A DNA stretch of 64,000 nucleotides from Synechococcus sp. BIOS-E4-1 (GTDB lineage: Bacteria; Cyanobacteriota; Cyanobacteriia; PCC-6307; Cyanobiaceae): assembly GCF_014279995.1 (NCBI RefSeq), contig NZ_CP047935.1, positions 531,243 to 595,242 on the forward strand, given 5' to 3'. The first letter of the stretch is position 1. Every line of letters begins with the position of its first letter. Positions 1-64,000 of the stretch are shown here, piece by piece. The position numbers and the translations under genes were made by a program. The notes under the pieces were generated by a model that was not told where the DNA came from, searched no databases, and saw nothing but the letters and a program-made list of their open reading frames with translations.

Positions 1-60
1 TTCATCCGCCGTCCCGATCAGCTGCCTGCGGCGTTCTTCTGCTCTTTAACTGTTTCAGCC

Positions 61-1203
61 ATGCCAGCCGATGTGAAAGCCTCCCAGTCCCCCGGTGGAG
101 ATGTCCGCCCAGGTGAGCGCGATAAAGCGCTCAATCTCGTGCTCGGTCAGATCGAGCGCAACTTCGGCAAGGGATCGATCATGCGTCTTGGAGACGCATC
201 CCGAATGAGGGTGGAAACAATCTCCACCGGAGCCCTCACTCTTGATCTCGCTTTGGGTGGTGGATATCCCAAGGGACGTGTCGTTGAGGTCTATGGGCCC
301 GAAAGTTCTGGTAAGACCACGTTGACCTTGCATGCCATTGCCGAGGTTCAGCGCAATGGAGGCGTCGCAGCCTTTGTGGATGCCGAGCATGCTCTCGACC
401 CGGTTTATGCCGCGTCACTGGGAGTGGATGTGGAAAATCTGCTGGTATCGCAGCCGGATACAGGCGAGATGGCGCTGGAGATTGTGGATCAGCTGGTCCG
501 TTCCGCGGCTGTCGACATCGTGGTGGTTGATTCCGTCGCCGCTCTCACGCCCCGTGCCGAGATCGAGGGTGAGATGGGAGACCTTGCGGTGGGCAGTCAG
601 GCCCGCCTGATGAGCCAGGCGATGCGCAAGATCACCGGCAACATCGGCAAGTCCGGTTGCACGGTGATTTTCCTCAATCAGCTGCGTCTCAAGATCGGCG
701 TCACCTATGGCAATCCAGAAACCACCACCGGTGGTAACGCCCTCAAGTTCTATGCCTCAGTGCGGCTTGATATCCGCCGTATTCAAACGCTGAAGCGCGG
801 TACCGAGGAGTACGGTATCCGCGCCAAGGTGAAGGTGGCTAAGAACAAGGTGGCTCCCCCTTTCCGCATTGCGGAATTCGACATTCTCTTCGGTCGGGGG
901 ATCAGCACGCTGGGTTGTCTGCTGGATCTGGCTGAGGAGACGGGTGTGGTCACTCGCAAGGGTGCCTGGTACAGCTATGAGGGCGACAACATCGGTCAGG
1001 GTCGTGACAACACCATTGGTTGGCTGGAACAAAATCCGGAGGCCAAGGATGCCATTGAAGTGTTGGTGCGGCAGAAGCTGACGGAAGGTTCAGAAGTGAC
1101 GTCCAATTCCATGCGTCCTCTCGCGGCTGCGGCACGTTCGGCTGCTGCCAAGCCTCTCGCCAAGTCCGCTGAAGTTGCTGCTCCGTCGAAGGACGCAGCC
1201 TGA
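61..1203 (+). CDS. recA: Recombinase RecA
   Basis: RecA forms filaments on single-stranded DNA, drives ATP-dependent strand exchange and triggers LexA-type self-cleavage. The 380-residue product has the Walker A motif GPESSGKTT near residue 80, the MAW-type segment VDAEHALDP, and the Walker B-like [10 protein letters not shown] followed by the L1 loop region. The L2 region is around [15 protein letters not shown]. Length fits the family, with a low-complexity Ala/Lys C-terminal tail in place of the acidic tail of enterobacterial RecA. The ATG at 61 gives the expected N-terminus. The DUF1815 gene on the other strand ends directly against it, so the two are convergent. Identification is essentially certain. 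Confidence 0.98.
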
Positions 1204-1560
1204 TCATCCCTGCTGGATCTGTGAGGAGCTGCATTCACTGCGGCTTCTCTGCAGATTGCCTGCGATGCGTTGAAGCTCCTGAATGGCTTCTGCGCCTTCA
1301 AATTTCACCAGTTCGCGCCCATTGCGGGATTCGACCCAGCTGATCCCGAAGTCAGAGACCAGAAAGCGCACCATGTGCTGCTCGCCCAGTTCGGCCATGA
1401 ATGAGGCTCCACTTCCGTCCTGACCGTCATCGCAGACATAGCAGGTTGCGGTGATGCCCTGTTTCCTGAGATTTGCTGCCAGAGCCTGCAGACTCATCAC
1501 CAGATCGTGGACGACCGAGCGGTATTGCTCGGAAAGTCTGAGGAACACGAAGAACACCAT
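1204..1560 (-). CDS. DUF1815 family protein
   Basis: A 118-residue cyanobacterial protein of unknown function. It matches the DUF1815 pattern as I know it: an N-terminal helix (LSEQYRSVVHDLVMSLQALA), a Cys-containing strand (TCYVCDD), and a core ending in RFLVSDFGISW followed by REL.KFEGAEAI. No signal peptide or membrane segment is visible. It is convergent with recA, with no gap. The C-terminal tail is rich in Ser and Gln and probably disordered. Family membership is recognised; no function can be assigned. Confidence 0.85.
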   Translation of the reverse strand: MVFFVFLRLSEQYRSVVHDLVMSLQALAANLRKQGITATCYVCDDGQDGSGASFMAELGEQHMVRFLVSDFGISWVESRNGRELVKFEGAEAIQELQRIAGNLQRSRSECSSSQIQQG

Positions 1561-1624
1561 CCAGGTTCAAATGACCCTAAAGGTTTTCTTCCGAATTCAG
1601 GGCGCCTGGTGTGCTTTCCCGGTT

Positions 1625-1864
1625 TTAAGGGCTGTCGGCCAGTGTCCAGAATCCGGCGGCAGGGCCGATGAAGCGCACCACCACCCAGAACAGCACCAGG
1701 GCTGCGATTCCGATCCAGGCGCCTCGTGTGGTGATCGACACGAATTGCGTGGCCTGGGCGCGAGTCAGCGGTAACCAGGCGATAAACCGCTCAGCATCCT
1801 TGGGGTCTGGTTTGCGCTGGCGAGGTGGCAGTCCCTGACTGGCACGGCGTCGTGCTTCTCCCAT
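1625..1864 (-). CDS. DUF2839 family small membrane protein
   Basis: A 79-residue protein starting at ATG 1864 (MGEARRRASQGLPPRQ). A GTG four codons further upstream is possible but less like the family. The N-terminal half is basic and soluble. The C-terminal half contains one hydrophobic segment (GAWIGIAALVLFWVVVRFIG) long enough to span a membrane. This layout is that of the cyanobacterial DUF2839 family. The role is unknown. It lies between the DUF1815 gene and the helicase-like gene, all on the minus strand. Confidence 0.75.
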   Translation of the reverse strand: MGEARRRASQGLPPRQRKPDPKDAERFIAWLPLTRAQATQFVSITTRGAWIGIAALVLFWVVVRFIGPAAGFWTLADSP

Positions 1865-1904
1865 CCCAGGCCTCACAAGCTGTTGATCAGCCTAGAAGTG
1901 ATTG

Positions 1905-3347
1905 TCAGTCTGGACGAAGTCTCTGCAACGAGTCCCAGGGTTCAAGGGCTCGCAGCACCTGCTCTCCCCAGCTGCGTCCGCGCACCCTGCCGTCGAGGAT
2001 GGCCAGGCGACCGCCGCTGCGCCTCAGAGAGGCAATGGCAGGGATCAGGGTCGCCAGTGCTTCCGGGAGCAGAAGCGTGCGAAACCAATCACGCCCCTGT
2101 CGCTTCAGCGACTCCACTCGGGCTGCGGTGAGTGGGTCCTCCAGGCTGGCGATCGGCAGCATGGCTGCAATCAGCTGTTCCGGTTCAGGCAGCAGATGTT
2201 GATGGCTCAACCACCAGCTCCAGCTGCAGCAGATCACTCCGTTTGACTCCGGTGCCGTGATTTCCAGGGTGACCCTGCTGCCGAACTCCGCCGCGAGTTC
2301 GCTGCAGAGACGCTGACGCATGCATGGATCATCAACCAGCACGCCGGTCAAGCCAGATCGGCCCAGGATCAGGCGTCGGCTCTGTTCCAGCAGATGTCCG
2401 GCGAAAATTTCCGTGTTCGGCAATGGCTGACGTCTGGGCAGATAGATCGGCAGCGTTTCTCCTCGCGGGGCATCGCGCAGATCAATGCGCAGCTCCTCGC
2501 TGTCACTGTTCGGCTCGTCGCCATGACGACGACAGCCACCATCTCCATGGATCAGTGTCCAGGGATGGTTCAAGAAGAGTGATTCCAGCGTGATCAGTGG
2601 TTCCAGCGGTTGCAACTGCCAGCTCCACTGAAGGGTGTTTGGATTCACGCGAGCCCAGCTGGCCCATGACGCTCGGTCCATGGAGATCAGCTGGCACCAC
2701 GGTTGTGGTGTTGGTCCGAGCAACTGCAGCAGATCGCACACCATGGTCAGAGCGCTCTCGGGCATGGCGAGGTCGCGGTTCGTTCCGCCTCCAGGGGCGA
2801 CAAGCTGGCGGCTCAGGCGTTCGTGCAGATCGAGCAAACCCTCTCCGGCGGAGGGAAATGCTGCTCGCAGCTCCTCCCAGTGATGGGAGTCGATCTTCAC
2901 GGTCATGGCTCGCCGAAGACGGTCTGGCAGCCACTCCGCCTCCGGAATCACCAGATGGTCGTCTGAACGGAGTTGTCCGCTGCGATGGACATCCAGAAGC
3001 TGTTGGGGTGTCAACAGCCAGATCTGGTCTCCGGGCGGGGGATCAAAGCCTGTCCAGCAGCCCAGCCTTAATCCGCTCTCCAGCAGACGTGGCCGTTCAA
3101 CGTGCAGCAGCCGCTGGTGTTGTGTCGGCTCGAGAACCAGCACGGTGTGATCTCTGCGCAGGCTGAGGGGCACCAGCAGGGCCAGCCACCAGCGGTCGCT
3201 GCTGCCCGCGGAGAGTTGGATTCTGGTTCGATCCTGTCGTCGCAGGCTTCGGCCCACCAGCCGACTCAGGGTCAGTTGGTGCTCCCATTGTCCTGCTTCT
3301 CCCCTGAGCAGGTGCTTGAGCTGCTGATGGGCCTGGACTTCCAGCAT
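1905..3347 (-). CDS. Divergent superfamily II helicase-like protein
   Basis: A 480-residue protein organised like a helicase/ATPase but with eroded motifs. The Walker A position (LSAGSSDRWWLALLVPL) lacks a GKT. A Walker B/DEAD-like site is suggested by DDHLVIPEAEW, and a second domain may begin around LILGRSGLTGVLVDDP. The C-terminal end (SLRRSGGRLAILDGRVRGRSWGEQVLRALEP) resembles the last helicase segment with motif VI-like arginines. It starts at ATG 3347, diverging from tyrA with a 76-bp gap. I infer a picocyanobacterial helicase relative, possibly without normal ATPase activity. Function is unknown. Confidence 0.6.
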   Translation of the reverse strand: MLEVQAHQQLKHLLRGEAGQWEHQLTLSRLVGRSLRRQDRTRIQLSAGSSDRWWLALLVPLSLRRDHTVLVLEPTQHQRLLHVERPRLLESGLRLGCWTGFDPPPGDQIWLLTPQQLLDVHRSGQLRSDDHLVIPEAEWLPDRLRRAMTVKIDSHHWEELRAAFPSAGEGLLDLHERLSRQLVAPGGGTNRDLAMPESALTMVCDLLQLLGPTPQPWCQLISMDRASWASWARVNPNTLQWSWQLQPLEPLITLESLFLNHPWTLIHGDGGCRRHGDEPNSDSEELRIDLRDAPRGETLPIYLPRRQPLPNTEIFAGHLLEQSRRLILGRSGLTGVLVDDPCMRQRLCSELAAEFGSRVTLEITAPESNGVICCSWSWWLSHQHLLPEPEQLIAAMLPIASLEDPLTAARVESLKRQGRDWFRTLLLPEALATLIPAIASLRRSGGRLAILDGRVRGRSWGEQVLRALEPWDSLQRLRPD

Positions 3348-3423
3348 TTGAGCAGCCTAAGGAGCGCTGGGACGCTCATCGGTTCAGGCTGAGCTGTTCC
3401 GATCCCTGCATGGGTCGAGCAAC

Positions 3424-4353
3424 ATGGGCTGGATGCACACAGCGGTGATGGATCAGGAGCGGATCGCAGAACTGGCTGGTTTCAGCAGGGTCGGTGTTGT
3501 GGGTCTTGGCCTGATCGGTGGCTCGATCGGCCTTGATCTGCGTGCTCTTGGGGTCAGCGTTCAGGGCCTTGTGCATCGAGACAGCACAGCGGAGCGTGCC
3601 CTTCAGCGGGGGCTGGTCGATGCTGTCAGCTGCGACCCTGCCTGCCTCGAGGGCTGCGATCTTGTCGTGCTGGCGTTGCCGCTGGAGGCCTTGCTGCAGC
3701 CGCAAGATGCGCTGCTCAAAGCCCTGCCGTCAGAAGCCGTCGTCACGGACGTGGGGTCGGTGAAGGGAGCCGTCCTCGATGTCTGGAGAGACCTTCATCC
3801 CCGCTTCGTGGCGTCTCATCCGATGGCAGGGACTGCCGAGTCAGGGGTGGAGTCGGGTTGCCGCGGTCTGTTCAGAGGACGCGCCTGGGTTGGAACGCCG
3901 GAAGCTGAGACAGCCCCCGAAGCCGTGAAGCAGGTGAGAGCCCTGGCTTGCTCGCTCGGAGCACACTGGATCAGTGCGGATCCGCTCATTCATGATCAGG
4001 CTGTTGCCCTGATCTCGCATCTGCCCGTGATGGTGAGCGCAGCACTGCTACGCGTGCTCGGGGAGGAGCGAGACCCACGTGTGCGTGATCTTGCGCGTCA
4101 ACTGGCCTCCAGCGGTTTCGCGGATACAACCAGAGTCGGTGGCGGTAATCCAGCGCTGGGAACGGCGATGGCCTGCCGCAATACCCCCGCACTGTTGAAG
4201 TCTCTTGCCGCCTATCGATGGAGCCTCGAGCAGCTGGAAGAGGCAATCCTCAACGGCCACTGGGCTCAACTGGAGCAGGAGTTGGAAAAGACCCGTGCAT
4301 TGCGTCCCGGTTTCCTGGAGCCCCCTTCTGATCCAGCTATGCCGCAAGCCTGA
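3424..4353 (+). CDS. tyrA: Prephenate/arogenate dehydrogenase
   Basis: TyrA oxidatively decarboxylates prephenate or arogenate in tyrosine synthesis. In cyanobacteria the arogenate/NADP route is usual. The Rossmann motif VGVVGLGLIGGSIGLDL is near residue 25, followed by DLVVLALPLEA, VTDVGSVKGAV and the substrate-site signature SHPMAGTAESG. The C-terminal helical dimerisation part follows (DQAVALISHLP). Start codons 3424, 3433 and 3448 are all possible; the Rossmann fold begins after all of them. The 3' end overlaps the convergent crtD by 17 bp. Confidence 0.93.
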   Translation: MGWMHTAVMDQERIAELAGFSRVGVVGLGLIGGSIGLDLRALGVSVQGLVHRDSTAERALQRGLVDAVSCDPACLEGCDLVVLALPLEALLQPQDALLKALPSEAVVTDVGSVKGAVLDVWRDLHPRFVASHPMAGTAESGVESGCRGLFRGRAWVGTPEAETAPEAVKQVRALACSLGAHWISADPLIHDQAVALISHLPVMVSAALLRVLGEERDPRVRDLARQLASSGFADTTRVGGGNPALGTAMACRNTPALLKSLAAYRWSLEQLEEAILNGHWAQLEQELEKTRALRPGFLEPPSDPAMPQA

Positions 4354-5851
4354 TGTTCAGGCCTCGCGCAGCCATTAACTGCCTGCATGCCATCAGTGCC
4401 GACAGGCTGACGCCAGCGGTGCCCTCTCCGGGATGAATCGAATCACCGCACAGCCACAGCTGGGGAATGGGTGTGCGGCTGGCCAGTCCGAAGGGGCCGA
4501 AGCGACCTGGGCTCTGACCGAGACCACCCACAACGCCATTCGGTCGACCGGTCCAGTGGGCGAATCCTCTCGGTGTTGCCAGTTCCTGATGCAGCCAGGC
4601 CTCATCCGGCAGATTCAGAGCGGCATTGACGTCTTGTCGAATTGAATCCTGAAGCTCTCGTTTGCGCTGCTGGTAAGCCTTCTCATCCATATCCTGCCAA
4701 CCCTCCGGTGAGGTGAAGACACTGGCGATCACGGTGGCCTGGCCCTTCGGGGCTCGGCCATCACCATCGCGGCTGATCGACAAGAAGAGTGAGCCGGGAG
4801 AGTTGCCGTCGCGCTGAAGATGTCCGGGGCAGTCATCCGGCAGCTGATGCCGTTCGACAGCGCCATAGAACACAAGCGCTCCGCTCGGCGCCTTCAAGCT
4901 GTTGAGGTGCTTGCGGTACTGGTCGGGCATCTGTTCTTGGTCTGGAATCAGCTCTGGCAGGCACTGGGGTGGAAGGCTGCAGATGATTTCGCTGGCACGC
5001 AGGCATTGCTGCACTTTCGCAGGCGCTTCAACCCTGACCGACCATCCAGGTTGTCCGTCGTCGCGGTCCAGTTTCAGCGCGCGATGGCGCAGAAGCACAC
5101 GCCCACCATCGCGTTCCAGGGCAGTGGCCAGCTGCTCGCTGAGGCTTTGCATCGATCCGTGGAGATGCCAGAGACCAAGCGGGGCCTGGCACATCTGCAA
5201 GACCGTGGCGCCATAGAGGGCTGCGGTGCGGTCACTCGGTTGCTGTGAATAAAGCCGCAGCTGCAGGTCGAGAAAGCGTCGCAGTCGAGGGTCTCCAGCG
5301 CATCCGCTGAGGCTCAGCAGATCGGAAACCGTGAGCAGACTGAGGGGGGCACAAGCCAGATTTCCGGGGCTCAGCGCAGCCAGGGTGCGTCCGAGATCCC
5401 AGCCGGTGCGAACAGGCAGCACTGGATCAGCCGCTGCAAACTGCCAGTTCTGCTGATGAATCCAGCTGCACAGTTGCCAGAAGCGTTCACTGTCGGGGAA
5501 TTGCTGGCTGCGTTCCTGGCGCCAGCGCTGGGGATCATGCCAGAGATGCACCGGAGGTGACCCGTCATTGAGGTCCACCACGCAGCCAGGGTCCAGCTGT
5601 TCGGCTTCAGGCGGTTGGATGCCCAGGTGCTGGAAGAGGCGAGCATGACTCCCTCCTGGTTCCAGTCCCGCAACCTGTGTGGCACCCACATCAAAAATGA
5701 AGCGACCCCGTCGGAACGTTCCAGCACAACCGCCCAGCTGATGGTGCGCCTCCAGCAGGGTGACGGTCAAACCCTCATGGGCCAGCAGGGCTGCGGCGGT
5801 GAGGCCGGCAATGCCCCCACCGATCACGATCACGTCCTGGACTGATTCCAT
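4337..5851 (-). CDS. crtD: Carotenoid C-3',4' desaturase-type oxidoreductase
   Basis: An FAD-dependent amine-oxidase/phytoene-desaturase family enzyme of about 504 residues. The N-terminal dinucleotide-binding motif is VIVIGGGIAGLTAAALLAHEG, followed by LLEAHHQLGGCAGTF. The C-terminal FAD motif is LWLCGDSIHPGEGTAGVSLSAL. The start is set at ATG 5851, next to the Rossmann strand; ATG 5881 would add ten unconserved residues and crowd the divergent gene at 5887. In cyanobacteria this subfamily acts on the psi-end of myxoxanthophyll-type carotenoids. The exact substrate here is inferred from family resemblance. Confidence 0.8.
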   Translation of the reverse strand: MESVQDVIVIGGGIAGLTAAALLAHEGLTVTLLEAHHQLGGCAGTFRRGRFIFDVGATQVAGLEPGGSHARLFQHLGIQPPEAEQLDPGCVVDLNDGSPPVHLWHDPQRWRQERSQQFPDSERFWQLCSWIHQQNWQFAAADPVLPVRTGWDLGRTLAALSPGNLACAPLSLLTVSDLLSLSGCAGDPRLRRFLDLQLRLYSQQPSDRTAALYGATVLQMCQAPLGLWHLHGSMQSLSEQLATALERDGGRVLLRHRALKLDRDDGQPGWSVRVEAPAKVQQCLRASEIICSLPPQCLPELIPDQEQMPDQYRKHLNSLKAPSGALVFYGAVERHQLPDDCPGHLQRDGNSPGSLFLSISRDGDGRAPKGQATVIASVFTSPEGWQDMDEKAYQQRKRELQDSIRQDVNAALNLPDEAWLHQELATPRGFAHWTGRPNGVVGGLGQSPGRFGPFGLASRTPIPQLWLCGDSIHPGEGTAGVSLSALMACRQLMAARGLNIRLAA

Positions 5852-5886
5852 CGCGGCATGCTGGCAGCAGAGTTGGATCAACGTGG

Positions 5887-6768
5887 ATGCGTGATCAGCT
5901 GGAACGGGCTCTGGCGGCGGACGCTGAGGTGCTTGAGGGGCGAGAGGTGGTGGGTCTGCGCAGTGTGGGCGGGGGCAGTGTCGGATCCACGTGGCGGCTG
6001 AGTCTGAGCGATGGTGAGCAACTGTTTGTCAAGGTGGCTCAGACGGCCAACCTGCTGGCTGAACAGTCAGGATTGCAGTCTTTGCGTCACTGGGCTGATC
6101 CAGCCTTGATCGAAGTGCCCCAGGTGCTGGGTTGCTTACCACTTGCTGGCAAGTCAGCTTTGGTGATGGCCTGGTGGGATGCCAGCAGCGGAGATCAGTT
6201 CCGCCTGGGCCGGGGACTGGCGAAGCTGCATCGTGCGTCGGCTGTGGCCGGGCCTGGTTGTTTTGGCTGGGATCACGATGGCTTCATCGGTCTGGGGCCC
6301 CAACCCTCGGGATGGTGTGACAGCTGGGGTGATGCGTTCACTCAACTCAGACTGCACCCCCAGCTGTGCCTGGCCAGTGCGTGGGGGCTGGCTGCGCAGG
6401 AGTGGGAGCCACTGCTTGGACCGATCGCTGCATGGCTGAATGCTCATGCTCCTGAGCCCTGTCTGGTGCATGGCGATCTGTGGGCCGGCAATGCCGCGGT
6501 CCTGGCTGACGGTCGTGGTCTCTTGATTGATCCCGCCAGCTGGTGGGCTGATCGCGAGGTGGATCTGGCCATGACCCGTCTGTTCGGTGGCTTCTCCCGT
6601 CGCTTTATGGAGGGTTACAGCAGTGAATGGCCGCTCCAGGATGGTGCAGAACACAGAATTGAAGTTCTGAATCTCTATCACTTGTTGAATCACGCCAACC
6701 TTTTTGGGGGTGGATACAAACAACAAAGCCGCGAGATCTTCAAGGATCTGCGGCTCGCCTTGCTCTAA
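5887..6768 (+). CDS. Fructosamine kinase family protein
   Basis: A 293-residue aminoglycoside-phosphotransferase-like kinase of the fructosamine-3-kinase family, which phosphorylates ketosamine (glycated) lysines or small sugars. Visible features are the nucleotide-binding beta hairpin (GGGSVGSTWRLSLSDGEQLFVKV), the catalytic loop LVHGDLWAGNAAV with Asp and Asn, and the metal-binding LLIDPASWWADREVDLAM. The C-terminal part is alpha-helical, ending LYHLLNHANLFGGGY, a family hallmark. It is divergent from crtD with about 35 bp between starts. The physiological substrate is unknown. Confidence 0.88.
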   Translation: MRDQLERALAADAEVLEGREVVGLRSVGGGSVGSTWRLSLSDGEQLFVKVAQTANLLAEQSGLQSLRHWADPALIEVPQVLGCLPLAGKSALVMAWWDASSGDQFRLGRGLAKLHRASAVAGPGCFGWDHDGFIGLGPQPSGWCDSWGDAFTQLRLHPQLCLASAWGLAAQEWEPLLGPIAAWLNAHAPEPCLVHGDLWAGNAAVLADGRGLLIDPASWWADREVDLAMTRLFGGFSRRFMEGYSSEWPLQDGAEHRIEVLNLYHLLNHANLFGGGYKQQSREIFKDLRLALL

Positions 6769-6808
6769 AAAGATTCAGCTTGGCTCTTACGGTTGAGATT
6801 CGGTCGCT

Positions 6809-7165
6809 TCAGCCCAAGTACTCCTTGCGCAGAGTCTGGATCCGGGCAACGAGTGCATTGCGCTTGTCACTTGTCGTGAGGTTCTTCCAGCTCCATTGTC
6901 CGACGACCACAACGCCGAGCAGTTCCAGCAAGCCTGGGACAACCGGCAGCAAATTGATCGTGTCGAGAATTCCTTTGATCAGGATCTGGGCAACGATCAC
7001 AGCGGCGAAAATGCCAACAACCTTGCCGATGCGACCTGCCTGGCTCCAGTCGACCTTGTCGAGGGTTTCGTTCACCTTGCCGAGGACGTCTTTGTAGCGC
7101 TCAGCGAATGCGACGTTGTCGCTTGTGGCGCTTTCAGTCGACTGCGTAGTGGTTTCGTCGCTCAT
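6809..7165 (-). CDS. CAAD-domain (CURT1-like) membrane protein
   Basis: A 118-residue protein with a Ser/Thr-rich N-terminus, an amphipathic helix (YKDVLGKVNETLDKVDW) and two hydrophobic helices (VVGIFAAVIVAQILIKGI and LLPVVPGLLELLGVVVVGQW). It ends in a short basic helix. This is the CAAD domain, found alone in cyanobacterial thylakoid proteins, in plant CURT1 proteins that curve thylakoid margins, and inserted in some cyanobacterial aminoacyl-tRNA synthetases. Here it stands alone, so a thylakoid role is more likely. It is convergent with the kinase-like gene on its left and divergent from the JAMM gene on its right. Confidence 0.85.
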   Translation of the reverse strand: MSDETTTQSTESATSDNVAFAERYKDVLGKVNETLDKVDWSQAGRIGKVVGIFAAVIVAQILIKGILDTINLLPVVPGLLELLGVVVVGQWSWKNLTTSDKRNALVARIQTLRKEYLG

Positions 7166-7218
7166 GACGCCTAGGCTGGCTACTAATACTCCGCGACGAT
7201 ATCGGCAAGATCACTGGA

Positions 7219-7770
7219 ATGCCATGCCGGCTCCGCATCGATCTCGATTGTCTGATGATTCTCAGGGCCTCACTGAAGGCCGTTTCGCCGGAAGAGGGCT
7301 GCGCACTGCTGCTTGGCAACTCAGCACCTGATCCGCATGTGCACTTTGTATGGCCCTGCTGCAATGTCTGGGGCCCTGGTTTCGGCGGATTCAGCGATCC
7401 GATCAATGCAGATGGCGATCGAGCGCAGATCTCGGCTTCGCGCCGATCACGGTTTGCACTCGATCCTCGTGAGCAGATCGCTGCCCAGCGATGGTCTCGT
7501 CAGAGAGGTTGGCGCATTCTTGGCAGTGCACACTCCCATCCAGGGGGGCAGCCGGTGCCCAGTGCACTGGACAGGCAATGGGCTGCCGGGGAGGGGGTCG
7601 TGCTCATTGATGCCGGTACTGCCGGTGTCCGAGCCTGGTGGTTGCAGGGGCCTCGGCAGGGGGCGCCCGACAGACCTGTCAGTGCGCTTTCAATGGTTGT
7701 CCACAGCAACGCAACGGTGGGAGACACTATGAATACGTGTCCCGATGACGCGTTCCTGCCTTTGCAATGA
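7219..7770 (+). CDS. JAMM/Mov34 metalloprotease (M67 family)
   Basis: A 183-residue JAB1/MPN+ domain protein. The zinc motif is seen as an early Glu (SPEEGCALLLG, residues 24-34) and HSHPGGQPVPSALD, which supplies the two His and matches HxHPxxxxxPSxxD. Bacterial JAMM proteins of this size release ubiquitin-like sulfur carriers (ThiS/MoaD) from fusions or conjugates. The 3' end overlaps the start of the moeB-like gene (ATGA, 7767-7770), implying translational coupling to an E1-like enzyme. The 20-residue tail past the domain has no recognised features. The start (ATG 7219) is the only good ATG. Confidence 0.88.
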   Translation: MPCRLRIDLDCLMILRASLKAVSPEEGCALLLGNSAPDPHVHFVWPCCNVWGPGFGGFSDPINADGDRAQISASRRSRFALDPREQIAAQRWSRQRGWRILGSAHSHPGGQPVPSALDRQWAAGEGVVLIDAGTAGVRAWWLQGPRQGAPDRPVSALSMVVHSNATVGDTMNTCPDDAFLPLQ

Positions 7771-8930
7771 CGGAACACTTTTCGGATCCCGAGCTGAGTG
7801 CACAGGAGCGAGGACGTTATGCCCGCCACCTCACACTCCCGGAGTTTGGGGTCATCGGCCAGAAGCGTTTGAAAGCGACTTCGGTGCTGTGTGTTGGGGC
7901 AGGTGGGCTCGGCTCGCCCCTATTGATGTATTTGGCGGCGGCTGGTGTTGGTCGCATCGGCATTGTTGACGATGATCGCGTGGAGGTTTCCAATCTCCAG
8001 CGGCAGGTGATTCATGCTGAAAGTCGCCTCGGTCAGCTGAAGACGGACTCCGCCTCTGAGAGGATCCTGGGTCTCAATTCCCATTGTCAGGTAGAGCAGC
8101 ATGCCTGTCGGCTTACAACCACGAATGCCATCGAGCTGATCGAGGGCCATGACCTGGTGGTGGATGGTTCCGATAACTTTCCCACTCGCTATCTGATCAA
8201 CGACGTCTGCGCCTTGCTCAACAAGCCGTGGGTGTATGGCTCCGTGCAGCGCTTTGAGGGGCAGGTCAGTGTCTTCAACAAGGGCCCCCAGTCACCGGAT
8301 TACCGCGATCTGGTTCCAGAGCCACCGCCCCCGGGCCTTGTTCCCTCCTGCGCCGATGGAGGTGTGGTTGGGGTGATGCCGGGGTTGATTGGGCTGCTTC
8401 AAGCCACCGAAACCATCAAGTTGCTGGCAGGGATCGGAGAATCTCTGGATGGAAGGCTGCTGCTGGTGGACGGCCTGACCATGCGATTCCGTGAGCTCCG
8501 TCTGCAGCGCCGACCCCATCGCCCTCCCATCACAGCCCTGGTCGACTACGAGGCGTTCTGTAGCGTCGAAGATTCCGGACGTCTTGAGGGAGCGTCAAGC
8601 GTGAGAAGCATTTCCGTGAAGGAGCTCAGCGCATTGTTGGAAGACGGCGGTGAGCTGGAGCTGATTGACGTGCGCAATCCTTCTGAAGCAGACGTGGCCG
8701 TGATCCCTCGATCGCAACTGATCCCGCTTGCAAGAATCGAGAACGGAGAGGGGATCGACGAGATTCGCCGCCTTGCTGGTGATCGACCGATCTATGTGCA
8801 CTGCAAGCTGGGGGGACGCTCCGCGCGGGCGGTCGAGCTTCTGACTCAGCATGGAATCGATGCCACCAATGTGTCGGGAGGGATCGATGCCTGGTCACAG
8901 GAAGTGGATCCTGGAGTCCCCCGTTACTGA
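7767..8930 (+). CDS. moeB: MoeB/ThiF-type adenylyltransferase with C-terminal rhodanese domain
   Basis: The 387-residue enzyme activates the C-terminus of ubiquitin-like sulfur carriers (MoaD/ThiS) by adenylation and can supply persulfide sulfur. Residues 1 to about 250 form the E1-like domain: RYARHLTLPEFG, the nucleotide-binding VGAGGLGSPLLMYLAAAGVG, DDDRVEVSNLQRQ and the LVPSCADGGVVG segment. Residues from about 285 form a rhodanese domain with active-site CKLGGRSARAV. The MoeB-rhodanese architecture is common in cyanobacteria and resembles eukaryotic MOCS3. It is translationally coupled to the JAMM protease gene upstream. Confidence 0.93.
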   Translation: MTEHFSDPELSAQERGRYARHLTLPEFGVIGQKRLKATSVLCVGAGGLGSPLLMYLAAAGVGRIGIVDDDRVEVSNLQRQVIHAESRLGQLKTDSASERILGLNSHCQVEQHACRLTTTNAIELIEGHDLVVDGSDNFPTRYLINDVCALLNKPWVYGSVQRFEGQVSVFNKGPQSPDYRDLVPEPPPPGLVPSCADGGVVGVMPGLIGLLQATETIKLLAGIGESLDGRLLLVDGLTMRFRELRLQRRPHRPPITALVDYEAFCSVEDSGRLEGASSVRSISVKELSALLEDGGELELIDVRNPSEADVAVIPRSQLIPLARIENGEGIDEIRRLAGDRPIYVHCKLGGRSARAVELLTQHGIDATNVSGGIDAWSQEVDPGVPRY

Positions 8931-8946
8931 GATTCTGACCAGGGTC

Positions 8947-10143
8947 TTAGTAATCAACCCCGCGCTTGAGGTCGACGCCCTGTTCGACGTAATGCTTGTG
9001 GCAGACCATTTCCGAATGGACACTCGCCAGATCGAAGTAGGCCGGTGGGTGTTTGCAGCGACCAGTGATGATCACTTCGGTTTCGGAGGGTTTGCGCACC
9101 AGGGCCTGCACGATGGGTTCGACCGGTAGCAGTTCCAGATCCACGGTGGGATTGAGTTCGTCCAGGATCACGGTTTTGTAAAGGCCACTGGCGATCGCCG
9201 CTCGGGCGATCTCCCAGGCACGTTCGGCCTCCACGTAGTCGATCGGCTCCTGTTGACCACGCCAGACAATTGCGTCCCGTCCGGAACGCAGGTGGTCCAC
9301 CAGATGCGGATAGCTTTCGCGTAGAGCTGCGATCGCAGCATCTTCGGTGTAGCCGTTGCCTCCCTTGAGCCACTGCAGGATCAGGACGCGGTGGCTTTTG
9401 TCCTGGCTGATACCTCGGCCGATGGCCTGGAGACCTTTCCCCAGGGCACTGGTGGATTTTCCCTTGCCTTCGCCGGTGTAGATCTCGATTCCACCCGGGG
9501 ATGGGAATGGAAGCAGTGAATCGTCCTTGGGCTCGATTCGCCTGTGGGCGCGCATCTCAGAGTGCAGATCGGCGATATGAATCAACGGTTGTGGGGCAGC
9601 GCGTCCGGTGACGATGATTTCCATGCCCTCCGGTCGAGCCGAGAGGGTCTTCACCACATCATTGATGTCGAGCAGCCCGAGATCGAGCACCGGGTTCAGC
9701 TCGTCCAGAACCACAACGGAGTAGAGAGCGCTGGCAATAGCGCCTCGCGCGATGTCCCAACCCCGCTGGGCTTCCTGTTGGTCGAATTTGGTGGCTTCGT
9801 CAGCGTTGAAATAGTCGGCCCGTCCAGTGCGGACCTGGTCGATCAGGTGAGGGAAACCCTGTTGCAGTGCTTCGATCGCTGCATCCTCGTCGTAGGCCCG
9901 ACCAGGTCCTTTAAGGAACCGCAGCAGCAGAACCCGGGTTCTCCGTTGTTCGCAGATGCCAAGACCGATGGTGCGCAGCACCACACCGAGTGCTGCCTGG
10001 CTTTTGCCCTTGCCCTCTCCGTCGTAGACATGGAGCTGGCCAAGGCTGCGTTCACGGCTGTCGGCAGCTGTGACGATGCCGATGCCTGGCTTGCTGTTGC
10101 GTCGAGTTCCGCTCGAGCTGTCGGATGACTGGACTGCGTCCAT
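8947..10143 (-). CDS. cobO: Tandem-domain CobO/BtuR-like cob(I)yrinate adenosyltransferase
   Basis: A 398-residue protein made of two consecutive CobO-like P-loop domains. The first P-loop is YDGEGKGKSQAALG (about residue 40); the second is YTGEGKGKSTSALGKGLQ (about residue 225). Each half repeats LLLRFLKG/LILQWLKG, a helix with EDAAI.AL, WDIARGAIASALY/WEIARAAIASGLY and VVLDELNP/VILDELNP. Single-domain CobO is about 200 residues, so this is an internal duplication. CobO-type enzymes transfer the 5'-deoxyadenosyl group from ATP to the corrinoid. Whether both halves are catalytic cannot be told. It is convergent with moeB and divergent from larE. Confidence 0.85.
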   Translation of the reverse strand: MDAVQSSDSSSGTRRNSKPGIGIVTAADSRERSLGQLHVYDGEGKGKSQAALGVVLRTIGLGICEQRRTRVLLLRFLKGPGRAYDEDAAIEALQQGFPHLIDQVRTGRADYFNADEATKFDQQEAQRGWDIARGAIASALYSVVVLDELNPVLDLGLLDINDVVKTLSARPEGMEIIVTGRAAPQPLIHIADLHSEMRAHRRIEPKDDSLLPFPSPGGIEIYTGEGKGKSTSALGKGLQAIGRGISQDKSHRVLILQWLKGGNGYTEDAAIAALRESYPHLVDHLRSGRDAIVWRGQQEPIDYVEAERAWEIARAAIASGLYKTVILDELNPTVDLELLPVEPIVQALVRKPSETEVIITGRCKHPPAYFDLASVHSEMVCHKHYVEQGVDLKRGVDY

Positions 10144-10203
10144 CGTCGATTTCTAGATGGCGCTTCTTACGATCGGAGCATAACGATATTCCTATTTTCA
10201 GCA

Positions 10204-11052
10204 GTGGCTTTCGAGACCTTGCGCCTGCTGGAACCACTGTCCATCGAGGATGAGCAGAGGCTGAATCAGCTGCGCGCATGGATCCTGGAGTGCGAACGAG
10301 TGTTCGTTGCTTACTCAGGAGGAGTGGACAGCACACTTGTTGCTGCCATTGCCCGGGAACAGCTTGGCGACTGCGCGTGTGCCATCACGGGTGTGTCGCC
10401 TTCGCTTGCTCCTCATCTGCTGGCTGAAGCGCGTCAGCAGGCGCACTGGCTGGGAATCAGCCACCGCGAAGTGGAAACCAGGGAGCTCGAAGACCCCGCC
10501 TACAGCAGCAACCCCACGGATCGTTGTTATGCCTGTAAACGGGAGCTGCACAGCCATCTCGCTCCCATTGCTGAGGCTGCCGAAGGCGCGAGGGTGCTGG
10601 ATGGTGTGAATCTCGATGACCTCGGCGATCATCGGCCTGGCCTGCAGGCGGCCAGTGAAGCAGGGGTGGGCTCTCCGCTGGCGGATCTGCAGATTGACAA
10701 GTCCTGCGTGCGACGACTGTCGAAGGCGATGGGATTTCCCTGGTGGGACAAGCCAGCTCAGCCTTGCCTCGCCTCCAGGTTCCCCTATGGGGAAGCCATC
10801 AGCCATGACCGCCTGAGACAGGTTGGTCAAGCCGAAGCTTGGTTGATCAAACGGGGCTTCTCCCGCGTCAGAGTTCGCTCCCAGGGCCTTTCCGCTCGGA
10901 TCGAGGTTCCTGCGGAGCGGCTCGCTGAATTGCTGGCTCCTGATCTCAGGGTGCCCCTGGTTCAGGCCATGCTTGACATCGGCTTCACCAGTGTGAGCCT
11001 CGATCTGGAAGGGTTGGTGAGCGGAAAGCTCAACCGGGTCATACCCGGTTGA
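10204..11052 (+). CDS. larE: ATP-dependent sacrificial sulfur transferase LarE-like protein
   Basis: A 282-residue PP-loop ATPase with the pyrophosphatase motif VAYSGGVDSTLVAA near residue 40. LarE adenylates and sulfurises the nicotinic-acid-derived precursor of the lactate racemase nickel-pincer cofactor, often by giving up its own cysteine sulfur. Downstream are the Cys-containing segment TDRCYACKRELH and the PCLASRFPYGE motif; a Cys in the latter position is the sacrificial residue in the characterised enzyme. The start is GTG 10204. No larA, larB or larC lies nearby, so the local substrate is unclear. It is convergent with speD. Confidence 0.85.
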   Translation: MAFETLRLLEPLSIEDEQRLNQLRAWILECERVFVAYSGGVDSTLVAAIAREQLGDCACAITGVSPSLAPHLLAEARQQAHWLGISHREVETRELEDPAYSSNPTDRCYACKRELHSHLAPIAEAAEGARVLDGVNLDDLGDHRPGLQAASEAGVGSPLADLQIDKSCVRRLSKAMGFPWWDKPAQPCLASRFPYGEAISHDRLRQVGQAEAWLIKRGFSRVRVRSQGLSARIEVPAERLAELLAPDLRVPLVQAMLDIGFTSVSLDLEGLVSGKLNRVIPG

Positions 11053-11060
11053 GAACCCAT

Positions 11061-11543
11061 TCAGCCGGCCTGGATGCTCGGTGTTCGTTCAGCTTCAGCC
11101 ATTGCCGCAGGTGTTTCACGCAGAAAGCTGCGCATGGCATGGCTTGCTGCTCCAAGCTCCTGCCTGAGGTGCTCGCAGGCTGATTCGGGCATGGTGTGAT
11201 CGCCGCAGGTGAACACATCCACGGCGGCATAACCGTTTTCCGGCCAGGTGTGGATTGAGATGTGCGACTCAGCCAGAAGGGCGAGTCCGGTCACACCCTG
11301 TGGCTCGAATCGGTGGGTGATGAGGTTGAGAAGAGTGGCACCAGCACGTTTCGCTGCCATCGTGATGGTGGTTCTCAGGAAGGCTTCGTCGTTGAGCTTG
11401 CGCTGATCGCAGCCGTAGAGCTCAAGGATGCAATGTTTGCCCACCATGTCAGTCGCATAAGCCTGATTGGGGCTTGGGGCTGAAGCGGTCAAAGCGAGGT
11501 CCCATCCCGGGTTGGGATGCAGGCAGGACAGGGTCTGCTCCAT
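11061..11543 (-). CDS. speD: S-adenosylmethionine decarboxylase proenzyme
   Basis: SpeD decarboxylates S-adenosylmethionine to supply aminopropyl groups for spermidine. It is a pyruvoyl enzyme made by self-cleavage. The cleavage site and active region are seen as [15 protein letters not shown], where the Ser after Glu becomes the pyruvoyl group. Next come [13 protein letters not shown] with the catalytic Cys and the [10 protein letters not shown] segment. At 160 residues it is longer than the usual 115-130 because of a 30-residue N-terminal extension; an internal ATG at 11447 ([14 protein letters not shown]) would give the classic length. The C-terminus is convergent with larE. Confidence 0.92.
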
Positions 11544-11572
11544 CAGGGCATCAAGGCAAAGGGCTCCAGACC

Positions 11573-12691
11573 CTAGCTTTTTCTCATCCCGTTTCTCAAG
11601 TGATCAGCGTTGAGAATCTGCGAACGCTGCTGCCATTGCCCTTCGAAGGCATCCAGGTGCGTTGCGCTCACCAGGCATTGATGGGAATCTCCCACGGCTT
11701 CCAGCAGGGTGAGCTGGCGGCGTGGATCCAGTTCCGCCAGCACGTCATCCAGCAGCAGCAGAGGTGGATGACCACACAGTTCCCCGACCAATTCCAGTTC
11801 CGCCAGTTTCAGTGCCAGCACCACGGTGCGCTGCTGACCCGCAGAGCCGAAGCGGCGAGCGGCAGTGCCATTGAGCATCAGGTCGATTTCGTCGCGGTGG
11901 GGGCCCACCCTGCAGCTACCCAGCCTTTCCTCTTCCGGCCGCTGACGCTGCAGTTGCGCTTCGATGGACAGCCTCCAGGCTTCCTCGGCCTCTTCCCCTT
12001 CCAGCACGCTTCCAGGGGTGTAGCGCAGTTCCAGCTGCTCATGCCCCTGGCTGAGACGTTGCTGCCAGGCTGCCGCGAGGGGCTCCAGTCGTGCCAATGC
12101 ACGGCGGCGGCGGCGATGAATGCGTGTACACACCAGTGCCATCTGGGTGTCGAAGCTGTCCAATAAGACCCTCTGCTCCAAGGATGTGCCGAGGCCACCG
12201 CGTCTCCAAAATTGGCTGCGTTGTCGCAGCAGGCGGTTGTAGCGACCGATCAGGTCGCCATAGACAGGTTCGAGCTGCAACACGACCCGATCGAGCCACT
12301 GGCGCCTCAGTGCTGGCTCTCCACGCACCAGATGCAGATCCAGAGCGCTGAATCCAACACAACGCAGCGGCCCGATCAGATCCATCTGACGTTGCAGCAC
12401 CTTGCCGTTGCGACGTGCCTGTCGACCTCCCCGGCGCCGCAGTTCGAGCTCCACCACATCCTCATCCGCGCAGGTGGCCCTGAGCAGAGCGCGGGAGGCA
12501 TCCCAGTGGATCAGATCCGCATCCTGGCTGGATCGATGGGAGCGAAGGCTGCCCAGCAGTTCGACCGATTCGAGCAGGTTGGATTTCCCTACACCGTTGC
12601 TGCCGATCACCAGCAGACGGGGCGCATCCATCACCAGCTGCAGGTTGCAGTGGTTGCGGAACTCCTGCAGTTCGAGCCGGAGAAGCCGAAT
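11573..12691 (-). CDS. recF: DNA replication/repair protein RecF
   Basis: RecF is an SMC-like ATPase that loads RecA at ssDNA gaps with RecO and RecR. Walker [13 protein letters not shown], signature [14 protein letters not shown] and Walker [14 protein letters not shown] are all present. The conserved first strand ([14 protein letters not shown]) lies upstream of the first ordinary start (GTG 12634), in the same open frame bounded by a stop near 12713. No ATG, GTG or TTG exists before 12634. I extend the gene to the ATT at 12691, a rare start codon. The GTG start would delete the beta-strand before the P-loop. The start is uncertain; the identity is not. Confidence 0.85.
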
Positions 12692-12753
12692 CGGTCCGGG
12701 TGCGGTGTGTGGTTAAGGTAACTGGAGCGTGGTTGTTCTCCCAGCCGCCGCGT

Positions 12754-12827
12754 GGGCATGTAGCTCAGTTGGATAGAGCATCAGATTCCGGTTCTGAGGG
12801 TCGGGGGTTCGAGTCCCTCCATGCTCG
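12754..12827 (+). tRNA. tRNA-Arg (anticodon CCG)
   Basis: A 74-nt cloverleaf. The acceptor stem GGGCATG pairs with CATGCTC (one G-T pair) before discriminator G. The D-arm is GCTC/GAGC. The anticodon stem TCAGA/TCTGA encloses loop TTCCGGT with anticodon CCG, which reads CGG arginine codons. The T-arm has loop TTCGAGT between GGGGG and CCCTC. No CCA is encoded. It lies between the 5' end of recF and the GNAT-like gene, transcribed opposite to both. Confidence 0.95.
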
Positions 12828-12847
12828 TGTTCAGAAAGGTCGACCGG

Positions 12848-13309
12848 TCATCGCAGCCGCAGACCCATGGCTCTTATCCCGCCTGGATCAAGAATGAATC
12901 CGCGTGATTTGAGAGCATCCATTGCCTGGGCAGGTGCCGCAATCGAAATGCTGCATCCAGGTAGATCTCTGCGCAGACAGGCCAGTGAACGGTGAACCAG
13001 CACCGCCAGCAATCTGGATTGATCAGGTCCAGCAGCGGCTGCCAGGTTCCAGAGATTGGCATTCAGCGCCTGATCACTGGTGGCTCTGACGAAGCCCACA
13101 AGCCGTTGCTCCTCACTGTCCAGGATGCTCAGGTGCCAGATGCTGCGTTGCAGCGCAAGCGGCCAGCGTTCCACGGGGTGGGGTTGATCGCCGCAGTCTT
13201 CGAGCAGGGCATTGATGCTGGCCCCATCAGGAACGAACTCCATGCTCGCGCGGTAGCGCTCCGGGAGCCGTGGAACGGCGGCCTGTTGGCGAAAGGGAAG
13301 CAGTGCCAC
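12848..13309 (-). CDS. GNAT-like N-acetyltransferase domain protein
   Basis: A 153-residue protein with a GNAT-like arrangement: ERRYR-type N-terminal strand, LVGFVRATSDQALNANLWNLAA, a helix with LLAVLVHRSLACLRRDLPGC (the acetyl-CoA-binding helix position) and a final ALKSRGFILDPGG resembling the family's last strand. The canonical QxxGxG/A pyrophosphate loop is poorly conserved. Its GTG start (13309) directly follows the ppc stop codon, so it is the last gene of the ppc series. The substrate is unknown. Confidence 0.65.
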   Translation of the reverse strand: MALLPFRQQAAVPRLPERYRASMEFVPDGASINALLEDCGDQPHPVERWPLALQRSIWHLSILDSEEQRLVGFVRATSDQALNANLWNLAAAAGPDQSRLLAVLVHRSLACLRRDLPGCSISIAAPAQAMDALKSRGFILDPGGIRAMGLRLR

Positions 13310-16300
13310 TCAACCGGTGTTGCGCATGCCGGCAGCGATGCCGTTGATGGTGAGCAGGGCTCCACGCAGAAGCTCGCTGCGGCTGTAGGTCCGGCCGTCG
13401 CCATCGCTAGGAAACTCGCTCATGGGGGGCTGACGGTTCTGATCACGCAGACGTTTGAGCAGTGCGACCTGCAGGAAACCCAGTGGGACGATCGTGCGGT
13501 TACGCAGGTTCACCGACAGCTGCAGTGCAGGGTCTGCATCCAGCAGCCTTTCCTGTCGGGTGATCTCCAGAACCAGGCTGCGGGTGAGTGTGTATTCATC
13601 GGCGATCGTCGTGTAGATCCGTTCAAAGGCATCGCGATGGTTTGAACTGCCAAGGCTGGTCACGTAGTGGCGGGCCAGATCGAGATCGACTTTGGAGAGT
13701 GTCATCTCTACTTTGGAAATCAGCATCCGGAAGAAAGGCCAGCGCTGGTGAAGGGTGCGCAGCAACGTCATCTGCTCCGGGTCAGCTTGCAGTTCCTCAC
13801 TGAGAGCTGTGCCCACACCGAACCAGCTGGGCAGCAGGAATCGGCTCTGGGTCCAGCCGAACACCCAGGGGATCGCACGCAGGCTGGACAGGTCCCTGGC
13901 ACCCGATTTGCGCCGTGCCGGACGACTGGAGATCTGCAGTTTGCTTATTTCTTCAATCGGAGTCACCTGTTCGAAGAAGGCCACCAGGTCGGGATTGTCA
14001 TGCACCAGGGCCCTGTAGTGGCGGCGTGAGCATTTCGCTAGTCGAGCCATCAGCTCGTTCCAGCTCGGTGTGGCGTCCAGCTGATTGGTCACCAGGCTGT
14101 TCTGGACCACTGCTGTGGTGACCGTTTCAAGGTTGTAAAGAGCCAGCTCAGGCAGGCTGTACTTGGAGGCCAGCACTTCGCCCTGCTCGGTGATTTTGAT
14201 GCGTCCCTGGAGTGTGCCGCTCGGTTGGGCCAGGATCGCCTGATATGCCGGGCCACCGCCTCTGCCGACGGAACCTCCACGGCCGTGGAACAGTCGCAGC
14301 ACCACGCCATTGCGTGCCGCCAGATCCTGCAGTGCAATCTGAGCCTTGTGAATTTCCCAGTTGCTGGACAGGAAGCCTGAATCCTTGTTGCTGTCGGAAT
14401 ACCCCAGCATCAGTTCCTGGAGCGGCAGCCCCTGGCTGCCAACGCGAGGCAGGAGGTTTCTGTAGAGCGATGTCTGGAACAGCTCTCCCATCACGTCGGG
14501 GGCTCGTTGCAGATCTTCCACCGTTTCGAACAGAGGAACCACCAGCAGATCGGCATGGCCGGAGGAAGGATCCACGAGGCCGGCTTCCTTGGCCAGCAGC
14601 AGCACCTCCAGCAAGTCGGAAACGCTGTGACTCATGGAAATCACGTAAGTACGACAGATACGGCTGCCGACTTCGTCCTGAAGCCGATGCAGCATTCGGA
14701 ACACATCCACGGTTTCTGCTGTGGTGGCTGACCAGTCCACGGCAGGAGGAATCAGCGGGCGGCGTGTCTGCAGCTCCTGCAGCAACCAGTTCACGCGCTC
14801 CTGCTCATTCAGATCTCCATAGGCCTGCTCTGGATTGAGATATCGGCTGAGTTCATCCAGTGCGTCACTGTGACGCGTGCTCTCCTGACGGATATCGAGA
14901 CCCGCAAGCGAGAAGCCATAGATGTGAACCTGGGTGAGCAGGGTGTCGAGGGGTTCGCAGCTGAGATCAGTGCTGACCAGGCTTGTTCGGATCAGTTCAA
15001 GATCACTGCGGAATTCGGCCACCGACCCGTAATGCAGGGCTTCGCTTGGTTGACTCTCGGGGGCAAACGGCTGGGGGCTCTCAGCCGGAGCCCGCCATCC
15101 GGCGTCTGCCAGCTGATCGTTTCTCAACTTTGTGAGACGCAACCGTTCGAGCATGAAGCTCATCTTCAGTCGGTAGGGCTCGAGGCGATAGCGGGTGGCT
15201 CGCTCCTCGTAGACCTCCGGGAAGCGAAACCGATCCATTTCCAGTGATTCCAGCAGGGAAGCACTCACCTGACTCCACTGCATCGAGATGCTGAGCTGGT
15301 CTCGCAGGCTCTGGACGGCACTGATGTAGCGGTCCAGCATCAACTGTCGCTGATAACACGCTGTCCGCCAGGTGATGTCTGTGGTGACGGAGGGATTTCC
15401 ATCGCGATCAGACCCGACCCAGGAACCGAAGGTGCAGAACGACGGCGGAGGCAGCTGCACATCGGGATAACTGCTGGAGAGTGCGTTGGTCAGGCGGCGA
15501 CGCAGTTGCGGCATCGCATCGAACAGAACCTGCTGGAAATAATGCAGGGCGTAATCGACCTCATCGAGCACTGATGGTTTGAATTGGTGTAGTTCATCCG
15601 TGCGCCACCAGAGCCGGATCTCCTCTTCAAGCTGAAGACGGATGCTGTCCGCTTCACGTGGACTGGTTTCTGATGCGGTTTCCAGTTGTTGCAGGAGGCT
15701 GGCAACACGTCGCTGCTTGTGCCTCACCGTGTGACGCACGATTTCCGTGGGATGGGCTGTGAACACCAGTCGGATGTCGAGCTCCTGAAGCAGCGTCTCC
15801 AGTTGTGCGGGAGGCACGTTGAGGCGCCGCAGGCGCTCAAACAATTCACTGAATGTGGCGGGCTCTGTCTGGGTTGCCAGTGGTGGAGTAAAGGGATCGA
15901 CCTGCTCAGCCAGTTCCTGTGAGCGGACGATGCTTTCGAGGTAGCTGTCCTCCTCAATGCGCTGCTCGAGGATATTGACAAGCTGGAAATACAGGGAAAA
16001 GGCTCTGGCGGCTGCAATGGCTTCCGAAAGGTCCATGTCTCGAATCAGCGAGACCACGGAATCCGAGCTGACAGCGCTGGGTTCCGGTAAGGCCGGGTCA
16101 CTGAGCTGCTTCATGCGCAGCAGGCGCTCTGCCTGTTCGGCAGGGCATTCGCTGCGCAGCACGGTCTGCCACAGATCCTCCACCAGGGCCAGGCGCTGCT
16201 GCAGCAGATGGCCATTGCCGGATGTCTCCTGCACCGCAGCCCTGGGCTGATCGCTCGCAGGAATCATTGCGGGGGAGGAGGACATTGAAGGTGGGTCGGG

Positions 16301-16321
16301 ATCTGGAGTCGTCATGATCAT
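13310..16321 (-). CDS. ppc: Phosphoenolpyruvate carboxylase
   Basis: Ppc carboxylates phosphoenolpyruvate with bicarbonate to oxaloacetate, the anaplerotic carbon-fixing step. The about 1003-residue protein shows the catalytic-His region [20 protein letters not shown], the [18 protein letters not shown] motif, the flexible loop [14 protein letters not shown] and the C-terminal NTG end typical of the enzyme. The start is placed at ATG 16321, which overlaps the gshA stop (ATGA); ATG 16315 is equally possible. The open frame continues 39 codons upstream into gshA, but that segment is not conserved. It is co-directional with trpE and gshA. Confidence 0.97.
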
Positions 16322-17466
16322 CCCAAAGTGCGCTCGGCCGGTGTGCAAACCCCACGCATCTCTTCCTCTCGCATGGCCGTGATGCTCTCGCGAAGCACCG
16401 ATTCGATGCTTTCCCCAGAATCGATGCTCTGCAGCCATCGCATGGCCTGATTGCCGTTTTGCAGGACGGCTGCCAGTGGATCGAGTTGCTGCTTAAGTCC
16501 AAGCTCCTGAGCCAGCGGCGTCACACTGTCGATCAGCTGTTCCAGCCAGTCTCTGCAGAAGCGTTCGCGTCCGTCGCGCCAGTTGTGCAGCGTGGCCTCA
16601 AGACTGGATCGGGCCGCGGCGCGATCGTTGCTCATGCTGAGCTCTTCCAGTTGCTGAAGATTGAGTGCACTGTCCCGTAGGGGGTCATGCTGCTCGGGAT
16701 CTCGCAGCACCTGCTGCACACGCAGTTCCAGAAGAGTGGTTACCGCAATCAGCACCTCGGGGTCGGTGATCAGATCGCAGATGCGCAGCTCGAGACGATT
16801 CAGTCGCTGCGGACGATCCGGTCCGTTCGGTCGCACGGAAGTCCAGAGGTGACGGACGTTGTGCATGGCACCGGCCTGAATCTGTTGATTGGTCCAGGAG
16901 ATGAAGTGCTGGTGGTCGAGGAAAAGAGGAACCCGGGCCGGTGTGAGCGGGAACTGGAGCCAGCGTTGGGAATGTGCTCCGGTGATGCGGCCGTTAAGGA
17001 AGGGTGAGCTGGCACTCAGAGACAGCAACAGAGCCGCTTCGCAGCGCACAAGCCGCAAAGCGGCAAACAGTTCGGCTGGATTGGCGATCCCCAGATTGAT
17101 ATGGATGCTTGCTGTCACCACGGCCGTGCCGTAGGTGGCTTCGATCAGTGAGTGATAAGTGTTCTCAGGGTCTGAGCGCTCAAAACGGTCGGTGTCTCCG
17201 AGGCTGAGGGTGCTGCCAGGCAGCAGGGTGAGACCCTGCTCCATCAGCCAGTGACGCAGCCGGCGACGAGGTGACAGCAGTGCTTCCGGAATTGCGTCGT
17301 AATCCGCCAGCGGATCGGTCACGTATTCGAGATTTCGGTGATCCGGTTCAGTGACGAAGCCCTGCAGTTCCCTTTGGGCACGGGCTGCGATGCCGACATT
17401 GCGTCCATCGGGCCGGCCGGTGAACAGCTCGACTTCAAAACCTTTGAGCAATCGGTTGCGGGTCAT
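16318..17466 (-). CDS. gshA: Glutamate-cysteine ligase, cyanobacterial GCS2-like type
   Basis: A 382-residue enzyme of the cyanobacterial glutamate-cysteine ligase group, which makes gamma-glutamylcysteine for glutathione. Recognisable parts are [12 protein letters not shown] at the N-terminus, [38 protein letters not shown] (metal/substrate-binding strand) and [11 protein letters not shown]. Its ATG overlaps the trpE stop (17463-17466) and its stop overlaps the ppc start, so trpE-gshA-ppc appear translationally coupled. Family membership is firm; catalysis is by homology. Confidence 0.88.
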
Positions 17467-18995
17467 GCCCCGACGTCCTCAAGACAGCCCAGTGCTGTGA
17501 GCATTCCTCGTGCCTTATTGAGAGTTTCCTGAAACTCGGCCTCGGGCTGGGAGTCGGCCACAATCCCTGCTCCGGCCTGCACCTGCAGGGTCCAGCCGCC
17601 CCCGGCTCGGGGTCTCACCACCATGGTGCGGATGGTGATGGCCGTGTTGAGTGCTCCGGCCAGGTCCACCGAGCCGTAGACCCCGGAGTAGGGGCCACGG
17701 GCTTCGGGTTCCAGGTCGTGGATGAGCTGCATTGCCCGGATCTTGGGAGCTCCGCTCACAGTCCCTGCCGGGAAGGAGGCCATCAACAAATCCCAGATGT
17801 CCTTGCCAGGGGCAAGACGGCCCTCCACTTCGCTCACGATGTGCATCACGTGGGAATAACGCTCGATCACCATTAATTCGCGTACAGAGACCGAACCGGG
17901 AGTGCATACCCGACCGAGGTCATTGCGCCCCAGGTCAACGAGCATCACGTGTTCGGCGCGCTCCTTGGGGTCGGCGAGCAGGTCGGCCTCGAAGTTCCTG
18001 TCCTCAACGGGATTTCTGCCTCGGGGCCTTGTGCCGGCAATCGGCCGCAACACCGTGCGGATCCCACCCTGATCCGGTTCCGCTTTCACCATCACCTCTG
18101 GGCTGGAGCCGATCAGCTGCCAGTCTCCGAAGTCGAAAAACGCCATGTACGGAGAGGGGTTGATCATCCGCAGACTGCGATAAAGATCCAGCGGTGGATG
18201 GTTGACATCAGCGCTGAGCCGCTGACTCACCACCAGCTGGAAGGCATCACCGGCAGCGATGTGGTCACGTGCCTGATCCACCGCCTGATGGAAATCCTCC
18301 CGGGTTCGGTTACTTCTGGTTTCTGGAGTTGCACCTCGGTCTGGCCTCCAGTTGAGAGGTCGCACGGGTGGCAAGGGAGCTGCCATGCGTTCGCGCAGCG
18401 TGTTGATGCGCGCCATCGCGCCTTCCCAGGCCTCTTCAGGGCTGGTGGCTGCATTGTGCTGTCCGCTCAGATCCCCGTATGCAACAGCGGTGATCAGGCG
18501 TTTGACCTGGTCGAAGATCAGGATGCTGTCCATCAGCATCCACAATCCATCGGGGGGACCATCGGCGATCGAGGGGTGCACGGGAACGCTGGGCTCGATC
18601 CAGCGGATCAGCTCGTATCCCCACATTCCATAAAGCTGCCCCAGCGGAGGAAGTCCGGGAAGAGTCGCCGGTTTGTAAGGCTCCAGACAGCTTCTCAGGC
18701 AATCGAAAGGGTTTCCGCTGAAAGTCTCACACTGGCTGTCCCTCCAGATGCGCTTCAGACCATCGCGACCTGCTGACAATGTCCAGAGGGGGTCGCAGGC
18801 CACCACACTCCAGCGGCCCAGTGTCTCGCCGCCTTCAACGGATTCGAGCAGAACACCAGGTGGACGTTGATCACCGACCTTCAACCAGGTCGTTAGTGGT
18901 GTCTCCAGATCCGCAGGCCAGCTGCTGGCCACAGGAATCATGGTTGCGCCTGATTCAGCGGCTTCCAGAAAGGCTTTGCGGTCGGGACTGAGCAT
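17463..18995 (-). CDS. trpE: Anthranilate synthase component I
   Basis: TrpE converts chorismate to anthranilate with ammonia from the TrpG glutaminase, the first tryptophan-specific step. The 510-residue protein has the N-terminal TrpE domain (VLLESVEGGETLGRWSVVACDP, which includes the feedback LLES motif) and the C-terminal chorismate-binding domain. That domain carries IAGTRPRGRNP, ERAEHVMLVDLGRNDLGRV, SHVMHIVSEVEG and ASFPAGTVSGAPKIRAM. Length and motifs are normal. It lies downstream of psaD (78-bp gap) and overlaps gshA by 4 bp. Confidence 0.96.
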   Translation of the reverse strand: MLSPDRKAFLEAAESGATMIPVASSWPADLETPLTTWLKVGDQRPPGVLLESVEGGETLGRWSVVACDPLWTLSAGRDGLKRIWRDSQCETFSGNPFDCLRSCLEPYKPATLPGLPPLGQLYGMWGYELIRWIEPSVPVHPSIADGPPDGLWMLMDSILIFDQVKRLITAVAYGDLSGQHNAATSPEEAWEGAMARINTLRERMAAPLPPVRPLNWRPDRGATPETRSNRTREDFHQAVDQARDHIAAGDAFQLVVSQRLSADVNHPPLDLYRSLRMINPSPYMAFFDFGDWQLIGSSPEVMVKAEPDQGGIRTVLRPIAGTRPRGRNPVEDRNFEADLLADPKERAEHVMLVDLGRNDLGRVCTPGSVSVRELMVIERYSHVMHIVSEVEGRLAPGKDIWDLLMASFPAGTVSGAPKIRAMQLIHDLEPEARGPYSGVYGSVDLAGALNTAITIRTMVVRPRAGGGWTLQVQAGAGIVADSQPEAEFQETLNKARGMLTALGCLEDVGA

Positions 18996-19072
18996 GAAGA
19001 AGTCGTCGAAACCGACCGCCGACCATCATGCCGCTCAACAGAACGACGCGATGGGTCCAGGGGCAGAGGAGA

Positions 19073-19504
19073 TCAGGTGTCGAACGTGTCGCGGCCACTG
19101 AACTTGATCTTGGCAGGATTGGTGTTCTGACCGATCCGGCGGGGGTTGTGGCCCACCATGGCACGCCCCTCGTTCACTTTCTCAGGGAAGACACCGTCCT
19201 TGGGATGCAGGAATTCTGTGTCTCCACCGGGGTAGATCCGGTAGATCTTGTAGTCCTCGATGCGTGGCTTGAATTTGGTGCGCAACTGGGTGCCGAGAGC
19301 CAGACACTGCTCCTTGCGTGCGAAATACATGATGTTTTCGCCGGTGTTCATCACGGCCGCGCCCCCGGTTGGGAGCTCGAAAACCTGATCGGTTTTGCTG
19401 CTCCAGGTGATCGCGTATTTCTCTTCGGTCTCAGCGGAATTGAGCAGACCACCGGTGCTTCCGATGTACTGGGGAAGCTGTCCTGTCAAAGGAGTTGATG
19501 TCAT
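19073..19504 (-). CDS. psaD: Photosystem I reaction center subunit II
   Basis: PsaD is the stromal PSI subunit that docks ferredoxin and holds PsaC in place. The 143-residue protein shows the expected segments [62 protein letters not shown] and the C-terminal [14 protein letters not shown] basic region. It has no transit or signal sequence, as usual in cyanobacteria. It sits alone between the histidine-kinase-like gene and trpE on the minus strand. Confidence 0.98.
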
Positions 19505-19597
19505 GGCTGTCCTGAGGAAGTCCGCATGCCGATCTGCTTGGAAAGTAGCAAATGATTCGGCTCTGATTTGGTGATCCGATCTGGACCTTCACACCCG

Positions 19598-21010
19598 TCA
19601 ACAATGATCGGCGATCGGGAAGAACACCGTCAGCCCGCGGTCCCGGCGCTGGGTAAGGCGACCGCCCAGGCGTTCAAGCAGTCGACGGGTTGCCGTCTGG
19701 CTCAGCTGCAGTCCACCGGTGCTGGTGTTCCAGCTGAGCACGGGCCCCAGGCTTTCCTGGGACACGTTGTCAGTGTCCGCCACCGTGGTGGAGAGCTGGT
19801 CAGGCGTTCTGCTGAGAATCTGCAGCTTCAGGCGGGCGCCTGCCGGTTGAAGGGTCAGCTCCAGGCTGCTTCCCGCCGGCAGGCTGCGGCTGCAGCGATC
19901 AATCAGTCCGCCAAGCATGGGCTCCAGTCGACCTGGGTCGCTCAGTACGGGTGGAAGTCCACACGCCAGGCTCAGCTCAAGATGCAGGCCACGGCGTTGC
20001 AGCTGTTGTTCCCATCCTGGTGCCAGTAGGTTCAGCATCGCTCCAAGGTCGGTGCGAGCCAGCACGGATGAACTTTGAGGCTGTCGTTGCAGTTCAGCCG
20101 CCTGAAAAATCAGCCCGAACCGGTCGATCTGCTCACTGCATTCCGTGTCGATCTGCTGCAGTCGACCAAGCACCTGCTGGGGTAGGTCACGGCGGCGCAG
20201 CAGGGAGCGGATCAAGGTGCGGATGGTGGCCAAGGGAGTTCGCACTTCATGCGTGATGGCCTCCAGCAGCGACAGTTCCGCATCCTCATCCCCTTGATCA
20301 TTTGCAGACTGTGGAGGAGGTGGCGGGCATTTGGATCCCTGTGCGGTCTGCAACATGACTGTGGGTGCCATCCCTGCCAGCCGCTCCGCCAGGCGGGGCC
20401 AGAAGCGTGTGGCGAGATCGGTGCTGCTCTGCAAGGGGCCGAGTTGTCGAACCGCCTGTTGCAGTCCGTCGGCCTGCTCAGGTGCATCTAGGCGCAGACG
20501 CTGTTCAACCAGTGTCAGAGCCTGGCCAAGAATGTCGGGTTCGCTGCGCATCAATAGCTGCCGCTGTCCCTCTTCGCCATGGAGGGCCAGGGCCACCTGC
20601 AGCTGGCTTGTGATCACGATCAGCAGTGGATCGTGACTGTCTGACTCTCTTAGGGGTAGGCGCTGGAAGTGCTCGTTGGAAGTACTCGCTGGCAAAGGGG
20701 TTTTTCTGGCGTTGAGACGATCCGGTGGGAGCAGGGTTGACCGCTCTGCAGCACTCAAGACATCAAGAGCCTCAGGCGCCCAGACCCAGCCCTGAAAGCG
20801 CTGCAGCAGATCGGGCGCATAGAGGGCCGGAAGGGGGGCCGCTAGCCAGATGCCTGCAGCGGACTTGTCCTGGATCTCCAGCAAATCCTGCAGCACTTCC
20901 AATCCCCCCCACCACAGACGTCTGGCATTGGCATCGCTGGCCTGGCCGGTGGGAACTCCCGTGGCCATGCAGGCCTGAATTGACTGCAGCAGCGGTGTGG
21001 AGTCCTTCAA
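19598..21010 (-). CDS. Histidine kinase-like protein with degenerate ATPase domain
   Basis: A 470-residue protein with an N-terminal sensor-like half of no recognised fold (DLLEIQDKSAAGIWLAAPLP) and a C-terminal HisKA-HATPase half. The H-box is intact (LLEAITHEVRTPLATIRTLI). The N-box (MLGGLIDRCSRS) lacks the usual Asn, and no DxGxG G1 box is visible. A G2-like GGLQLSQTATRRLLERLGG and the final strand GLTVFFPI remain. There is no membrane segment. It overlaps the rodA stop by 4 bp (ATGA). It may bind a partner kinase or have lost ATP-dependent activity; the orthology is uncertain. Confidence 0.75.
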   Translation of the reverse strand: MKDSTPLLQSIQACMATGVPTGQASDANARRLWWGGLEVLQDLLEIQDKSAAGIWLAAPLPALYAPDLLQRFQGWVWAPEALDVLSAAERSTLLPPDRLNARKTPLPASTSNEHFQRLPLRESDSHDPLLIVITSQLQVALALHGEEGQRQLLMRSEPDILGQALTLVEQRLRLDAPEQADGLQQAVRQLGPLQSSTDLATRFWPRLAERLAGMAPTVMLQTAQGSKCPPPPPQSANDQGDEDAELSLLEAITHEVRTPLATIRTLIRSLLRRRDLPQQVLGRLQQIDTECSEQIDRFGLIFQAAELQRQPQSSSVLARTDLGAMLNLLAPGWEQQLQRRGLHLELSLACGLPPVLSDPGRLEPMLGGLIDRCSRSLPAGSSLELTLQPAGARLKLQILSRTPDQLSTTVADTDNVSQESLGPVLSWNTSTGGLQLSQTATRRLLERLGGRLTQRRDRGLTVFFPIADHC

Positions 21011-22281
21011 CGGATCAGAGCTCGTCTTGATCGCCTTGCCACAGACAGGCAGAGACCAAGGGCAATGAAATTCACCACCATGGCGCTGCGTCCGTAGCTC
21101 ATGAAGGGCAGTGGAATTCCAGTCACAGGCCCAAGGCCGATGGTCATGAAGATGTTCACCACAACCTGGAACATCAACATCGTGGCGACGCCGATCACCA
21201 CAAGCGATTCAAAGTCAGTGCGAGCTTTCCCCGCCACCTGAAGCATCCGCCCCATCAGTAGTGCGAAGCCGACCACGACCAGAATTGTGCCCAAGAATCC
21301 CAACTCTTCCCCCAGTGCACTGAATATGAAATCGGTGTGCTGCTCAGGGATGAAGCGCAGCTTGGTGAGTTGTCCCTGGAGTAGGCCAGTGCCGAACAGG
21401 CCACCGGAACCAATCCCCACAGTGCTCTGAAGGAGGTGATAGCCACCACCCAAAGGGTCCTTGGTGGGGTCAAGAAAGAGCACAAGGCGATCGCGCTGGT
21501 AATCCTGCAGACCGTTTTCCCAGAGCCAGGGCGTCACCAGTGCAGCTGCGCTCTGCACCGCCAGGACCAGAGCAAGCGCAACCTTTTTCCAGGGAAGGGA
21601 TCGGTAGGCGATGCCAAGGGTGAGTGGGATCCAGGCGGTGAGTCCCCAGGGGAACAGTCCAGCGAGCAGGGCCGTGATCAGGGGGGAGAGCAGCAGAACC
21701 AGCCACTCGAAAGGCATCCCAGACCAATACAGCATCGTTAACAGCAGCGCCCCGAACACCAGTGATGTGCCCAGGTCGGGCTGGATGAACACCAGTAGCC
21801 AGGGGAGTGAAATCACGCCCAGCGGCCTGAGAAGATCCACCGGGCGTTCAACGGGGTGTCGATCCAGGACCGCTGCCAGCAGCAGGATGGCCGCCAGCTT
21901 CGCGAATTCGGAGGGTTGGACGTGCACGCCTCCAATGCTGATCCAGCGTTGGGCACCCAGAGCGGTGGTGCCGATCATTCGAACGGCGATGAGGCTGATC
22001 ACTGTGAGACCGTAAATAGGGATCAGCAGGGGGCGCAGTCGCAGTAATGACAGCCGTGCCAGCAGCAGTGCGATGCCCACACCAACACCGGCCGTGATCC
22101 AGTGGTGATACCAGTCGGCGTAATCGGCCTGACGTTGTGTACTGGCGATCAGAATTCCAGCCACGGCGACCATGGCCAGGGGAATACCCCAGAGAATCCA
22201 GTCCCGCTCTCGTCCACGACCCCGTCGTTTGCCAGGTCTTCTGAATACAGGTTGTCTGCTGAGGCCGACTCCGGAAACCAT
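21007..22281 (-). CDS. rodA: Peptidoglycan glycosyltransferase RodA (SEDS family)
   Basis: A SEDS-family polytopic membrane protein that polymerises lipid II glycan strands for cell elongation. The 424-residue sequence has about ten hydrophobic segments. It shows the family signatures ALGAQRWISIGGVHVQPSEFAKLA, FIQPDLGTSLVFGALL with the catalytic-region Asp, FIPEQHTDFIFSALGEELGF and PVTGIPLPFMSYGRSA near the C-terminus. It lies between mrp (2-bp gap) and the histidine-kinase-like gene (4-bp overlap). RodA rather than FtsW is inferred from context and length. Confidence 0.93.
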   Translation of the reverse strand: MVSGVGLSRQPVFRRPGKRRGRGRERDWILWGIPLAMVAVAGILIASTQRQADYADWYHHWITAGVGVGIALLLARLSLLRLRPLLIPIYGLTVISLIAVRMIGTTALGAQRWISIGGVHVQPSEFAKLAAILLLAAVLDRHPVERPVDLLRPLGVISLPWLLVFIQPDLGTSLVFGALLLTMLYWSGMPFEWLVLLLSPLITALLAGLFPWGLTAWIPLTLGIAYRSLPWKKVALALVLAVQSAAALVTPWLWENGLQDYQRDRLVLFLDPTKDPLGGGYHLLQSTVGIGSGGLFGTGLLQGQLTKLRFIPEQHTDFIFSALGEELGFLGTILVVVGFALLMGRMLQVAGKARTDFESLVVIGVATMLMFQVVVNIFMTIGLGPVTGIPLPFMSYGRSAMVVNFIALGLCLSVARRSRRALIR

Positions 22282-22283
22282 GC

Positions 22284-23360
22284 TCAGGCTTCGTTGGTCA
22301 CCATGGGTGAGAGACGATCAGCCAGCGCCAGAAATGTCTTGGCGCTGACTGAGTCGGGCTTGGACAGCGTGATCGGTCTGCCCTGATCTCCACCTTCCTG
22401 AACAGGCATCTCCATGGGAACTTGGGCCAAAAGTGGGACGTCGAAGGCATCGGCCAGAGTCTGTCCACCGCCTGATCCGAACAAGGCATATCGCCGATCG
22501 GGCTGGTCAGGCGGAATGAATGCGCTCATGTTTTCGACCACACCAAGCACTGGGATGCTCATCTGGCGGAACATGGCCAGTCCGCGTCGCGCATCCTGAA
22601 GGGCCACCTGCTGGGGGGTGGTCACGATCACCACGCCCGCCATGGGAACGGCCTGGGCCAGTGACAATTGCGCATCTCCGGTGCCCGGAGGCAGGTCAAC
22701 CACCAAGACATCGCGCTCTCCCCACTGCACTTGATAAAGAAACTGGCGAATGATCCCGTTGAGCATGGGTCCACGCCAGATCACGGGCTGGTTCTCTTCA
22801 ATCAGCAGACCCATGGACACCATGGCAACGCCGCAGGTCTCGATCGGCTGCATGCACTGGTTGTCTCCGCTGCCGCTCACCTCGGGCGTGCGGTCAGCCA
22901 CACCGAGCATGGTTGGAGCGTTGGGGCCGTAGATATCGGCGTCCAGAAGACCCACCTTCAGACCGCGCACGGCCAATGAACAGGCCAGATTCACCGCCAC
23001 TGTGCTCTTGCCGACGCCACCCTTGCCGCTGCTGACAGCGATCACATGGCGGACCCCTGGGATCGACTGTCGTTCGGCGACCTGGCCGTGGCCTGCCTGT
23101 CCGATTCCTCCCTGGGAGGGTGGTTGACCCAGTTCGATCTGGACATCGTCAATGCCCTCGAGTTGCAGGAGTCGCTGCCTTGCACCGCTCACAATCTGAT
23201 CACGCTGGTTCTGGGCGAATCCAGGCAGGTTCAGCCGGATCACAGCCCGTGGAGGGACCACCCGCACCTGGTCGAGCCAACCGAGATCCAACAGAGAACG
23301 GTCACTGCCCGCATCGCGGAGGTCGCTGAGCGCCTGAGTGGCCTGTTCCGCAGTGGTCAT
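22284..23360 (-). CDS. mrp: Mrp/ApbC family iron-sulfur cluster carrier ATPase
   Basis: A P-loop scaffold/carrier that transfers Fe-S clusters to target proteins. It has an N-terminal MIP18/DUF59 domain (ATQALSDLRDAGSD...LDQVRV, then VIRLNLP) and a C-terminal ParA-like ATPase. The ATPase carries the deviant Walker A AVSSGKGGVGKSTVAVNLA, DADIYGPNAPTMLG and VDLPPGTGDAQLSL. No CxxC pair typical of some Mrp proteins is obvious near the C-terminus. The start is ATG 23360 (MTTAEQ); ATG 23369 is possible and the longer frame to 23477 is not conserved. Divergent from hemF. Confidence 0.93.
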   Translation of the reverse strand: MTTAEQATQALSDLRDAGSDRSLLDLGWLDQVRVVPPRAVIRLNLPGFAQNQRDQIVSGARQRLLQLEGIDDVQIELGQPPSQGGIGQAGHGQVAERQSIPGVRHVIAVSSGKGGVGKSTVAVNLACSLAVRGLKVGLLDADIYGPNAPTMLGVADRTPEVSGSGDNQCMQPIETCGVAMVSMGLLIEENQPVIWRGPMLNGIIRQFLYQVQWGERDVLVVDLPPGTGDAQLSLAQAVPMAGVVIVTTPQQVALQDARRGLAMFRQMSIPVLGVVENMSAFIPPDQPDRRYALFGSGGGQTLADAFDVPLLAQVPMEMPVQEGGDQGRPITLSKPDSVSAKTFLALADRLSPMVTNEA

Positions 23361-23475
23361 GCGTCCCATTCGTTGGCTGGATCCTAGGGGCGCTTTTCCA
23401 TGACAGTCCTTCACACGGACTTGTCGGAGACGGTGCTGGGCTGAAATGGTCGAGAGTTCACCGACAGTGTCGACC

Positions 23476-24576
23476 ATGGTCCGTTCCCTGCTTAAGCGTC
23501 TGAAGGGCCGGATGCTCGGGGCAGTGCCCTCGTCGCCTGCGGCTATTTCCGGAGAGCGTCCCCCCGCCGACTCCCGCGAGCGTGCCCGTGCGCTGGTGAT
23601 GGGTCTTCAGGATGAGATCTGTTCAGGCCTGGAAAAGATCGATGGTGTGGGCAGGTTTCAGGAGGAGAGCTGGGATCGGCCTGAAGAAGGCGGTGGTCGT
23701 TCCCGCGTGATGCGTGAAGGCCGCATCTTCGAGCAGGGGGGTGTGAATTTCTCCGAGGTGCACGGCAAGGAACTGCCACCCTCAATCCTCAAACAGCGGC
23801 CCGAGGCCAAAGGGCATCCATGGTTTGCCACCGGCACCTCCATGGTTCTGCATCCCAGAAATCCATTTGTTCCGACGGTGCATCTCAACTACCGCTATTT
23901 CGAAGCTGGACCGGTCTGGTGGTTCGGAGGTGGTGCCGATCTCACGCCCTACTACCCCTTCCTTGAGGATGCCCGCCATTTTCATCGCAGCCACCGACAG
24001 GCCTGTGATTCAGTCGACGAGCGTCTCTACCAGGTGTTCAAGCCCTGGTGTGATGAGTACTTCTTCCTGAAGCATCGCCAGGAGACGAGGGGGATCGGCG
24101 GCATCTTCTACGACTACCAGGATGGTTCTGGTCGTCTTTACCGAGGCCAGGATCCAGAGGGCCCAGCGGCCCGCAAAGCGGCTGAGATCGGTTCAGTGAA
24201 TCTCTCCTGGCAGCAGCTGCATGATCTGGCGAAGGCCAATGGAACGGCATTCCTTCCCGCCTACACACCGATCGTCGATAAGCGCAATGGCCTCTCCTAC
24301 GGAGACCGTGAGCGTCAGTTCCAGTTGTATCGACGCGGGAGGTACGTGGAATTCAATCTTGTCTGGGATCGCGGAACGATCTTCGGATTGCAGACCAATG
24401 GCCGCACTGAATCGATCCTGATGTCTCTGCCACCCCTGGCCCGCTGGGAATACGGTTATCAGGCCGAAGAGGGGTCTCGCGAGGCTCTTCTCACCGATTT
24501 GTTCACCCGCCCACAACATTGGTTCGATGATCTGTCGCTTGAGGAACGCTGTCGTCCGCATCAGGCGGTGAACTGA
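23476..24576 (+). CDS. hemF: Oxygen-dependent coproporphyrinogen III oxidase
   Basis: HemF oxidatively decarboxylates coproporphyrinogen III in haem and chlorophyll synthesis, using O2. The 366-residue product contains [10 protein letters not shown], the signature [33 protein letters not shown] and [22 protein letters not shown]. The start is ATG 23476 ([13 protein letters not shown]); ATG 23446 gives ten extra residues within the intergenic region. The last 74 bp overlap the convergent amidase gene. Confidence 0.96.
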
Positions 24577-25345
24577 GCTTCCGGGTTGCTGGGGCTTCCC
24601 CGATGCCCAGCTCGATGGCTTCAACGATGCGAAGGGCCAGTGCTGCGACGACCGCATTGCGGCTTTGCGGATCCCGCAGCTTTCGCTCCAGCTGTCCCTC
24701 CAGTTTGCCGATCTCGAGAATGCTGATGCCTCGTCTGGGCGCGCCCAGGCCTCCTCGGAAGTTCAGCGGATAGCGCCCGAAGTTCAGGGCCAGGCTCTCA
24801 TCAATTCTCGTTGCTGGACTGCGCAGGTTGGGGATCAGGCCTGAGCCGACGCCGTGGTTGCCATAGGCATCGAAATGGATCTCCAGGGCGTAGCCACCGG
24901 CATCGTGGTGGCGTCGCCCCACCGACCAGTTGGTGCGTGGATCGTCTTCGTTGCGAATGGTCAGTTGATCCGGTTCATAGGAGCGGATGTTGAGTCCGCG
25001 AGCCTGCCCTGTTCTCACGACTGCATCACGAACGCGCCGATTCCAGAACAGTTCATCGCGCATGTGTGGATTCATGGGGCGGGCTCCTCCACGGTCAACG
25101 GCGGCTCCCGAGGTTCCGGCACCTTCGATCCCCTGGGAGTCGCCATGGCCTGCAAGAACCAGAATCTCCTTGTCCTCTGAGGTTGTTGCCCTGCCCATCC
25201 AGCTGGCTGACAACGTGACTCTGACACCGGTGAGAGGGTCTTCCTCCTGGGGATGTGGTGCTTTGGCGGCGGTTGCTATCACGACTGACAGGATCAGTCC
25301 CGCGACCAACAGTGCTGGGGTCAGCGCCAGCCGTCGCGGAATCAC
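24503..25345 (-). CDS. N-acetylmuramoyl-L-alanine amidase-like protein (Amidase_3 fold)
   Basis: A 280-residue exported or membrane-anchored zinc amidase-like protein. The N-terminus has a hydrophobic signal/anchor ([23 protein letters not shown]). The catalytic fold is suggested by [11 protein letters not shown] (zinc-binding His), [11 protein letters not shown] (second His region) and a late Glu in [11 protein letters not shown]. The usual second zinc Glu is harder to place. The tail is polar and probably disordered. Its 3' end overlaps hemF by 74 bp. It lies one codon downstream of the CCB-like gene's reading direction, with a 1-bp gap to 25347. Confidence 0.75.
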
Positions 25346-25346
25346 G

Positions 25347-25901
25347 TCAGATCGGAGATGTCAGCAATGCGCCGTCGCTGGCCAGTTCCAGCGGATCGGC
25401 AAGGGCGAGCTCGAGGGCGATGAGCTCATCGCGATGGGCACGCAGTCGCAGTGTGCTGCCTTCGCCTACGTCGGGTTCGATCAGGCGGATCTGAATCTCT
25501 TCCACGCGTCTTGCGCGTCGGGCGTAGATCCAACCAGCCAGGGGGCCGAGGGCGGCAATTACCAGAGGCCACCAGTTCAGAGATGGGTTCATCTGTCGCA
25601 CGACCAGGCCAAGGCTGCCAGCGCCGACAGTACCCAGCAGTGAAAGTAGGATTGCCAGAGGGATACTGCTGTCCACCTGGCCCCTGTACTCCAGCAGGCA
25701 GCGATCAGCGTCCCCGCCCAGCTGGCTCCACCCCCGTTGCTTCAACCAGGCATCGAGGCCGTTCAGCACTTCCACAGGAGGCCGGGGTGATCGAACCTCC
25801 ACAACAGTGGTTCGATCCTTGCTGGCAGCTCGCAGAAAGAAAATCAGGCCGATCCCCAGCAGGGCAGTGAGCAGCAGAGTGGACGTCTGGGGGGATGGCA
25901 T
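25347..25901 (-). CDS. Membrane protein, probably CCB2/CCB4-type cofactor assembly of complex C subunit B
   Basis: A 184-residue protein with an N-terminal hydrophobic helix (TLLLTALLGIGLIFFL), a soluble segment (GLDAWLKQRGWSQLGGD...LLEYRGQV), then two hydrophobic helices (AILLSLLGTVGAGSLGLVV and WWPLVIAALGPLAGWIYARRA). It ends in a basic/beta C-terminal domain. The layout resembles the CCB2/CCB4 family needed for covalent c' haem attachment to cytochrome b6. I recognise it by overall pattern only, so the function is tentative. It precedes the amidase-like gene on the same strand. Confidence 0.55.
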   Translation of the reverse strand: MPSPQTSTLLLTALLGIGLIFFLRAASKDRTTVVEVRSPRPPVEVLNGLDAWLKQRGWSQLGGDADRCLLEYRGQVDSSIPLAILLSLLGTVGAGSLGLVVRQMNPSLNWWPLVIAALGPLAGWIYARRARRVEEIQIRLIEPDVGEGSTLRLRAHRDELIALELALADPLELASDGALLTSPI

Positions 25902-25933
25902 CCGCTAGCTGCTGCCCGAACAGTGAGTCCGTT

Positions 25934-26317
25934 CTAAGTGGTCAGTGGATCGTGTTCATGAAGCCAGCGGCTCCAGGGTTCCATGAGGCGTTCCGCCTGC
26001 CCTCTGGCCTCTTGATGCAGATGCAGCATGCGGCGGGGGCGACCTCTGCTTGGACAGCGCTTGGTGTAGGAATCGAGCATCTCCTGCTGCTCCAGAAAAT
26101 CGACGGCCTGATGCAGCACCGTTTCGGAGAGACGCAGCTTGGGATGATCACTCTGCAGGCGCTGAAGCAGTCCTGAGGGGTAGCTGTCGTTTTGCAGCAG
26201 GCAGTCCAAAACCCAGCAGACGGCCAGCTCGAGATCCAGGAAGAGCGGGGGGGGCTGTCGGAAATAGTGTTCGATGTCTGCCAAACAGGAGCGCGTTGGT
26301 TTGCGTTGAGTGAGCAT
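25934..26317 (-). CDS. PadR-like winged-helix regulator
   Basis: A 127-residue protein starting at ATG 26317 (MLTQRKPTRSCLADIEHYF); ATG 26335 is also possible. The core is a winged helix: LELAVCWVLDCLLQNDSYPSG, LLQRLQSDHPKLRLSETVLHQAVDFLEQQ, then the wing with CPSRGRPRRMLHLHQEA. This matches the cyanobacterial PadR-like group that includes the clock-linked Pex repressor of freshwater Synechococcus. Orthology to Pex is a possibility, not shown. It is divergent from the RNase D gene with about 126 bp between starts. Confidence 0.7.
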   Translation of the reverse strand: MLTQRKPTRSCLADIEHYFRQPPPLFLDLELAVCWVLDCLLQNDSYPSGLLQRLQSDHPKLRLSETVLHQAVDFLEQQEMLDSYTKRCPSRGRPRRMLHLHQEARGQAERLMEPWSRWLHEHDPLTT

Positions 26318-26443
26318 GAAAACAAGCTGTCTCAATTTTGTCTAACCCGGTCTCGTTCTGATTTTCAAGCGGTCAGTTAAAACTCGCTCCATCGCTTACT
26401 GAGGTCAGAGTGGTGGTTGGCTGTAGTCCCTTGCTTCTCCTCC

Positions 26444-27088
26444 ATGGCTGAGATCCCCAATGAGCCCTGTGCCTTTGCAGTCTTTGACGGAGACCTGGAT
26501 CAGGACTGGCATGACCGCTTTGTGCAGGCGAAGGCCCTCGCGGTCGACACCGAGGCCATGGGTTTGATTCACGGTCGTGACCGACTCTGTCTGGTGCAGA
26601 TCTGCGACGACAGGGACCAGGTTGCCTGCATTCGCATTGGTCTCGGCCAGGCAGAGGCCCCTCGGCTGAAGGCTCTCATGGAGTCGCAAGCCATTGAGAA
26701 GGTGTTCCACTTCGCCCGGTTTGATGTGGCGGCATTGGCCACTGGGCTGGCTATTCGAGTCAATCCAGTGTTCTGCACCAAGGTGGGCAGTCGACTGGCT
26801 CGCACCTATACCCCGCGGCATGGTCTCAAGGATCTGGTCATGGAGCTGGTCGGGGTTGAACTGGATAAACAGGCCCAGAGCAGCGATTGGGGCAGGGCTG
26901 ACGAGTTGAGCGACGCCCAGCTGGCCTACGCCGCTAACGATGCCCGTTATCTGCTCCCCGCACGCCGCCAGCTGGAGGTGATGTTGCGGCGAGAGGGGCG
27001 TTGGGAGCTGGCGCAGCGTTGCTTCGCGTGCGTTCCGGTGATGTCTGATCTTGACCGTTTCCGCTTCGTCAACACCTTCGAACACTGA
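26444..27088 (+). CDS. Ribonuclease D / 3'-5' exonuclease (DEDD family)
   Basis: A 214-residue single-domain DEDD exonuclease. Exo I is LAVDTEAMGLIHGRDRLCLVQI (Asp-Glu), Exo II is KVFHFARFDVAAL (Asp) and Exo III is AYAANDARYLLPARRQLE (DEDDy Tyr-Asp). The HRDC domains of full RNase D are missing, as is normal for the cyanobacterial short form. It probably trims RNA 3' ends. The start is ATG 26444 (MAEIPNEPC); the frame opens earlier at a TTG. Confidence 0.9.
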   Translation: MAEIPNEPCAFAVFDGDLDQDWHDRFVQAKALAVDTEAMGLIHGRDRLCLVQICDDRDQVACIRIGLGQAEAPRLKALMESQAIEKVFHFARFDVAALATGLAIRVNPVFCTKVGSRLARTYTPRHGLKDLVMELVGVELDKQAQSSDWGRADELSDAQLAYAANDARYLLPARRQLEVMLRREGRWELAQRCFACVPVMSDLDRFRFVNTFEH

Positions 27089-27094
27089 GTGGAT

Positions 27095-27358
27095 TCAGTC
27101 TTCGAGCATGAAGTGTTGATCAATGGGCTCAGCCTCCAGCAGCGTGTCCAGGTTGCTGCCTGTTGAGCTCTGAGCCTGTTCGGCTTTTGCTGCGTCAAGA
27201 AGGCTTGTTGCCACGGCTTTCCGGGTTTCGAGATCCCGAGCACCATCCTTTGCCGCTTGCTGGTCGACCCGCCTGCGTGCTGAGGCCTGGCTGATGCTGA
27301 GCAGACTCGCCAGTTCCGCGCAAAGCCTCAGATAGTCGCGGTCCTGAATGGCGGCCAT
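27095..27358 (-). CDS. Conserved small protein of unknown function
   Basis: An 87-residue helical protein (MAAIQDRDYLRLCAELASLLSIS). A helix-turn-helix-like segment (LLSISQASARRRVDQQAAKDG) precedes an acidic C-terminus (LDTLLEAEPIDQHFMLED). It has no signal peptide or membrane helix. It is convergent with the RNase D gene, 6 bp apart. I do not recognise a named family. Codon use and the clean ATG start support it being real. Confidence 0.65.
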   Translation of the reverse strand: MAAIQDRDYLRLCAELASLLSISQASARRRVDQQAAKDGARDLETRKAVATSLLDAAKAEQAQSSTGSNLDTLLEAEPIDQHFMLED

Positions 27359-27401
27359 GGCGGTGGGAAGGAGATCCTTCGTTCTGAAGTGAAACCCAGT
27401 A

Positions 27402-28622
27402 TCAGCGGTCGGGTGCGAGCTGGCCGATCACCTCCCGGGCAATGGCTTCGCTGCCGCCGGACGGGCCCATTCTCTGACGACCCATGCGTCCCATCTCCTG
27501 TCGCAGCAGAGGGTCATGAAGAAGCTGGGCCAGACGGTGGCCCAGCTCCTCTTCTGATCGACAGGTGCGGACGGCCCCGCCCAGCAGTCTGCTTTGCCTT
27601 TCTGCGAACCCATGGGTGAACTGTGGACCGCGACCTGGCAAGGACAGGGCTGGGATTCCCATCCCCACCATCTGTTCAGTCGCTGTGCCGGCGGTGGCAA
27701 CACCCGCTTCCGCCCAAGCCACCCAGCGCTGGAATCGCCCTGGGCCAATCAGTAGAAGCACTGGTCCATGCACCCAGCATTCAGCCGTTTCGAGAGCGCT
27801 GCTTGGAGGAGGGCAGTTACGGAATCCCAGACCTCTGAGCAGTTCACCCAGCTCGTGCTGAAGGGGTGAGGAGCCAAGGGCTGCCAGAACGGCCAGAGGA
27901 ACTGGGCTAGGCATCTGCATCAGTCCGCTGATCAGGCGGCGAAAGTTGTGCAATGCCTCCGGCATTCGGCTGCCGCACAGCAGCAGGATGCGCCGGCATC
28001 GCTCCAAACAGGCTGGTGGTGGCGACGGAGCCAGACCATCCATCATCGGGTTTCCGGGGCTGCTGGCGTTGACGCCATGGCGGCGAAGCCCCCGAGCTGT
28101 GAGACGGTCACGCATGGCAACCAGGCGGCACGATCGCAATTTCATCAGCTGCCATTCCCACGGGTCCCACTCGCTGCCTTTGAGTGCGTGATAGCGATCA
28201 CTCAGGGCTTGCCCTGGTCCGCTGCTCCAGGTGTAGTCGCTCTTGGGGGTGCCGATGAATCCGAATGGTCGACGGGTGCTCCAGGCCATCAGCAGCGGCA
28301 GCAGGTCCCCCACGGCCAGGGTTGCCGCAATAGACCTGCGCTGCTTCTGCAGGCAGATCCACTGCCTCCAGGTGAGCAGTGGCAGACCTGCCATGAGATC
28401 CGAGAGGAGTGCAGGCAGGCTTTGGTTGCTGAATCCCCCGCTTGGGAGTCGTGCTCCCGGACCAATCTTCTCCAACCACCCTTGCTCAACAGCGGCTTGA
28501 AAGCAGCTGCCCTGGCCGACGAGAGGAAACACCTTCACAGTCCAGGCCGGTTGCAGTCGGTGCAGCGCTTCAAGGATTTTCAGCGCGATCAGATCCTCGC
28601 CGTGTCCGTTGCTGATCACCAA
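27402..28622 (-). CDS. Lipid-A-disaccharide synthase-related glycosyltransferase-like protein
   Basis: A protein of about 406 residues with a GT-B fold and similarity to LpxB, matching the LpxB-related family of cyanobacteria whose substrate is not established. Key parts are LLVISNGHGEDLIALKILEAL at the N-terminus, FPLVGQG, FGFIGTPKSDYTW, GNPMMDGL, LLCGSRMPEALHNF and VAWAEAGVATAGTATEQMVGMG. It ends with RMGRQRMGPSGGSEAIAREVIGQL. No ATG exists near the conserved N-terminus. TTG 28622 or GTG 28619 fits best; the frame runs further through the antisense of tRNA-Cys, which cannot be coding. Confidence 0.8.
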   Translation of the reverse strand: MVISNGHGEDLIALKILEALHRLQPAWTVKVFPLVGQGSCFQAAVEQGWLEKIGPGARLPSGGFSNQSLPALLSDLMAGLPLLTWRQWICLQKQRRSIAATLAVGDLLPLLMAWSTRRPFGFIGTPKSDYTWSSGPGQALSDRYHALKGSEWDPWEWQLMKLRSCRLVAMRDRLTARGLRRHGVNASSPGNPMMDGLAPSPPPACLERCRRILLLCGSRMPEALHNFRRLISGLMQMPSPVPLAVLAALGSSPLQHELGELLRGLGFRNCPPPSSALETAECWVHGPVLLLIGPGRFQRWVAWAEAGVATAGTATEQMVGMGIPALSLPGRGPQFTHGFAERQSRLLGGAVRTCRSEEELGHRLAQLLHDPLLRQEMGRMGRQRMGPSGGSEAIAREVIGQLAPDR

Positions 28623-28679
28623 CAGAGCAGGGGCGGTCTCGCTGATACGATCCGCCAGTGGAGCGGTTTTGCTCCGAGT

Positions 28680-28750
28680 GGCGGCATGGCCAAGTGGTAA
28701 GGCAGAGGATTGCAAATCCTTTATCCCCAGTTCGAATCTGGGTGCCGCCT
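28680..28750 (+). tRNA. tRNA-Cys (anticodon GCA)
   Basis: A 71-nt cloverleaf. The acceptor GGCGGCA pairs with TGCCGCC, with discriminator T. The D-arm contains GGTAAGG. The anticodon stem GAGGA/TCCTT encloses TTGCAAA with anticodon GCA. The T-arm is CCCAG-TTCGAAT-CTGGG. No CCA is encoded. It is divergent from the LpxB-related gene, whose start lies less than 60 bp away. Confidence 0.95.
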
Positions 28751-28776
28751 TCGTTCTCATCACACTGTCTGGATGA

Positions 28777-29289
28777 TCAGAGTTGTGCTTCAGCACTGAC
28801 CTGTCCTCCATCTGGTATCTCAGCACGACAGAGAATCCGTCCAGCCTGAGCGCTGCAGCCCCCCTGGCTCACAGCCCAGGCCTTCGGCACACCTCCAGCA
28901 AGCCCATCGGCGTCGTAGCTCGAAACGGACACACTGTTGATCCTGCCCTGCCAGTTGGCCGTTTTCAGTTGGCAGCTGCCAAGGCTGCAGTTCAGAAAAG
29001 GCGTTGATGACAACTCGGACACCACGAATGTGAGCCTCTGGCTGGAGCCGGGCCGATCGCCAGATCCGACAAAGCGGATGCTGATGATCGTGGATGTCCT
29101 GCCATCGATCTGGACCAAGCGGCAGCCACGCTTTTGTCCAGTTGTGGGGGTGAAACGACAGTTGCTGCTTTGGGCCTGATACCGACCTGCAAAGGATTCG
29201 AGTTCGGCATGAGCGGCGAGTGGGCAGCCCATGACAAACGCCAGGGCGCACCCGCGGAGGGCTTCTCGGTGGATTGGTGGGAAGCGCAT
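28777..29289 (-). CDS. Exported protein of unknown function
   Basis: A 170-residue protein with a clear signal peptide (MRFPPIHREALRGCALAFVM, cleavage probably after AAHA). The mature part is Cys- and Ser-rich, with short beta-like stretches (TSTIISIRFVGSGDR, RLTFVVSEL, INSVSVSSYD). Six cysteines (SNCRF, RGCRL, FLNCS, LGSCQ, QGGCS, RILCR) could form three disulfides in the periplasm. The start is ATG 29289; the open frame upstream is not coding-like. No family is recognised. Confidence 0.7.
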   Translation of the reverse strand: MRFPPIHREALRGCALAFVMGCPLAAHAELESFAGRYQAQSSNCRFTPTTGQKRGCRLVQIDGRTSTIISIRFVGSGDRPGSSQRLTFVVSELSSTPFLNCSLGSCQLKTANWQGRINSVSVSSYDADGLAGGVPKAWAVSQGGCSAQAGRILCRAEIPDGGQVSAEAQL

Positions 29290-29293
29290 CACT

Positions 29294-29461
29294 TCAGTAG
29301 TCGCTGTCGGCGACACACATGCCGATGCAGCTGATGCCATTGCTGGCGGTACGACCGCAGTGAGAGCAAAGCACGCGCTCTTGCGAAGCGGTGCTGGCTG
29401 AATCCTGCGCGGAGCTCTCGTCCCGCCGATTGCGAGCTGTTTCGGCAGCGGAGAGTGACAT
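29294..29461 (-). CDS. Small zinc-ribbon-like CxxC protein
   Basis: A 55-residue protein (MSLSAAETARNRRDESSAQD...). Its C-terminus holds four cysteines in the arrangement LCSHCGRT...GISCIGMCVADSDY, a likely zinc knuckle. The start is ATG 29461; the frame extends to 29548 but the extra part overlaps the divergent aldo/keto reductase. The stop is 4 bp from the start of the exported-protein gene. I recognise the Cys pattern as one seen in short picocyanobacterial proteins of unknown function. Its length means it is easily missed. Confidence 0.7.
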   Translation of the reverse strand: MSLSAAETARNRRDESSAQDSASTASQERVLCSHCGRTASNGISCIGMCVADSDY

Positions 29462-30470
29462 CGCATCGACCGTACTGAAGCGATCATGGCGTGCAGCGAT
29501 CCACGGCGTTGTGACAGGAATCGGATTCGGCACCTGGGCCTGGGGCAACCAGCTGCTCTGGGGCTATCGCCCCGAGAGAGACGATTCAGAGCTGAGGGCG
29601 ACATTCAGCTCAGCCGTTGCTGCCGGACTCCGCCTTGTGGATACGGCCGACTCCTACGGCACAGGACACCTGAATGGTCGTAGCGAAGAGCTGCTGGGTC
29701 AGTGTCTGACAGGGCTTGAGGCTTCTTCGCGTGCCAACCTCATCGTTGCCACCAAGCTGGCTCCCTTCCCCTGGCGTCTTGGCCGTCGCGGCCTTTTGAA
29801 AGCGTTCCAGGCCAGTCGGCAGCGCCTGCGTGGGCAGCTGGATCGGGTCCAGTTGCACTGGAGCACGGCCCGCTATGCGCCATGGCAGGAGCGACCGCTG
29901 CTGGATGGACTCGCTGATCTGGTGGAGCAGGGTGAAGTGCGTGAGCTTGGTGTTTCCAATGTCGGACCCCAGCGTCTAGAGCTTCTCCACAATCATCTGG
30001 CGCATCGGGGTGTTCGGCTGGCCAGTGTGCAGGTTCAGCTCTCACTGCTGGCGCCAGAGCCGATCAGGGCTGGCGGCATTCTTGACGTGTGCCGAAACCT
30101 TGGTGTTGAGGTGCTGGCCTATAGCCCTCTGGCTCTTGGGGTTCTGGCGCGCCGCCCTGGATGGACGCCGGCAGATGCAACTCTTTTGCGTTCAGGCCTT
30201 TTTCGTCGCCTGTTGCCAGGTTCGCTGACTCTGCGTCAGGCGATGGCTGACATGGCGCAGGCAAGGGGGGTGAATCAGGTGCAGGTGGCACTGAACTGGT
30301 GCAGGGCTCACGGAACCTGTCCGATTCCTGGATTTCGCAGACCCGCTCAGGTTGAAGATGCCCAACAGGCCCTCAGCTGGAACCTCACTCAGCAGGAGCG
30401 CAATCTGCTCGATCAGCTCAGTCGCGATTGTCCGGTTCGCATGCCGGACAATCCGTTTCAGAGCGCCTGA
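29391..30470 (+). CDS. Aldo/keto reductase
   Basis: A TIM-barrel NAD(P)H oxidoreductase of unknown carbonyl substrate. The core begins at TGIGFGTWAWGNQLLWGY and contains the catalytic set DTADSYGTG (Asp, Tyr), VATKLAPFPW (Lys) and LQLHWS-type (His), then RELGVSNVGPQRL and EVLAYSPLALGVL. The C-terminal cofactor-binding part is CPIPGFRRPAQVEDA. The start is unresolved: GTG 29391 (longest), TTG 29430 or GTG 29511. The last would avoid the antisense overlap with the CxxC protein and still keep the barrel. It overlaps the next gene by 13 bp, convergently. Confidence 0.88.
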   Translation: MLAESCAELSSRRLRAVSAAESDIASTVLKRSWRAAIHGVVTGIGFGTWAWGNQLLWGYRPERDDSELRATFSSAVAAGLRLVDTADSYGTGHLNGRSEELLGQCLTGLEASSRANLIVATKLAPFPWRLGRRGLLKAFQASRQRLRGQLDRVQLHWSTARYAPWQERPLLDGLADLVEQGEVRELGVSNVGPQRLELLHNHLAHRGVRLASVQVQLSLLAPEPIRAGGILDVCRNLGVEVLAYSPLALGVLARRPGWTPADATLLRSGLFRRLLPGSLTLRQAMADMAQARGVNQVQVALNWCRAHGTCPIPGFRRPAQVEDAQQALSWNLTQQERNLLDQLSRDCPVRMPDNPFQSA

Positions 30471-31075
30471 TCACTGGGTTCCGGGTCTGGACTCACGACC
30501 ACCGGCAGGGATGAAGCCTGGGGTTGCAGGGAAACCACCTTGAGTGGTGGTTTGATGGTGGGTGAAGGTTCTTCCGCCGACTGCTCGCAGGCTGAGAGCG
30601 CTTCCTGAAGCAGGGAATCGAACGTCGCGCCAGGAAGGCGGTGGCGCGCGATCTCCAGGAATGTTCGAGGCAGGGACTCTCCCGCAGCGCGGCGAACGGC
30701 CGGGTTGTCCCGGCGCTGTTGCTGTTCCTCCTCGATCGCTCTCAGAAAACGATGGGTGACATCGCGCTTCGTGCAGGCCTTGATCAACGTGTCACGGTCA
30801 CCCTGAACCTGCTCCAACTCGCTGATGCGACGCTCAAGGCTGACCAGCACCTCCGCAGCTTCTTTGCTGATGTTGGCCAGTTGCCCATCTGAGAGAAAGG
30901 GCATGTCGGCAACGAAGACTTTGCCGTGGTCCTTCAGTGCCAGAAAGGTTGGCCTCGGTCCGCCCTGACGGTGAGCTCCGCTTTTGTCGTATCCAGAACT
31001 GACTGGGCGTCTTGGAGGTGTGGGACCCGCCGACGAACGTCGTCGGGTCGTGCGTTGAGGTCTATCAAATGGCAT
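30458..31075 (-). CDS. Conserved cyanobacterial protein of unknown function
   Basis: A 205-residue protein. The first 45 residues are basic and Pro/Arg/Ser-rich (RTTRRRSSAGPTPPRRP), probably disordered. A central helical/coiled-coil part follows (AAEVLVSLERRISELEQVQGDRDTLIKACTKRD), then a globular-looking part (ESLPRTFLEIARHRLPGATFDSLLQEAL). The acidic/Pro C-terminus is flexible. The basic N-terminus suggests nucleic-acid or membrane-surface binding, but this is inference. It is convergent with the aldo/keto reductase. Confidence 0.65.
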   Translation of the reverse strand: MPFDRPQRTTRRRSSAGPTPPRRPVSSGYDKSGAHRQGGPRPTFLALKDHGKVFVADMPFLSDGQLANISKEAAEVLVSLERRISELEQVQGDRDTLIKACTKRDVTHRFLRAIEEEQQQRRDNPAVRRAAGESLPRTFLEIARHRLPGATFDSLLQEALSACEQSAEEPSPTIKPPLKVVSLQPQASSLPVVVSPDPEPSDQAL

Positions 31076-31208
31076 GGCTTACTAGGACGTATGTCACGAC
31101 GCATTGATCGATGCAGGATCGATCTGTCTGCTTGGAGACTAACGGGGCTGAAAGGCCTCAGTGCGCTTTGTCGTCCAGCTGTTGGAGTTTGTTGGATGCA
31201 GGTCTGTT

Positions 31209-32249
31209 TCAGGCCGGTAGGCCGAGCACTGGAGAGATTCCCTTGTCAGCTGAGGTCAAGATCTCGCCGATGTCCCATGCCCTGAAGCCCTGGTGTTCAC
31301 AGTGCTTGCGTGCAGCTTCCACGGCTGTTCCGGGAAGCACGAGGCAGTAGCCAATTCCAAGATTGAAGGTGTGCCAGAGATCGCGTTCCTTGATCTCTCC
31401 GTGGGACTGAAGCCAGCTGAACAGCTCTGAGCGCGGCCAGCGCTCGGGCTCCACCTTGGCGATCAAGCCATCCGGAAGGCAGCGAGGAAGGTTCTCGGGA
31501 ATGCCTCCGCCTGTGATGTGGGCCATGGCGTGAAGCGGAGTGGCTGATTCGATCAACCGCTTCACCAGTGCTGCGTACAAGTGGGTCGGCTTCAGGAGCG
31601 CCTGAATCAGAGGTTGATCATCGGAGCCGAAGCGGGTTTCGGCTGAGACGTTGTTGGCCTCGAGGATTTTGCGAACCAGGCTGAAGCCATTGCTGTGAAC
31701 TCCGCTGCTGCTGATCCCAAGAATGCGATCGCCGGCTCGAACTTGACTGCCGTCAATGACGGCGACCTCGTCAACGACGGCGACGCAAAAACCTGCCAGG
31801 TCGTAGCGACCGGCTGGATAAAAGCCAGGCATCTCCGCCGTTTCGCCGCCGAGCAATGCACAGCCACTCTGGCGGCAGCCATCAGCGATGCCTTCGACCA
31901 CAGTGGCCATGGCATCAGGACTCAGGGCTCCTGTTGCCATGTAATCGAGAAAAAAGAGGGGTTCAGCGCCGCTGGTGATGACGTCATTGACGCACATGGC
32001 GACCAGGTCAATCCCCACGTCGTGATGTCCGTGATGCTCCTGGGCGAGTTCAAGCTTGGTGCCAACGCCATCGGTCCCCGACACCAGCAGTGGACGTTTC
32101 AACCCCTGCGGCAGTCGGATCATGCCGCCAAAGCCGCCCAGTCCACCGACAACCTCAGGACGGTGAGTCGCTTCAACGCCGGTTTTGATCCGCTGCACGA
32201 AAGCTCGCCCAGCTTCCACGTCCACACCGGCGGCTCGGTAGTCCATCAA
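31209..32249 (-). CDS. purM: Phosphoribosylformylglycinamidine cyclo-ligase
   Basis: PurM makes aminoimidazole ribonucleotide (AIR) from FGAM with ATP, step 5 of purine synthesis. The 346-residue protein shows the N-terminal [20 protein letters not shown], the [12 protein letters not shown] segment, [25 protein letters not shown], the [18 protein letters not shown] signature and [17 protein letters not shown]. The start is at 32249 (MMDYR) or the second Met at 32246. It has no purine-gene neighbours. It is divergent from the RlpA-like gene. Confidence 0.97.
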
Positions 32250-32594
32250 CAGCTGTCGTTCTGCTCTGATCCTCTCCCTTTACGAGCGGAGTGTCGTGTC
32301 CTCTGCTTGTGCCGCTGCAGTCGCCGGTCCTCTGGTGATCAGCGAGGCTTGTTGCTCGGATTGCCTGGACTGATCAATGGGGCGTCGGGGCTCTCTGCTA
32401 GTAGCCCAGTTGTCGCATCCTCTCCGGGTAGCTCATCAGCGTCTTGCTGCCGATCCGCATGAACCATCCCGGTCTGCAGGAGCCTCCAGTCATTTTTACG
32501 GTCAATTCACTTTTGTGTGTTTTGGTCGCGGTGCGCATTGGTCCTTGAGGGCCGAAGCAAGGGGTTATCCAGGCCCGCCGTTTGACCCACTGTT
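32250..32594. other. Intergenic region between purM and the RlpA-like gene
   Basis: 345 bp between divergent starts, so it should carry both promoters. I see no convincing coding frame, tRNA or strong hairpin. The small open frames here overlap only by chance. A conserved -10/-35 pair cannot be assigned by eye. Confidence 0.5.
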
Positions 32595-33305
32595 ATGGCT
32601 CGCTTTCTTCCTGCCATTGCTGCATTCGCCAGCGTTTCGCTGACAAGCATGGCTCTCTACCCTGTGCTTGCGAGAGATCTCGATGGCTTTGAGATCACTG
32701 ACCCTCTGGACCTCGTGCTGCCTTCCGAGCCAGTTTCCGCTGTCGAAATTGTTGAGCCATCGATCGAAGAGCTCGTTGATCCGGAGACAACTGACCCACT
32801 GACAACTGACCCGCTGACAGCAGACCCACTGACAACTGACCCACTGACAACTGACCCACTGACAACTGACCCACTGACAACTGACCCACTGACAACTGAC
32901 CCACTGACAACTGACCCACTGACAACTGACCCACTGACAGCCGTCGCCGAGCCTGAGCCAGCGGCGATCCCAACTCCCCCGGAGCCTCCCAATCCTGTTG
33001 TTCCTCTGGTGATCTCCACATATTCCGGTGAAGCCAGTTGGTATGGCCCCGGTTTTTACGGAAATCGCACCGCTAGCGGAGAGGTGTTCCGCCGCGGAAC
33101 GATGACTGCCGCTCACCGCACACTGCCCTTCGGGACGCGTGTGCGCGTGACGAACCTTTGGAATGGTCGTAAAGCGGTGGTGCGCATCAATGATCGTGGT
33201 CCATTCGCCGGTGACAGAGTGATTGATTTGGCGCATGGCGCCGCAAGCGAACTGGGATTGACGAGCAGTGGCATTGCCCAGGTTCGTCTTGAGGTGCTTC
33301 GCTGA
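32595..33305 (+). CDS. rlpA: RlpA-like double-psi beta-barrel protein with TTDPL repeats
   Basis: A 236-residue exported protein. The N-terminal signal peptide is MARFLPAIAAFASVSLTSMA with cleavage near VLA. An acidic linker follows, with ten tandem five-residue units (TTDPL, one TADPL) at residues 65-114. The C-terminal RlpA-like domain (ASWYGPGFYGNRTASGE, RRGTMTAAHRTLPFGTRVRV, VVRINDRGPFAGDRVIDLA) begins about residue 147. RlpA proteins bind or cleave denuded peptidoglycan glycan at septa. The SPOR domain common in proteobacterial RlpA is absent. Its stop codon overlaps the probable start of panC. Confidence 0.88.
   Translation: MARFLPAIAAFASVSLTSMALYPVLARDLDGFEITDPLDLVLPSEPVSAVEIVEPSIEELVDPETTDPLTTDPLTADPLTTDPLTTDPLTTDPLTTDPLTTDPLTTDPLTTDPLTAVAEPEPAAIPTPPEPPNPVVPLVISTYSGEASWYGPGFYGNRTASGEVFRRGTMTAAHRTLPFGTRVRVTNLWNGRKAVVRINDRGPFAGDRVIDLAHGAASELGLTSSGIAQVRLEVLR
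32787..32936 (+). repeat. 15-bp tandem repeat, ten copies, inside the RlpA-like gene
   Basis: Ten in-frame copies of a 15-bp unit close to ACAACTGACCCACTG, encoding TTDPL. The second copy has ACCCG for ACCCA and the third reads ACAGCAGAC; the last seven look identical. Identity at DNA level, not only at protein level, indicates recent slippage or unequal exchange. It makes an acidic, Pro-rich spacer between the signal peptide and the barrel domain. Confidence 0.97.
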
Positions 33306-34858
33306 GCCTTCGCGTCCTCCGATCTGGCTCCGAACTGTCTGCCTGGCGTGCATCAAGGCCTGGCCCGGTTGATTTCGTTCCCACCATGGGGGGGCTGCAT
33401 CAGGGTCACGCCGAACTGATCCGACGTGCGGTTGCTTGCTGCCCTGAGCCGGGATCAGTTGTGGTGAGCGTTTATATCAACCCACTGCAATTCGGCGAGG
33501 GGGAAGACTTTGAGCGTTACCCCCGCACCTTCGAGGCTGACTGCCTTTTGGCAGGGCAGGCGGGTGCAACAGCGATCTGGTGCCCGGATGAGCGCCAGAT
33601 TTATCCGGAGGGCGTGGCTTCTGGGTGGAGACTCCAAGCACCATCAGCCTTGCTGTCGGTGTTGTGTGGTCCCTCAAGGCCAGGTCATTTCGATGGAGTC
33701 GTCACCGTGGTCAGCCGCCTGCTGGCACTGGTCCAGCCAAGACAGCTCTGGCTGGGTGAGAAGGATTGGCAGCAACTCACGATTGTGCGCCGGATGGTGA
33801 GTGACCTGGGTTTGTCGGTTCGGGTCAGGGGATGTGCCACCGTGCGGGAGTCTGATGGTCTGGCTGCCAGTTCGCGCAATCTGTACCTGCTTCCAGCGGA
33901 GAGACGCAGCGCGGTAGCGATCGGAGTCGCTCTTCGTGGTGCTGCGACGCAGCTGCAGAACAGGCTTGTCGGCCAGAATGATGTTCTGATCCAACTCAGA
34001 CGGCAGCTCGAAACCGCTGGCCTTGAGGTGGAGTATGTAGAGGTCGTGGATCCATCCACGCTGCAGCCTGCGCAGGAAACGCAGTCCTTGCGCCTTTTGG
34101 CGGCAGCAGTCTGCTCTGGCTCCACACGCCTGATCGATCACATTTTTGTCATGACCCGTTCTCCCATCGTTGCCATTGACGGCCCCGCCGGTGCTGGCAA
34201 GAGCACGGTCACCCGGGCCTTCGCTGAACGCATGGGCCTGCTTTATCTCGATACCGGCGCCATGTATCGGGCCGTGACCTTGTGGGTCCAGGAGCACCGG
34301 GCTGATCCTGCCAATGCAGACGCCGTCGAGCGGCTTCTGAACGGGTTGGAGGTGGATCTTTCACCGTTGCGGAACGGTGTGCAGACCGTTTTTGTGAACG
34401 GCAGGGACGTCACGGAGGCGATCCGTGATCCCAAGGTCACCGCTGCGGTGTCGTTGGTGGCTGCCCATGCTTGCGTGCGAGCACTGCTGACGCGGCAGCA
34501 GCAGCGACTGGGCGAGAAGGGTGGATTGGTGGCGGAAGGACGCGATATCGGAACGGCTGTGTTTCCGGATGCCGAGCTCAAGGTGTTCCTGACGGCGACT
34601 CCTGAAGAACGGGCCCGTCGCCGCGCCAAGGATCTGCAGATGCGCGGTCATTCCGTGCCTGCCCTCAGTGAACTCGAAGCGCAGATTGTTGAGCGTGACC
34701 GGCTCGACAGCACCAGGACAATTGCCCCTCTGGTGCAGGCGCAGGATGCCACTGAGTTGATCACCGACGGGATGGGGATCGAAGCCGTGATTGACGCACT
34801 CGAGGACCTGTTCCGCAGGCGGGTTGCTGAAGAGGTCTGGCCCACTCCCGAACGTTGA
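33302..34858 (+). CDS. panC/cmk: Bifunctional pantoate--beta-alanine ligase / cytidylate kinase
   Basis: A fusion typical of cyanobacteria. The PanC half (to about residue 280) makes pantothenate, with VPTMGGLHQGHAELIRRA (HIGH-like), INPLQFGEGEDFERYPR, GEKDWQQLTIVRRM and SSRNLYL. The Cmk half phosphorylates CMP/dCMP, with P-loop AIDGPAGAGKSTVTRAFA, LYLDTGAMYRAVTL and GRDIGTAVFPDA. The first ATG (33386) lies inside the conserved MGGLHQGH motif. The open frame upstream to 33293 encodes SLRVLRSGSELSAWRA, a proper PanC N-terminus, with no ATG/GTG/TTG. CTG 33302 overlaps the RlpA stop (CTGA) and has GAGG seven bases upstream. I take it as the probable start. Confidence 0.9.
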   Translation: MSLRVLRSGSELSAWRASRPGPVDFVPTMGGLHQGHAELIRRAVACCPEPGSVVVSVYINPLQFGEGEDFERYPRTFEADCLLAGQAGATAIWCPDERQIYPEGVASGWRLQAPSALLSVLCGPSRPGHFDGVVTVVSRLLALVQPRQLWLGEKDWQQLTIVRRMVSDLGLSVRVRGCATVRESDGLAASSRNLYLLPAERRSAVAIGVALRGAATQLQNRLVGQNDVLIQLRRQLETAGLEVEYVEVVDPSTLQPAQETQSLRLLAAAVCSGSTRLIDHIFVMTRSPIVAIDGPAGAGKSTVTRAFAERMGLLYLDTGAMYRAVTLWVQEHRADPANADAVERLLNGLEVDLSPLRNGVQTVFVNGRDVTEAIRDPKVTAAVSLVAAHACVRALLTRQQQRLGEKGGLVAEGRDIGTAVFPDAELKVFLTATPEERARRRAKDLQMRGHSVPALSELEAQIVERDRLDSTRTIAPLVQAQDATELITDGMGIEAVIDALEDLFRRRVAEEVWPTPER

Positions 34859-34865
34859 TCCCTGT

Positions 34866-35360
34866 TCAGTCTTGGATGGGTTCCCCTTGATCCTGTGCGC
34901 TCAGTTCATCGAGCAATGCCGCGCAGGCATCTTCCAGTAGATCCAGCACATGATCAAAGCCGGCCTCCCCTCCGTAATAAGGATCAGGAACTTCGCTTTC
35001 GCTGTAACGCTCGCCGTAGCTGAGCATTGGCCGGATCTGGGCGGTGGCCCTTGCCCCCGCTTCAAGAGCTAATCCCTTGACGGCCTCGAGATTGTCGTCA
35101 TCCATGGTCAGTACCAGATCGAACTGTTCCAGGTCATGGCGTTCGATCTGTCGAGCCCGACTTGGCAGGTGAATGCCACGCCGCTTGGCCGCGGCCTGCA
35201 TCCGACGGTCCGCGGGATTACCCACGTGCCAGCTGCCGGTGCCGGCGGAGTCCACCACGTAGAGGTCTGATAGTCCTCGTTCATGGAGAAGATGCAGAAA
35301 AACGCCTTCCGCTGCGGGTGAACGACAGATATTGCCAAGACAGACGAAGAGTAATTTCAT
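34866..35360 (-). CDS. Low-molecular-weight protein-tyrosine-phosphatase
   Basis: A 164-residue LMW-PTP. The phosphate-binding loop is FVCLGNICRSPAAEGVF, with catalytic Cys and Arg at the N-terminus, and the general-acid Asp is in EVPDPYYGG. It dephosphorylates phosphotyrosine or arsenate-like substrates; the target is unknown. It is the last core gene before the phycobilisome rod genes, and co-directional with rpcG downstream of a 66-bp gap. Confidence 0.93.
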   Translation of the reverse strand: MKLLFVCLGNICRSPAAEGVFLHLLHERGLSDLYVVDSAGTGSWHVGNPADRRMQAAAKRRGIHLPSRARQIERHDLEQFDLVLTMDDDNLEAVKGLALEAGARATAQIRPMLSYGERYSESEVPDPYYGGEAGFDHVLDLLEDACAALLDELSAQDQGEPIQD

Positions 35361-35426
35361 GTTTTTAAAGACTGGTGTGAGTCATCGGCCGGGGCGAAAT
35401 GCCGTGATGTCAGACATTGAAAGGGT

Positions 35427-36803
35427 TTATGGGTCGTTATTTTTGCTCATTCTGGCTATGGCGATATTGATGCGTCTTGAGATCACCGGATCTGTCTCTT
35501 GTTCGCTTGTTTCAATCAGAAGATCCCTGGCTCGGGCGTCGCTGATGCCTTCCAGTGCGATGCAAGCGCTGTAGCGCAATCCCCAGTCGTCAGGGTATTG
35601 AAGTGTCCAGCTCAGTTTATCCATTGTGATCGTGAGTGATTGATGATCGGCTTGCTGAATCCAATCAATGTCTCCCAGTGCGCATGCGGCTACACGTCGT
35701 ATGTTGCCTTGGCAGTGATTGCCGATTTCGACTCCAACAGCATCAATCAATGCTGGGATGTAAATCCTGTCTTTGAGCTTTGCCATGGCTTTGACAAGGC
35801 CCATTTTGATGTCCTGATCTGATTCTGAAAAGTACAGATTGTGTAGATCTCCTTTGATGCTTTCCGGACTGTTGACAAGCAACTTGATGCCTTGTTCCCG
35901 TTCCATTAACGACGGCGACCCGAGCCTCTTAAAGGCATTGGAGATTAATTCAGCTGTTGAACTGGGTGGCTGCTCGGGATTGGTGGATTTTTGAACTTCT
36001 TGGCTAATGAGCAAATTGCCCGCAAAGTTTTCTCTCGTTAATTCATCGAGTGTTGTGAATAGAGAATCATGCACCTCTTCATTCCGTGCCTCTTGATTAT
36101 TTTCTCTCTTGGTTGACTTGAGCAATGAATCGCTCAGGATTGCCCTGATGGCATACATCTTGACGTTATTGGGGATGTTGGCTGCCAGGATCGGTTTGGC
36201 TGCTGCGAGCGTTCCGATGCGGGCAAGATCGAATGCGGCTGACTGCCTGACAAAGCGATTCTCGTGATTGAGGAGTGCAACGACTTGATCGAGATAGCTT
36301 TTGTCGCCTGTGCAGCAAAAAAAGAAAGATGCAGCTGAGCTCACCACTCTTTCGGAATCTGATCGGAGGAAGGGCTGGATTTTTTCAGAAACCTGCCAGA
36401 TTCGGAGCGAAGCCAGCGCTTCAATCAGAGCTTCTATGGGCTTGTTATGAATATCTTTGTCGAGGTAGTTGATGAGTGAGCTGGAGCATTGATCGCTTTT
36501 GATCTCTATCAGCGCTCTCAATGTTGCTTCGTGTAGTTGAACATCATCGGTTTCCAGTGTTTCAAGAAGCGCGTGGACGCAGCTTGCATCTCGGATCATG
36601 CCCAGGGATCGTGCCGCCTGCCGTCTCAGGGGGTACCCACCTGAGGAGGTGATCTCCCTTTCATCCTTCAGGCAATCAATCAGCTTGGGTACTGCTTCGA
36701 AAGCTCTGTGTTTGCCAAGCCACCAGGCGCCGTGGTAGCGAACACCAGCATCTTCATGATCCAGGGCTTCGAGGGCTGATTGTGTTGAGTTGATGGGGAT
36801 CAA
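35427..36803 (-). CDS. rpcG: Phycoerythrobilin lyase-isomerase RpcG (PecE-PecF-type fusion)
   Basis: A 458-residue HEAT-repeat bilin lyase. The N-terminal half resembles CpcE/PecE (SALEALDHEDAGVRYHGAWWLG, YPLRRQAARSLGMIRD), a linker lies around residue 235-285, and the C-terminal half resembles PecF (AFKRLGSPSLMEREQGIKLL). Residues 362-367 read NHCQGN, the PecF motif tied to isomerisation. Such fusions attach phycoerythrobilin to Cys84 of R-PC alpha and isomerise it to phycourobilin. It lies downstream of rpcT and rpcBA, consistent with its substrate. The motif suggests a blue-light-adapted rod. Confidence 0.92.
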   Translation of the reverse strand: MIPINSTQSALEALDHEDAGVRYHGAWWLGKHRAFEAVPKLIDCLKDEREITSSGGYPLRRQAARSLGMIRDASCVHALLETLETDDVQLHEATLRALIEIKSDQCSSSLINYLDKDIHNKPIEALIEALASLRIWQVSEKIQPFLRSDSERVVSSAASFFFCCTGDKSYLDQVVALLNHENRFVRQSAAFDLARIGTLAAAKPILAANIPNNVKMYAIRAILSDSLLKSTKRENNQEARNEEVHDSLFTTLDELTRENFAGNLLISQEVQKSTNPEQPPSSTAELISNAFKRLGSPSLMEREQGIKLLVNSPESIKGDLHNLYFSESDQDIKMGLVKAMAKLKDRIYIPALIDAVGVEIGNHCQGNIRRVAACALGDIDWIQQADHQSLTITMDKLSWTLQYPDDWGLRYSACIALEGISDARARDLLIETSEQETDPVISRRINIAIARMSKNNDP

Positions 36804-36838
36804 GTCTGAATTCTCAGCAACAGATCATCCGCTTCAGT

Positions 36839-37486
36839 TTAAATAGGGGTTTCTTCGCCCTGCGTGTCCGAGAAACCTCCATCAGGCTTGGGATCTTTTT
36901 CGGAAGATTGACTCCATTTTGCTTCCCATGATGCAGTCCTTTTGAAGCGAAATTCACCTGCGATCGAGCCCCAGCATCTCTCGTTGGTGACTGGGTCCTG
37001 ACCACGATCAAGCGTTGACAGAGTTTCGTTATCCAGGTGAAATGAACTAACAAGAATCGTTTCTTTGCCGTCTCGTTTGACAATGCATCGAGAGCCTGGC
37101 TCTATTTCGCCATGATATCCGTTTTCTCTTTTGGTGACTTGATAGTGGCAATTATCCAATGCTATGAGATCTGATTCTTTTATTTGTTTTCGTAGATTGA
37201 GGTCTGCTGTTGCTTTTGAGAATCGATCGGGTTCGCGAAAAAGATGGTTCCAGAGTTTGATGACTCCGTCTTCAATTTCTTCTGCTCGTATCATCCTTAA
37301 TCGGTATGGGTTTTTAGGATCAACAGCATAAGTTTGTTCCAGGAGGATGGATCCTGGATCAAGATGTTCTATTGGTCGATATTTAAGAAAAATATGTGCA
37401 AATAACGGTGGGTTGTCCAGGGCTTGCTGCTGATTGCTGTACTCTCCACATAAAAGGTCTAGGAATCGTTGCAGAGATGGTTTCAT
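36839..37486 (-). CDS. rpcT: CpcT/CpeT-family chromophore lyase (RpcT)
   Basis: A 215-residue T-type lyase, a calyx-shaped protein that attaches bilin to Cys153 of phycocyanin beta. Typical segments are FLDLLCGEYSNQQQALDNPPLFAHIFLKYRP, EQTYAVDPKNPYRLRMI, PGSRCIVKRDG and STLDRGQDPVTNERCWGS. The second T-family protein in the window (52386) has PE-context neighbours, so this one, next to rpcBA, is the R-PC form. The last 25 residues are polar and probably disordered. It is separated from rpcA by a terminator. Confidence 0.88.
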   Translation of the reverse strand: MKPSLQRFLDLLCGEYSNQQQALDNPPLFAHIFLKYRPIEHLDPGSILLEQTYAVDPKNPYRLRMIRAEEIEDGVIKLWNHLFREPDRFSKATADLNLRKQIKESDLIALDNCHYQVTKRENGYHGEIEPGSRCIVKRDGKETILVSSFHLDNETLSTLDRGQDPVTNERCWGSIAGEFRFKRTASWEAKWSQSSEKDPKPDGGFSDTQGEETPI

Positions 37487-37504
37487 CAGTGATGACCTGA
37501 AAAC

Positions 37505-37530
37505 AAAAAAGCCCCCGAATGGGGGCTTGT
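37505..37530 (-). terminator. Rho-independent terminator downstream of rpcA
   Basis: On the minus strand the stem AAGCCCCC / GGGGGCTT with loop ATTC is followed by a run of Ts. It lies 25 bp past the rpcA stop and before rpcT. It probably ends most rpcBA transcripts, so that lyase genes further on are expressed at lower level by read-through or their own promoter. Confidence 0.88.
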
Positions 37531-37554
37531 TGAGAGTCTGAATAACAACGTGGT

Positions 37555-38043
37555 TCAGATCAGGGCATTAATTGCGTAGTCGAGGTAGCTGTTGGCTTCG
37601 GTAGCCGCATCACCAGAAAGACCGTGGTTGGCTTTGATGTGCTTCAGGGCTTCAACGTACCAAGTTGGTGACAGCTCAAATGTACGGTTGATTTCAGCGA
37701 GGCCAGCAATCAGGTAGTCATCCATGGGGCCTGTGCCACCAGCAACGAGGCAGTAAGTGACCATGCGCAGGTAATAGCCGATGTCCCTGGAGCACTTGGC
37801 TTTGCCTTCAGTTGTTGAGGCGTAGTTCGAACCTTCCATCTGGGTGGTGAAAGGGAACTTGGTGTAAACAGCCTGTGCAGCACTGTTGACCAGGGCATCA
37901 CCTTTGGCAGTGAGAGCCTTGGCAGCTTCAAGGCTGGCTTTGGCACGGGTAAAACGACCGGAGGCAGCTTGCACTTCGGCGTTGGTTAGGAAGCGTCCCT
38001 GAGAATCTGCAGCGGCTACGGCTTCGGTGAGGGGGGTTTTCAT
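37555..38043 (-). CDS. rpcA: R-phycocyanin alpha subunit
   Basis: A 162-residue phycobiliprotein alpha chain. Cys84 lies in [13 protein letters not shown] and is the single chromophore site. [20 protein letters not shown] is the conserved helix F-G region. R-PC forms the core-proximal disc of the rod. The bilin on Cys84 is expected to be set by RpcG (lyase-isomerase). It is 39 bp downstream of rpcB, in one operon. Confidence 0.97.
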
Positions 38044-38082
38044 GATGAAGAAGGAGTTAAGCGAAAAAGGCGGTTATCGGTG

Positions 38083-38601
38083 TCAAGCGACAGAGGCTGC
38101 TGCGCGATCGAAATAGGTTCCGATCTCACTGTTGAGAGATGCGCAGTCACCCGAGGTGATTCCGTCTTTGTCGTTGACGATTGCCAGAGCAGCTTCTTTC
38201 ATGAGGTTGACGCCGGCGGCTACGGATGAGCCGGGTGTACCCAGAGCCAGGTAGGTCTCACGCAGGCCATTGAGGCAGCGATCTTCCATCACTGAGGCGT
38301 CGCCGGTGAACACGGAGTAGGTGACATAGCGAAGGATGATCTCCATGTCGCGCAGGCAGGCTGCCATGCGACGGGAGGTGTAGGCATTGCCGCCGGGTGC
38401 AATCAGTGCAGGCTGCTGAGCAAACAGAGCGCGTGCAGCATTCGCGACGATTGTGGAGGCGTTGCTGGAAATGCGGTTCACGGCGTCCAGACGCTTGTTG
38501 CTGTCAGAGACGACGGCGGCGAGAGCATCAATCTCGCTGGTGTTGATGAACTGTCCCCGGGCGTCGGCCTGGGCGACAACCTTGGTGAAGGCGTCGAACA
38601 T
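38083..38601 (-). CDS. rpcB: R-phycocyanin beta subunit
   Basis: A 172-residue beta chain. Two bilin cysteines are present: Cys82 ([16 protein letters not shown]) and Cys153 ([12 protein letters not shown]). The N72 methyl-Asn position is in GGNAY. Cys153 is the target of the T-type lyase downstream. The start is ATG 38601. About 185 bp upstream are non-coding and should carry the operon promoter. It is paired with rpcA. Confidence 0.97.
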
Positions 38602-38786
38602 TTGGAACTCCTCTTGGCAGCGTCGAAATGGGTGTCACAGACACCGGAGGGACATCGTAAAAGTCCCGTCGGGGTCGAAGACAATTCTCGCTAAACGGTC
38701 GAAGCGCACCCGATTGCTGTTCATAATGCTTAATCCCCTGTCAATGCAGGACTTTGCCCAAGTCAGAGCAGGAAGCCAGCCAGTCT

Positions 38787-40264
<1,478 letters not shown>

Positions 40265-40882
40265 TCAGCTCTCCTGAGTTGGAGGATTGTTGTCAGCTTT
40301 CGCTCTGGTTGCTGACGAAAGTGCAGCAATGTCAGCATCACTGGGGCAGCGAAATTCTGTGCAGTACGTGGTCATGGCGACACCGTTGAGAAATTGCACT
40401 GAACTCACCCGCATTCTGATTTGGTCATTCACAAACCAGCATCGTTCGATACCCGTATTGGTGTCGTATCGGGTTTTAATTGTCAACACACCGTCATCAG
40501 CGAAAGAATAGGTACTAACGACCGATTTTTTTTCAACATAACCGACATCTCTCAGCAGAAAACCTTGACTGGGATCTTTAGGATTAGGGGCATCCACAAC
40601 CACTGCAGCGTAATCGTTATTACGCGTGTCTTCCATCAGGTTGCTTTCCCACCAAAATCTTGCTCCGCCACTTGCATCGCTGATCTTCACGTTCAGTGCG
40701 GTACAAACTTTTTCAACAACGGGATCGTTGTTGTCGAAAGGTTCGATAATCAGATTTGAATCCGCAGCTTCATCGTCTTGGCAATCCAGGTGATGGACCG
40801 CTCGACGGTTCAGCCAAGTACCACGACTGGCTTCAAAAAAGCTTGCCATCGTCATGGGGGCTAGCCCCTCTGGTCCCATCAT
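40265..40882 (-). CDS. CpcS/CpeS/CpeU-family chromophore lyase
   Basis: A lipocalin-like S-type bilin lyase, 205 residues from ATG 40882 or 194 from the internal ATG 40849 (MASFFEASRGTWLNRRAVHHL). Features are RGTWLNRRAVHHLD, ARFWWESN, RDVGYVEKKSVVSTYSFADDGVLTIKTRYD and ERCWFVNDQIRMRVSSV. It differs clearly from the true CpeS at 53024, so it is probably the CpeU-type paralog, though I assign no symbol. Its first ATG overlaps the stop of the upstream small gene. It is upstream of pebAB in one operon. Confidence 0.85.
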   Translation of the reverse strand: MMGPEGLAPMTMASFFEASRGTWLNRRAVHHLDCQDDEAADSNLIIEPFDNNDPVVEKVCTALNVKISDASGGARFWWESNLMEDTRNNDYAAVVVDAPNPKDPSQGFLLRDVGYVEKKSVVSTYSFADDGVLTIKTRYDTNTGIERCWFVNDQIRMRVSSVQFLNGVAMTTYCTEFRCPSDADIAALSSATRAKADNNPPTQES

Positions 40883-41112
40883 TGGCCGCTCTGAGCATTT
40901 TTTTGCGCCTTAAGTTGATCCAGTACCTCATCGATACGTGTGAGCTCAGGGTGTTCGCTGAGCGTTGCATCAATCTTCTTCTGGGATAAACGAAGTTTTT
41001 TTCCCAGACCTAGAACGTCGTTATAAAGTCGCTCTCGATAGGTGGAAAGTTCATCAATCGATTCCTGCAATTCTTCAATGCTTGGTGCTTGCTGAGGAGG
41101 TTGATCCGCCAT
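40879..41112 (-). CDS. Small conserved rod-region protein
   Basis: A 77-residue protein (MADQPPQQAPSIEELQESID). It is almost wholly helical and charged (LSTYRERLYNDVLGLGKKLRLSQKKIDATL) with a heptad-like pattern, so a coiled coil is likely. It starts the operon that continues with the S-type lyase and pebAB. Overlap ATGA (40879-40882) implies translational coupling. Function is unknown; a role in PEB synthesis or lyase handling is only suggested by position. Confidence 0.75.
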   Translation of the reverse strand: MADQPPQQAPSIEELQESIDELSTYRERLYNDVLGLGKKLRLSQKKIDATLSEHPELTRIDEVLDQLKAQKNAQSGQ

Positions 41113-42041
<929 letters not shown>

Positions 42042-42079
42042 CGGCTTCTCGCTTTCTTCTCAGACACCCTCGCTTTTAA

Positions 42080-42586
<507 letters not shown>

Positions 42587-42611
42587 GTTTGGCTCACAGC
42601 AAATAACAAAA

Positions 42612-42641
42612 TCGGGGGGTGTTCAGTCATCCCCTTTTTTG
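42612..42641 (+). terminator. Probable terminator of cpeBA
   Basis: A G-rich arm (TCGGGGGGTG) and a C-rich arm (CATCCCC) flank a short loop and are followed by six Ts, 26 bp after the cpeA stop. The stem is imperfect but its position supports termination. The minus-strand mpeV gene ends just beyond. Confidence 0.65.
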
Positions 42642-42644
42642 TGC

Positions 42645-43526
42645 CTAGGTTTCTGCGAATTTTTGGAGCCGATCAATGGCAAGCTGAAGAACTTTACGAA
42701 CTGCTGGGTCAGACTCGCTCTCGAGTTGTTTTTGAAGATTGGGAATGCTTGAGCTGCAACCCAGCTTCATCAGTGACAAGGCAGTATTTTTTCTGACTAA
42801 ACTTTCCTGATCCGAAAGAGCAGGAGAGAGTAAGAATAATGCCCACTCTGAATCCTCAAGGTTTCCAAGCAGAATCACTGCTTCGGAACGAATTTCAGCA
42901 CATGAATCCTGCAGAGCCTTTTGCAGTAAGTCGCGATCTTCTTGAGAATTGAGAGATTGAATTTGGCTTGCAAGAGCGGATATTGCAGCTTTTCGTACTT
43001 TGGAATTATTTGATAATAATGCAGCTTTTAGTGTTTCTGGGTCTCGATCGCCAATGATCGTGAGTGCCCAATTCGCTAAGCCAATTTGCATTTCTGTGCT
43101 ATCAACATTTTCAACAATGCTGAAAATTGCTCCGATCGATTCTTTCCCCATGGAAGCCATCGCCCCCATCGTTGAACCTTGAACGACCGAGTCTGTATCG
43201 GTCAGAAAAGTTGTCAGTAGATCAGGCAGGCTATTGCGATCAGCAATCAAGGTCAGAGTCTTAGCAGCTGCCCTTCTCACTGTGACCTGATCACTGCGTC
43301 GCATCGCCTGACACAAAGCAGGTACAGCTGCTTTCCCAACTGATCCCAAACCCTCGGAAATTTGGCGGCGCAGCAGCCCTCGAGGATCCCCTAGCCCAGC
43401 TACCATGATCGCGATCGAATCTGGATCAGCATCGATTGGCAATCCCGCTCTCAGTTTTTCTTTGAGATGATTGGCCAGATCAAGAGCTTCTTCTTGACTC
43501 AACTGTGTTTCAGCGAAGTCATTCAT
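42645..43526 (-). CDS. mpeV: HEAT-repeat bilin lyase, MpeV/CpeF type
   Basis: A 293-residue lyase of the E/F clan. HEAT repeats run through it (VPALCQAMRRSDQVTVRRAA, LPDLLTTFLTDTDSVVQGST, IRSEAVILLGNLED). It is a clear paralog of the gene at 46537 (shared AKTLTLI/AKTLNLI and VVQGS motifs). Placement next to cpeBA suggests the MpeV/CpeF branch, which attaches the doubly linked bilin at beta Cys50/61 and in some strains isomerises it to phycourobilin. The choice between MpeV and MpeU rests on position. The gene is visibly AT-richer than cpeBA. Confidence 0.75.
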   Translation of the reverse strand: MNDFAETQLSQEEALDLANHLKEKLRAGLPIDADPDSIAIMVAGLGDPRGLLRRQISEGLGSVGKAAVPALCQAMRRSDQVTVRRAAAKTLTLIADRNSLPDLLTTFLTDTDSVVQGSTMGAMASMGKESIGAIFSIVENVDSTEMQIGLANWALTIIGDRDPETLKAALLSNNSKVRKAAISALASQIQSLNSQEDRDLLQKALQDSCAEIRSEAVILLGNLEDSEWALFLLSPALSDQESLVRKNTALSLMKLGCSSSIPNLQKQLESESDPAVRKVLQLAIDRLQKFAET

Positions 43527-43568
43527 TGAGCTCCTTCATCACATTTGACTTTGACCATAGCCCAAACC

Positions 43569-43994
43569 ATGACCGTTTTTATTGTCTCTCATAACCTTCA
43601 GATCACATCAGATAGTGTTCCTACATTATCTGCTCAAACGTTAGCTGAGGGATTGAAGGGACAATCAAATGCTTTTGACCACGCCGAAGCCTTGAGTCAT
43701 CCGCATTGGCTTATCCGCTTAGAGTCTTCATTACCACCGGAAGAAATGGCCAAGGAGCTTGTTCAGGCATGGAAAAAATTTCGAATTTCTTCTTCTCATG
43801 GCTCTGAACATCACTGGCTCGCACTTGGCGGGCGCAAAGATTCCCCGGGATCAACTGGTTCACCACTTCAAGCAGGATCTTGGGGCGTTGACGTTGTTGA
43901 ATGTGCAGACCCGAATCAGTTTCTGCTTGGCATCAACTGGGAAGGCCTAAAAAGCGGACGACCCAGCGATGCAATCTTTGAAATTAGATCATGA
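43569..43994 (+). CDS. Rod-region protein of unknown function
   Basis: A 141-residue protein starting at ATG 43569 (MTVFIVSHNLQITSDSVPTL). It looks like a soluble alpha/beta protein with a conserved-looking C-terminus (GSWGVDVVECADPNQFLLGI). No bilin-binding Cys pattern and no membrane helix. Divergent from mpeV and convergent with the CpcD-like gene. I do not recognise the family. Position within the rod cluster is the only clue to its role. Confidence 0.7.
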   Translation: MTVFIVSHNLQITSDSVPTLSAQTLAEGLKGQSNAFDHAEALSHPHWLIRLESSLPPEEMAKELVQAWKKFRISSSHGSEHHWLALGGRKDSPGSTGSPLQAGSWGVDVVECADPNQFLLGINWEGLKSGRPSDAIFEIRS

Positions 43995-44016
43995 AATAAC
44001 GAAGGTCAGATTTCTT

Positions 44017-44373
44017 TTATTTGCGTCGTTGGCGTCGATTCTTCTGAGTTGACTTTTTCTCCTCTTTTGTGCTTTCTGACTTGCTCTCTGGTTTCAGCTG
44101 TGTGGTTTTAGGATTAGATGATTTTGGAGCATTTTCAGCTTTCAGCTCGTTATTGCCGGTAGTTGTTTGAACTTGGCCTTCACCTTTTGCGTGATCTGTA
44201 TTCAGAGCAGTAACGCTAAATCCAGATCGATGCATCACTTGCATCCCCTGACATAACCCATTAAACGGAATGTTGAAACTGACTGACATCGATGGCCTTG
44301 AGCGATTCATGGTCGTCGTTTGTACGATGAATCGCTTGCCAGAAAAAGGTCCCACAATGTTTAAGTAACTCAT
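44017..44373 (-). CDS. Small CpcD-like domain protein with basic tail
   Basis: A 118-residue protein. The first 58 residues (MSYLNIVGPFSGKRFIVQTT ... IPFNGLCQGMQVMHRSGFSVTAL) resemble the CpcD capping/linker domain, which also ends CpeC, CpeE and MpeD here. The C-terminal 55 residues are Lys/Ser/Glu-rich and end in QKNRRQRRK, so they are disordered and basic. It could cap rods or contact the membrane or nucleic acid. Likeness to CpcD is by pattern and needs a profile test. Confidence 0.7.
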   Translation of the reverse strand: MSYLNIVGPFSGKRFIVQTTTMNRSRPSMSVSFNIPFNGLCQGMQVMHRSGFSVTALNTDHAKGEGQVQTTTGNNELKAENAPKSSNPKTTQLKPESKSESTKEEKKSTQKNRRQRRK

Positions 44374-44493
44374 GAGAGTCTATGCTGATTTTGCTTTTCA
44401 AGGCATCGAGTTAGTTTTTTTTGATCAGTTTGAGTTTAGTGAAGACACCTTGCTTGATTTTAAGGTACAATTTATACACTAATACTTCTCTTG

Positions 44494-45810
44494 ATGACAG
44501 GTCGTTTTGACAATATTCATCCTGAGCTGACATGTGAGCATGCTCGGCAGATTCTTCTTCGACCTATTAATGAGTTGGAGTCGCAAAGCGATTACTATAT
44601 GGCTGCGTCTCATTTGATTAATTGCCCGGGATCAGATACTGAGCAAGCTTTGGTAGATTTGTTGGAAAATCCTCTCAATGAGCAAGCTGTAAATATTGCG
44701 AAACGAAAGGCTGTGGAAGTTCTCGGAAGGCTGGGTGCTGAGTCTTCGATCTCTGTAATTGGTCGATGCTTGTGGTCTGATGATCGTTACTTGGTTGAAA
44801 ACACTGTCTGCTCACTTAGGCAGCTAAAATGTAATCAGACTGATCTGATTGCAAAAATAATCAATCTTCTAAAAGACGATGATTACAATCAACGCGTTTT
44901 AATTCAATGCTTGGCGAGCTTATCTGTACAGGAAAGTCTCACGACTATTCAGGTATTCAAGAATGTCGAATCTCCCGGGATCAGAGGTGCCGCAATTGCT
45001 GCAGATGCTCAACTCACAGGTTGCAGGAAGGAGCTTTCTGTTGTTGCTGACCATCTTTTGCTGCCAAACCAGATGGATCGTCAATGTGCAATCCAGGATC
45101 TAATCGATGCCCAGGCAGTTGAGCAGCTTCCTGCCATTGTTAGCTCGCCAGTGTCGCCGACCTTTCGAGTTCGCGCTTGCAGGCTTCTACTGAATTCACT
45201 AGATCATTCAGCGTTGGTCGAATCAATGCACCTCGTTGATGCTGTTCTGATTGATAATCCAAGCGATATCAACATTGTGCATGAGTATGACGTCACGCCT
45301 GGTCTCGACTTTTTAGTGCGTGACCTCTTCAACACCGATTTCAGTCGATGTTATCTTGCCATGAAGACGTTGAGTCAAATGCCTTCGCAAGTGCTCTGGC
45401 CTGTAATTTCAAGAGAGTGGGAAGAAGAAGCTCATAACGACTATGGGGCTCATTATTTCTTCATGCGGTTAATTGGTTCTCGATCTGATTGGCCTCAGCA
45501 AGCAGTGCATTCTATTGATGAAATCCTGAAAAGTTCAGCAATTAATATGCGACCTCAGTTTCAAAAGAGTCGTCCTGCAGCCATGTATTCTATGGCTCAA
45601 TGGAATCCAGATAGCTTTCTCGAGCTTATGCCAATGTTTTTGTCTGATCAATATTTGCCTGCTTGGGATTGTCGTTATGTGGCGATCCTGGCGTTGGAAT
45701 CAATTTCTAGTCAAGCCAATCAAGCTCAAGTTGAAGATTTATTGAAATCACTTGTCGATGACGATGATTGTTTTGTTCAAGCCAGGCTGGCATCGATACG
45801 ACTGGCTTGA
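44494..45810 (+). CDS. cpeY: Phycoerythrobilin lyase CpeY
   Basis: A 438-residue HEAT-repeat lyase (ATG 44494; the frame opens with TTG 44491). CpeY with CpeZ attaches phycoerythrobilin to Cys82 of the PE alpha subunit. The N-terminus (DNIHPELTCEHARQILLRPINELESQSDYYMAASHLIN) and the C-terminus (LPAWDCRYVAILALESIS) are typical of CpeY. There is no NHCQGN isomerase motif, consistent with a plain lyase. CpeZ follows in the same direction after 88 bp. Base composition is low in GC compared with the surrounding core genome. Confidence 0.9.
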   Translation: MTGRFDNIHPELTCEHARQILLRPINELESQSDYYMAASHLINCPGSDTEQALVDLLENPLNEQAVNIAKRKAVEVLGRLGAESSISVIGRCLWSDDRYLVENTVCSLRQLKCNQTDLIAKIINLLKDDDYNQRVLIQCLASLSVQESLTTIQVFKNVESPGIRGAAIAADAQLTGCRKELSVVADHLLLPNQMDRQCAIQDLIDAQAVEQLPAIVSSPVSPTFRVRACRLLLNSLDHSALVESMHLVDAVLIDNPSDINIVHEYDVTPGLDFLVRDLFNTDFSRCYLAMKTLSQMPSQVLWPVISREWEEEAHNDYGAHYFFMRLIGSRSDWPQQAVHSIDEILKSSAINMRPQFQKSRPAAMYSMAQWNPDSFLELMPMFLSDQYLPAWDCRYVAILALESISSQANQAQVEDLLKSLVDDDDCFVQARLASIRLA

Positions 45811-45898
45811 TTGAACCTGTTGTTTCAATATGGATGGAATTGACTCTAATATGCTCCTTGCGCTGGTGTAGTATTGAACGATATTTGCACGTATTTAT

Positions 45899-46528
45899 AT
45901 GGACGCGTCTAGCAACTCCATTGACTCTTTATTTGCTGATTTAGTCCATCCAAATCCCAATATTCGCTTCACTGCTTGTTCACTTCTTGCTGAGCAGTTC
46001 CCTGAGGAGGCAATGCCAAGGCTGTTCGCTTTGATGCACGATTCTGATCCAGGTGTGTATCGCACTGCTGTTAAAGCTCTAGGCATGATCGGCCATAAGA
46101 GTGTCCCCGATCTGATTCAACTGTTTGACTCATCTGATAATGGAACTATTAGAGCATGTTGTATTAAGGCAATCGTTCAGGTCTCAGTCAGTTTTCCTGA
46201 TCAAGCTTTTTCTGTTGACACGATCACGATGTTGGAAAAAGCTCTCGATGATGACAGCCCGGTAGTGGCTCAGTCCGCTCTGATGACTCTTGGCCATCTT
46301 TCCAAACAAGCTTCAGAAGAAGCTCGTGTTATTCCTTTGTTGATTAAAGCCTGCGACAATAGCAATATTGCACATGTTCAAGGTGCGGCTATGTCTCTGG
46401 CTGAATTAGATTCTCCATTGGTGAATGAATGCCTGCAAAGGCTGGTTCAAGATGATTCTAAAGACGAATTAATTCGCGAAGTTGCTCAAGCTAGTCTTGA
46501 GAGACGACAGAGTCTGGGTTTTAACTAG
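45899..46528 (+). CDS. cpeZ: CpeZ, lyase chaperone/partner
   Basis: A 209-residue HEAT-repeat protein. CpeZ works with CpeY, and with CpeF in some species, as a chaperone-like partner during bilin attachment to PE. Repeats include FADLVHPNPNIRFTACSLLAEQFPEEAMPRL, YRTAVKALGMIGHKSVPDLIQLF and VVAQSALMTLGHLSKQ. Size and position after cpeY are as in other PE clusters. It is convergent with mpeU, 8 bp apart. Confidence 0.88.
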   Translation: MDASSNSIDSLFADLVHPNPNIRFTACSLLAEQFPEEAMPRLFALMHDSDPGVYRTAVKALGMIGHKSVPDLIQLFDSSDNGTIRACCIKAIVQVSVSFPDQAFSVDTITMLEKALDDDSPVVAQSALMTLGHLSKQASEEARVIPLLIKACDNSNIAHVQGAAMSLAELDSPLVNECLQRLVQDDSKDELIREVAQASLERRQSLGFN

Positions 46529-46536
46529 CGGAAGTC

Positions 46537-47439
46537 CTAGTTTTTATTTAGTACATTCACTGCCACAGTCATCACAGACTTAACCTGTTCATCTTTTTCA
46601 GTTTTTATTGCATCTTTAATTCGATCTATTGCATCTTTTGCTTCCATTTTCATCAAAGCAAGTGATGTGTTTTTTCTGACTTGCTTGGATTTATCTTTGA
46701 GCATCTTGCACAATTGATTGGAGGCATCTTCGGGTTCTAGGATTTTGCCGGCCATAGTGGCCGCTTCCGCACGAACTTCGCTGGCCTCATCAGATAACGC
46801 TTTGATAAGTGCAATTTTCGCTGAATTGCTCGTTTGCTCCTGAATCTGTTCAGCCAGCACTGTGATCGCAGCGATGCGGATTTCAACATTGTCTGATTGT
46901 GTCGCTTGATCAAATGCATCTGGTGCTTTCGAACCAATAAAGCTCAGTGCCAGATTGATAAGCCCCACTTGAAAAGCTGTGCAGTCTGGTTCCACCAGAA
47001 TTTGAAGTAGGGCATCGATTGCAGGGACGCCAATTGTTGCCATGGCGCCTGCCGATGATCCTTGAACGACTGGATCAGAATCTGTTTTGAATGCTTCAAC
47101 GAGATTCGGTAATGCTTTTCTGCTACCAATTAAATTTAGTGTTTTCGCAGATGCGCGTCGAATGATGACATTCGGGTTGTTTTTCAATGCATCGCATAAA
47201 TATGGAACAGCTGCTTCACCCACATTCCCAAGACTTTGCGCGAATGTCAGTCGTAAAGCACCACGCTGATCTCCCAATCCAGCAATCATTTGCTTGATTG
47301 AAGTTTGATCAGAGCGAGGGGTCTCTTGATCAGTCAGTTTTTGCTTCAGTACTTCAGCCAGCTCGAAAGCTTCCTGCTCGGTGAGACTGTCAAGTTCTTC
47401 TATTTGTTGATTCGATGTTGCCTCACTCATGGTCATCAT
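46537..47439 (-). CDS. mpeU: HEAT-repeat lyase, probable MpeU
   Basis: A 300-residue E/F-clan protein, paralogous to the gene at 42645. Features are SLTEQEAFELAEVLKQKL, AVPYLCDALKNNPNVIIRRASAKTLNLIG and DSDPVVQGSSAGAMATIG. Its neighbour mpeC, and its location between cpeZ and mpeC, match the usual location of MpeU, needed for full blue-light PUB content in marine Synechococcus. The starts 47439, 47436 and 47430 are all ATG. The MpeU/MpeV distinction needs a tree. Confidence 0.72.
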   Translation of the reverse strand: MMTMSEATSNQQIEELDSLTEQEAFELAEVLKQKLTDQETPRSDQTSIKQMIAGLGDQRGALRLTFAQSLGNVGEAAVPYLCDALKNNPNVIIRRASAKTLNLIGSRKALPNLVEAFKTDSDPVVQGSSAGAMATIGVPAIDALLQILVEPDCTAFQVGLINLALSFIGSKAPDAFDQATQSDNVEIRIAAITVLAEQIQEQTSNSAKIALIKALSDEASEVRAEAATMAGKILEPEDASNQLCKMLKDKSKQVRKNTSLALMKMEAKDAIDRIKDAIKTEKDEQVKSVMTVAVNVLNKN

Positions 47440-47494
47440 TCGCTTGTATTGAATCTAATTGATTGGCTCGAAGCTCTGTTGGTTGGCCATTGGC

Positions 47495-47522
47495 AAAAAA
47501 AAACCCATCTAAAGATGGGTTT
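47495..47522 (-). terminator. Terminator downstream of mpeC
   Basis: On the minus strand AACCCATCT/AGATGGGTT forms a stem with a short loop, followed by a long T run. It lies about 50 bp past the mpeC stop and just upstream of the mpeU start, so it separates mpeC from mpeU. Confidence 0.9.
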
Positions 47523-47569
47523 AGGAACCTATTGATCAAACTTGCATTTAGATCAAACTTGCATTGGGA

Positions 47570-48451
47570 TCAGAAGTGAACTCCGAAAGGGCGGAATGCC
47601 ACGTAATCGGTCATCTTTGGAGTCTGATGTCCGCTGTACTGCTGTTGAGGCAGTTTGACTGGGGTCCTCTGAACTGAGGTGTAGGTGAATGCCTGGGGCT
47701 TTGCCTCTTCTCTCGATGCAATCGCAAGTGGATTGATCGTACGGCTGTTGCGGCCTTGAGCATTGTCGCTGACAGCAACCTTCATGCCGCCCAGTTCACG
47801 CATCAGGTTGAAGGAACGTGTGAACATCCCTGCATAGGAATCGTGGCTTCTTTGGTAAGGAACGATGTCCGAACCAAAGACCTCGGTGTACTCAGCCGAG
47901 TCAGTCAGCTTGTCGATCAGTGCATCAAAGCCGGCTTCAGCCTGCAGTTTGATGTGATTCTGGACTTCCTCTTGATTCAGAGGAGGTCTGCCAAGCAAGT
48001 GCTTGAAGTTCAGCTCAATACCACGCTGTGCTCCCACAGAATGGAAGAAGTTTGCTTTGTAGAAATCTGATTTCGCTAAGCCGTTGACAAAATCACGGAC
48101 TGTGATTTCACCATTCATCATCCTGACCTCCAGTGAGGTCTCTCTTTGACTCTCTCTGGGATGAAGGTTTCCGAAAACCTGACGATACGCGGCAGCTATT
48201 ACGCGTTCGAGAGCTGCAGAATTATCTGGGTTGTATTGATCGAAAACAGCTCCAAAGGGACATTCAGCGTGAAGTCGGGGACCAATCCCAATTCCCATGG
48301 AGGCACAGTGCTGCCTCTTGTACTCGGCGCGTGCCCCTGCAAATGTGCGGTGGATTGTGTTTTTGCCTGCTTTGCTGGGTGTTGAATACGCAGCAGGCCC
48401 GGTTCGGGTTGCTGAAGTGTTTGATTTGAGACTGGTTTCTGGGCCGAGCAT
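47570..48451 (-). CDS. mpeC: PEII-associated linker/gamma subunit MpeC
   Basis: A 293-residue rod linker with one PBS-linker domain (about residues 70-220: YRQVFGNLHPRESQR, RDFVNGLAKSDFYKANFF, GIELNFKHLLGRPP). The bilin cysteine is Cys49 in YKRQHCASMGIGIGPR. There is no CpcD-like C-terminal domain; the tail is Pro/Gln-rich. MpeC carries phycourobilin and is the distal PEII linker. It lies downstream of mpeBA, separated from mpeA by a terminator. Confidence 0.94.
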   Translation of the reverse strand: MLGPETSLKSNTSATRTGPAAYSTPSKAGKNTIHRTFAGARAEYKRQHCASMGIGIGPRLHAECPFGAVFDQYNPDNSAALERVIAAAYRQVFGNLHPRESQRETSLEVRMMNGEITVRDFVNGLAKSDFYKANFFHSVGAQRGIELNFKHLLGRPPLNQEEVQNHIKLQAEAGFDALIDKLTDSAEYTEVFGSDIVPYQRSHDSYAGMFTRSFNLMRELGGMKVAVSDNAQGRNSRTINPLAIASREEAKPQAFTYTSVQRTPVKLPQQQYSGHQTPKMTDYVAFRPFGVHF

Positions 48452-48697
48452 GATGTGAATTGGGGATAGGTTTGACTATTGGTCCCGAATTACCCCTGAT
48501 AGTTGCTTTAGACGCTGAAGCTCAAGAGCAATCGGTTTCAAACTTTGAGGGAACAAGAAAAACCTTATCGGCCTCTTGTTGCTGTCGAGAATGGTGTAAG
48601 TCTTTGTTTTCGGCCAATGATGTGGCCGAATGGAATGTCCCATGATTCAGCAATGCCACAAGTTTGGCGTGATGATTACTTTCGAGCTGAAGGTAAT

Positions 48698-48727
48698 AAA
48701 AAAGGGTGGGCAGAAATGCCCACCCCA
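48698..48727 (-). terminator. Terminator downstream of mpeA
   Basis: On the minus strand GGGTGGGCA/TGCCCACCC forms a strong stem with loop TTTC, followed by TTTTTT. It lies about 40 bp past the mpeA stop and ends the abundant mpeBA transcript before mpeC. Confidence 0.92.
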
Positions 48728-48765
48728 ATCACATTGCTGAATTATTCAACAGTTGAACTGACGAA

Positions 48766-49263
48766 TCAGCCCAGGGAGTTGATCACGTAATCGAGCAGGT
48801 TGTTGTAGGCAGTCAGAGCCTGGGGGCTCATGTCACGAGGTGAGCAACCGTCGTTACGCATCTGGGAGAAACCAGCCACGTAGGTGCCAGCGTCGATGCT
48901 GAGGGCCTTGTAGACCTCTTTCTGACCATTGATGGCCAGCTCATCCAGGGGGCCGGTGCCGCCGGTGACCAGGCAGTAGTTGATCAGACGCAGGTAGTGA
49001 ACGAAGTCACGCTTGCACTTCTCTTTGCCTTCGGTGGCACACGCACGGGGCTGACGGCCGGTAGCACCGTTGGGGTACTGGGCGTATACAGCGTCAACAG
49101 CACGCTGAGCAATGGCGTCGTAACCGGAAGCCAGCTTTTCAGCAGCTTCCAGACGTGCAGCTGCACGCTGGATGGAACCCTGAACGGATTCCATGTCGGA
49201 AGCAGAGGGGAAGCGGGAAGCGCTATCGGCTGCACCGACAACAGTGGTGATGACGGACTTCAT
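48766..49263 (-). CDS. mpeA: Phycoerythrin II alpha subunit
   Basis: A 165-residue PEII alpha chain. Three bilin cysteines are present: 75 (PRACATEGK), 83 ([11 protein letters not shown]) and 140 ([12 protein letters not shown]). The extra Cys75 distinguishes it from PEI alpha and gives PEII its sixth bilin. It is 43 bp downstream of mpeB. PUB on Cys83 depends on an MpeY/MpeQ-type lyase that I do not see in this window. Confidence 0.97.
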
Positions 49264-49306
49264 GATGAAGGATGTGTGTTGTTTTGAACGATCAAACAGA
49301 TAGGGC

Positions 49307-51202
<1,896 letters not shown>

Positions 51203-51523
51203 ATGCCAGTCTCTGCTGAAGCGGAAAAAGCGTTGCCACGTTTTGTCGAGACACTGAACAATGACCAGAATTTTCAGAATCAGTTAAATCAGGTGAGTGA
51301 TATAGAAGGCCTTCGTAAGGCCGTTCAATCTGTTGACCCATCCCTAACAGGTGCCGCCCTGATCCCACTCGATCAGGCCACCCGTCCTCCGAAGATTCTT
51401 GTGGATTCCGGTGTGATTAATAATGCTCTCCCCTGGAGGCTGCTGCGTTGCACTGGCGGACCACTTGTTTTGCAATTGATCTGCACCAACGCTAATTTTG
51501 CAATCTGGATCGAGAGTTGCTGA
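51203..51523 (+). CDS. Nif11-like small protein 1
   Basis: A 106-residue protein. Residues 1-55 (ALPRFVETLNNDQNFQNQLN, IEGLRKAVQ) form two short helices like the Nif11 domain; the rest has a hydrophobic strand-rich part (GGPLVLQLICTNANFAIW). The stop overlaps the next ATG (TGATG, 51521-51525). It is the first of three similar consecutive genes between the mpeBA promoter region and cpeR. Nif11 domains occur as leader peptides of natural products and as standalone proteins. No modification enzymes are nearby, so a rod-related function is inferred. Confidence 0.65.
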   Translation: MPVSAEAEKALPRFVETLNNDQNFQNQLNQVSDIEGLRKAVQSVDPSLTGAALIPLDQATRPPKILVDSGVINNALPWRLLRCTGGPLVLQLICTNANFAIWIESC

Positions 51524-51819
51524 TGAATTCTCAAGAACTCCCCCGTTTTGTCAATGAGGTGATTCGGTCTCATGAGCTTGCGACGGGATTAAAACCTCTT
51601 GTATCGCACGAGGAGATTATCGCTTATGCCCAAAGTCAGGGCTTCAATATTAATCAGAATGAATGGAACTCTTACTTTGAACGTGACTTCGCTCAGTTAT
51701 CTGATTCCACTCAGCAAAAAATCCTAGCTGCTCAGACCAGTCATTGGTCATGGGCTTTTCGTCAGACTTCTGCTTGGAGAGCTATGCTGATGGAGGGTGC
51801 GGACACGAATCATTCCTGA
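51523..51819 (+). CDS. Nif11-like small protein 2
   Basis: A 98-residue protein from ATG 51523 (MNSQELPRFVNEVIRSHELA). Nif11-like segment: SHEEIIAYAQSQGFNINQNEW. The C-terminal half is Trp- and aromatic-rich (SHWSWAFRQTSAWRAML). Its start overlaps the stop of the previous gene, so coupling is likely. Paralogous by design to the next gene. Function unknown. Confidence 0.7.
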   Translation: MNSQELPRFVNEVIRSHELATGLKPLVSHEEIIAYAQSQGFNINQNEWNSYFERDFAQLSDSTQQKILAAQTSHWSWAFRQTSAWRAMLMEGADTNHS

Positions 51820-51852
51820 TTCTCGTGCTCAGATCACGATATTGTGAGGTGA

Positions 51853-52077
51853 ATGATGTCTGATGCTGAACAGGATCAAATCCTTGAACAATTTATCGCC
51901 CTAGCTAAAGCAGATCAAAGTCTTCAAGACGAGATCAAGGCGGCACTCAATCAGGATCAAGTCATTGCCATTGCGGCAGAACGTGGTTTTTTAATCGACC
52001 CGCTAGCTATTTTAAGGAAGTGGAGCAAGCATACCGACTTCTCCAAGCCAACATGGATGGGTTGGTTCTCGGAGTGA
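51853..52077 (+). CDS. Nif11-like small protein 3
   Basis: A 74-residue protein (MMSDAEQDQILEQFIALAKA). The Nif11 pattern is clear: SLQDEIKAALNQDQVIAIAAERGFLID. A basic/aromatic tail follows (KWSKHTDFSKPTWMGW). No double-Gly or leader-peptide cleavage motif is visible. The gene is convergent with cpeR, 2 bp apart. Co-directional with the two preceding small genes. Confidence 0.72.
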   Translation: MMSDAEQDQILEQFIALAKADQSLQDEIKAALNQDQVIAIAAERGFLIDPLAILRKWSKHTDFSKPTWMGWFSE

Positions 52078-52079
52078 TT

Positions 52080-52385
52080 TCAAGTATTGATATCTGAATA
52101 ACGTGTTTGTTTTCCTCCTCGTTTCGCCCAATAAGTTACGAGACTTTCCCCGCCAGGTCTAGGGACGCTCGCAATTGCCCTTAAAATTTTAAATGAACGG
52201 TTTGGCCCCATCGGCCAGTTACCCACGGCTTTAATTTGCCTTACTTTTCCACCGATTTCGTCCATACATTTTTCAAACTTCTCGAGTTGCGTTTGATCAA
52301 CAGTTTCAAATATAAAATCAGTTCCTTCGCAGATCAGATGTTGTGATCGTATCCATCCTTTGAGCTGTTTTATGCTGTTTTGCAT
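52080..52385 (-). CDS. cpeR: Transcriptional activator CpeR
   Basis: A 101-residue protein of the CpeR family, needed for transcription of phycoerythrin genes under green/blue light in chromatically acclimating species. The pattern LKGWIRSQHLICEGTDFIFETV, VGNWPMGPNRSFKILRAIASVPRPGGE is characteristic. It has no recognised DNA-binding motif. It is immediately downstream of cpeT (stop to start touching) and convergent with the Nif11-like genes. Confidence 0.9.
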   Translation of the reverse strand: MQNSIKQLKGWIRSQHLICEGTDFIFETVDQTQLEKFEKCMDEIGGKVRQIKAVGNWPMGPNRSFKILRAIASVPRPGGESLVTYWAKRGGKQTRYSDINT

Positions 52386-53000
52386 TCATTCTTTGGTTTT
52401 GTCGATCCATTCAGATGTGACCATCTCAGAAAGATCTTCGACTCGTTTGAACTTAAGTGGACCATGTTCAGAACCCCATCGTACTTCATCTGTTTCGGGG
52501 TCAAAACCTCTGTCGCGGCTTACCCAACTTTGTTCGTTCACTTCAACCTCGCTGACGAGATAAGTTAGTTTCCCGTCTCGAGGTACTATGCATGCTTTGC
52601 CTGGCTCTACATTGCCAATATAGTGACCAGCTGTTTTTTCTGTGAAGTACATTGCGCATCCGCATCTTCTTTCCAGGCTATTGAGATCTAACGAATCAAG
52701 TAATTCTGGTCTTCGCCCAGATCCAGCCAACCGCTCTTTATTGCTGAAACCAAAGTTCTCTACAACAAAGATATCTTCTTTGTAATACAAGCGATGAATT
52801 CCCTGTCTATAAGGATCCCATGGAGAATAGTCGTAATATTGCTCTGAATAAAAGCCGGGTCCTTGAAAGATATGCCACGGTAGTGGCCTGAATACAATAT
52901 TAATTCGAGCAAAGTCTTTGGGTCGCTCTTGAGACTGTGCAAAATTATCAAAGACGCCAGATAATGTTTTTGCGAATCTGATTTTTTCTTCAGGTTTCAT
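52386..53000 (-). CDS. cpeT: CpeT chromophore lyase (T family)
   Basis: A 204-residue T-type lyase (IRFAKTLSGVFDNFAQSQER, PWHIFQGPGFYSEQYYDYSP, PGKACIVPRDGKLTYLVSEV, WVSRDRGFDPETDEVRWGS). T lyases attach bilin to the Cys153/159/165 site of beta subunits. The neighbours cpeS and cpeR indicate it acts on PE. It ends 1 bp before cpeR begins. Confidence 0.88.
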   Translation of the reverse strand: MKPEEKIRFAKTLSGVFDNFAQSQERPKDFARINIVFRPLPWHIFQGPGFYSEQYYDYSPWDPYRQGIHRLYYKEDIFVVENFGFSNKERLAGSGRRPELLDSLDLNSLERRCGCAMYFTEKTAGHYIGNVEPGKACIVPRDGKLTYLVSEVEVNEQSWVSRDRGFDPETDEVRWGSEHGPLKFKRVEDLSEMVTSEWIDKTKE

Positions 53001-53023
53001 GAATGGGATGTAGTCGCTGAGGA

Positions 53024-53560
53024 CTAAACAGAGATTTTTCTGACTTCGGAAGCAAATGAAGCTTGCAGAATGCCCGATCCCTTTGATGTTTTCAGGACTG
53101 ATGAGCGGCAGCGGACATGATCAGAAATGAACCAAATTCTTTCTTCTGCAATGGATTGATCATAGTGAGTCTTGAGAATGAACGTGCCATCATCAAGAAA
53201 ACGGTATTCTGACTCTGCTGCTACCGACTCTGCATAGCCAACGCTTCTCAATAGTTTCCCGGATTGTTCATCGTTCGGGATCGGCAGAATGATGCACGAC
53301 CCACTGGAAACTTCACTGGGATCGTCAGGTTCCCAATCACTCTCTGCACTCCATTCCATTGAAAAGGGAGAAATGTAGTGGCTGTCATTGGGTTGTGATG
53401 AAGCTTTGATCAGCTCCCGCAGCTGATTGTCGTCATCAATGAATTCTTTGATTGATATTTCACTGACTACATCTTCGAATTGTTGAAATGCAAGGGAGTG
53501 TCCGCTTCTCATTGAGCGCCATTCTCCGATGCTTTGAGCAACAAACTGCTCAATATTCAT
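53024..53560 (-). CDS. cpeS: CpeS chromophore lyase (S family)
   Basis: A 178-residue lipocalin-like lyase. CpeS attaches phycoerythrobilin to Cys82 of PE beta (and alpha) subunits. Features are SIGEWRSMRSGHSLAFQQFED, PFSMEWSAESDWE, YRFLDDGTFILKTHYDQSI and RIWFISDHVRCRSS. It lies 23 bp upstream of cpeT. The start overlaps the preceding small gene by 11 bp. Confidence 0.92.
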   Translation of the reverse strand: MNIEQFVAQSIGEWRSMRSGHSLAFQQFEDVVSEISIKEFIDDDNQLRELIKASSQPNDSHYISPFSMEWSAESDWEPDDPSEVSSGSCIILPIPNDEQSGKLLRSVGYAESVAAESEYRFLDDGTFILKTHYDQSIAEERIWFISDHVRCRSSVLKTSKGSGILQASFASEVRKISV

Positions 53561-53735
53561 CAGTGTTTCTGCCGTGACTGTCGAATCCTTCAGTGTTTTT
53601 AGGCAAATTTGCTTGCATCATGTTGACCATTGAGTCAACCATCATCGACATTGCCATGGGGACCGATGATACAGACTTATTAAAAGCGTCTGTCTGATTC
53701 GGGTCAGACCTGGTCGTGTCTCTAAGAATTGGCAT
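53550..53735 (-). CDS. Small rod-region protein of unknown function
   Basis: A 61-residue protein with a Met-rich central helix (AMSMMVDSMVNMMQANLPKN) and a polar tail. It is the first gene in the series leading to cpeS-cpeT-cpeR. Overlap with cpeS is 11 bp. No Shine-Dalgarno site is obvious. It could be a real short protein or a chance frame. The Met-rich amphipathic helix is unlike random sequence. Confidence 0.45.
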   Translation of the reverse strand: MPILRDTTRSDPNQTDAFNKSVSSVPMAMSMMVDSMVNMMQANLPKNTEGFDSHGRNTDEY

Positions 53736-53784
53736 GTCAGGGTGTGTAAACGAGAAAAACTAGGTGCGTGTCTGAAAGACGGAA

Positions 53785-53814
53785 TTGAATTGACGTTAGC
53801 TAACGCCAATTCAA
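53785..53814 (-). terminator. Hairpin downstream of cpeE
   Basis: A stem-loop built on TTGAATTG/CAATTCAA with the inner perfect palindrome CGTTAGCTAACG, about 46 bp after the cpeE stop on the minus strand. It is followed by a mildly T-rich stretch (TTCCGTCTTTC). It probably ends or stabilises the cpeC-mpeD-cpeE transcript. Termination is less certain because the T run is weak. Confidence 0.55.
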
Positions 53815-53859
53815 TTATCTCTGATGCCATGAACAATCAGAGCTCAATCTTATGAAGGT

Positions 53860-54594
53860 TTAAGCCTTCGAAATAGAAACGATCCGACCACCTTGGGCTT
53901 GGATGCTCCGCAGAGTTGCGGACATTGAAGTTTGGCTGACAACTGATTTCTGCATCACACGACGATTGGCACTGACCTGACGACGGGTTGTCCAAAAGAT
54001 TGAGATTCCATTGGCGTTGCCAACGCTCTTGCGATTGACAATCGCTGGAGCATTTCCAGTGGAGAGGCTGCTCAGGAGTTTTGATTCATTGCTGGCCGCG
54101 TCATAGCCTGCGAAACCTGCATCAACAGCAATTCCTCGTGTGTAATTAATCGTTCGTCCACCACTGATGGATTGGCTTGAGCGATTATGAGGTACTCCGT
54201 CGATACCAAATGCTGCGAGATATTCTTCGCTATAGGTGTAACTAGCAATTTCCGCTTCATATCCTTCGGTGCTCAGCTTGCTGACATGTTCCATCAGCTC
54301 TTGCTGATCATGAGGGGGTCTGCCAAGTAAATGCTTGAAATTGAGCTCTACAAATTGATAGGGACTCCTGTCTTCAAGAAATAGTTTCTTATATGTATCC
54401 GACTGTGCCAGAGCTGTCACGAAGCCTTGAACAGTTAAATCTCCATTCATAAACAAGGCTTCGAGAGACTTGTTGACGTCAAGCTCCATGAGATGACGGT
54501 TGCCAAAAACCTGTTTGTAGATGCTTTGAATCACATCATCAGCATGTCCCAGATCTGCATTTGCCTGGGTCGCCAGTGTGGTGGTTTCCGTCAT
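53860..54594 (-). CDS. cpeE: PEI rod linker CpeE
   Basis: A 244-residue linker. An N-terminal PBS-linker domain (QSIYKQVFGNRHLMELD, RFVELNFKHLLGRPPHDQQE) is followed by a C-terminal CpcD-like domain (SVVSQTSMSATLRSIQAQGGRIVSIS). It lacks the MGIGIGPR bilin-cysteine region. It is the third gene after cpeC and mpeD. A direct 8-bp repeat lies just upstream of the start. Confidence 0.88.
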   Translation of the reverse strand: MTETTTLATQANADLGHADDVIQSIYKQVFGNRHLMELDVNKSLEALFMNGDLTVQGFVTALAQSDTYKKLFLEDRSPYQFVELNFKHLLGRPPHDQQELMEHVSKLSTEGYEAEIASYTYSEEYLAAFGIDGVPHNRSSQSISGGRTINYTRGIAVDAGFAGYDAASNESKLLSSLSTGNAPAIVNRKSVGNANGISIFWTTRRQVSANRRVMQKSVVSQTSMSATLRSIQAQGGRIVSISKA

Positions 54595-54599
54595 GTCTC

Positions 54600-54622
54600 A
54601 GGTGATTAGGTGATTAGGTGAT
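54600..54622. repeat. 8-bp tandem repeat just upstream of cpeE
   Basis: Three nearly consecutive copies of AGGTGATT lie directly before the cpeE start codon (54594), over the expected ribosome-binding site. On the mRNA this reads AATCACCT repeated. Copy number could vary by slippage and alter translation. Confidence 0.65.
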
Positions 54623-54635
54623 GAGTTGATTTTTA

Positions 54636-54658
54636 GGCCTTTTGAATATCAAAAGACC
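54636..54658. other. Intercistronic stem-loop between mpeD and cpeE
   Basis: GGCCTTTTGA/TCAAAAGACC forms a 10-bp stem with a 3-nt loop, 30 bp past the mpeD stop on the minus strand. There is no T-run, so RNA processing or transcript stabilisation is more likely than termination, as in other phycobilisome operons. Confidence 0.55.
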
Positions 54659-54687
54659 CTTTCAACAGGTCAATACTGGAGGTTTGC

Positions 54688-56334
54688 TTACATCACTTCG
54701 GTGATGGAAACGATTTTTCCACCTCTAGCGTGGATGTACTTCATCTGGCTGGACATGTCTTTGCCAGAAACCAGATAAGTGTTGCCTGCGGTGCGTTGTC
54801 TGGTGCGAGCAGCTTGAGCTGCAACCACAATCCGGAAGCGCTTTTTGGTGGGATCTGGTGCACCAGATTGAGTACCAGTTCTGTTGATTCTGGTGGTGGT
54901 GGAGCTCCAACCGCCGGGAACCATTCCCGTTGCCACTGAGGTGACCAACGAAGAACTTGTCAGAACTGTGTCACTTGCAGCGAAACCTTCGGCCAGCTTG
55001 AGGTGACGGTTAAAGGCAACTTGTGAGCGACCATCTTCGGAGAGAATTCGTGCAAATGGCACGGTATCTTCACCAAAAGTGCTTTGGTATTCTTCACAGT
55101 CAACGTAACTGCAAATTTCGGCTTCATAACCTCCTTCAGCAAGAATTCGTGTGTGATCACTGATTTCTGCTTGTGATTTTGGTGCACGTCCGAGGAAATG
55201 CTTGAAGTTCAGTTCGATGAATCGATAGGGAGCATTCGTCTCGAAGAAACGCTTTTTGTATTCGGCTGAAAGACCAATCGCCCGTACAAACTCGCGAGTG
55301 CTTAGATAGCCATCGATGAATTTGCTTTCTGCCGAGACTGACCTTTCGAATTCCATGAGGTGAGGGTTGCCCATCACCTGCTTGTATGTGGCCCGGATCA
55401 GGGCATTCAGCTGATCTGCACTATCGCCAGGGCAGCGCTGGAACGTTTCTTGTTCTCTTTGTCCCAGGCCAAAGAACACGTAAGAATCTCCGCGCATCGG
55501 TGCGCTATCGCTGCCGCTGGTGATTCCAGGCGCTTTGCTGGCGATCTGTCCCCTTGAGAATGCAGAGGACGGGCGGACTCCAATGGTCTCAGAAGGACTG
55601 CTGATGCGAGGAGCAATGCCCGATGCCATGCTGGTTGTCAGTGCACTGCTGCCTCCGCGTGCGCTGTCACTTCCAGCAAAGCTCTTTTGCAGTGCTGCCA
55701 GCATGGGGAATGCTGATGTGGCTAGATCTGCAGGTGAACTCCACGCACGGGCGTAAGGAACAATGTCACTGCCGAAAACTTCGAGATATTCAGCGGAATC
55801 GATGATGCTGTCAATCAGCGCATCGTGGCCATTTTCAGCTTGCAAACTGATTTTTTGGGACACCTCACCCTGAGAATGCGGTGCTCGACCCAGGAGGTGC
55901 TTGAAGTTCAGTTCGATTCCACGTTGCGGGGCAACTGAAGAAAAGAATCGAGATTTGTAAAAGCTTGACTTCGCCAGTCCTCGGACGAAATTTCTGACAT
56001 CGAGTTCGCCGTTGCGCAGTTGCGCTTCAAGTTCATTGCAGCGTTCGTAATCCATGACGTGGGCGTTCCCGAACACCTGTCGGTAACTGGCAGCAATCAC
56101 TTCATCCAGTGATGCTTGGTCGTCAGGGCTGTAGCACTCTGCGGTAACGCGGTGTGGGCAATCCTCATGGCTGCGAGGGCCCACGCCGATCGCCATCTGA
56201 TCGCATGACTGCTTGAGGAATTCGCCAATGGTGAGTGCAGGTTTCGGAGCGTTCTGACCTTTTCTCTGGAAGCTGACAGGCTTATTCCATTTGGTTTCAG
56301 CGCCGAATCCGTTCGAAGTTTGGTTGGTTGCCAT
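54688..56334 (-). CDS. mpeD: Chimeric PEII linker MpeD
   Basis: A 548-residue linker with two PBS-linker domains and a C-terminal CpcD-like domain. The first half is MpeC-like with bilin cysteine in KQSCDQMAIGVGPR (Cys44) and YRQVFGNAHVMDYER; the second is CpeD-like (YKQVMGNPHLMEFER, FIELNFKHFLGRAP). The CpcD part ends YIHARGGKIVSI. Exactly 548 residues is the length reported for MpeD of marine Synechococcus WH8102, described there as a fusion of an MpeC paralog with CpeD. It bridges PEI and PEII discs. The gene lies between cpeC and cpeE. Confidence 0.94.
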   Translation of the reverse strand: MATNQTSNGFGAETKWNKPVSFQRKGQNAPKPALTIGEFLKQSCDQMAIGVGPRSHEDCPHRVTAECYSPDDQASLDEVIAASYRQVFGNAHVMDYERCNELEAQLRNGELDVRNFVRGLAKSSFYKSRFFSSVAPQRGIELNFKHLLGRAPHSQGEVSQKISLQAENGHDALIDSIIDSAEYLEVFGSDIVPYARAWSSPADLATSAFPMLAALQKSFAGSDSARGGSSALTTSMASGIAPRISSPSETIGVRPSSAFSRGQIASKAPGITSGSDSAPMRGDSYVFFGLGQREQETFQRCPGDSADQLNALIRATYKQVMGNPHLMEFERSVSAESKFIDGYLSTREFVRAIGLSAEYKKRFFETNAPYRFIELNFKHFLGRAPKSQAEISDHTRILAEGGYEAEICSYVDCEEYQSTFGEDTVPFARILSEDGRSQVAFNRHLKLAEGFAASDTVLTSSSLVTSVATGMVPGGWSSTTTRINRTGTQSGAPDPTKKRFRIVVAAQAARTRQRTAGNTYLVSGKDMSSQMKYIHARGGKIVSITEVM

Positions 56335-56388
56335 GGTTCAGATCAATGAATGGGGTTGGGTCGTGGTCGAATGTTTGTTCTGATGCGT

Positions 56389-57273
56389 TCAGGTCACCGG
56401 AGTGATGCTTGCGATCTTTCCGCCTTCTCGGTGAATCCTTTTGAACTGTTCGGAAAGCTTGTCGAAGGGAACGTAGAAGACTCGGTTACTGCGGGTGTAG
56501 CGAGAGATTCGTCGCACGTTGTTGGCGCTGTAGCCAGTGACCTCCACTCGGTAGGTCACTCCCTCCTCGCCAGCACCGGCACCCAGTCGGGTGGGTGCAT
56601 CCTGCAAGTTGGTGGAGGGGCGGAAACTCCAGCCTGTCGCTTGGGTGGATGAAGGCGGAACCACGGGAAGTGGCAGGTTTTGGTATGCCGCGCCGCCAAG
56701 TTTGCTGCGATTACCAGCCAGATCACCTTTCAGGCTGCTGCTGCTGTTTCCACGTAATAACTGGAAGCTCCAGGTGAATTCCTGAAGGGTCGTGCAGCAT
56801 TCGGTTTTCCAACCCCTTTGATAGGGGACTGTCCATTCACCGAAAGCATTTTGGTAATCGGCTGAATCCAGAAAACTGTCGATATCTGATTCATACCCCT
56901 GGCTGTCCAGACGCTCAGCATGGGTGCGCATTTCCTGGAAGTCTTCAGGAGCCCGTCCTAGAAGGTGTCTGAAGGCCAGCTCGATGTAGCGGTACCGTGC
57001 GCAGGTATCGAAAAAGCGTGTGCGGTAGAGCTCGCTCTTCGCGATGCGCCGCACCAGTTCTCGAACGCTGATCTCACCGAGCTTGAACTGCGATTCAGCA
57101 ATGATTTGGCGCTCGCTTTCCATGACGTAAGCGTTGCCAAGCACCTGCTGATACACCTTGCGGATGATCTGCTCCTTCTTGGCATCGTCGTCGCCAGGGA
57201 GCAGTTCGAGGGGGGCTTCACTCTCGTCCGAGAAGCGCTCGACCCCCAAAAGCGAGGCAGGACCGAAGGGCAT
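56389..57273 (-). CDS. cpeC: PEI rod linker CpeC
   Basis: A 294-residue linker. The N-terminus MPFGPASLLGVERFSDESE is typical of CpeC. A PBS-linker domain (VYQQVLGNAYVMESER, YIELAFRHLLGRAP) is followed by a CpcD-like domain from about residue 235 (RVEVTGYSANNVRRISRYTR, QFKRIHREGGKIASI). It is the proximal linker between PC and PEI discs. It heads the cpeC-mpeD-cpeE operon; the 142 bp upstream should carry its promoter. Confidence 0.92.
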   Translation of the reverse strand: MPFGPASLLGVERFSDESEAPLELLPGDDDAKKEQIIRKVYQQVLGNAYVMESERQIIAESQFKLGEISVRELVRRIAKSELYRTRFFDTCARYRYIELAFRHLLGRAPEDFQEMRTHAERLDSQGYESDIDSFLDSADYQNAFGEWTVPYQRGWKTECCTTLQEFTWSFQLLRGNSSSSLKGDLAGNRSKLGGAAYQNLPLPVVPPSSTQATGWSFRPSTNLQDAPTRLGAGAGEEGVTYRVEVTGYSANNVRRISRYTRSNRVFYVPFDKLSEQFKRIHREGGKIASITPVT

Positions 57274-57415
57274 GAAGGTTCTCGCGATATTCGCGGACCC
57301 ATCGTCCGTCAGATCCGCCGTGCGAGAGCGCGTTCTTTATAAAGCTCAATCAAGTGTGTCTAAATATTGCGTGACATGACAATTCTGTGCTCCTGGAAGG
57401 GGTTTGAAGCATGCA

Positions 57416-58132
57416 TCAGTTTTGGTTTGATGAATCATTTTTAGCTTTCAGCGATTCCAGGCTTGTCCGTGTCGAGCTGCGTGTGAGCGGGTTCCATTGA
57501 TCAAGTTCAAGGGGTGCACGGTTCAGCAATGCTTCCAGTTGCTGGTCGAGACCCCTGCAAAGGCTGAAGTCAGCCCCTCGAATGGATTCGACGCAGTCCA
57601 GGGCCGCAGATTCCAGGTCTGCGCCTCTGAAATCGGCCATGTCGAGCTGGCTGGTTCCAAAGCGCGTGCCTCTGCACATCGCACCACGCAGGTTTGCGTG
57701 TCGAAGATCTGCTCCAGCCATTGCAGTGCCATCGAGAATTGCCCCGCTGAGATCGGTTCCGCTGAGATAGGCGCCCATCAAGACAGCTTTGCGCAGGTCA
57801 ACTCCTCTTAAGTCAGCGTTATTGAGAAATGCGCCATTTAGCTTTGCTCCTGGGCCCACAGCTCCGCAGTTTTGATGATCGAAATCGTCGGGAAATTTGG
57901 TTTGTGAGTCGTATATCGCCAGTCTTAGATCTGCTCCTTCCAGTTTGCATTGGCTTAAATCACTGCCGCGAAGGTTGCAACGGCAAAGCAAGGCTCCGCT
58001 CAGATCACGTTGGCCTAAATCCCGATGGCTCCAGTCGGAACCACGAGCGTCCACGGCTGGACCTTTGGCGTCTTCAGGCGTTTGAGTTTCGGGAGCTGTC
58101 CAGGTACGAAGGTCGATGAATTGAGATGTCAG
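57416..58132 (-). CDS. Pentapeptide-repeat protein
   Basis: A right-handed beta-helix protein of about 238 residues, with some 20 repeats of the A(D/N)LxX type (GALLCRCNLRGSDLSQCKLEGADLR, LNNADLRGVDLRKAVLMGAYL). The ordinary start GTG 58054 cuts a frame that is open to 58188 and whose upstream part reads TSQFIDLRTWTAPETQ. The CTG at 58132 has AAGGAGG 8 bases before it, an ideal ribosome site. No ATG or TTG lies in between. I take CTG 58132 as probable. The role in the rod cluster is unknown; it may act as a scaffold. Confidence 0.75.
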   Translation of the reverse strand: MTSQFIDLRTWTAPETQTPEDAKGPAVDARGSDWSHRDLGQRDLSGALLCRCNLRGSDLSQCKLEGADLRLAIYDSQTKFPDDFDHQNCGAVGPGAKLNGAFLNNADLRGVDLRKAVLMGAYLSGTDLSGAILDGTAMAGADLRHANLRGAMCRGTRFGTSQLDMADFRGADLESAALDCVESIRGADFSLCRGLDQQLEALLNRAPLELDQWNPLTRSSTRTSLESLKAKNDSSNQN

Positions 58133-58330
58133 AGCTCGAGCCTCCTTGATGGCGCTGAAAGGAGGTTACCCCTTTGCTGTCAGGCTGAAGTTAATCAAGG
58201 AGCTCTAAAGCCTGATTGTTCTTGCGGTCAAGCTGTTGCTCATTGTCCAAGTCTTGATGGTATCTCGGCTTGAAAGGACTCAGGATGGTTCGCTGATTTT
58301 GGTGCTTTTTCTTGGTTTCATCAAGCCATA

Positions 58331-58357
58331 AAAAAGCACCGACTGGAGAGGTCGATG
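58331..58357 (-). terminator. Terminator downstream of mpeE
   Basis: On the minus strand AGCATCGAC/GTCGGTGCT (one G-T pair) forms a nine-pair stem with a 7-nt loop and is followed by TTTTTT. It is 56 bp past the mpeE stop. Confidence 0.9.
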
Positions 58358-58412
58358 CTGTTATCTTCACGCTTGGTTGAGATGGAGTCTTGAATCACCT
58401 AGGACGGTTAAG

Positions 58413-59315
58413 TCATGCCCAGGTTTTTGCATTTTTAGACTGATACATCCGTTGGAATGCTCCGCTATAGGGGTCTTTGACTGCCTTGGAGTAAACGAAT
58501 CCACTCACATCGTATCCGGGGCCCGATTCAGATATCCGACGGGCATTGCTGAACTCCATGACCAGTTGGCTGCGCGACTCGATCGTTGTGTCTGAAGCAG
58601 CGTTGGCCGGAGTCACTCTGGCGAGATTTGTGAATGTGGAGCAATAAGCGCCAGCTGCCGAAGTCCAGGCACGTGGGTAGGGAACAGTGTCTGTTCCAAA
58701 CACTTCCATATACTCCCCAGAGTGAGTGATTTTGTAGACCAAAGCATCAAAGCCACTCTCCGCGACCAGCTTGATGGCTGCGCTCACTTCGGCTTGATTG
58801 ATCGGGGGCCTTCCAAGCAGATGCTTGTAGTTCAATTCGATGCCACGAATCGGTGAAACACGATGGAAATACTTTTCTTTATAGAGGTCTGACTTGGCGA
58901 GTCCGGCCACGAAATCTCGAACGCTGATTTCGCCGTTGCTGAGTTGCGATTCCAGCTCAGTGCAGCGTTGATTGTCCATGGGCCCGAGGTTTCCGAATAC
59001 CTGCTTGTAACTCGCTGCGATGGCTCTCTCTAAGGCCTCACTTCCGTTTGCTGCATAAACGTCGTTCACGCTGCTGAAAGGGCATTCGCTGTGGACTCTT
59101 GGTCCGATGCCGATGCCCATGGCGGAACATAGGTTTTCTTTGTATTCCTCAGGAGTTGACGCTGCCCGGCCCTTGCGTGGTATCAAGTTGCCTTTCTCGC
59201 ACTCCTGACGGTAGAGATTGGTCGTCTTGTTTTGTATTGCTTTCTTGGAGTTCCCTGTGGCGTAAGAGACGCGGTTCAGGTTCGTGAAATCACGTGTCGG
59301 CTTGATGGCGACCAT
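58413..59315 (-). CDS. mpeE: PEII linker MpeE
   Basis: A 300-residue MpeC paralog from ATG 59315 (MVAIKPTRDF); the frame opens at 59327. Bilin cysteine is Cys63 in YKENLCSAMGIGIGPR. The PBS-linker domain (YKQVFGNLGPMDNQRC, GIELNYKHLLGRPP) matches MpeC and the first half of MpeD. No CpcD domain. 300 residues is the length reported for MpeE in strain WH8102. It belongs with PEII discs and binds phycourobilin. Confidence 0.92.
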   Translation of the reverse strand: MVAIKPTRDFTNLNRVSYATGNSKKAIQNKTTNLYRQECEKGNLIPRKGRAASTPEEYKENLCSAMGIGIGPRVHSECPFSSVNDVYAANGSEALERAIAASYKQVFGNLGPMDNQRCTELESQLSNGEISVRDFVAGLAKSDLYKEKYFHRVSPIRGIELNYKHLLGRPPINQAEVSAAIKLVAESGFDALVYKITHSGEYMEVFGTDTVPYPRAWTSAAGAYCSTFTNLARVTPANAASDTTIESRSQLVMEFSNARRISESGPGYDVSGFVYSKAVKDPYSGAFQRMYQSKNAKTWA

Positions 59316-59626
59316 TACTGATCTCAAAGGGGTATTTGTGACCAGACAATAATCGCGTTTACAGATGAACTCCGCAGAGCCACGAGGCTTGCAACAAAAT
59401 GTTTTCTGGCGATTTTTTGGTTTTCTTAACGATCGGCGATTGGCCGCTTAATGATTCTTAATTCCTCGTTTTCCATTGATTTGGGTGTCATCGAGTGATG
59501 CTGTTTCTGCGCTTGAGTAGCTTTTTGACGCCAAGGCCTCGAGTTGTCCTGAGCAATCATCTGAAAGATGGCGCCCTGTGTGGCCAATGCTGACTGAGAT
59601 GAATTTCTGGTTCCAGCGCACTTCAG
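59316..59626. other. Intergenic region between mpeE and the cpcL-type gene
   Basis: About 311 bp without a convincing coding frame, holding the upstream region of mpeE and the 3' flank of the cpcL gene (both minus strand). I see no strong hairpin with a T-run and no tRNA. The A/T-rich stretch around 59400-59480 could carry the mpeE promoter. Confidence 0.45.
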
Positions 59627-60349
59627 CTAGCGAGTGCTGTACATTTCCCCGGCCACAATCAGAAGGACTCTGATCAGTTCAAAGGCTCCGATAGCAGCCA
59701 GGCCAAGCCATACCTTTTTGGCCCATTCAGGCGTTTTGATGTAGGCAGGGACGAGCGTTTCAATTTCAATCCTGGCCTGTAGCTTTTGATCCCATTGTTG
59801 ATCCCTCCAGTCGCTTCCGTAGCGAGGGAATTGCTGGTAAATCGGCATCACTCCTGTTGATGCCCCGGGAATGACGCGGGAGCGCTGAGTTGGAACATCG
59901 TCGTAACCAAAAGAATCAAGATATTCACTGCTGTCGAGCACAGCATCGACAAAGCTGCTGAAGCCTTTTTCTGCAATCAGAATTGACCAGCTAATTCGTT
60001 CACTTTGCCCATGTACTTCGCGACCTAGAACGCGACCGACCACCTGGTCGACAAGTCTGTAATTCGTGCTGCAGGCTACGTAGCCTTCCTGAAAGCGCCT
60101 GGACAGCAGTAAGCCGCGGATGAAGTCCCTGGTTGTGATGCTTCCATCCCGAAACTGGGATTCCAGATTCACGTCACGATCGCATTTCATGGCGTGAAAA
60201 AAGATTTGCCGGTAGGCCTGCTCGATCTGGAAGTTCCGGTCTTCACGGCTTGGGAATGTGGCGCGATTCAGCTCAGCCTTCAGGCCACCCTGGTCGCCGA
60301 CACGATTGTTCTGGCTTGTGAGCGGGTAGTCGAGCAGCTGAAGCGCCAT
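59627..60349 (-). CDS. cpcG2: CpcL-type (CpcG2-like) rod linker with membrane anchor
   Basis: A 240-residue rod linker. Residues 20-180 are a PBS-linker domain (FQIEQAYRQIFFHAMKCDRD, RDFIRGLLLSRRFQEGYV, RLVDQVVGRVLGREVHG). A single hydrophobic helix at the C-terminus (VWLGLAAIGAFELIRVLLIV) is the mark of CpcL-type linkers, which anchor rod-only phycobilisomes to the thylakoid and to photosystem I. Ordinary CpcG1 lacks it. It is downstream of two unusual overlapping genes. Confidence 0.88.
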   Translation of the reverse strand: MALQLLDYPLTSQNNRVGDQGGLKAELNRATFPSREDRNFQIEQAYRQIFFHAMKCDRDVNLESQFRDGSITTRDFIRGLLLSRRFQEGYVACSTNYRLVDQVVGRVLGREVHGQSERISWSILIAEKGFSSFVDAVLDSSEYLDSFGYDDVPTQRSRVIPGASTGVMPIYQQFPRYGSDWRDQQWDQKLQARIEIETLVPAYIKTPEWAKKVWLGLAAIGAFELIRVLLIVAGEMYSTR

Positions 60350-60399
60350 CCGTAGAAATGCTCAATGAACGCCGATCATTTTATGCCTGCTGCACGGCC

Positions 60400-61002
60400 T
60401 TACTGCTGCGCCCCGTCGTGTCTCTTCATCTCGTTGCCAATAATGATGCAGAGATGAGATAACGCGTCACCGAGTGATTCAGCATCAGCCCCTGCTCCAA
60501 GTTTGCGATAACTGGTCACTGAATGCAGACGTAGGCACTCCAGTGCCAGCAGTAATGCAGGCACTGGAACATCGAGCAGTGCGTAAAGCTGCGCTAGGCA
60601 TCGCATGCCCTCGCTGTCGGTGACGTCGGTCCTGCGTAAGGCAGTCCCGTAAAGGCTGACCCGCAGAAAATGGAAGCAGTCGCGCCAGCAGGCTTCGGCC
60701 CGTTCCTGAGGAAACAACTGGCCGCCCGGTTGCACCAGCTGCGGCTGTTCTCTCAAAAGATCCGCGCGCGCTTGGTCAACAAGATCGGAAGCCTGTCGCT
60801 GAAGTGCAGCCAGTGGAGCGGCTTCAAGGCCTGACCAGCCACAGCACAAGTGAATCTCCTCGTCAGTCAGTAAGCGTTTGTTCTGATCGGCTCCATGGAT
60901 CAGAACACGCAGTTGCTCCGGAAGGCTGGGATCTCCATCGAGCCCACACACCTTCGAATGTCGTGCCAGTTCTTGGATTTGTTCTGCTGAGGCGGAACTC
61001 AC
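60400..61002 (-). CDS. Divergent phycobiliprotein-like globin, unknown function
   Basis: A 200-residue protein from GTG 61002, which overlaps the upstream stop (GTGA). Residues 85-155 align with phycocyanin beta around the bilin: REQPQLVQPGGQ, ERAEACWRDCFHFLR, LYALLDVPVPALLLAL. Cys105 is in the position of Cys82/84 and keeps C-x-R-D. The N-terminal 40 residues and the last 40 do not match PC or PE. It lacks the second bilin cysteine. It could be a minor bilin-binding subunit, a regulator or a lyase-like decoy. The longer frame to 61113 is not favoured. Confidence 0.7.
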   Translation of the reverse strand: MSSASAEQIQELARHSKVCGLDGDPSLPEQLRVLIHGADQNKRLLTDEEIHLCCGWSGLEAAPLAALQRQASDLVDQARADLLREQPQLVQPGGQLFPQERAEACWRDCFHFLRVSLYGTALRRTDVTDSEGMRCLAQLYALLDVPVPALLLALECLRLHSVTSYRKLGAGADAESLGDALSHLCIIIGNEMKRHDGAQQ

Positions 61003-61445
61003 GGATGAACAGCGTTGTTTCTGGAAGTGATGGGAAGAATCGGACACGCGGTCAGCCAGCCGTGGCGTTCCAGATAGAAAGCCCATGCAATCTCCTGGCC
61101 AACTCCCGGGCAATGACAGGGGATGGCATCCGCGATTGGATCACTCACTCCCAGATTCTTCAGCAGTGTTCCAACATCGGATGCGGACCTGACTGCCGTA
61201 CTGCGGATGGCGGCACCAACAACCCAGGTGAGTTTGGTCGCCTCTAACGGGCAGGCATCGCTTTCGCAGGCGAGCAGCACATTTCCAGGTTCTGGCATGG
61301 CTGCGAAGGTGTCCTGCCAGAGCTGCAGGTCCTCGGGCTTCAGGTTGAGCCGCAGGATCTGATCGCCGACCGAATGGAGCTGTTCGTTTTGATCTCCGAC
61401 CCCCTCGATCAACGACATGAGGTTGGCCTGCTGTGATCCATCCAT
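60999..61445 (-). CDS. Rod-region protein of unknown function, coupled to the phycobiliprotein-like gene
   Basis: A 148-residue soluble protein (MDGSQQANLMSLIEGVGDQN). Cysteines occur at LLACESDACPL and AIPCHCPGVG. A possible helical bundle, no known motif, no membrane helix. Its stop overlaps the GTG of the phycobiliprotein-like gene, implying co-translation and perhaps a shared complex. It is divergent from the gene at 61616. I cannot name a family. Confidence 0.65.
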   Translation of the reverse strand: MDGSQQANLMSLIEGVGDQNEQLHSVGDQILRLNLKPEDLQLWQDTFAAMPEPGNVLLACESDACPLEATKLTWVVGAAIRSTAVRSASDVGTLLKNLGVSDPIADAIPCHCPGVGQEIAWAFYLERHGWLTACPILPITSRNNAVHP

Positions 61446-61615
61446 CGCTCAAGTCCGGCCTTGGGAACTGTATCCGTACTGTTCGGAATCTCCGGTGTCG
61501 AACGCCAGGGATGTCACCAGAAGCCTATGGAGTGAGGCCCGGTTGTGCTGGCGCCAGGCACTCCTGGACAACCCACGCACGATCGATACGATCGGGCCGC
61601 CACCGCTCGTGTCCC

Positions 61616-62080
61616 ATGGCTGCAGCTGAATCCAATGCACTGATGGTCCAGCAGCTCAGTCGTCAATTGCATGTCGTCAGCGAGATTGCTGAGTCACTCA
61701 CGCTGCGTTTGCTTGCACTGGAGGAGCGTTTTGAGCAGTTGCATCTGAATGCTTTGTCGGATGGATCAGACCCCGTGCCAGACGAAGCAAGTCAACAGCT
61801 GCTTGACGACAGTGGTGACCGTCTCAGACATCTGCAGGGGTTGCTGGGCGAAGAGGCCCCCGGTCAGGTCGTCAAACTCGTGACGCCAACATCCGAAGAG
61901 ATGGCCCCAGCCTGCCGGGATGAAGAGGTCTCTGATCCTGACGATCTGGAGGACATTGAGGCTGAGCTTGAGACGTCGCTGAATGAGACGGTCTACGTGG
62001 ATGACCCGCAACTTGAGCCTTCACAAGAGGAGGTCAAGGATCAGGACGAAAATGATCAGATTGATCTCCTGAGTGCCTGA
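61616..62080 (+). CDS. Acidic rod-region protein of unknown function
   Basis: A 154-residue protein from ATG 61616 (MAAAESNALMVQQLSRQLHV). The first third is a coiled-coil-like helix (VVSEIAESLTLRLLALEERFEQL). The C-terminal half is very acidic (DPDDLEDIEAELETSLNE), so probably disordered. The frame is open upstream to 61433, but that part overlaps the divergent gene. Position at the end of the rod region suggests an assembly or adaptor role, not shown. Confidence 0.65.
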   Translation: MAAAESNALMVQQLSRQLHVVSEIAESLTLRLLALEERFEQLHLNALSDGSDPVPDEASQQLLDDSGDRLRHLQGLLGEEAPGQVVKLVTPTSEEMAPACRDEEVSDPDDLEDIEAELETSLNETVYVDDPQLEPSQEEVKDQDENDQIDLLSA

Positions 62081-62113
62081 TCATTGGGTGGGGGCCAGGT
62101 CCGATTCGGCTGC

Positions 62114-62290
62114 TTACAGCTCAAGCAGGCGGACCCTGAACTGAGCAACCTGGCGTGCCTGTTTTGGCTCTGACTGCACAAACGGATGATCGTTCAAATG
62201 GTCGATCACTGTTTCGATTTTTTCATCGATTGATTTGTTCTCAAGTTCGCCGCGCCTGAGACATTCCTTCCAGACGGGATCGAACACCAT
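62114..62290 (-). CDS. Small protein of unknown function
   Basis: A 58-residue helical protein from ATG 62290 (MVFDPVWKECLRRGELENKS). A TTG at 62347 in the same frame would add 19 residues (77 in all). Regular charge pattern (IDEKIETVIDHLNDHPFVQ) favours a folded helical pair. It lies next to the copy of the tRNA-Phe 3' end at 62364. No family recognised. Confidence 0.55.
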   Translation of the reverse strand: MVFDPVWKECLRRGELENKSIDEKIETVIDHLNDHPFVQSEPKQARQVAQFRVRLLEL

Positions 62291-62363
62291 GGCGAATCCG
62301 TCAGCGTTGTTGAACTGTCGATCGTCGTTAACCGGGATTGGAATCAATGAGCGGTTCTGCGAA

Positions 62364-62390
62364 GTGCCAGGACCAGGATTTGAGCTGTGG
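62364..62390. mobile_element. Degenerate duplicate of the tRNA-Phe 3' end (candidate att site)
   Basis: 27 bp here match 63848-63874 at 23 positions, including an uninterrupted 11-bp start that covers the tRNA acceptor end. The match is in direct orientation. This is the expected trace of site-specific integration at a tRNA gene. Conservation of the discriminator-acceptor end argues against a chance T-arm likeness. Confidence 0.7.
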
Positions 62391-62441
62391 GTGATGCGAC
62401 TATTGACCCGTTAAAACACTCAGCTTGGTTCAGCAGTAATC

Positions 62442-62472
62442 AAGACAACGCCTTTCAGCAAAGGCTTGTCTT
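62442..62472. other. Near-perfect hairpin beside the att-like site
   Basis: AAGACAA and GCCTTT pair with AAAGGC and TTGTCTT around loop CAGC, with one unpaired C. The stem has 13 pairs. No T-run follows on either strand, so termination is doubtful. Recombinase binding or transcript insulation is possible. It lies between the att-like site and the integrase fragment. Confidence 0.5.
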
Positions 62473-62560
62473 GCTGTTCCCATACCGCGTCCTTACGTTT
62501 GGTTCGGTTTGGCGGTACGTCCTTCGCCCTCCTGATCGTTGGCGTTGGTGAGGGAACTCT

Positions 62561-63262
62561 ATGTCTCGCTCTCTTCCCCAGAACTGGATCGACGGAACTC
62601 TGCACAGCCTGAATGTGCTGAGAGACCTGGGATGGCCAGGGGCGATCGTTCACCCATCACTGTCTGTCTTCCGCCAGAAACCAAGCGCCAAAAGCAGGAA
62701 GACCAAGAATCTTCAATGGCGTTTTCTTCCAGACAAGGCCGATGATCCGCGTCCCTTTGCGGGAAGAACCAACCGAGGACAAGGCAAGCGTCTGTCGATC
62801 GAGGGGACCTGTGGAACCACTGACCCCTGGGAGGCCGCAATCATTGCTGTGGCTGCGTCACAGGAGCGGTGGCGAAGCCTTCATCAGCAGCTGGAACAGC
62901 AGCAGCGTGAGCAAGGCCAGGCACTTTCCGTGTATTGGGAACGGTGGTATGCCCATGAAGAGCAGCAACCAAGGAACAATCGCAATCGCTGGTTGAGTGA
63001 CAAGCGGCACCTGTGGAATGGGCCCACAGGTCTTGGTCTCCAGCCCTGGGCGACCACTAAAAGGATTGAGCGAATTTCCAGCAACGATTTCCTGGAGTTT
63101 TTCCTCATCATTCGCAAATACTGTGAAGTGAAGGGAATCTCTGTGGACGACACCAGGCGCCAATACAAAACCCTGATCCGTAATCTCTTTAGGGAGGCGA
63201 AATCAGATTTTCCTGCTCTGAATTGTCCGCAGTTCCCTGTGATCAGGAAGCAAGTCAAGTAA
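62561..63262 (+). pseudogene. Truncated tyrosine integrase (N-terminal part only)
   Basis: The 233-residue frame matches the N-terminal and core-binding region of picocyanobacterial tyrosine recombinases: SVYWERWYAHEEQQ, NGPTGLGLQPWATTK, YKTLIRNLFREAKSDFP, CPQFPVIRKQV. It stops exactly where the catalytic domain (Arg-His-Arg-Tyr) should begin. No continuation in other frames is visible downstream. It is therefore a remnant of an element integrated at tRNA-Phe. The start is ATG 62561. Confidence 0.75.
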
Positions 63263-63848
63263 AGCGGCACTCTTGAAAAGTATTCATTCCCTTCGTCGGC
63301 CAGTGGCAGAAGGGTTAGAGATGTGCGCTAACACCGGTTCAAGAAGGCTTGTGCTGGTGAGTAGCAGGCATCCCTCTCCCTTGATGAGTTTCTGGGTGTT
63401 GTCTTGTAGCGATGTCCTACCCATGACCGGAGAGAACTCCACCTCCAGCACTCCCAGTCAGAAGAAGCCGAAGAGGCCTTCGCCGATGGTATGACCAATG
63501 CCGGAGCAGTTCGGCTCTGCAGTGGAGGCTGAAGCTTCGACTTTGTACCTGGCCAAACCGATGACCTGAATTGTGCTTTTGACGACTTTGTGTATCGATG
63601 CGATACACAAAAATAAGTACGTCCAGATGAAGGGGGTTGCGCAGGCTGCGGAAAACGCGAACAGGGGGAGCGGGATGGTCCGGAAAGCCATCCCGTTTTT
63701 TGTATTCATTCGGGGCGTTCTAGGTCCGTTGAGTCATGGCTGCACCTTTGCAGGTGCGGCGCATGGCCTCCAGGAATTCGCGAACTAAAAAGCACCGAAT
63801 CGTTCCATTACGGGGACCATTCAGTGCTCTTTGGGCGCTTAAGAAAGG
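63263..63848. other. Non-coding remainder of the tRNA-Phe element
   Basis: About 586 bp between the integrase fragment and the tRNA. Only short, unsupported frames occur (for example a 23-codon frame at 63423). A strong plus-strand terminator lies at 63671-63701. The integrase catalytic domain is absent in all frames I could read. The segment is likely decayed element sequence. Confidence 0.5.
63671..63701 (+). terminator. Rho-independent terminator in the element
   Basis: CGGGATGG pairs perfectly with CCATCCCG around a 9-nt loop and is followed by TTTTTT. It should end plus-strand transcription before it runs into the tRNA-Phe gene on the opposite strand. Confidence 0.92.
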
Positions 63849-63921
63849 TGCCAGGACCCAGATTTGAACTGGGGACACGGCGATTTTCAGTCGCCTGCTC
63901 TACCAACTGAGCTATCCCGGC
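63849..63921 (-). tRNA. tRNA-Phe (anticodon GAA)
   Basis: A 73-nt cloverleaf on the minus strand. The acceptor stem GCCGGGA pairs with TCCTGGC (one G-T pair); discriminator A. The D-arm is GCTC/GAGC with AGTTGGTA. The anticodon loop CTGAAAA has anticodon GAA. The T-arm is CCCAG-TTCAAAT-CTGGG. Its 3' end is the target of the integration event described in this window. Confidence 0.96.
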
Positions 63922-64000
63922 GCGTTGTCTGCGCGACTTGTGAATCCTAAATCACAGGGTGGAACTCCCAGGGTGTTCTGGCCAGGCAGAGCACCCCTTG

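Follow-up and report, generated by a model that had tools for sequence, protein, structure and literature searches.

A subgroup of tyrosine integrases that occurs in Prochlorococcus and Synechococcus at tRNA-Phe or tRNA-Cys was newly described by Flamholz et al. 2023 (cluster158946; PMC10187409). These integrases conserve the four catalytic residues R, K, R, and Y, often have a small serine recombinase nearby, and are distinct from the integrases of tycheposons; their integration sites were inferred from proximity, and the mechanism was called unknown (PMC10187409). Tycheposons, as reported by Hackl et al. 2023, likewise carry cargo and a tyrosine integrase and reside at tRNA genes in marine picocyanobacteria, and the Phe/Cys integrases were reported as a clade separate from them (PMC10187409). 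A general precedent is given by the Islander-type tRNA genomic islands, in which the target is restored at one end of the insert and a displaced fragment of it lies at the other (PMC4383910). We found the same architecture next to the phycobilisome rod genes of Synechococcus sp. BIOS-E4-1, but in contrast to those islands, the element is a remnant without an active integrase. The locus lies in a window of 64,000 nucleotides (the whole stretch of DNA that was analyzed) from the complete genome of 3.31 Mb, and its boundaries are as follows.

62114 to 62347, minus strand: conserved 77-aa gene at the outer edge of the insert, directly following tRNA-Phe in empty genomes.
62364 to 62390, minus strand: displaced copy of the tRNA-Phe 3′ end, the outer att half; identical to 63848 to 63874 at 23/27 positions and extendable to a 43-nt repeat at 74% identity; position homologous to the tRNA end of empty sites.
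62391 to 63846: element remnant between the two tRNA-Phe 3′ ends, delimited by repeat mapping and empty-site comparison.
63847 to 63921, minus strand: tRNA-Phe(GAA), detected by ARAGORN, into which the element integrated, with the 3′ end (63847 side) pointing toward the rod region.

The 27-bp direct repeat had been noticed in an earlier, sequence-only reading of this DNA, and it proved to be real. The displaced copy matched the 26-nt tRNA-Phe 3′ end at 22 positions, whereas the best matches in 100 simulated 64-kb windows (first-order Markov) were 16 to 20/26. The 25-nt displaced sequence did not occur a second time in the whole 3.31-Mb genome with up to three mismatches. Also, a scan of the window revealed no tRNA-Phe 3′ copy near 34.9 kb or beyond the rod region, where the earlier reading had advised a search.

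The origin of the copy became evident when related genomes with and without an insert were compared. In empty sites (e.g., G006, G010, G021, G004, G009, G025, and G029), tRNA-Phe is joined directly to the 77-aa gene, whose homologue starts 17 to 18 nt past the tRNA-Phe 3′ end. Indeed, in the window the 77-aa gene starts 18 nt past the displaced copy, and a spacing of 17 or 18 nt was also found in G001, G002, G003, G011, G016, G024, G020, G014, G013, G030, G023, and G007, the occupied relatives with this spacing having inserts of 1.6 to 6.2 kb. Since the copy is spaced from the gene as the tRNA end is in empty sites, it is the original tRNA end that was pushed outward, and the insert is the stretch of 1,484 bp (start to start) that separates the two tRNA-Phe 3′ ends. 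This position of the copy relative to the 77-aa gene is the decisive evidence for insertion, and it bears out the earlier claim of integration at a tRNA 3′ end bordering the rod region, with duplication of att. If the repeat were a chance match between T arms and the neighboring 233-aa frame were unrelated to mobile elements, a certain likeness would still be expected, because tRNA T arms are alike (the 3′ ends of tRNA-Cys and tRNA-Phe match at 21/26 positions); however, the position of the copy is homologous to the tRNA 3′ end in empty sites, intact elements have perfect repeats, and the frame has clear full-length integrase homologues, so that the probability of this explanation is practically nil. 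The chance T-arm match was refuted by the empty-site comparison.

Two intact elements at tRNA-Phe were found in relatives, one of 7,889 bp in MU1642 (26/26 repeat, 475-aa integrase) and one of 7,367 bp in G028 (25/26 repeat, 463-aa integrase). In G019 (locus L074, positions 12393 and 15178), two displaced tRNA-Phe 3′ ends are stacked, one immediately preceding the integrase, which indicates two successive integrations at one site. Thus, in contrast to the published assignment from proximity (PMC10187409), the sites are defined here by exact duplications of the tRNA 3′ end and by empty sites.

Some further features of tRNA-Phe loci were observed. In empty genomes the 77-aa gene is on the same strand as tRNA-Phe and directly behind it, so that the tRNA promoter may drive its transcription; the insertion parts the two, and the leader of the element now precedes the gene (62114 to 62560). 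In G048 (locus L067), the gene homologous to the 77-aa gene lies about 8.2 kb from tRNA-Phe, but a clear displaced repeat was not detected. Another group of genomes has integrase-less elements of 2.2 to 3.4 kb at tRNA-Phe (L049, L050, L051, L052, L053, and L054), and three of those that were read contain two conserved minus-strand open reading frames (ORFs) of 220 to 234 and 179 aa.

The remnant itself contains the following parts.

62391 to 62560: leader from the displaced att to the integrase, with possible arm sites or a promoter (alignment of eight loci).
62561 to 63262, plus strand: N-terminal half of an integrase, 233 aa, without catalytic domain; the frame is open and under purifying selection.
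63423 to 63532, plus strand: small membrane-protein gene, a broken remnant from whose interior about 150 bp are deleted.
63665 to 63701, plus strand: intrinsic terminator-like hairpin with a T run, common to the window and the close relative G024.

The 233-aa frame had been read as a tyrosine-integrase gene cut off before its catalytic domain, with the reservation that it might have no similarity to integrases at all. A comparison with full integrases yielded full-length homologues of 458 to 481 aa. The frame is 70 to 71% identical to the N-terminal half of the 475-aa homologues, and it ends where the catalytic domain of the full-length proteins begins; judged by this alignment, it comes from a divergent tyrosine integrase, of which it comprises the N-terminal half, and the earlier reading of a gene cut off before its catalytic domain is borne out. 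Some of the full-length homologues are encoded in tRNA-Phe elements of 7.4 to 7.9 kb with repeats of 25 to 26/26, and the same integrase family was found at tRNA-Cys, where the 3′ end of the tRNA is duplicated at 26 to 30 of 30 positions. Among nine full-length sequences, R299, K331, R407, and Y445 hardly vary, and they are the four catalytic residues for which conservation was reported (PMC10187409). Profile searches recognized this family poorly: the 233-aa frame as the query gave no significant match in Pfam or PHROG, the full-length homologues gave none in Pfam, NCBIfam, or PDB-sequence searches, and one of four full-length homologues matched PHROG 1 "integrase" (E value of 2e-8, residues 70 to 455). 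Alignment of thin family profiles by hhalign with two tyrosine recombinases of the same genome revealed no similarity, no relatives were found in viral contigs (searched with the family alignment) or in phage records, and an AlphaFold model of the full-length MU1642 homologue, built with five sequences, had a mean pLDDT of 36.

All of this resembles the Phe/Cys integrase elements (PMC10187409), which have the same hosts and the same two tRNAs as targets, a likewise divergent integrase that is missed by standard profiles and conserves R/K/R/Y, variable cargo, and a serine recombinase nearby, as in the intact elements of MU1642 and G028. The element therefore fits the picocyanobacterial Phe/Cys integrase family in published description, hosts, tRNAs, and residues. 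It could also be regarded as a classical Prochlorococcus-type tycheposon, given that a marine picocyanobacterium is the host, a tRNA is the target, the integrase is of the tyrosine type, and the cargo is variable. Moreover, Grebert et al. 2022 reportedly described rod regions that start at tRNA-Phe and suggested a tycheposon-like mechanism, in which case the general idea was already published. The assignment to tycheposons is nevertheless quite improbable, because the Phe/Cys integrases are set apart from tycheposon integrases (PMC10187409).

As a relative of the Phe/Cys elements, the element in the window has an integrase of the family and a tRNA-Phe site, but in contrast to the described elements (PMC10187409) it is 1.5 kb in size, has no complete R, K, R, Y domain, and retains a fragment of the integrase that is under selection. 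By its gene content, it is a remnant and not an active member of the family. Leader blocks such as CCCATACCGC...CCTTAC and GCGGTA are common to it and the intact elements in the alignment of eight loci, and no sigma-70 consensus was found in the leader (62391 to 62560). The small membrane-protein gene is intact, encoding 83 to 86 aa, in G001, G002, G003, and G011 (L034, L036, L057, and L058). The elements of MU1642 and G028 encode small serine recombinases of 175 and 218 aa (read by eye), and no such ORF is present in the 1.5-kb remnant. The cargo of the elements in G011 and G016 (L036 and L059) comprises a TPR-like lipoprotein and a 477-aa uncharacterized protein.

The truncation is not private to the window. 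The truncation point and the homologous DNA right after it are common to five genomes (G000, G024, G001, G002, and G003), and a search for the catalytic half in seven genomes that have the short form gave no match, although the query was positive in 6/6 controls. In four of the five genomes the truncated ORF is without indels; the DNA downstream of it has 3 to 9 indels and a lower identity. Pairwise omega values of the truncated ORF were 0.12 to 0.20, with upper bootstrap bounds below 0.36; in a neutral simulation, the minimum omega was 0.53 and less than 1% of the runs stayed free of stop codons. A codon model gave an omega of 0.165, and twice the difference in lnL to a model with omega fixed at 1 was about 130. 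Along the branches after the shared truncation, omega was about 0.16. These statistics demonstrate that the truncated integrase has been under strong purifying selection after the loss of its catalytic domain, which suggests that a DNA-binding protein was retained. A truncated integrase in five genomes and purifying selection on it appear to be new relative to the published accounts consulted.

That the fragment is a plain decaying pseudogene without function would agree with the missing catalytic domain, with the broken state of neighboring element genes, and with lesions in two relatives: residues 84 to 189 are lost in frame in G016, and a 1-bp deletion near the start of the ORF is found in G003, a single-cell assembly in which it is perhaps an error. 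In G011, the fragment ends about 8 residues earlier and is followed by different DNA. We consider a pseudogene unlikely, however, since omega is low on the posttruncation branches, indels are missing from four of the five genomes, and simulated neutral ORFs nearly always acquired stop codons. Thus, the retained N-terminal half probably has some function. What this function might be is suggested by analogy. Tn5 Inh and IS911 OrfA are truncated transposases that act as inhibitors. They are not homologous to the fragment, but as a possible parallel they also keep the DNA-binding part of a recombinase without catalysis, and we tentatively propose, at less than even odds, that the N-terminal half is a putative inhibitor or regulator at the tRNA-Phe site.

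The sequence-only reading had gone further and proposed that the rod gene cluster was moved or replaced by such elements. Two additional features bear on this proposal.

28680 to 28750, plus strand: tRNA-Cys(GCA), the other tRNA that the integrase family targets, unoccupied in the window and with the 3′ end pointing toward the rod region.
35427 to 60349: phycobilisome rod region with phycocyanin, phycoerythrin, pebA/pebB, lyases, linkers, and cpcG (NCBIfam matches), outside the att pair.

Transfer of rod genes between Synechococcus lineages is established (PMC2246261, PMC2441476, and PMC4139726), Larsson et al. 2014 observed that part of tRNA-Phe is duplicated next to pigment genes (PMC4139726), and the GC content drops from about 60% to 42 to 55% across the rod region. 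These observations would be expected if the element or a larger parent had carried the whole rod region and the 1.5-kb remnant were one edge of it. However, the displaced att sits between the rod genes and tRNA-Phe, and no att copy was found on the far side. In empty relatives, tRNA-Phe, the 77-aa gene, and the genes onward to cpcG are directly joined, and because this order is the same, the rod side is the ancestral neighbor of the tRNA and not cargo. The elements mapped in relatives fill only the space that separates tRNA-Phe from the 77-aa gene, or tRNA-Cys from the genes that precede the rod region, and are thus outside the rod genes at both tRNAs. Among these genomes, the integrase fragment has diverged to a synonymous distance similar to that of cpcG and the other genes of the flank (about 0.2 to 0.6 between the window and its two close relatives), as expected from shared vertical descent. 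Carriage of the rod region is therefore highly improbable, and for the genomes examined, these data show that the rod region was not mobilized by the element. The suggested loss of the outer boundary of a larger unit is not needed, since the 1.5-kb remnant has kept both of its boundaries, and the proposed mechanism of pigment-type exchange is not supported, the rod genes being outside the repeats in every genome mapped.

In the window, no displaced tRNA-Cys end was detected: apart from the tRNA itself and the tRNA-Phe end on the other strand (23/30), no sequence matched at more than 19/30 positions. Among the 33 tabulated family genomes with both tRNAs on the same contig, tRNA-Cys and tRNA-Phe are at most 60 kb apart in 29, and in all of these (29/29) the two genes are convergent, with their 3′ ends facing each other; the remaining 4 are small genomes (1.7 to 1.9 Mb) in which the tRNAs are hundreds of kilobases apart. 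This interval contains the rod region both in the window and in those relatives that were mapped. The convergent Cys/Phe bracket appears to be new relative to the published accounts consulted. The two tRNA ends have a common T-arm core (21/26) in inverted orientation; thus, if the two recombined, the rod region would be inverted rather than excised, and no inversion of the rod region was seen in the loci examined. A more far-reaching combination of these ideas is conceivable, in which the half-integrase was domesticated as a putative DNA-binding regulator or site-occupancy factor at tRNA-Phe beside the rod region and the rod genes form an island between the two convergent att sites of one integrase family, with traffic at its edges driving pigment-type exchange via homologous recombination of flanking elements, but we regard it as doubtful.

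The locus is very probably an old, immobile remnant of a Phe/Cys integrase-family element whose half-integrase has been kept by selection. Its history is reconstructed as follows. An ancestral element recombined into the tRNA-Phe 3′ end, restoring the tRNA at one end and, as the empty and occupied sites show, pushing the original 3′ end outward by at least 1.5 kb. The common truncation and the lack of a catalytic half elsewhere in these genomes show that the integrase lost its catalytic domain before the five sampled genomes diverged, which would have cost the element its mobility and fixed it in place, and in the genomes examined the rod region stayed as the ancestral neighbor. The N-terminal half would then most likely be a DNA-binding protein that is no recombinase and recognizes the leader or att DNA; modeled on truncated transposases that act as inhibitors, it might repress its own transcription and that of neighboring genes or block further integration and excision at tRNA-Phe.

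For the recently described Phe/Cys family, empty sites, displaced tRNA ends, and stacked insertions provide base-level evidence for the sites of integration. A tempting but unsupported account of pigment-type exchange, in which elements carry the rod genes, is removed, and the convergent Cys/Phe bracket offers a testable clue to the variability of the rod region. Should the signal of selection hold, the broken integrase would be a working protein of the host or the element beside a highly exchanged marine gene cluster.
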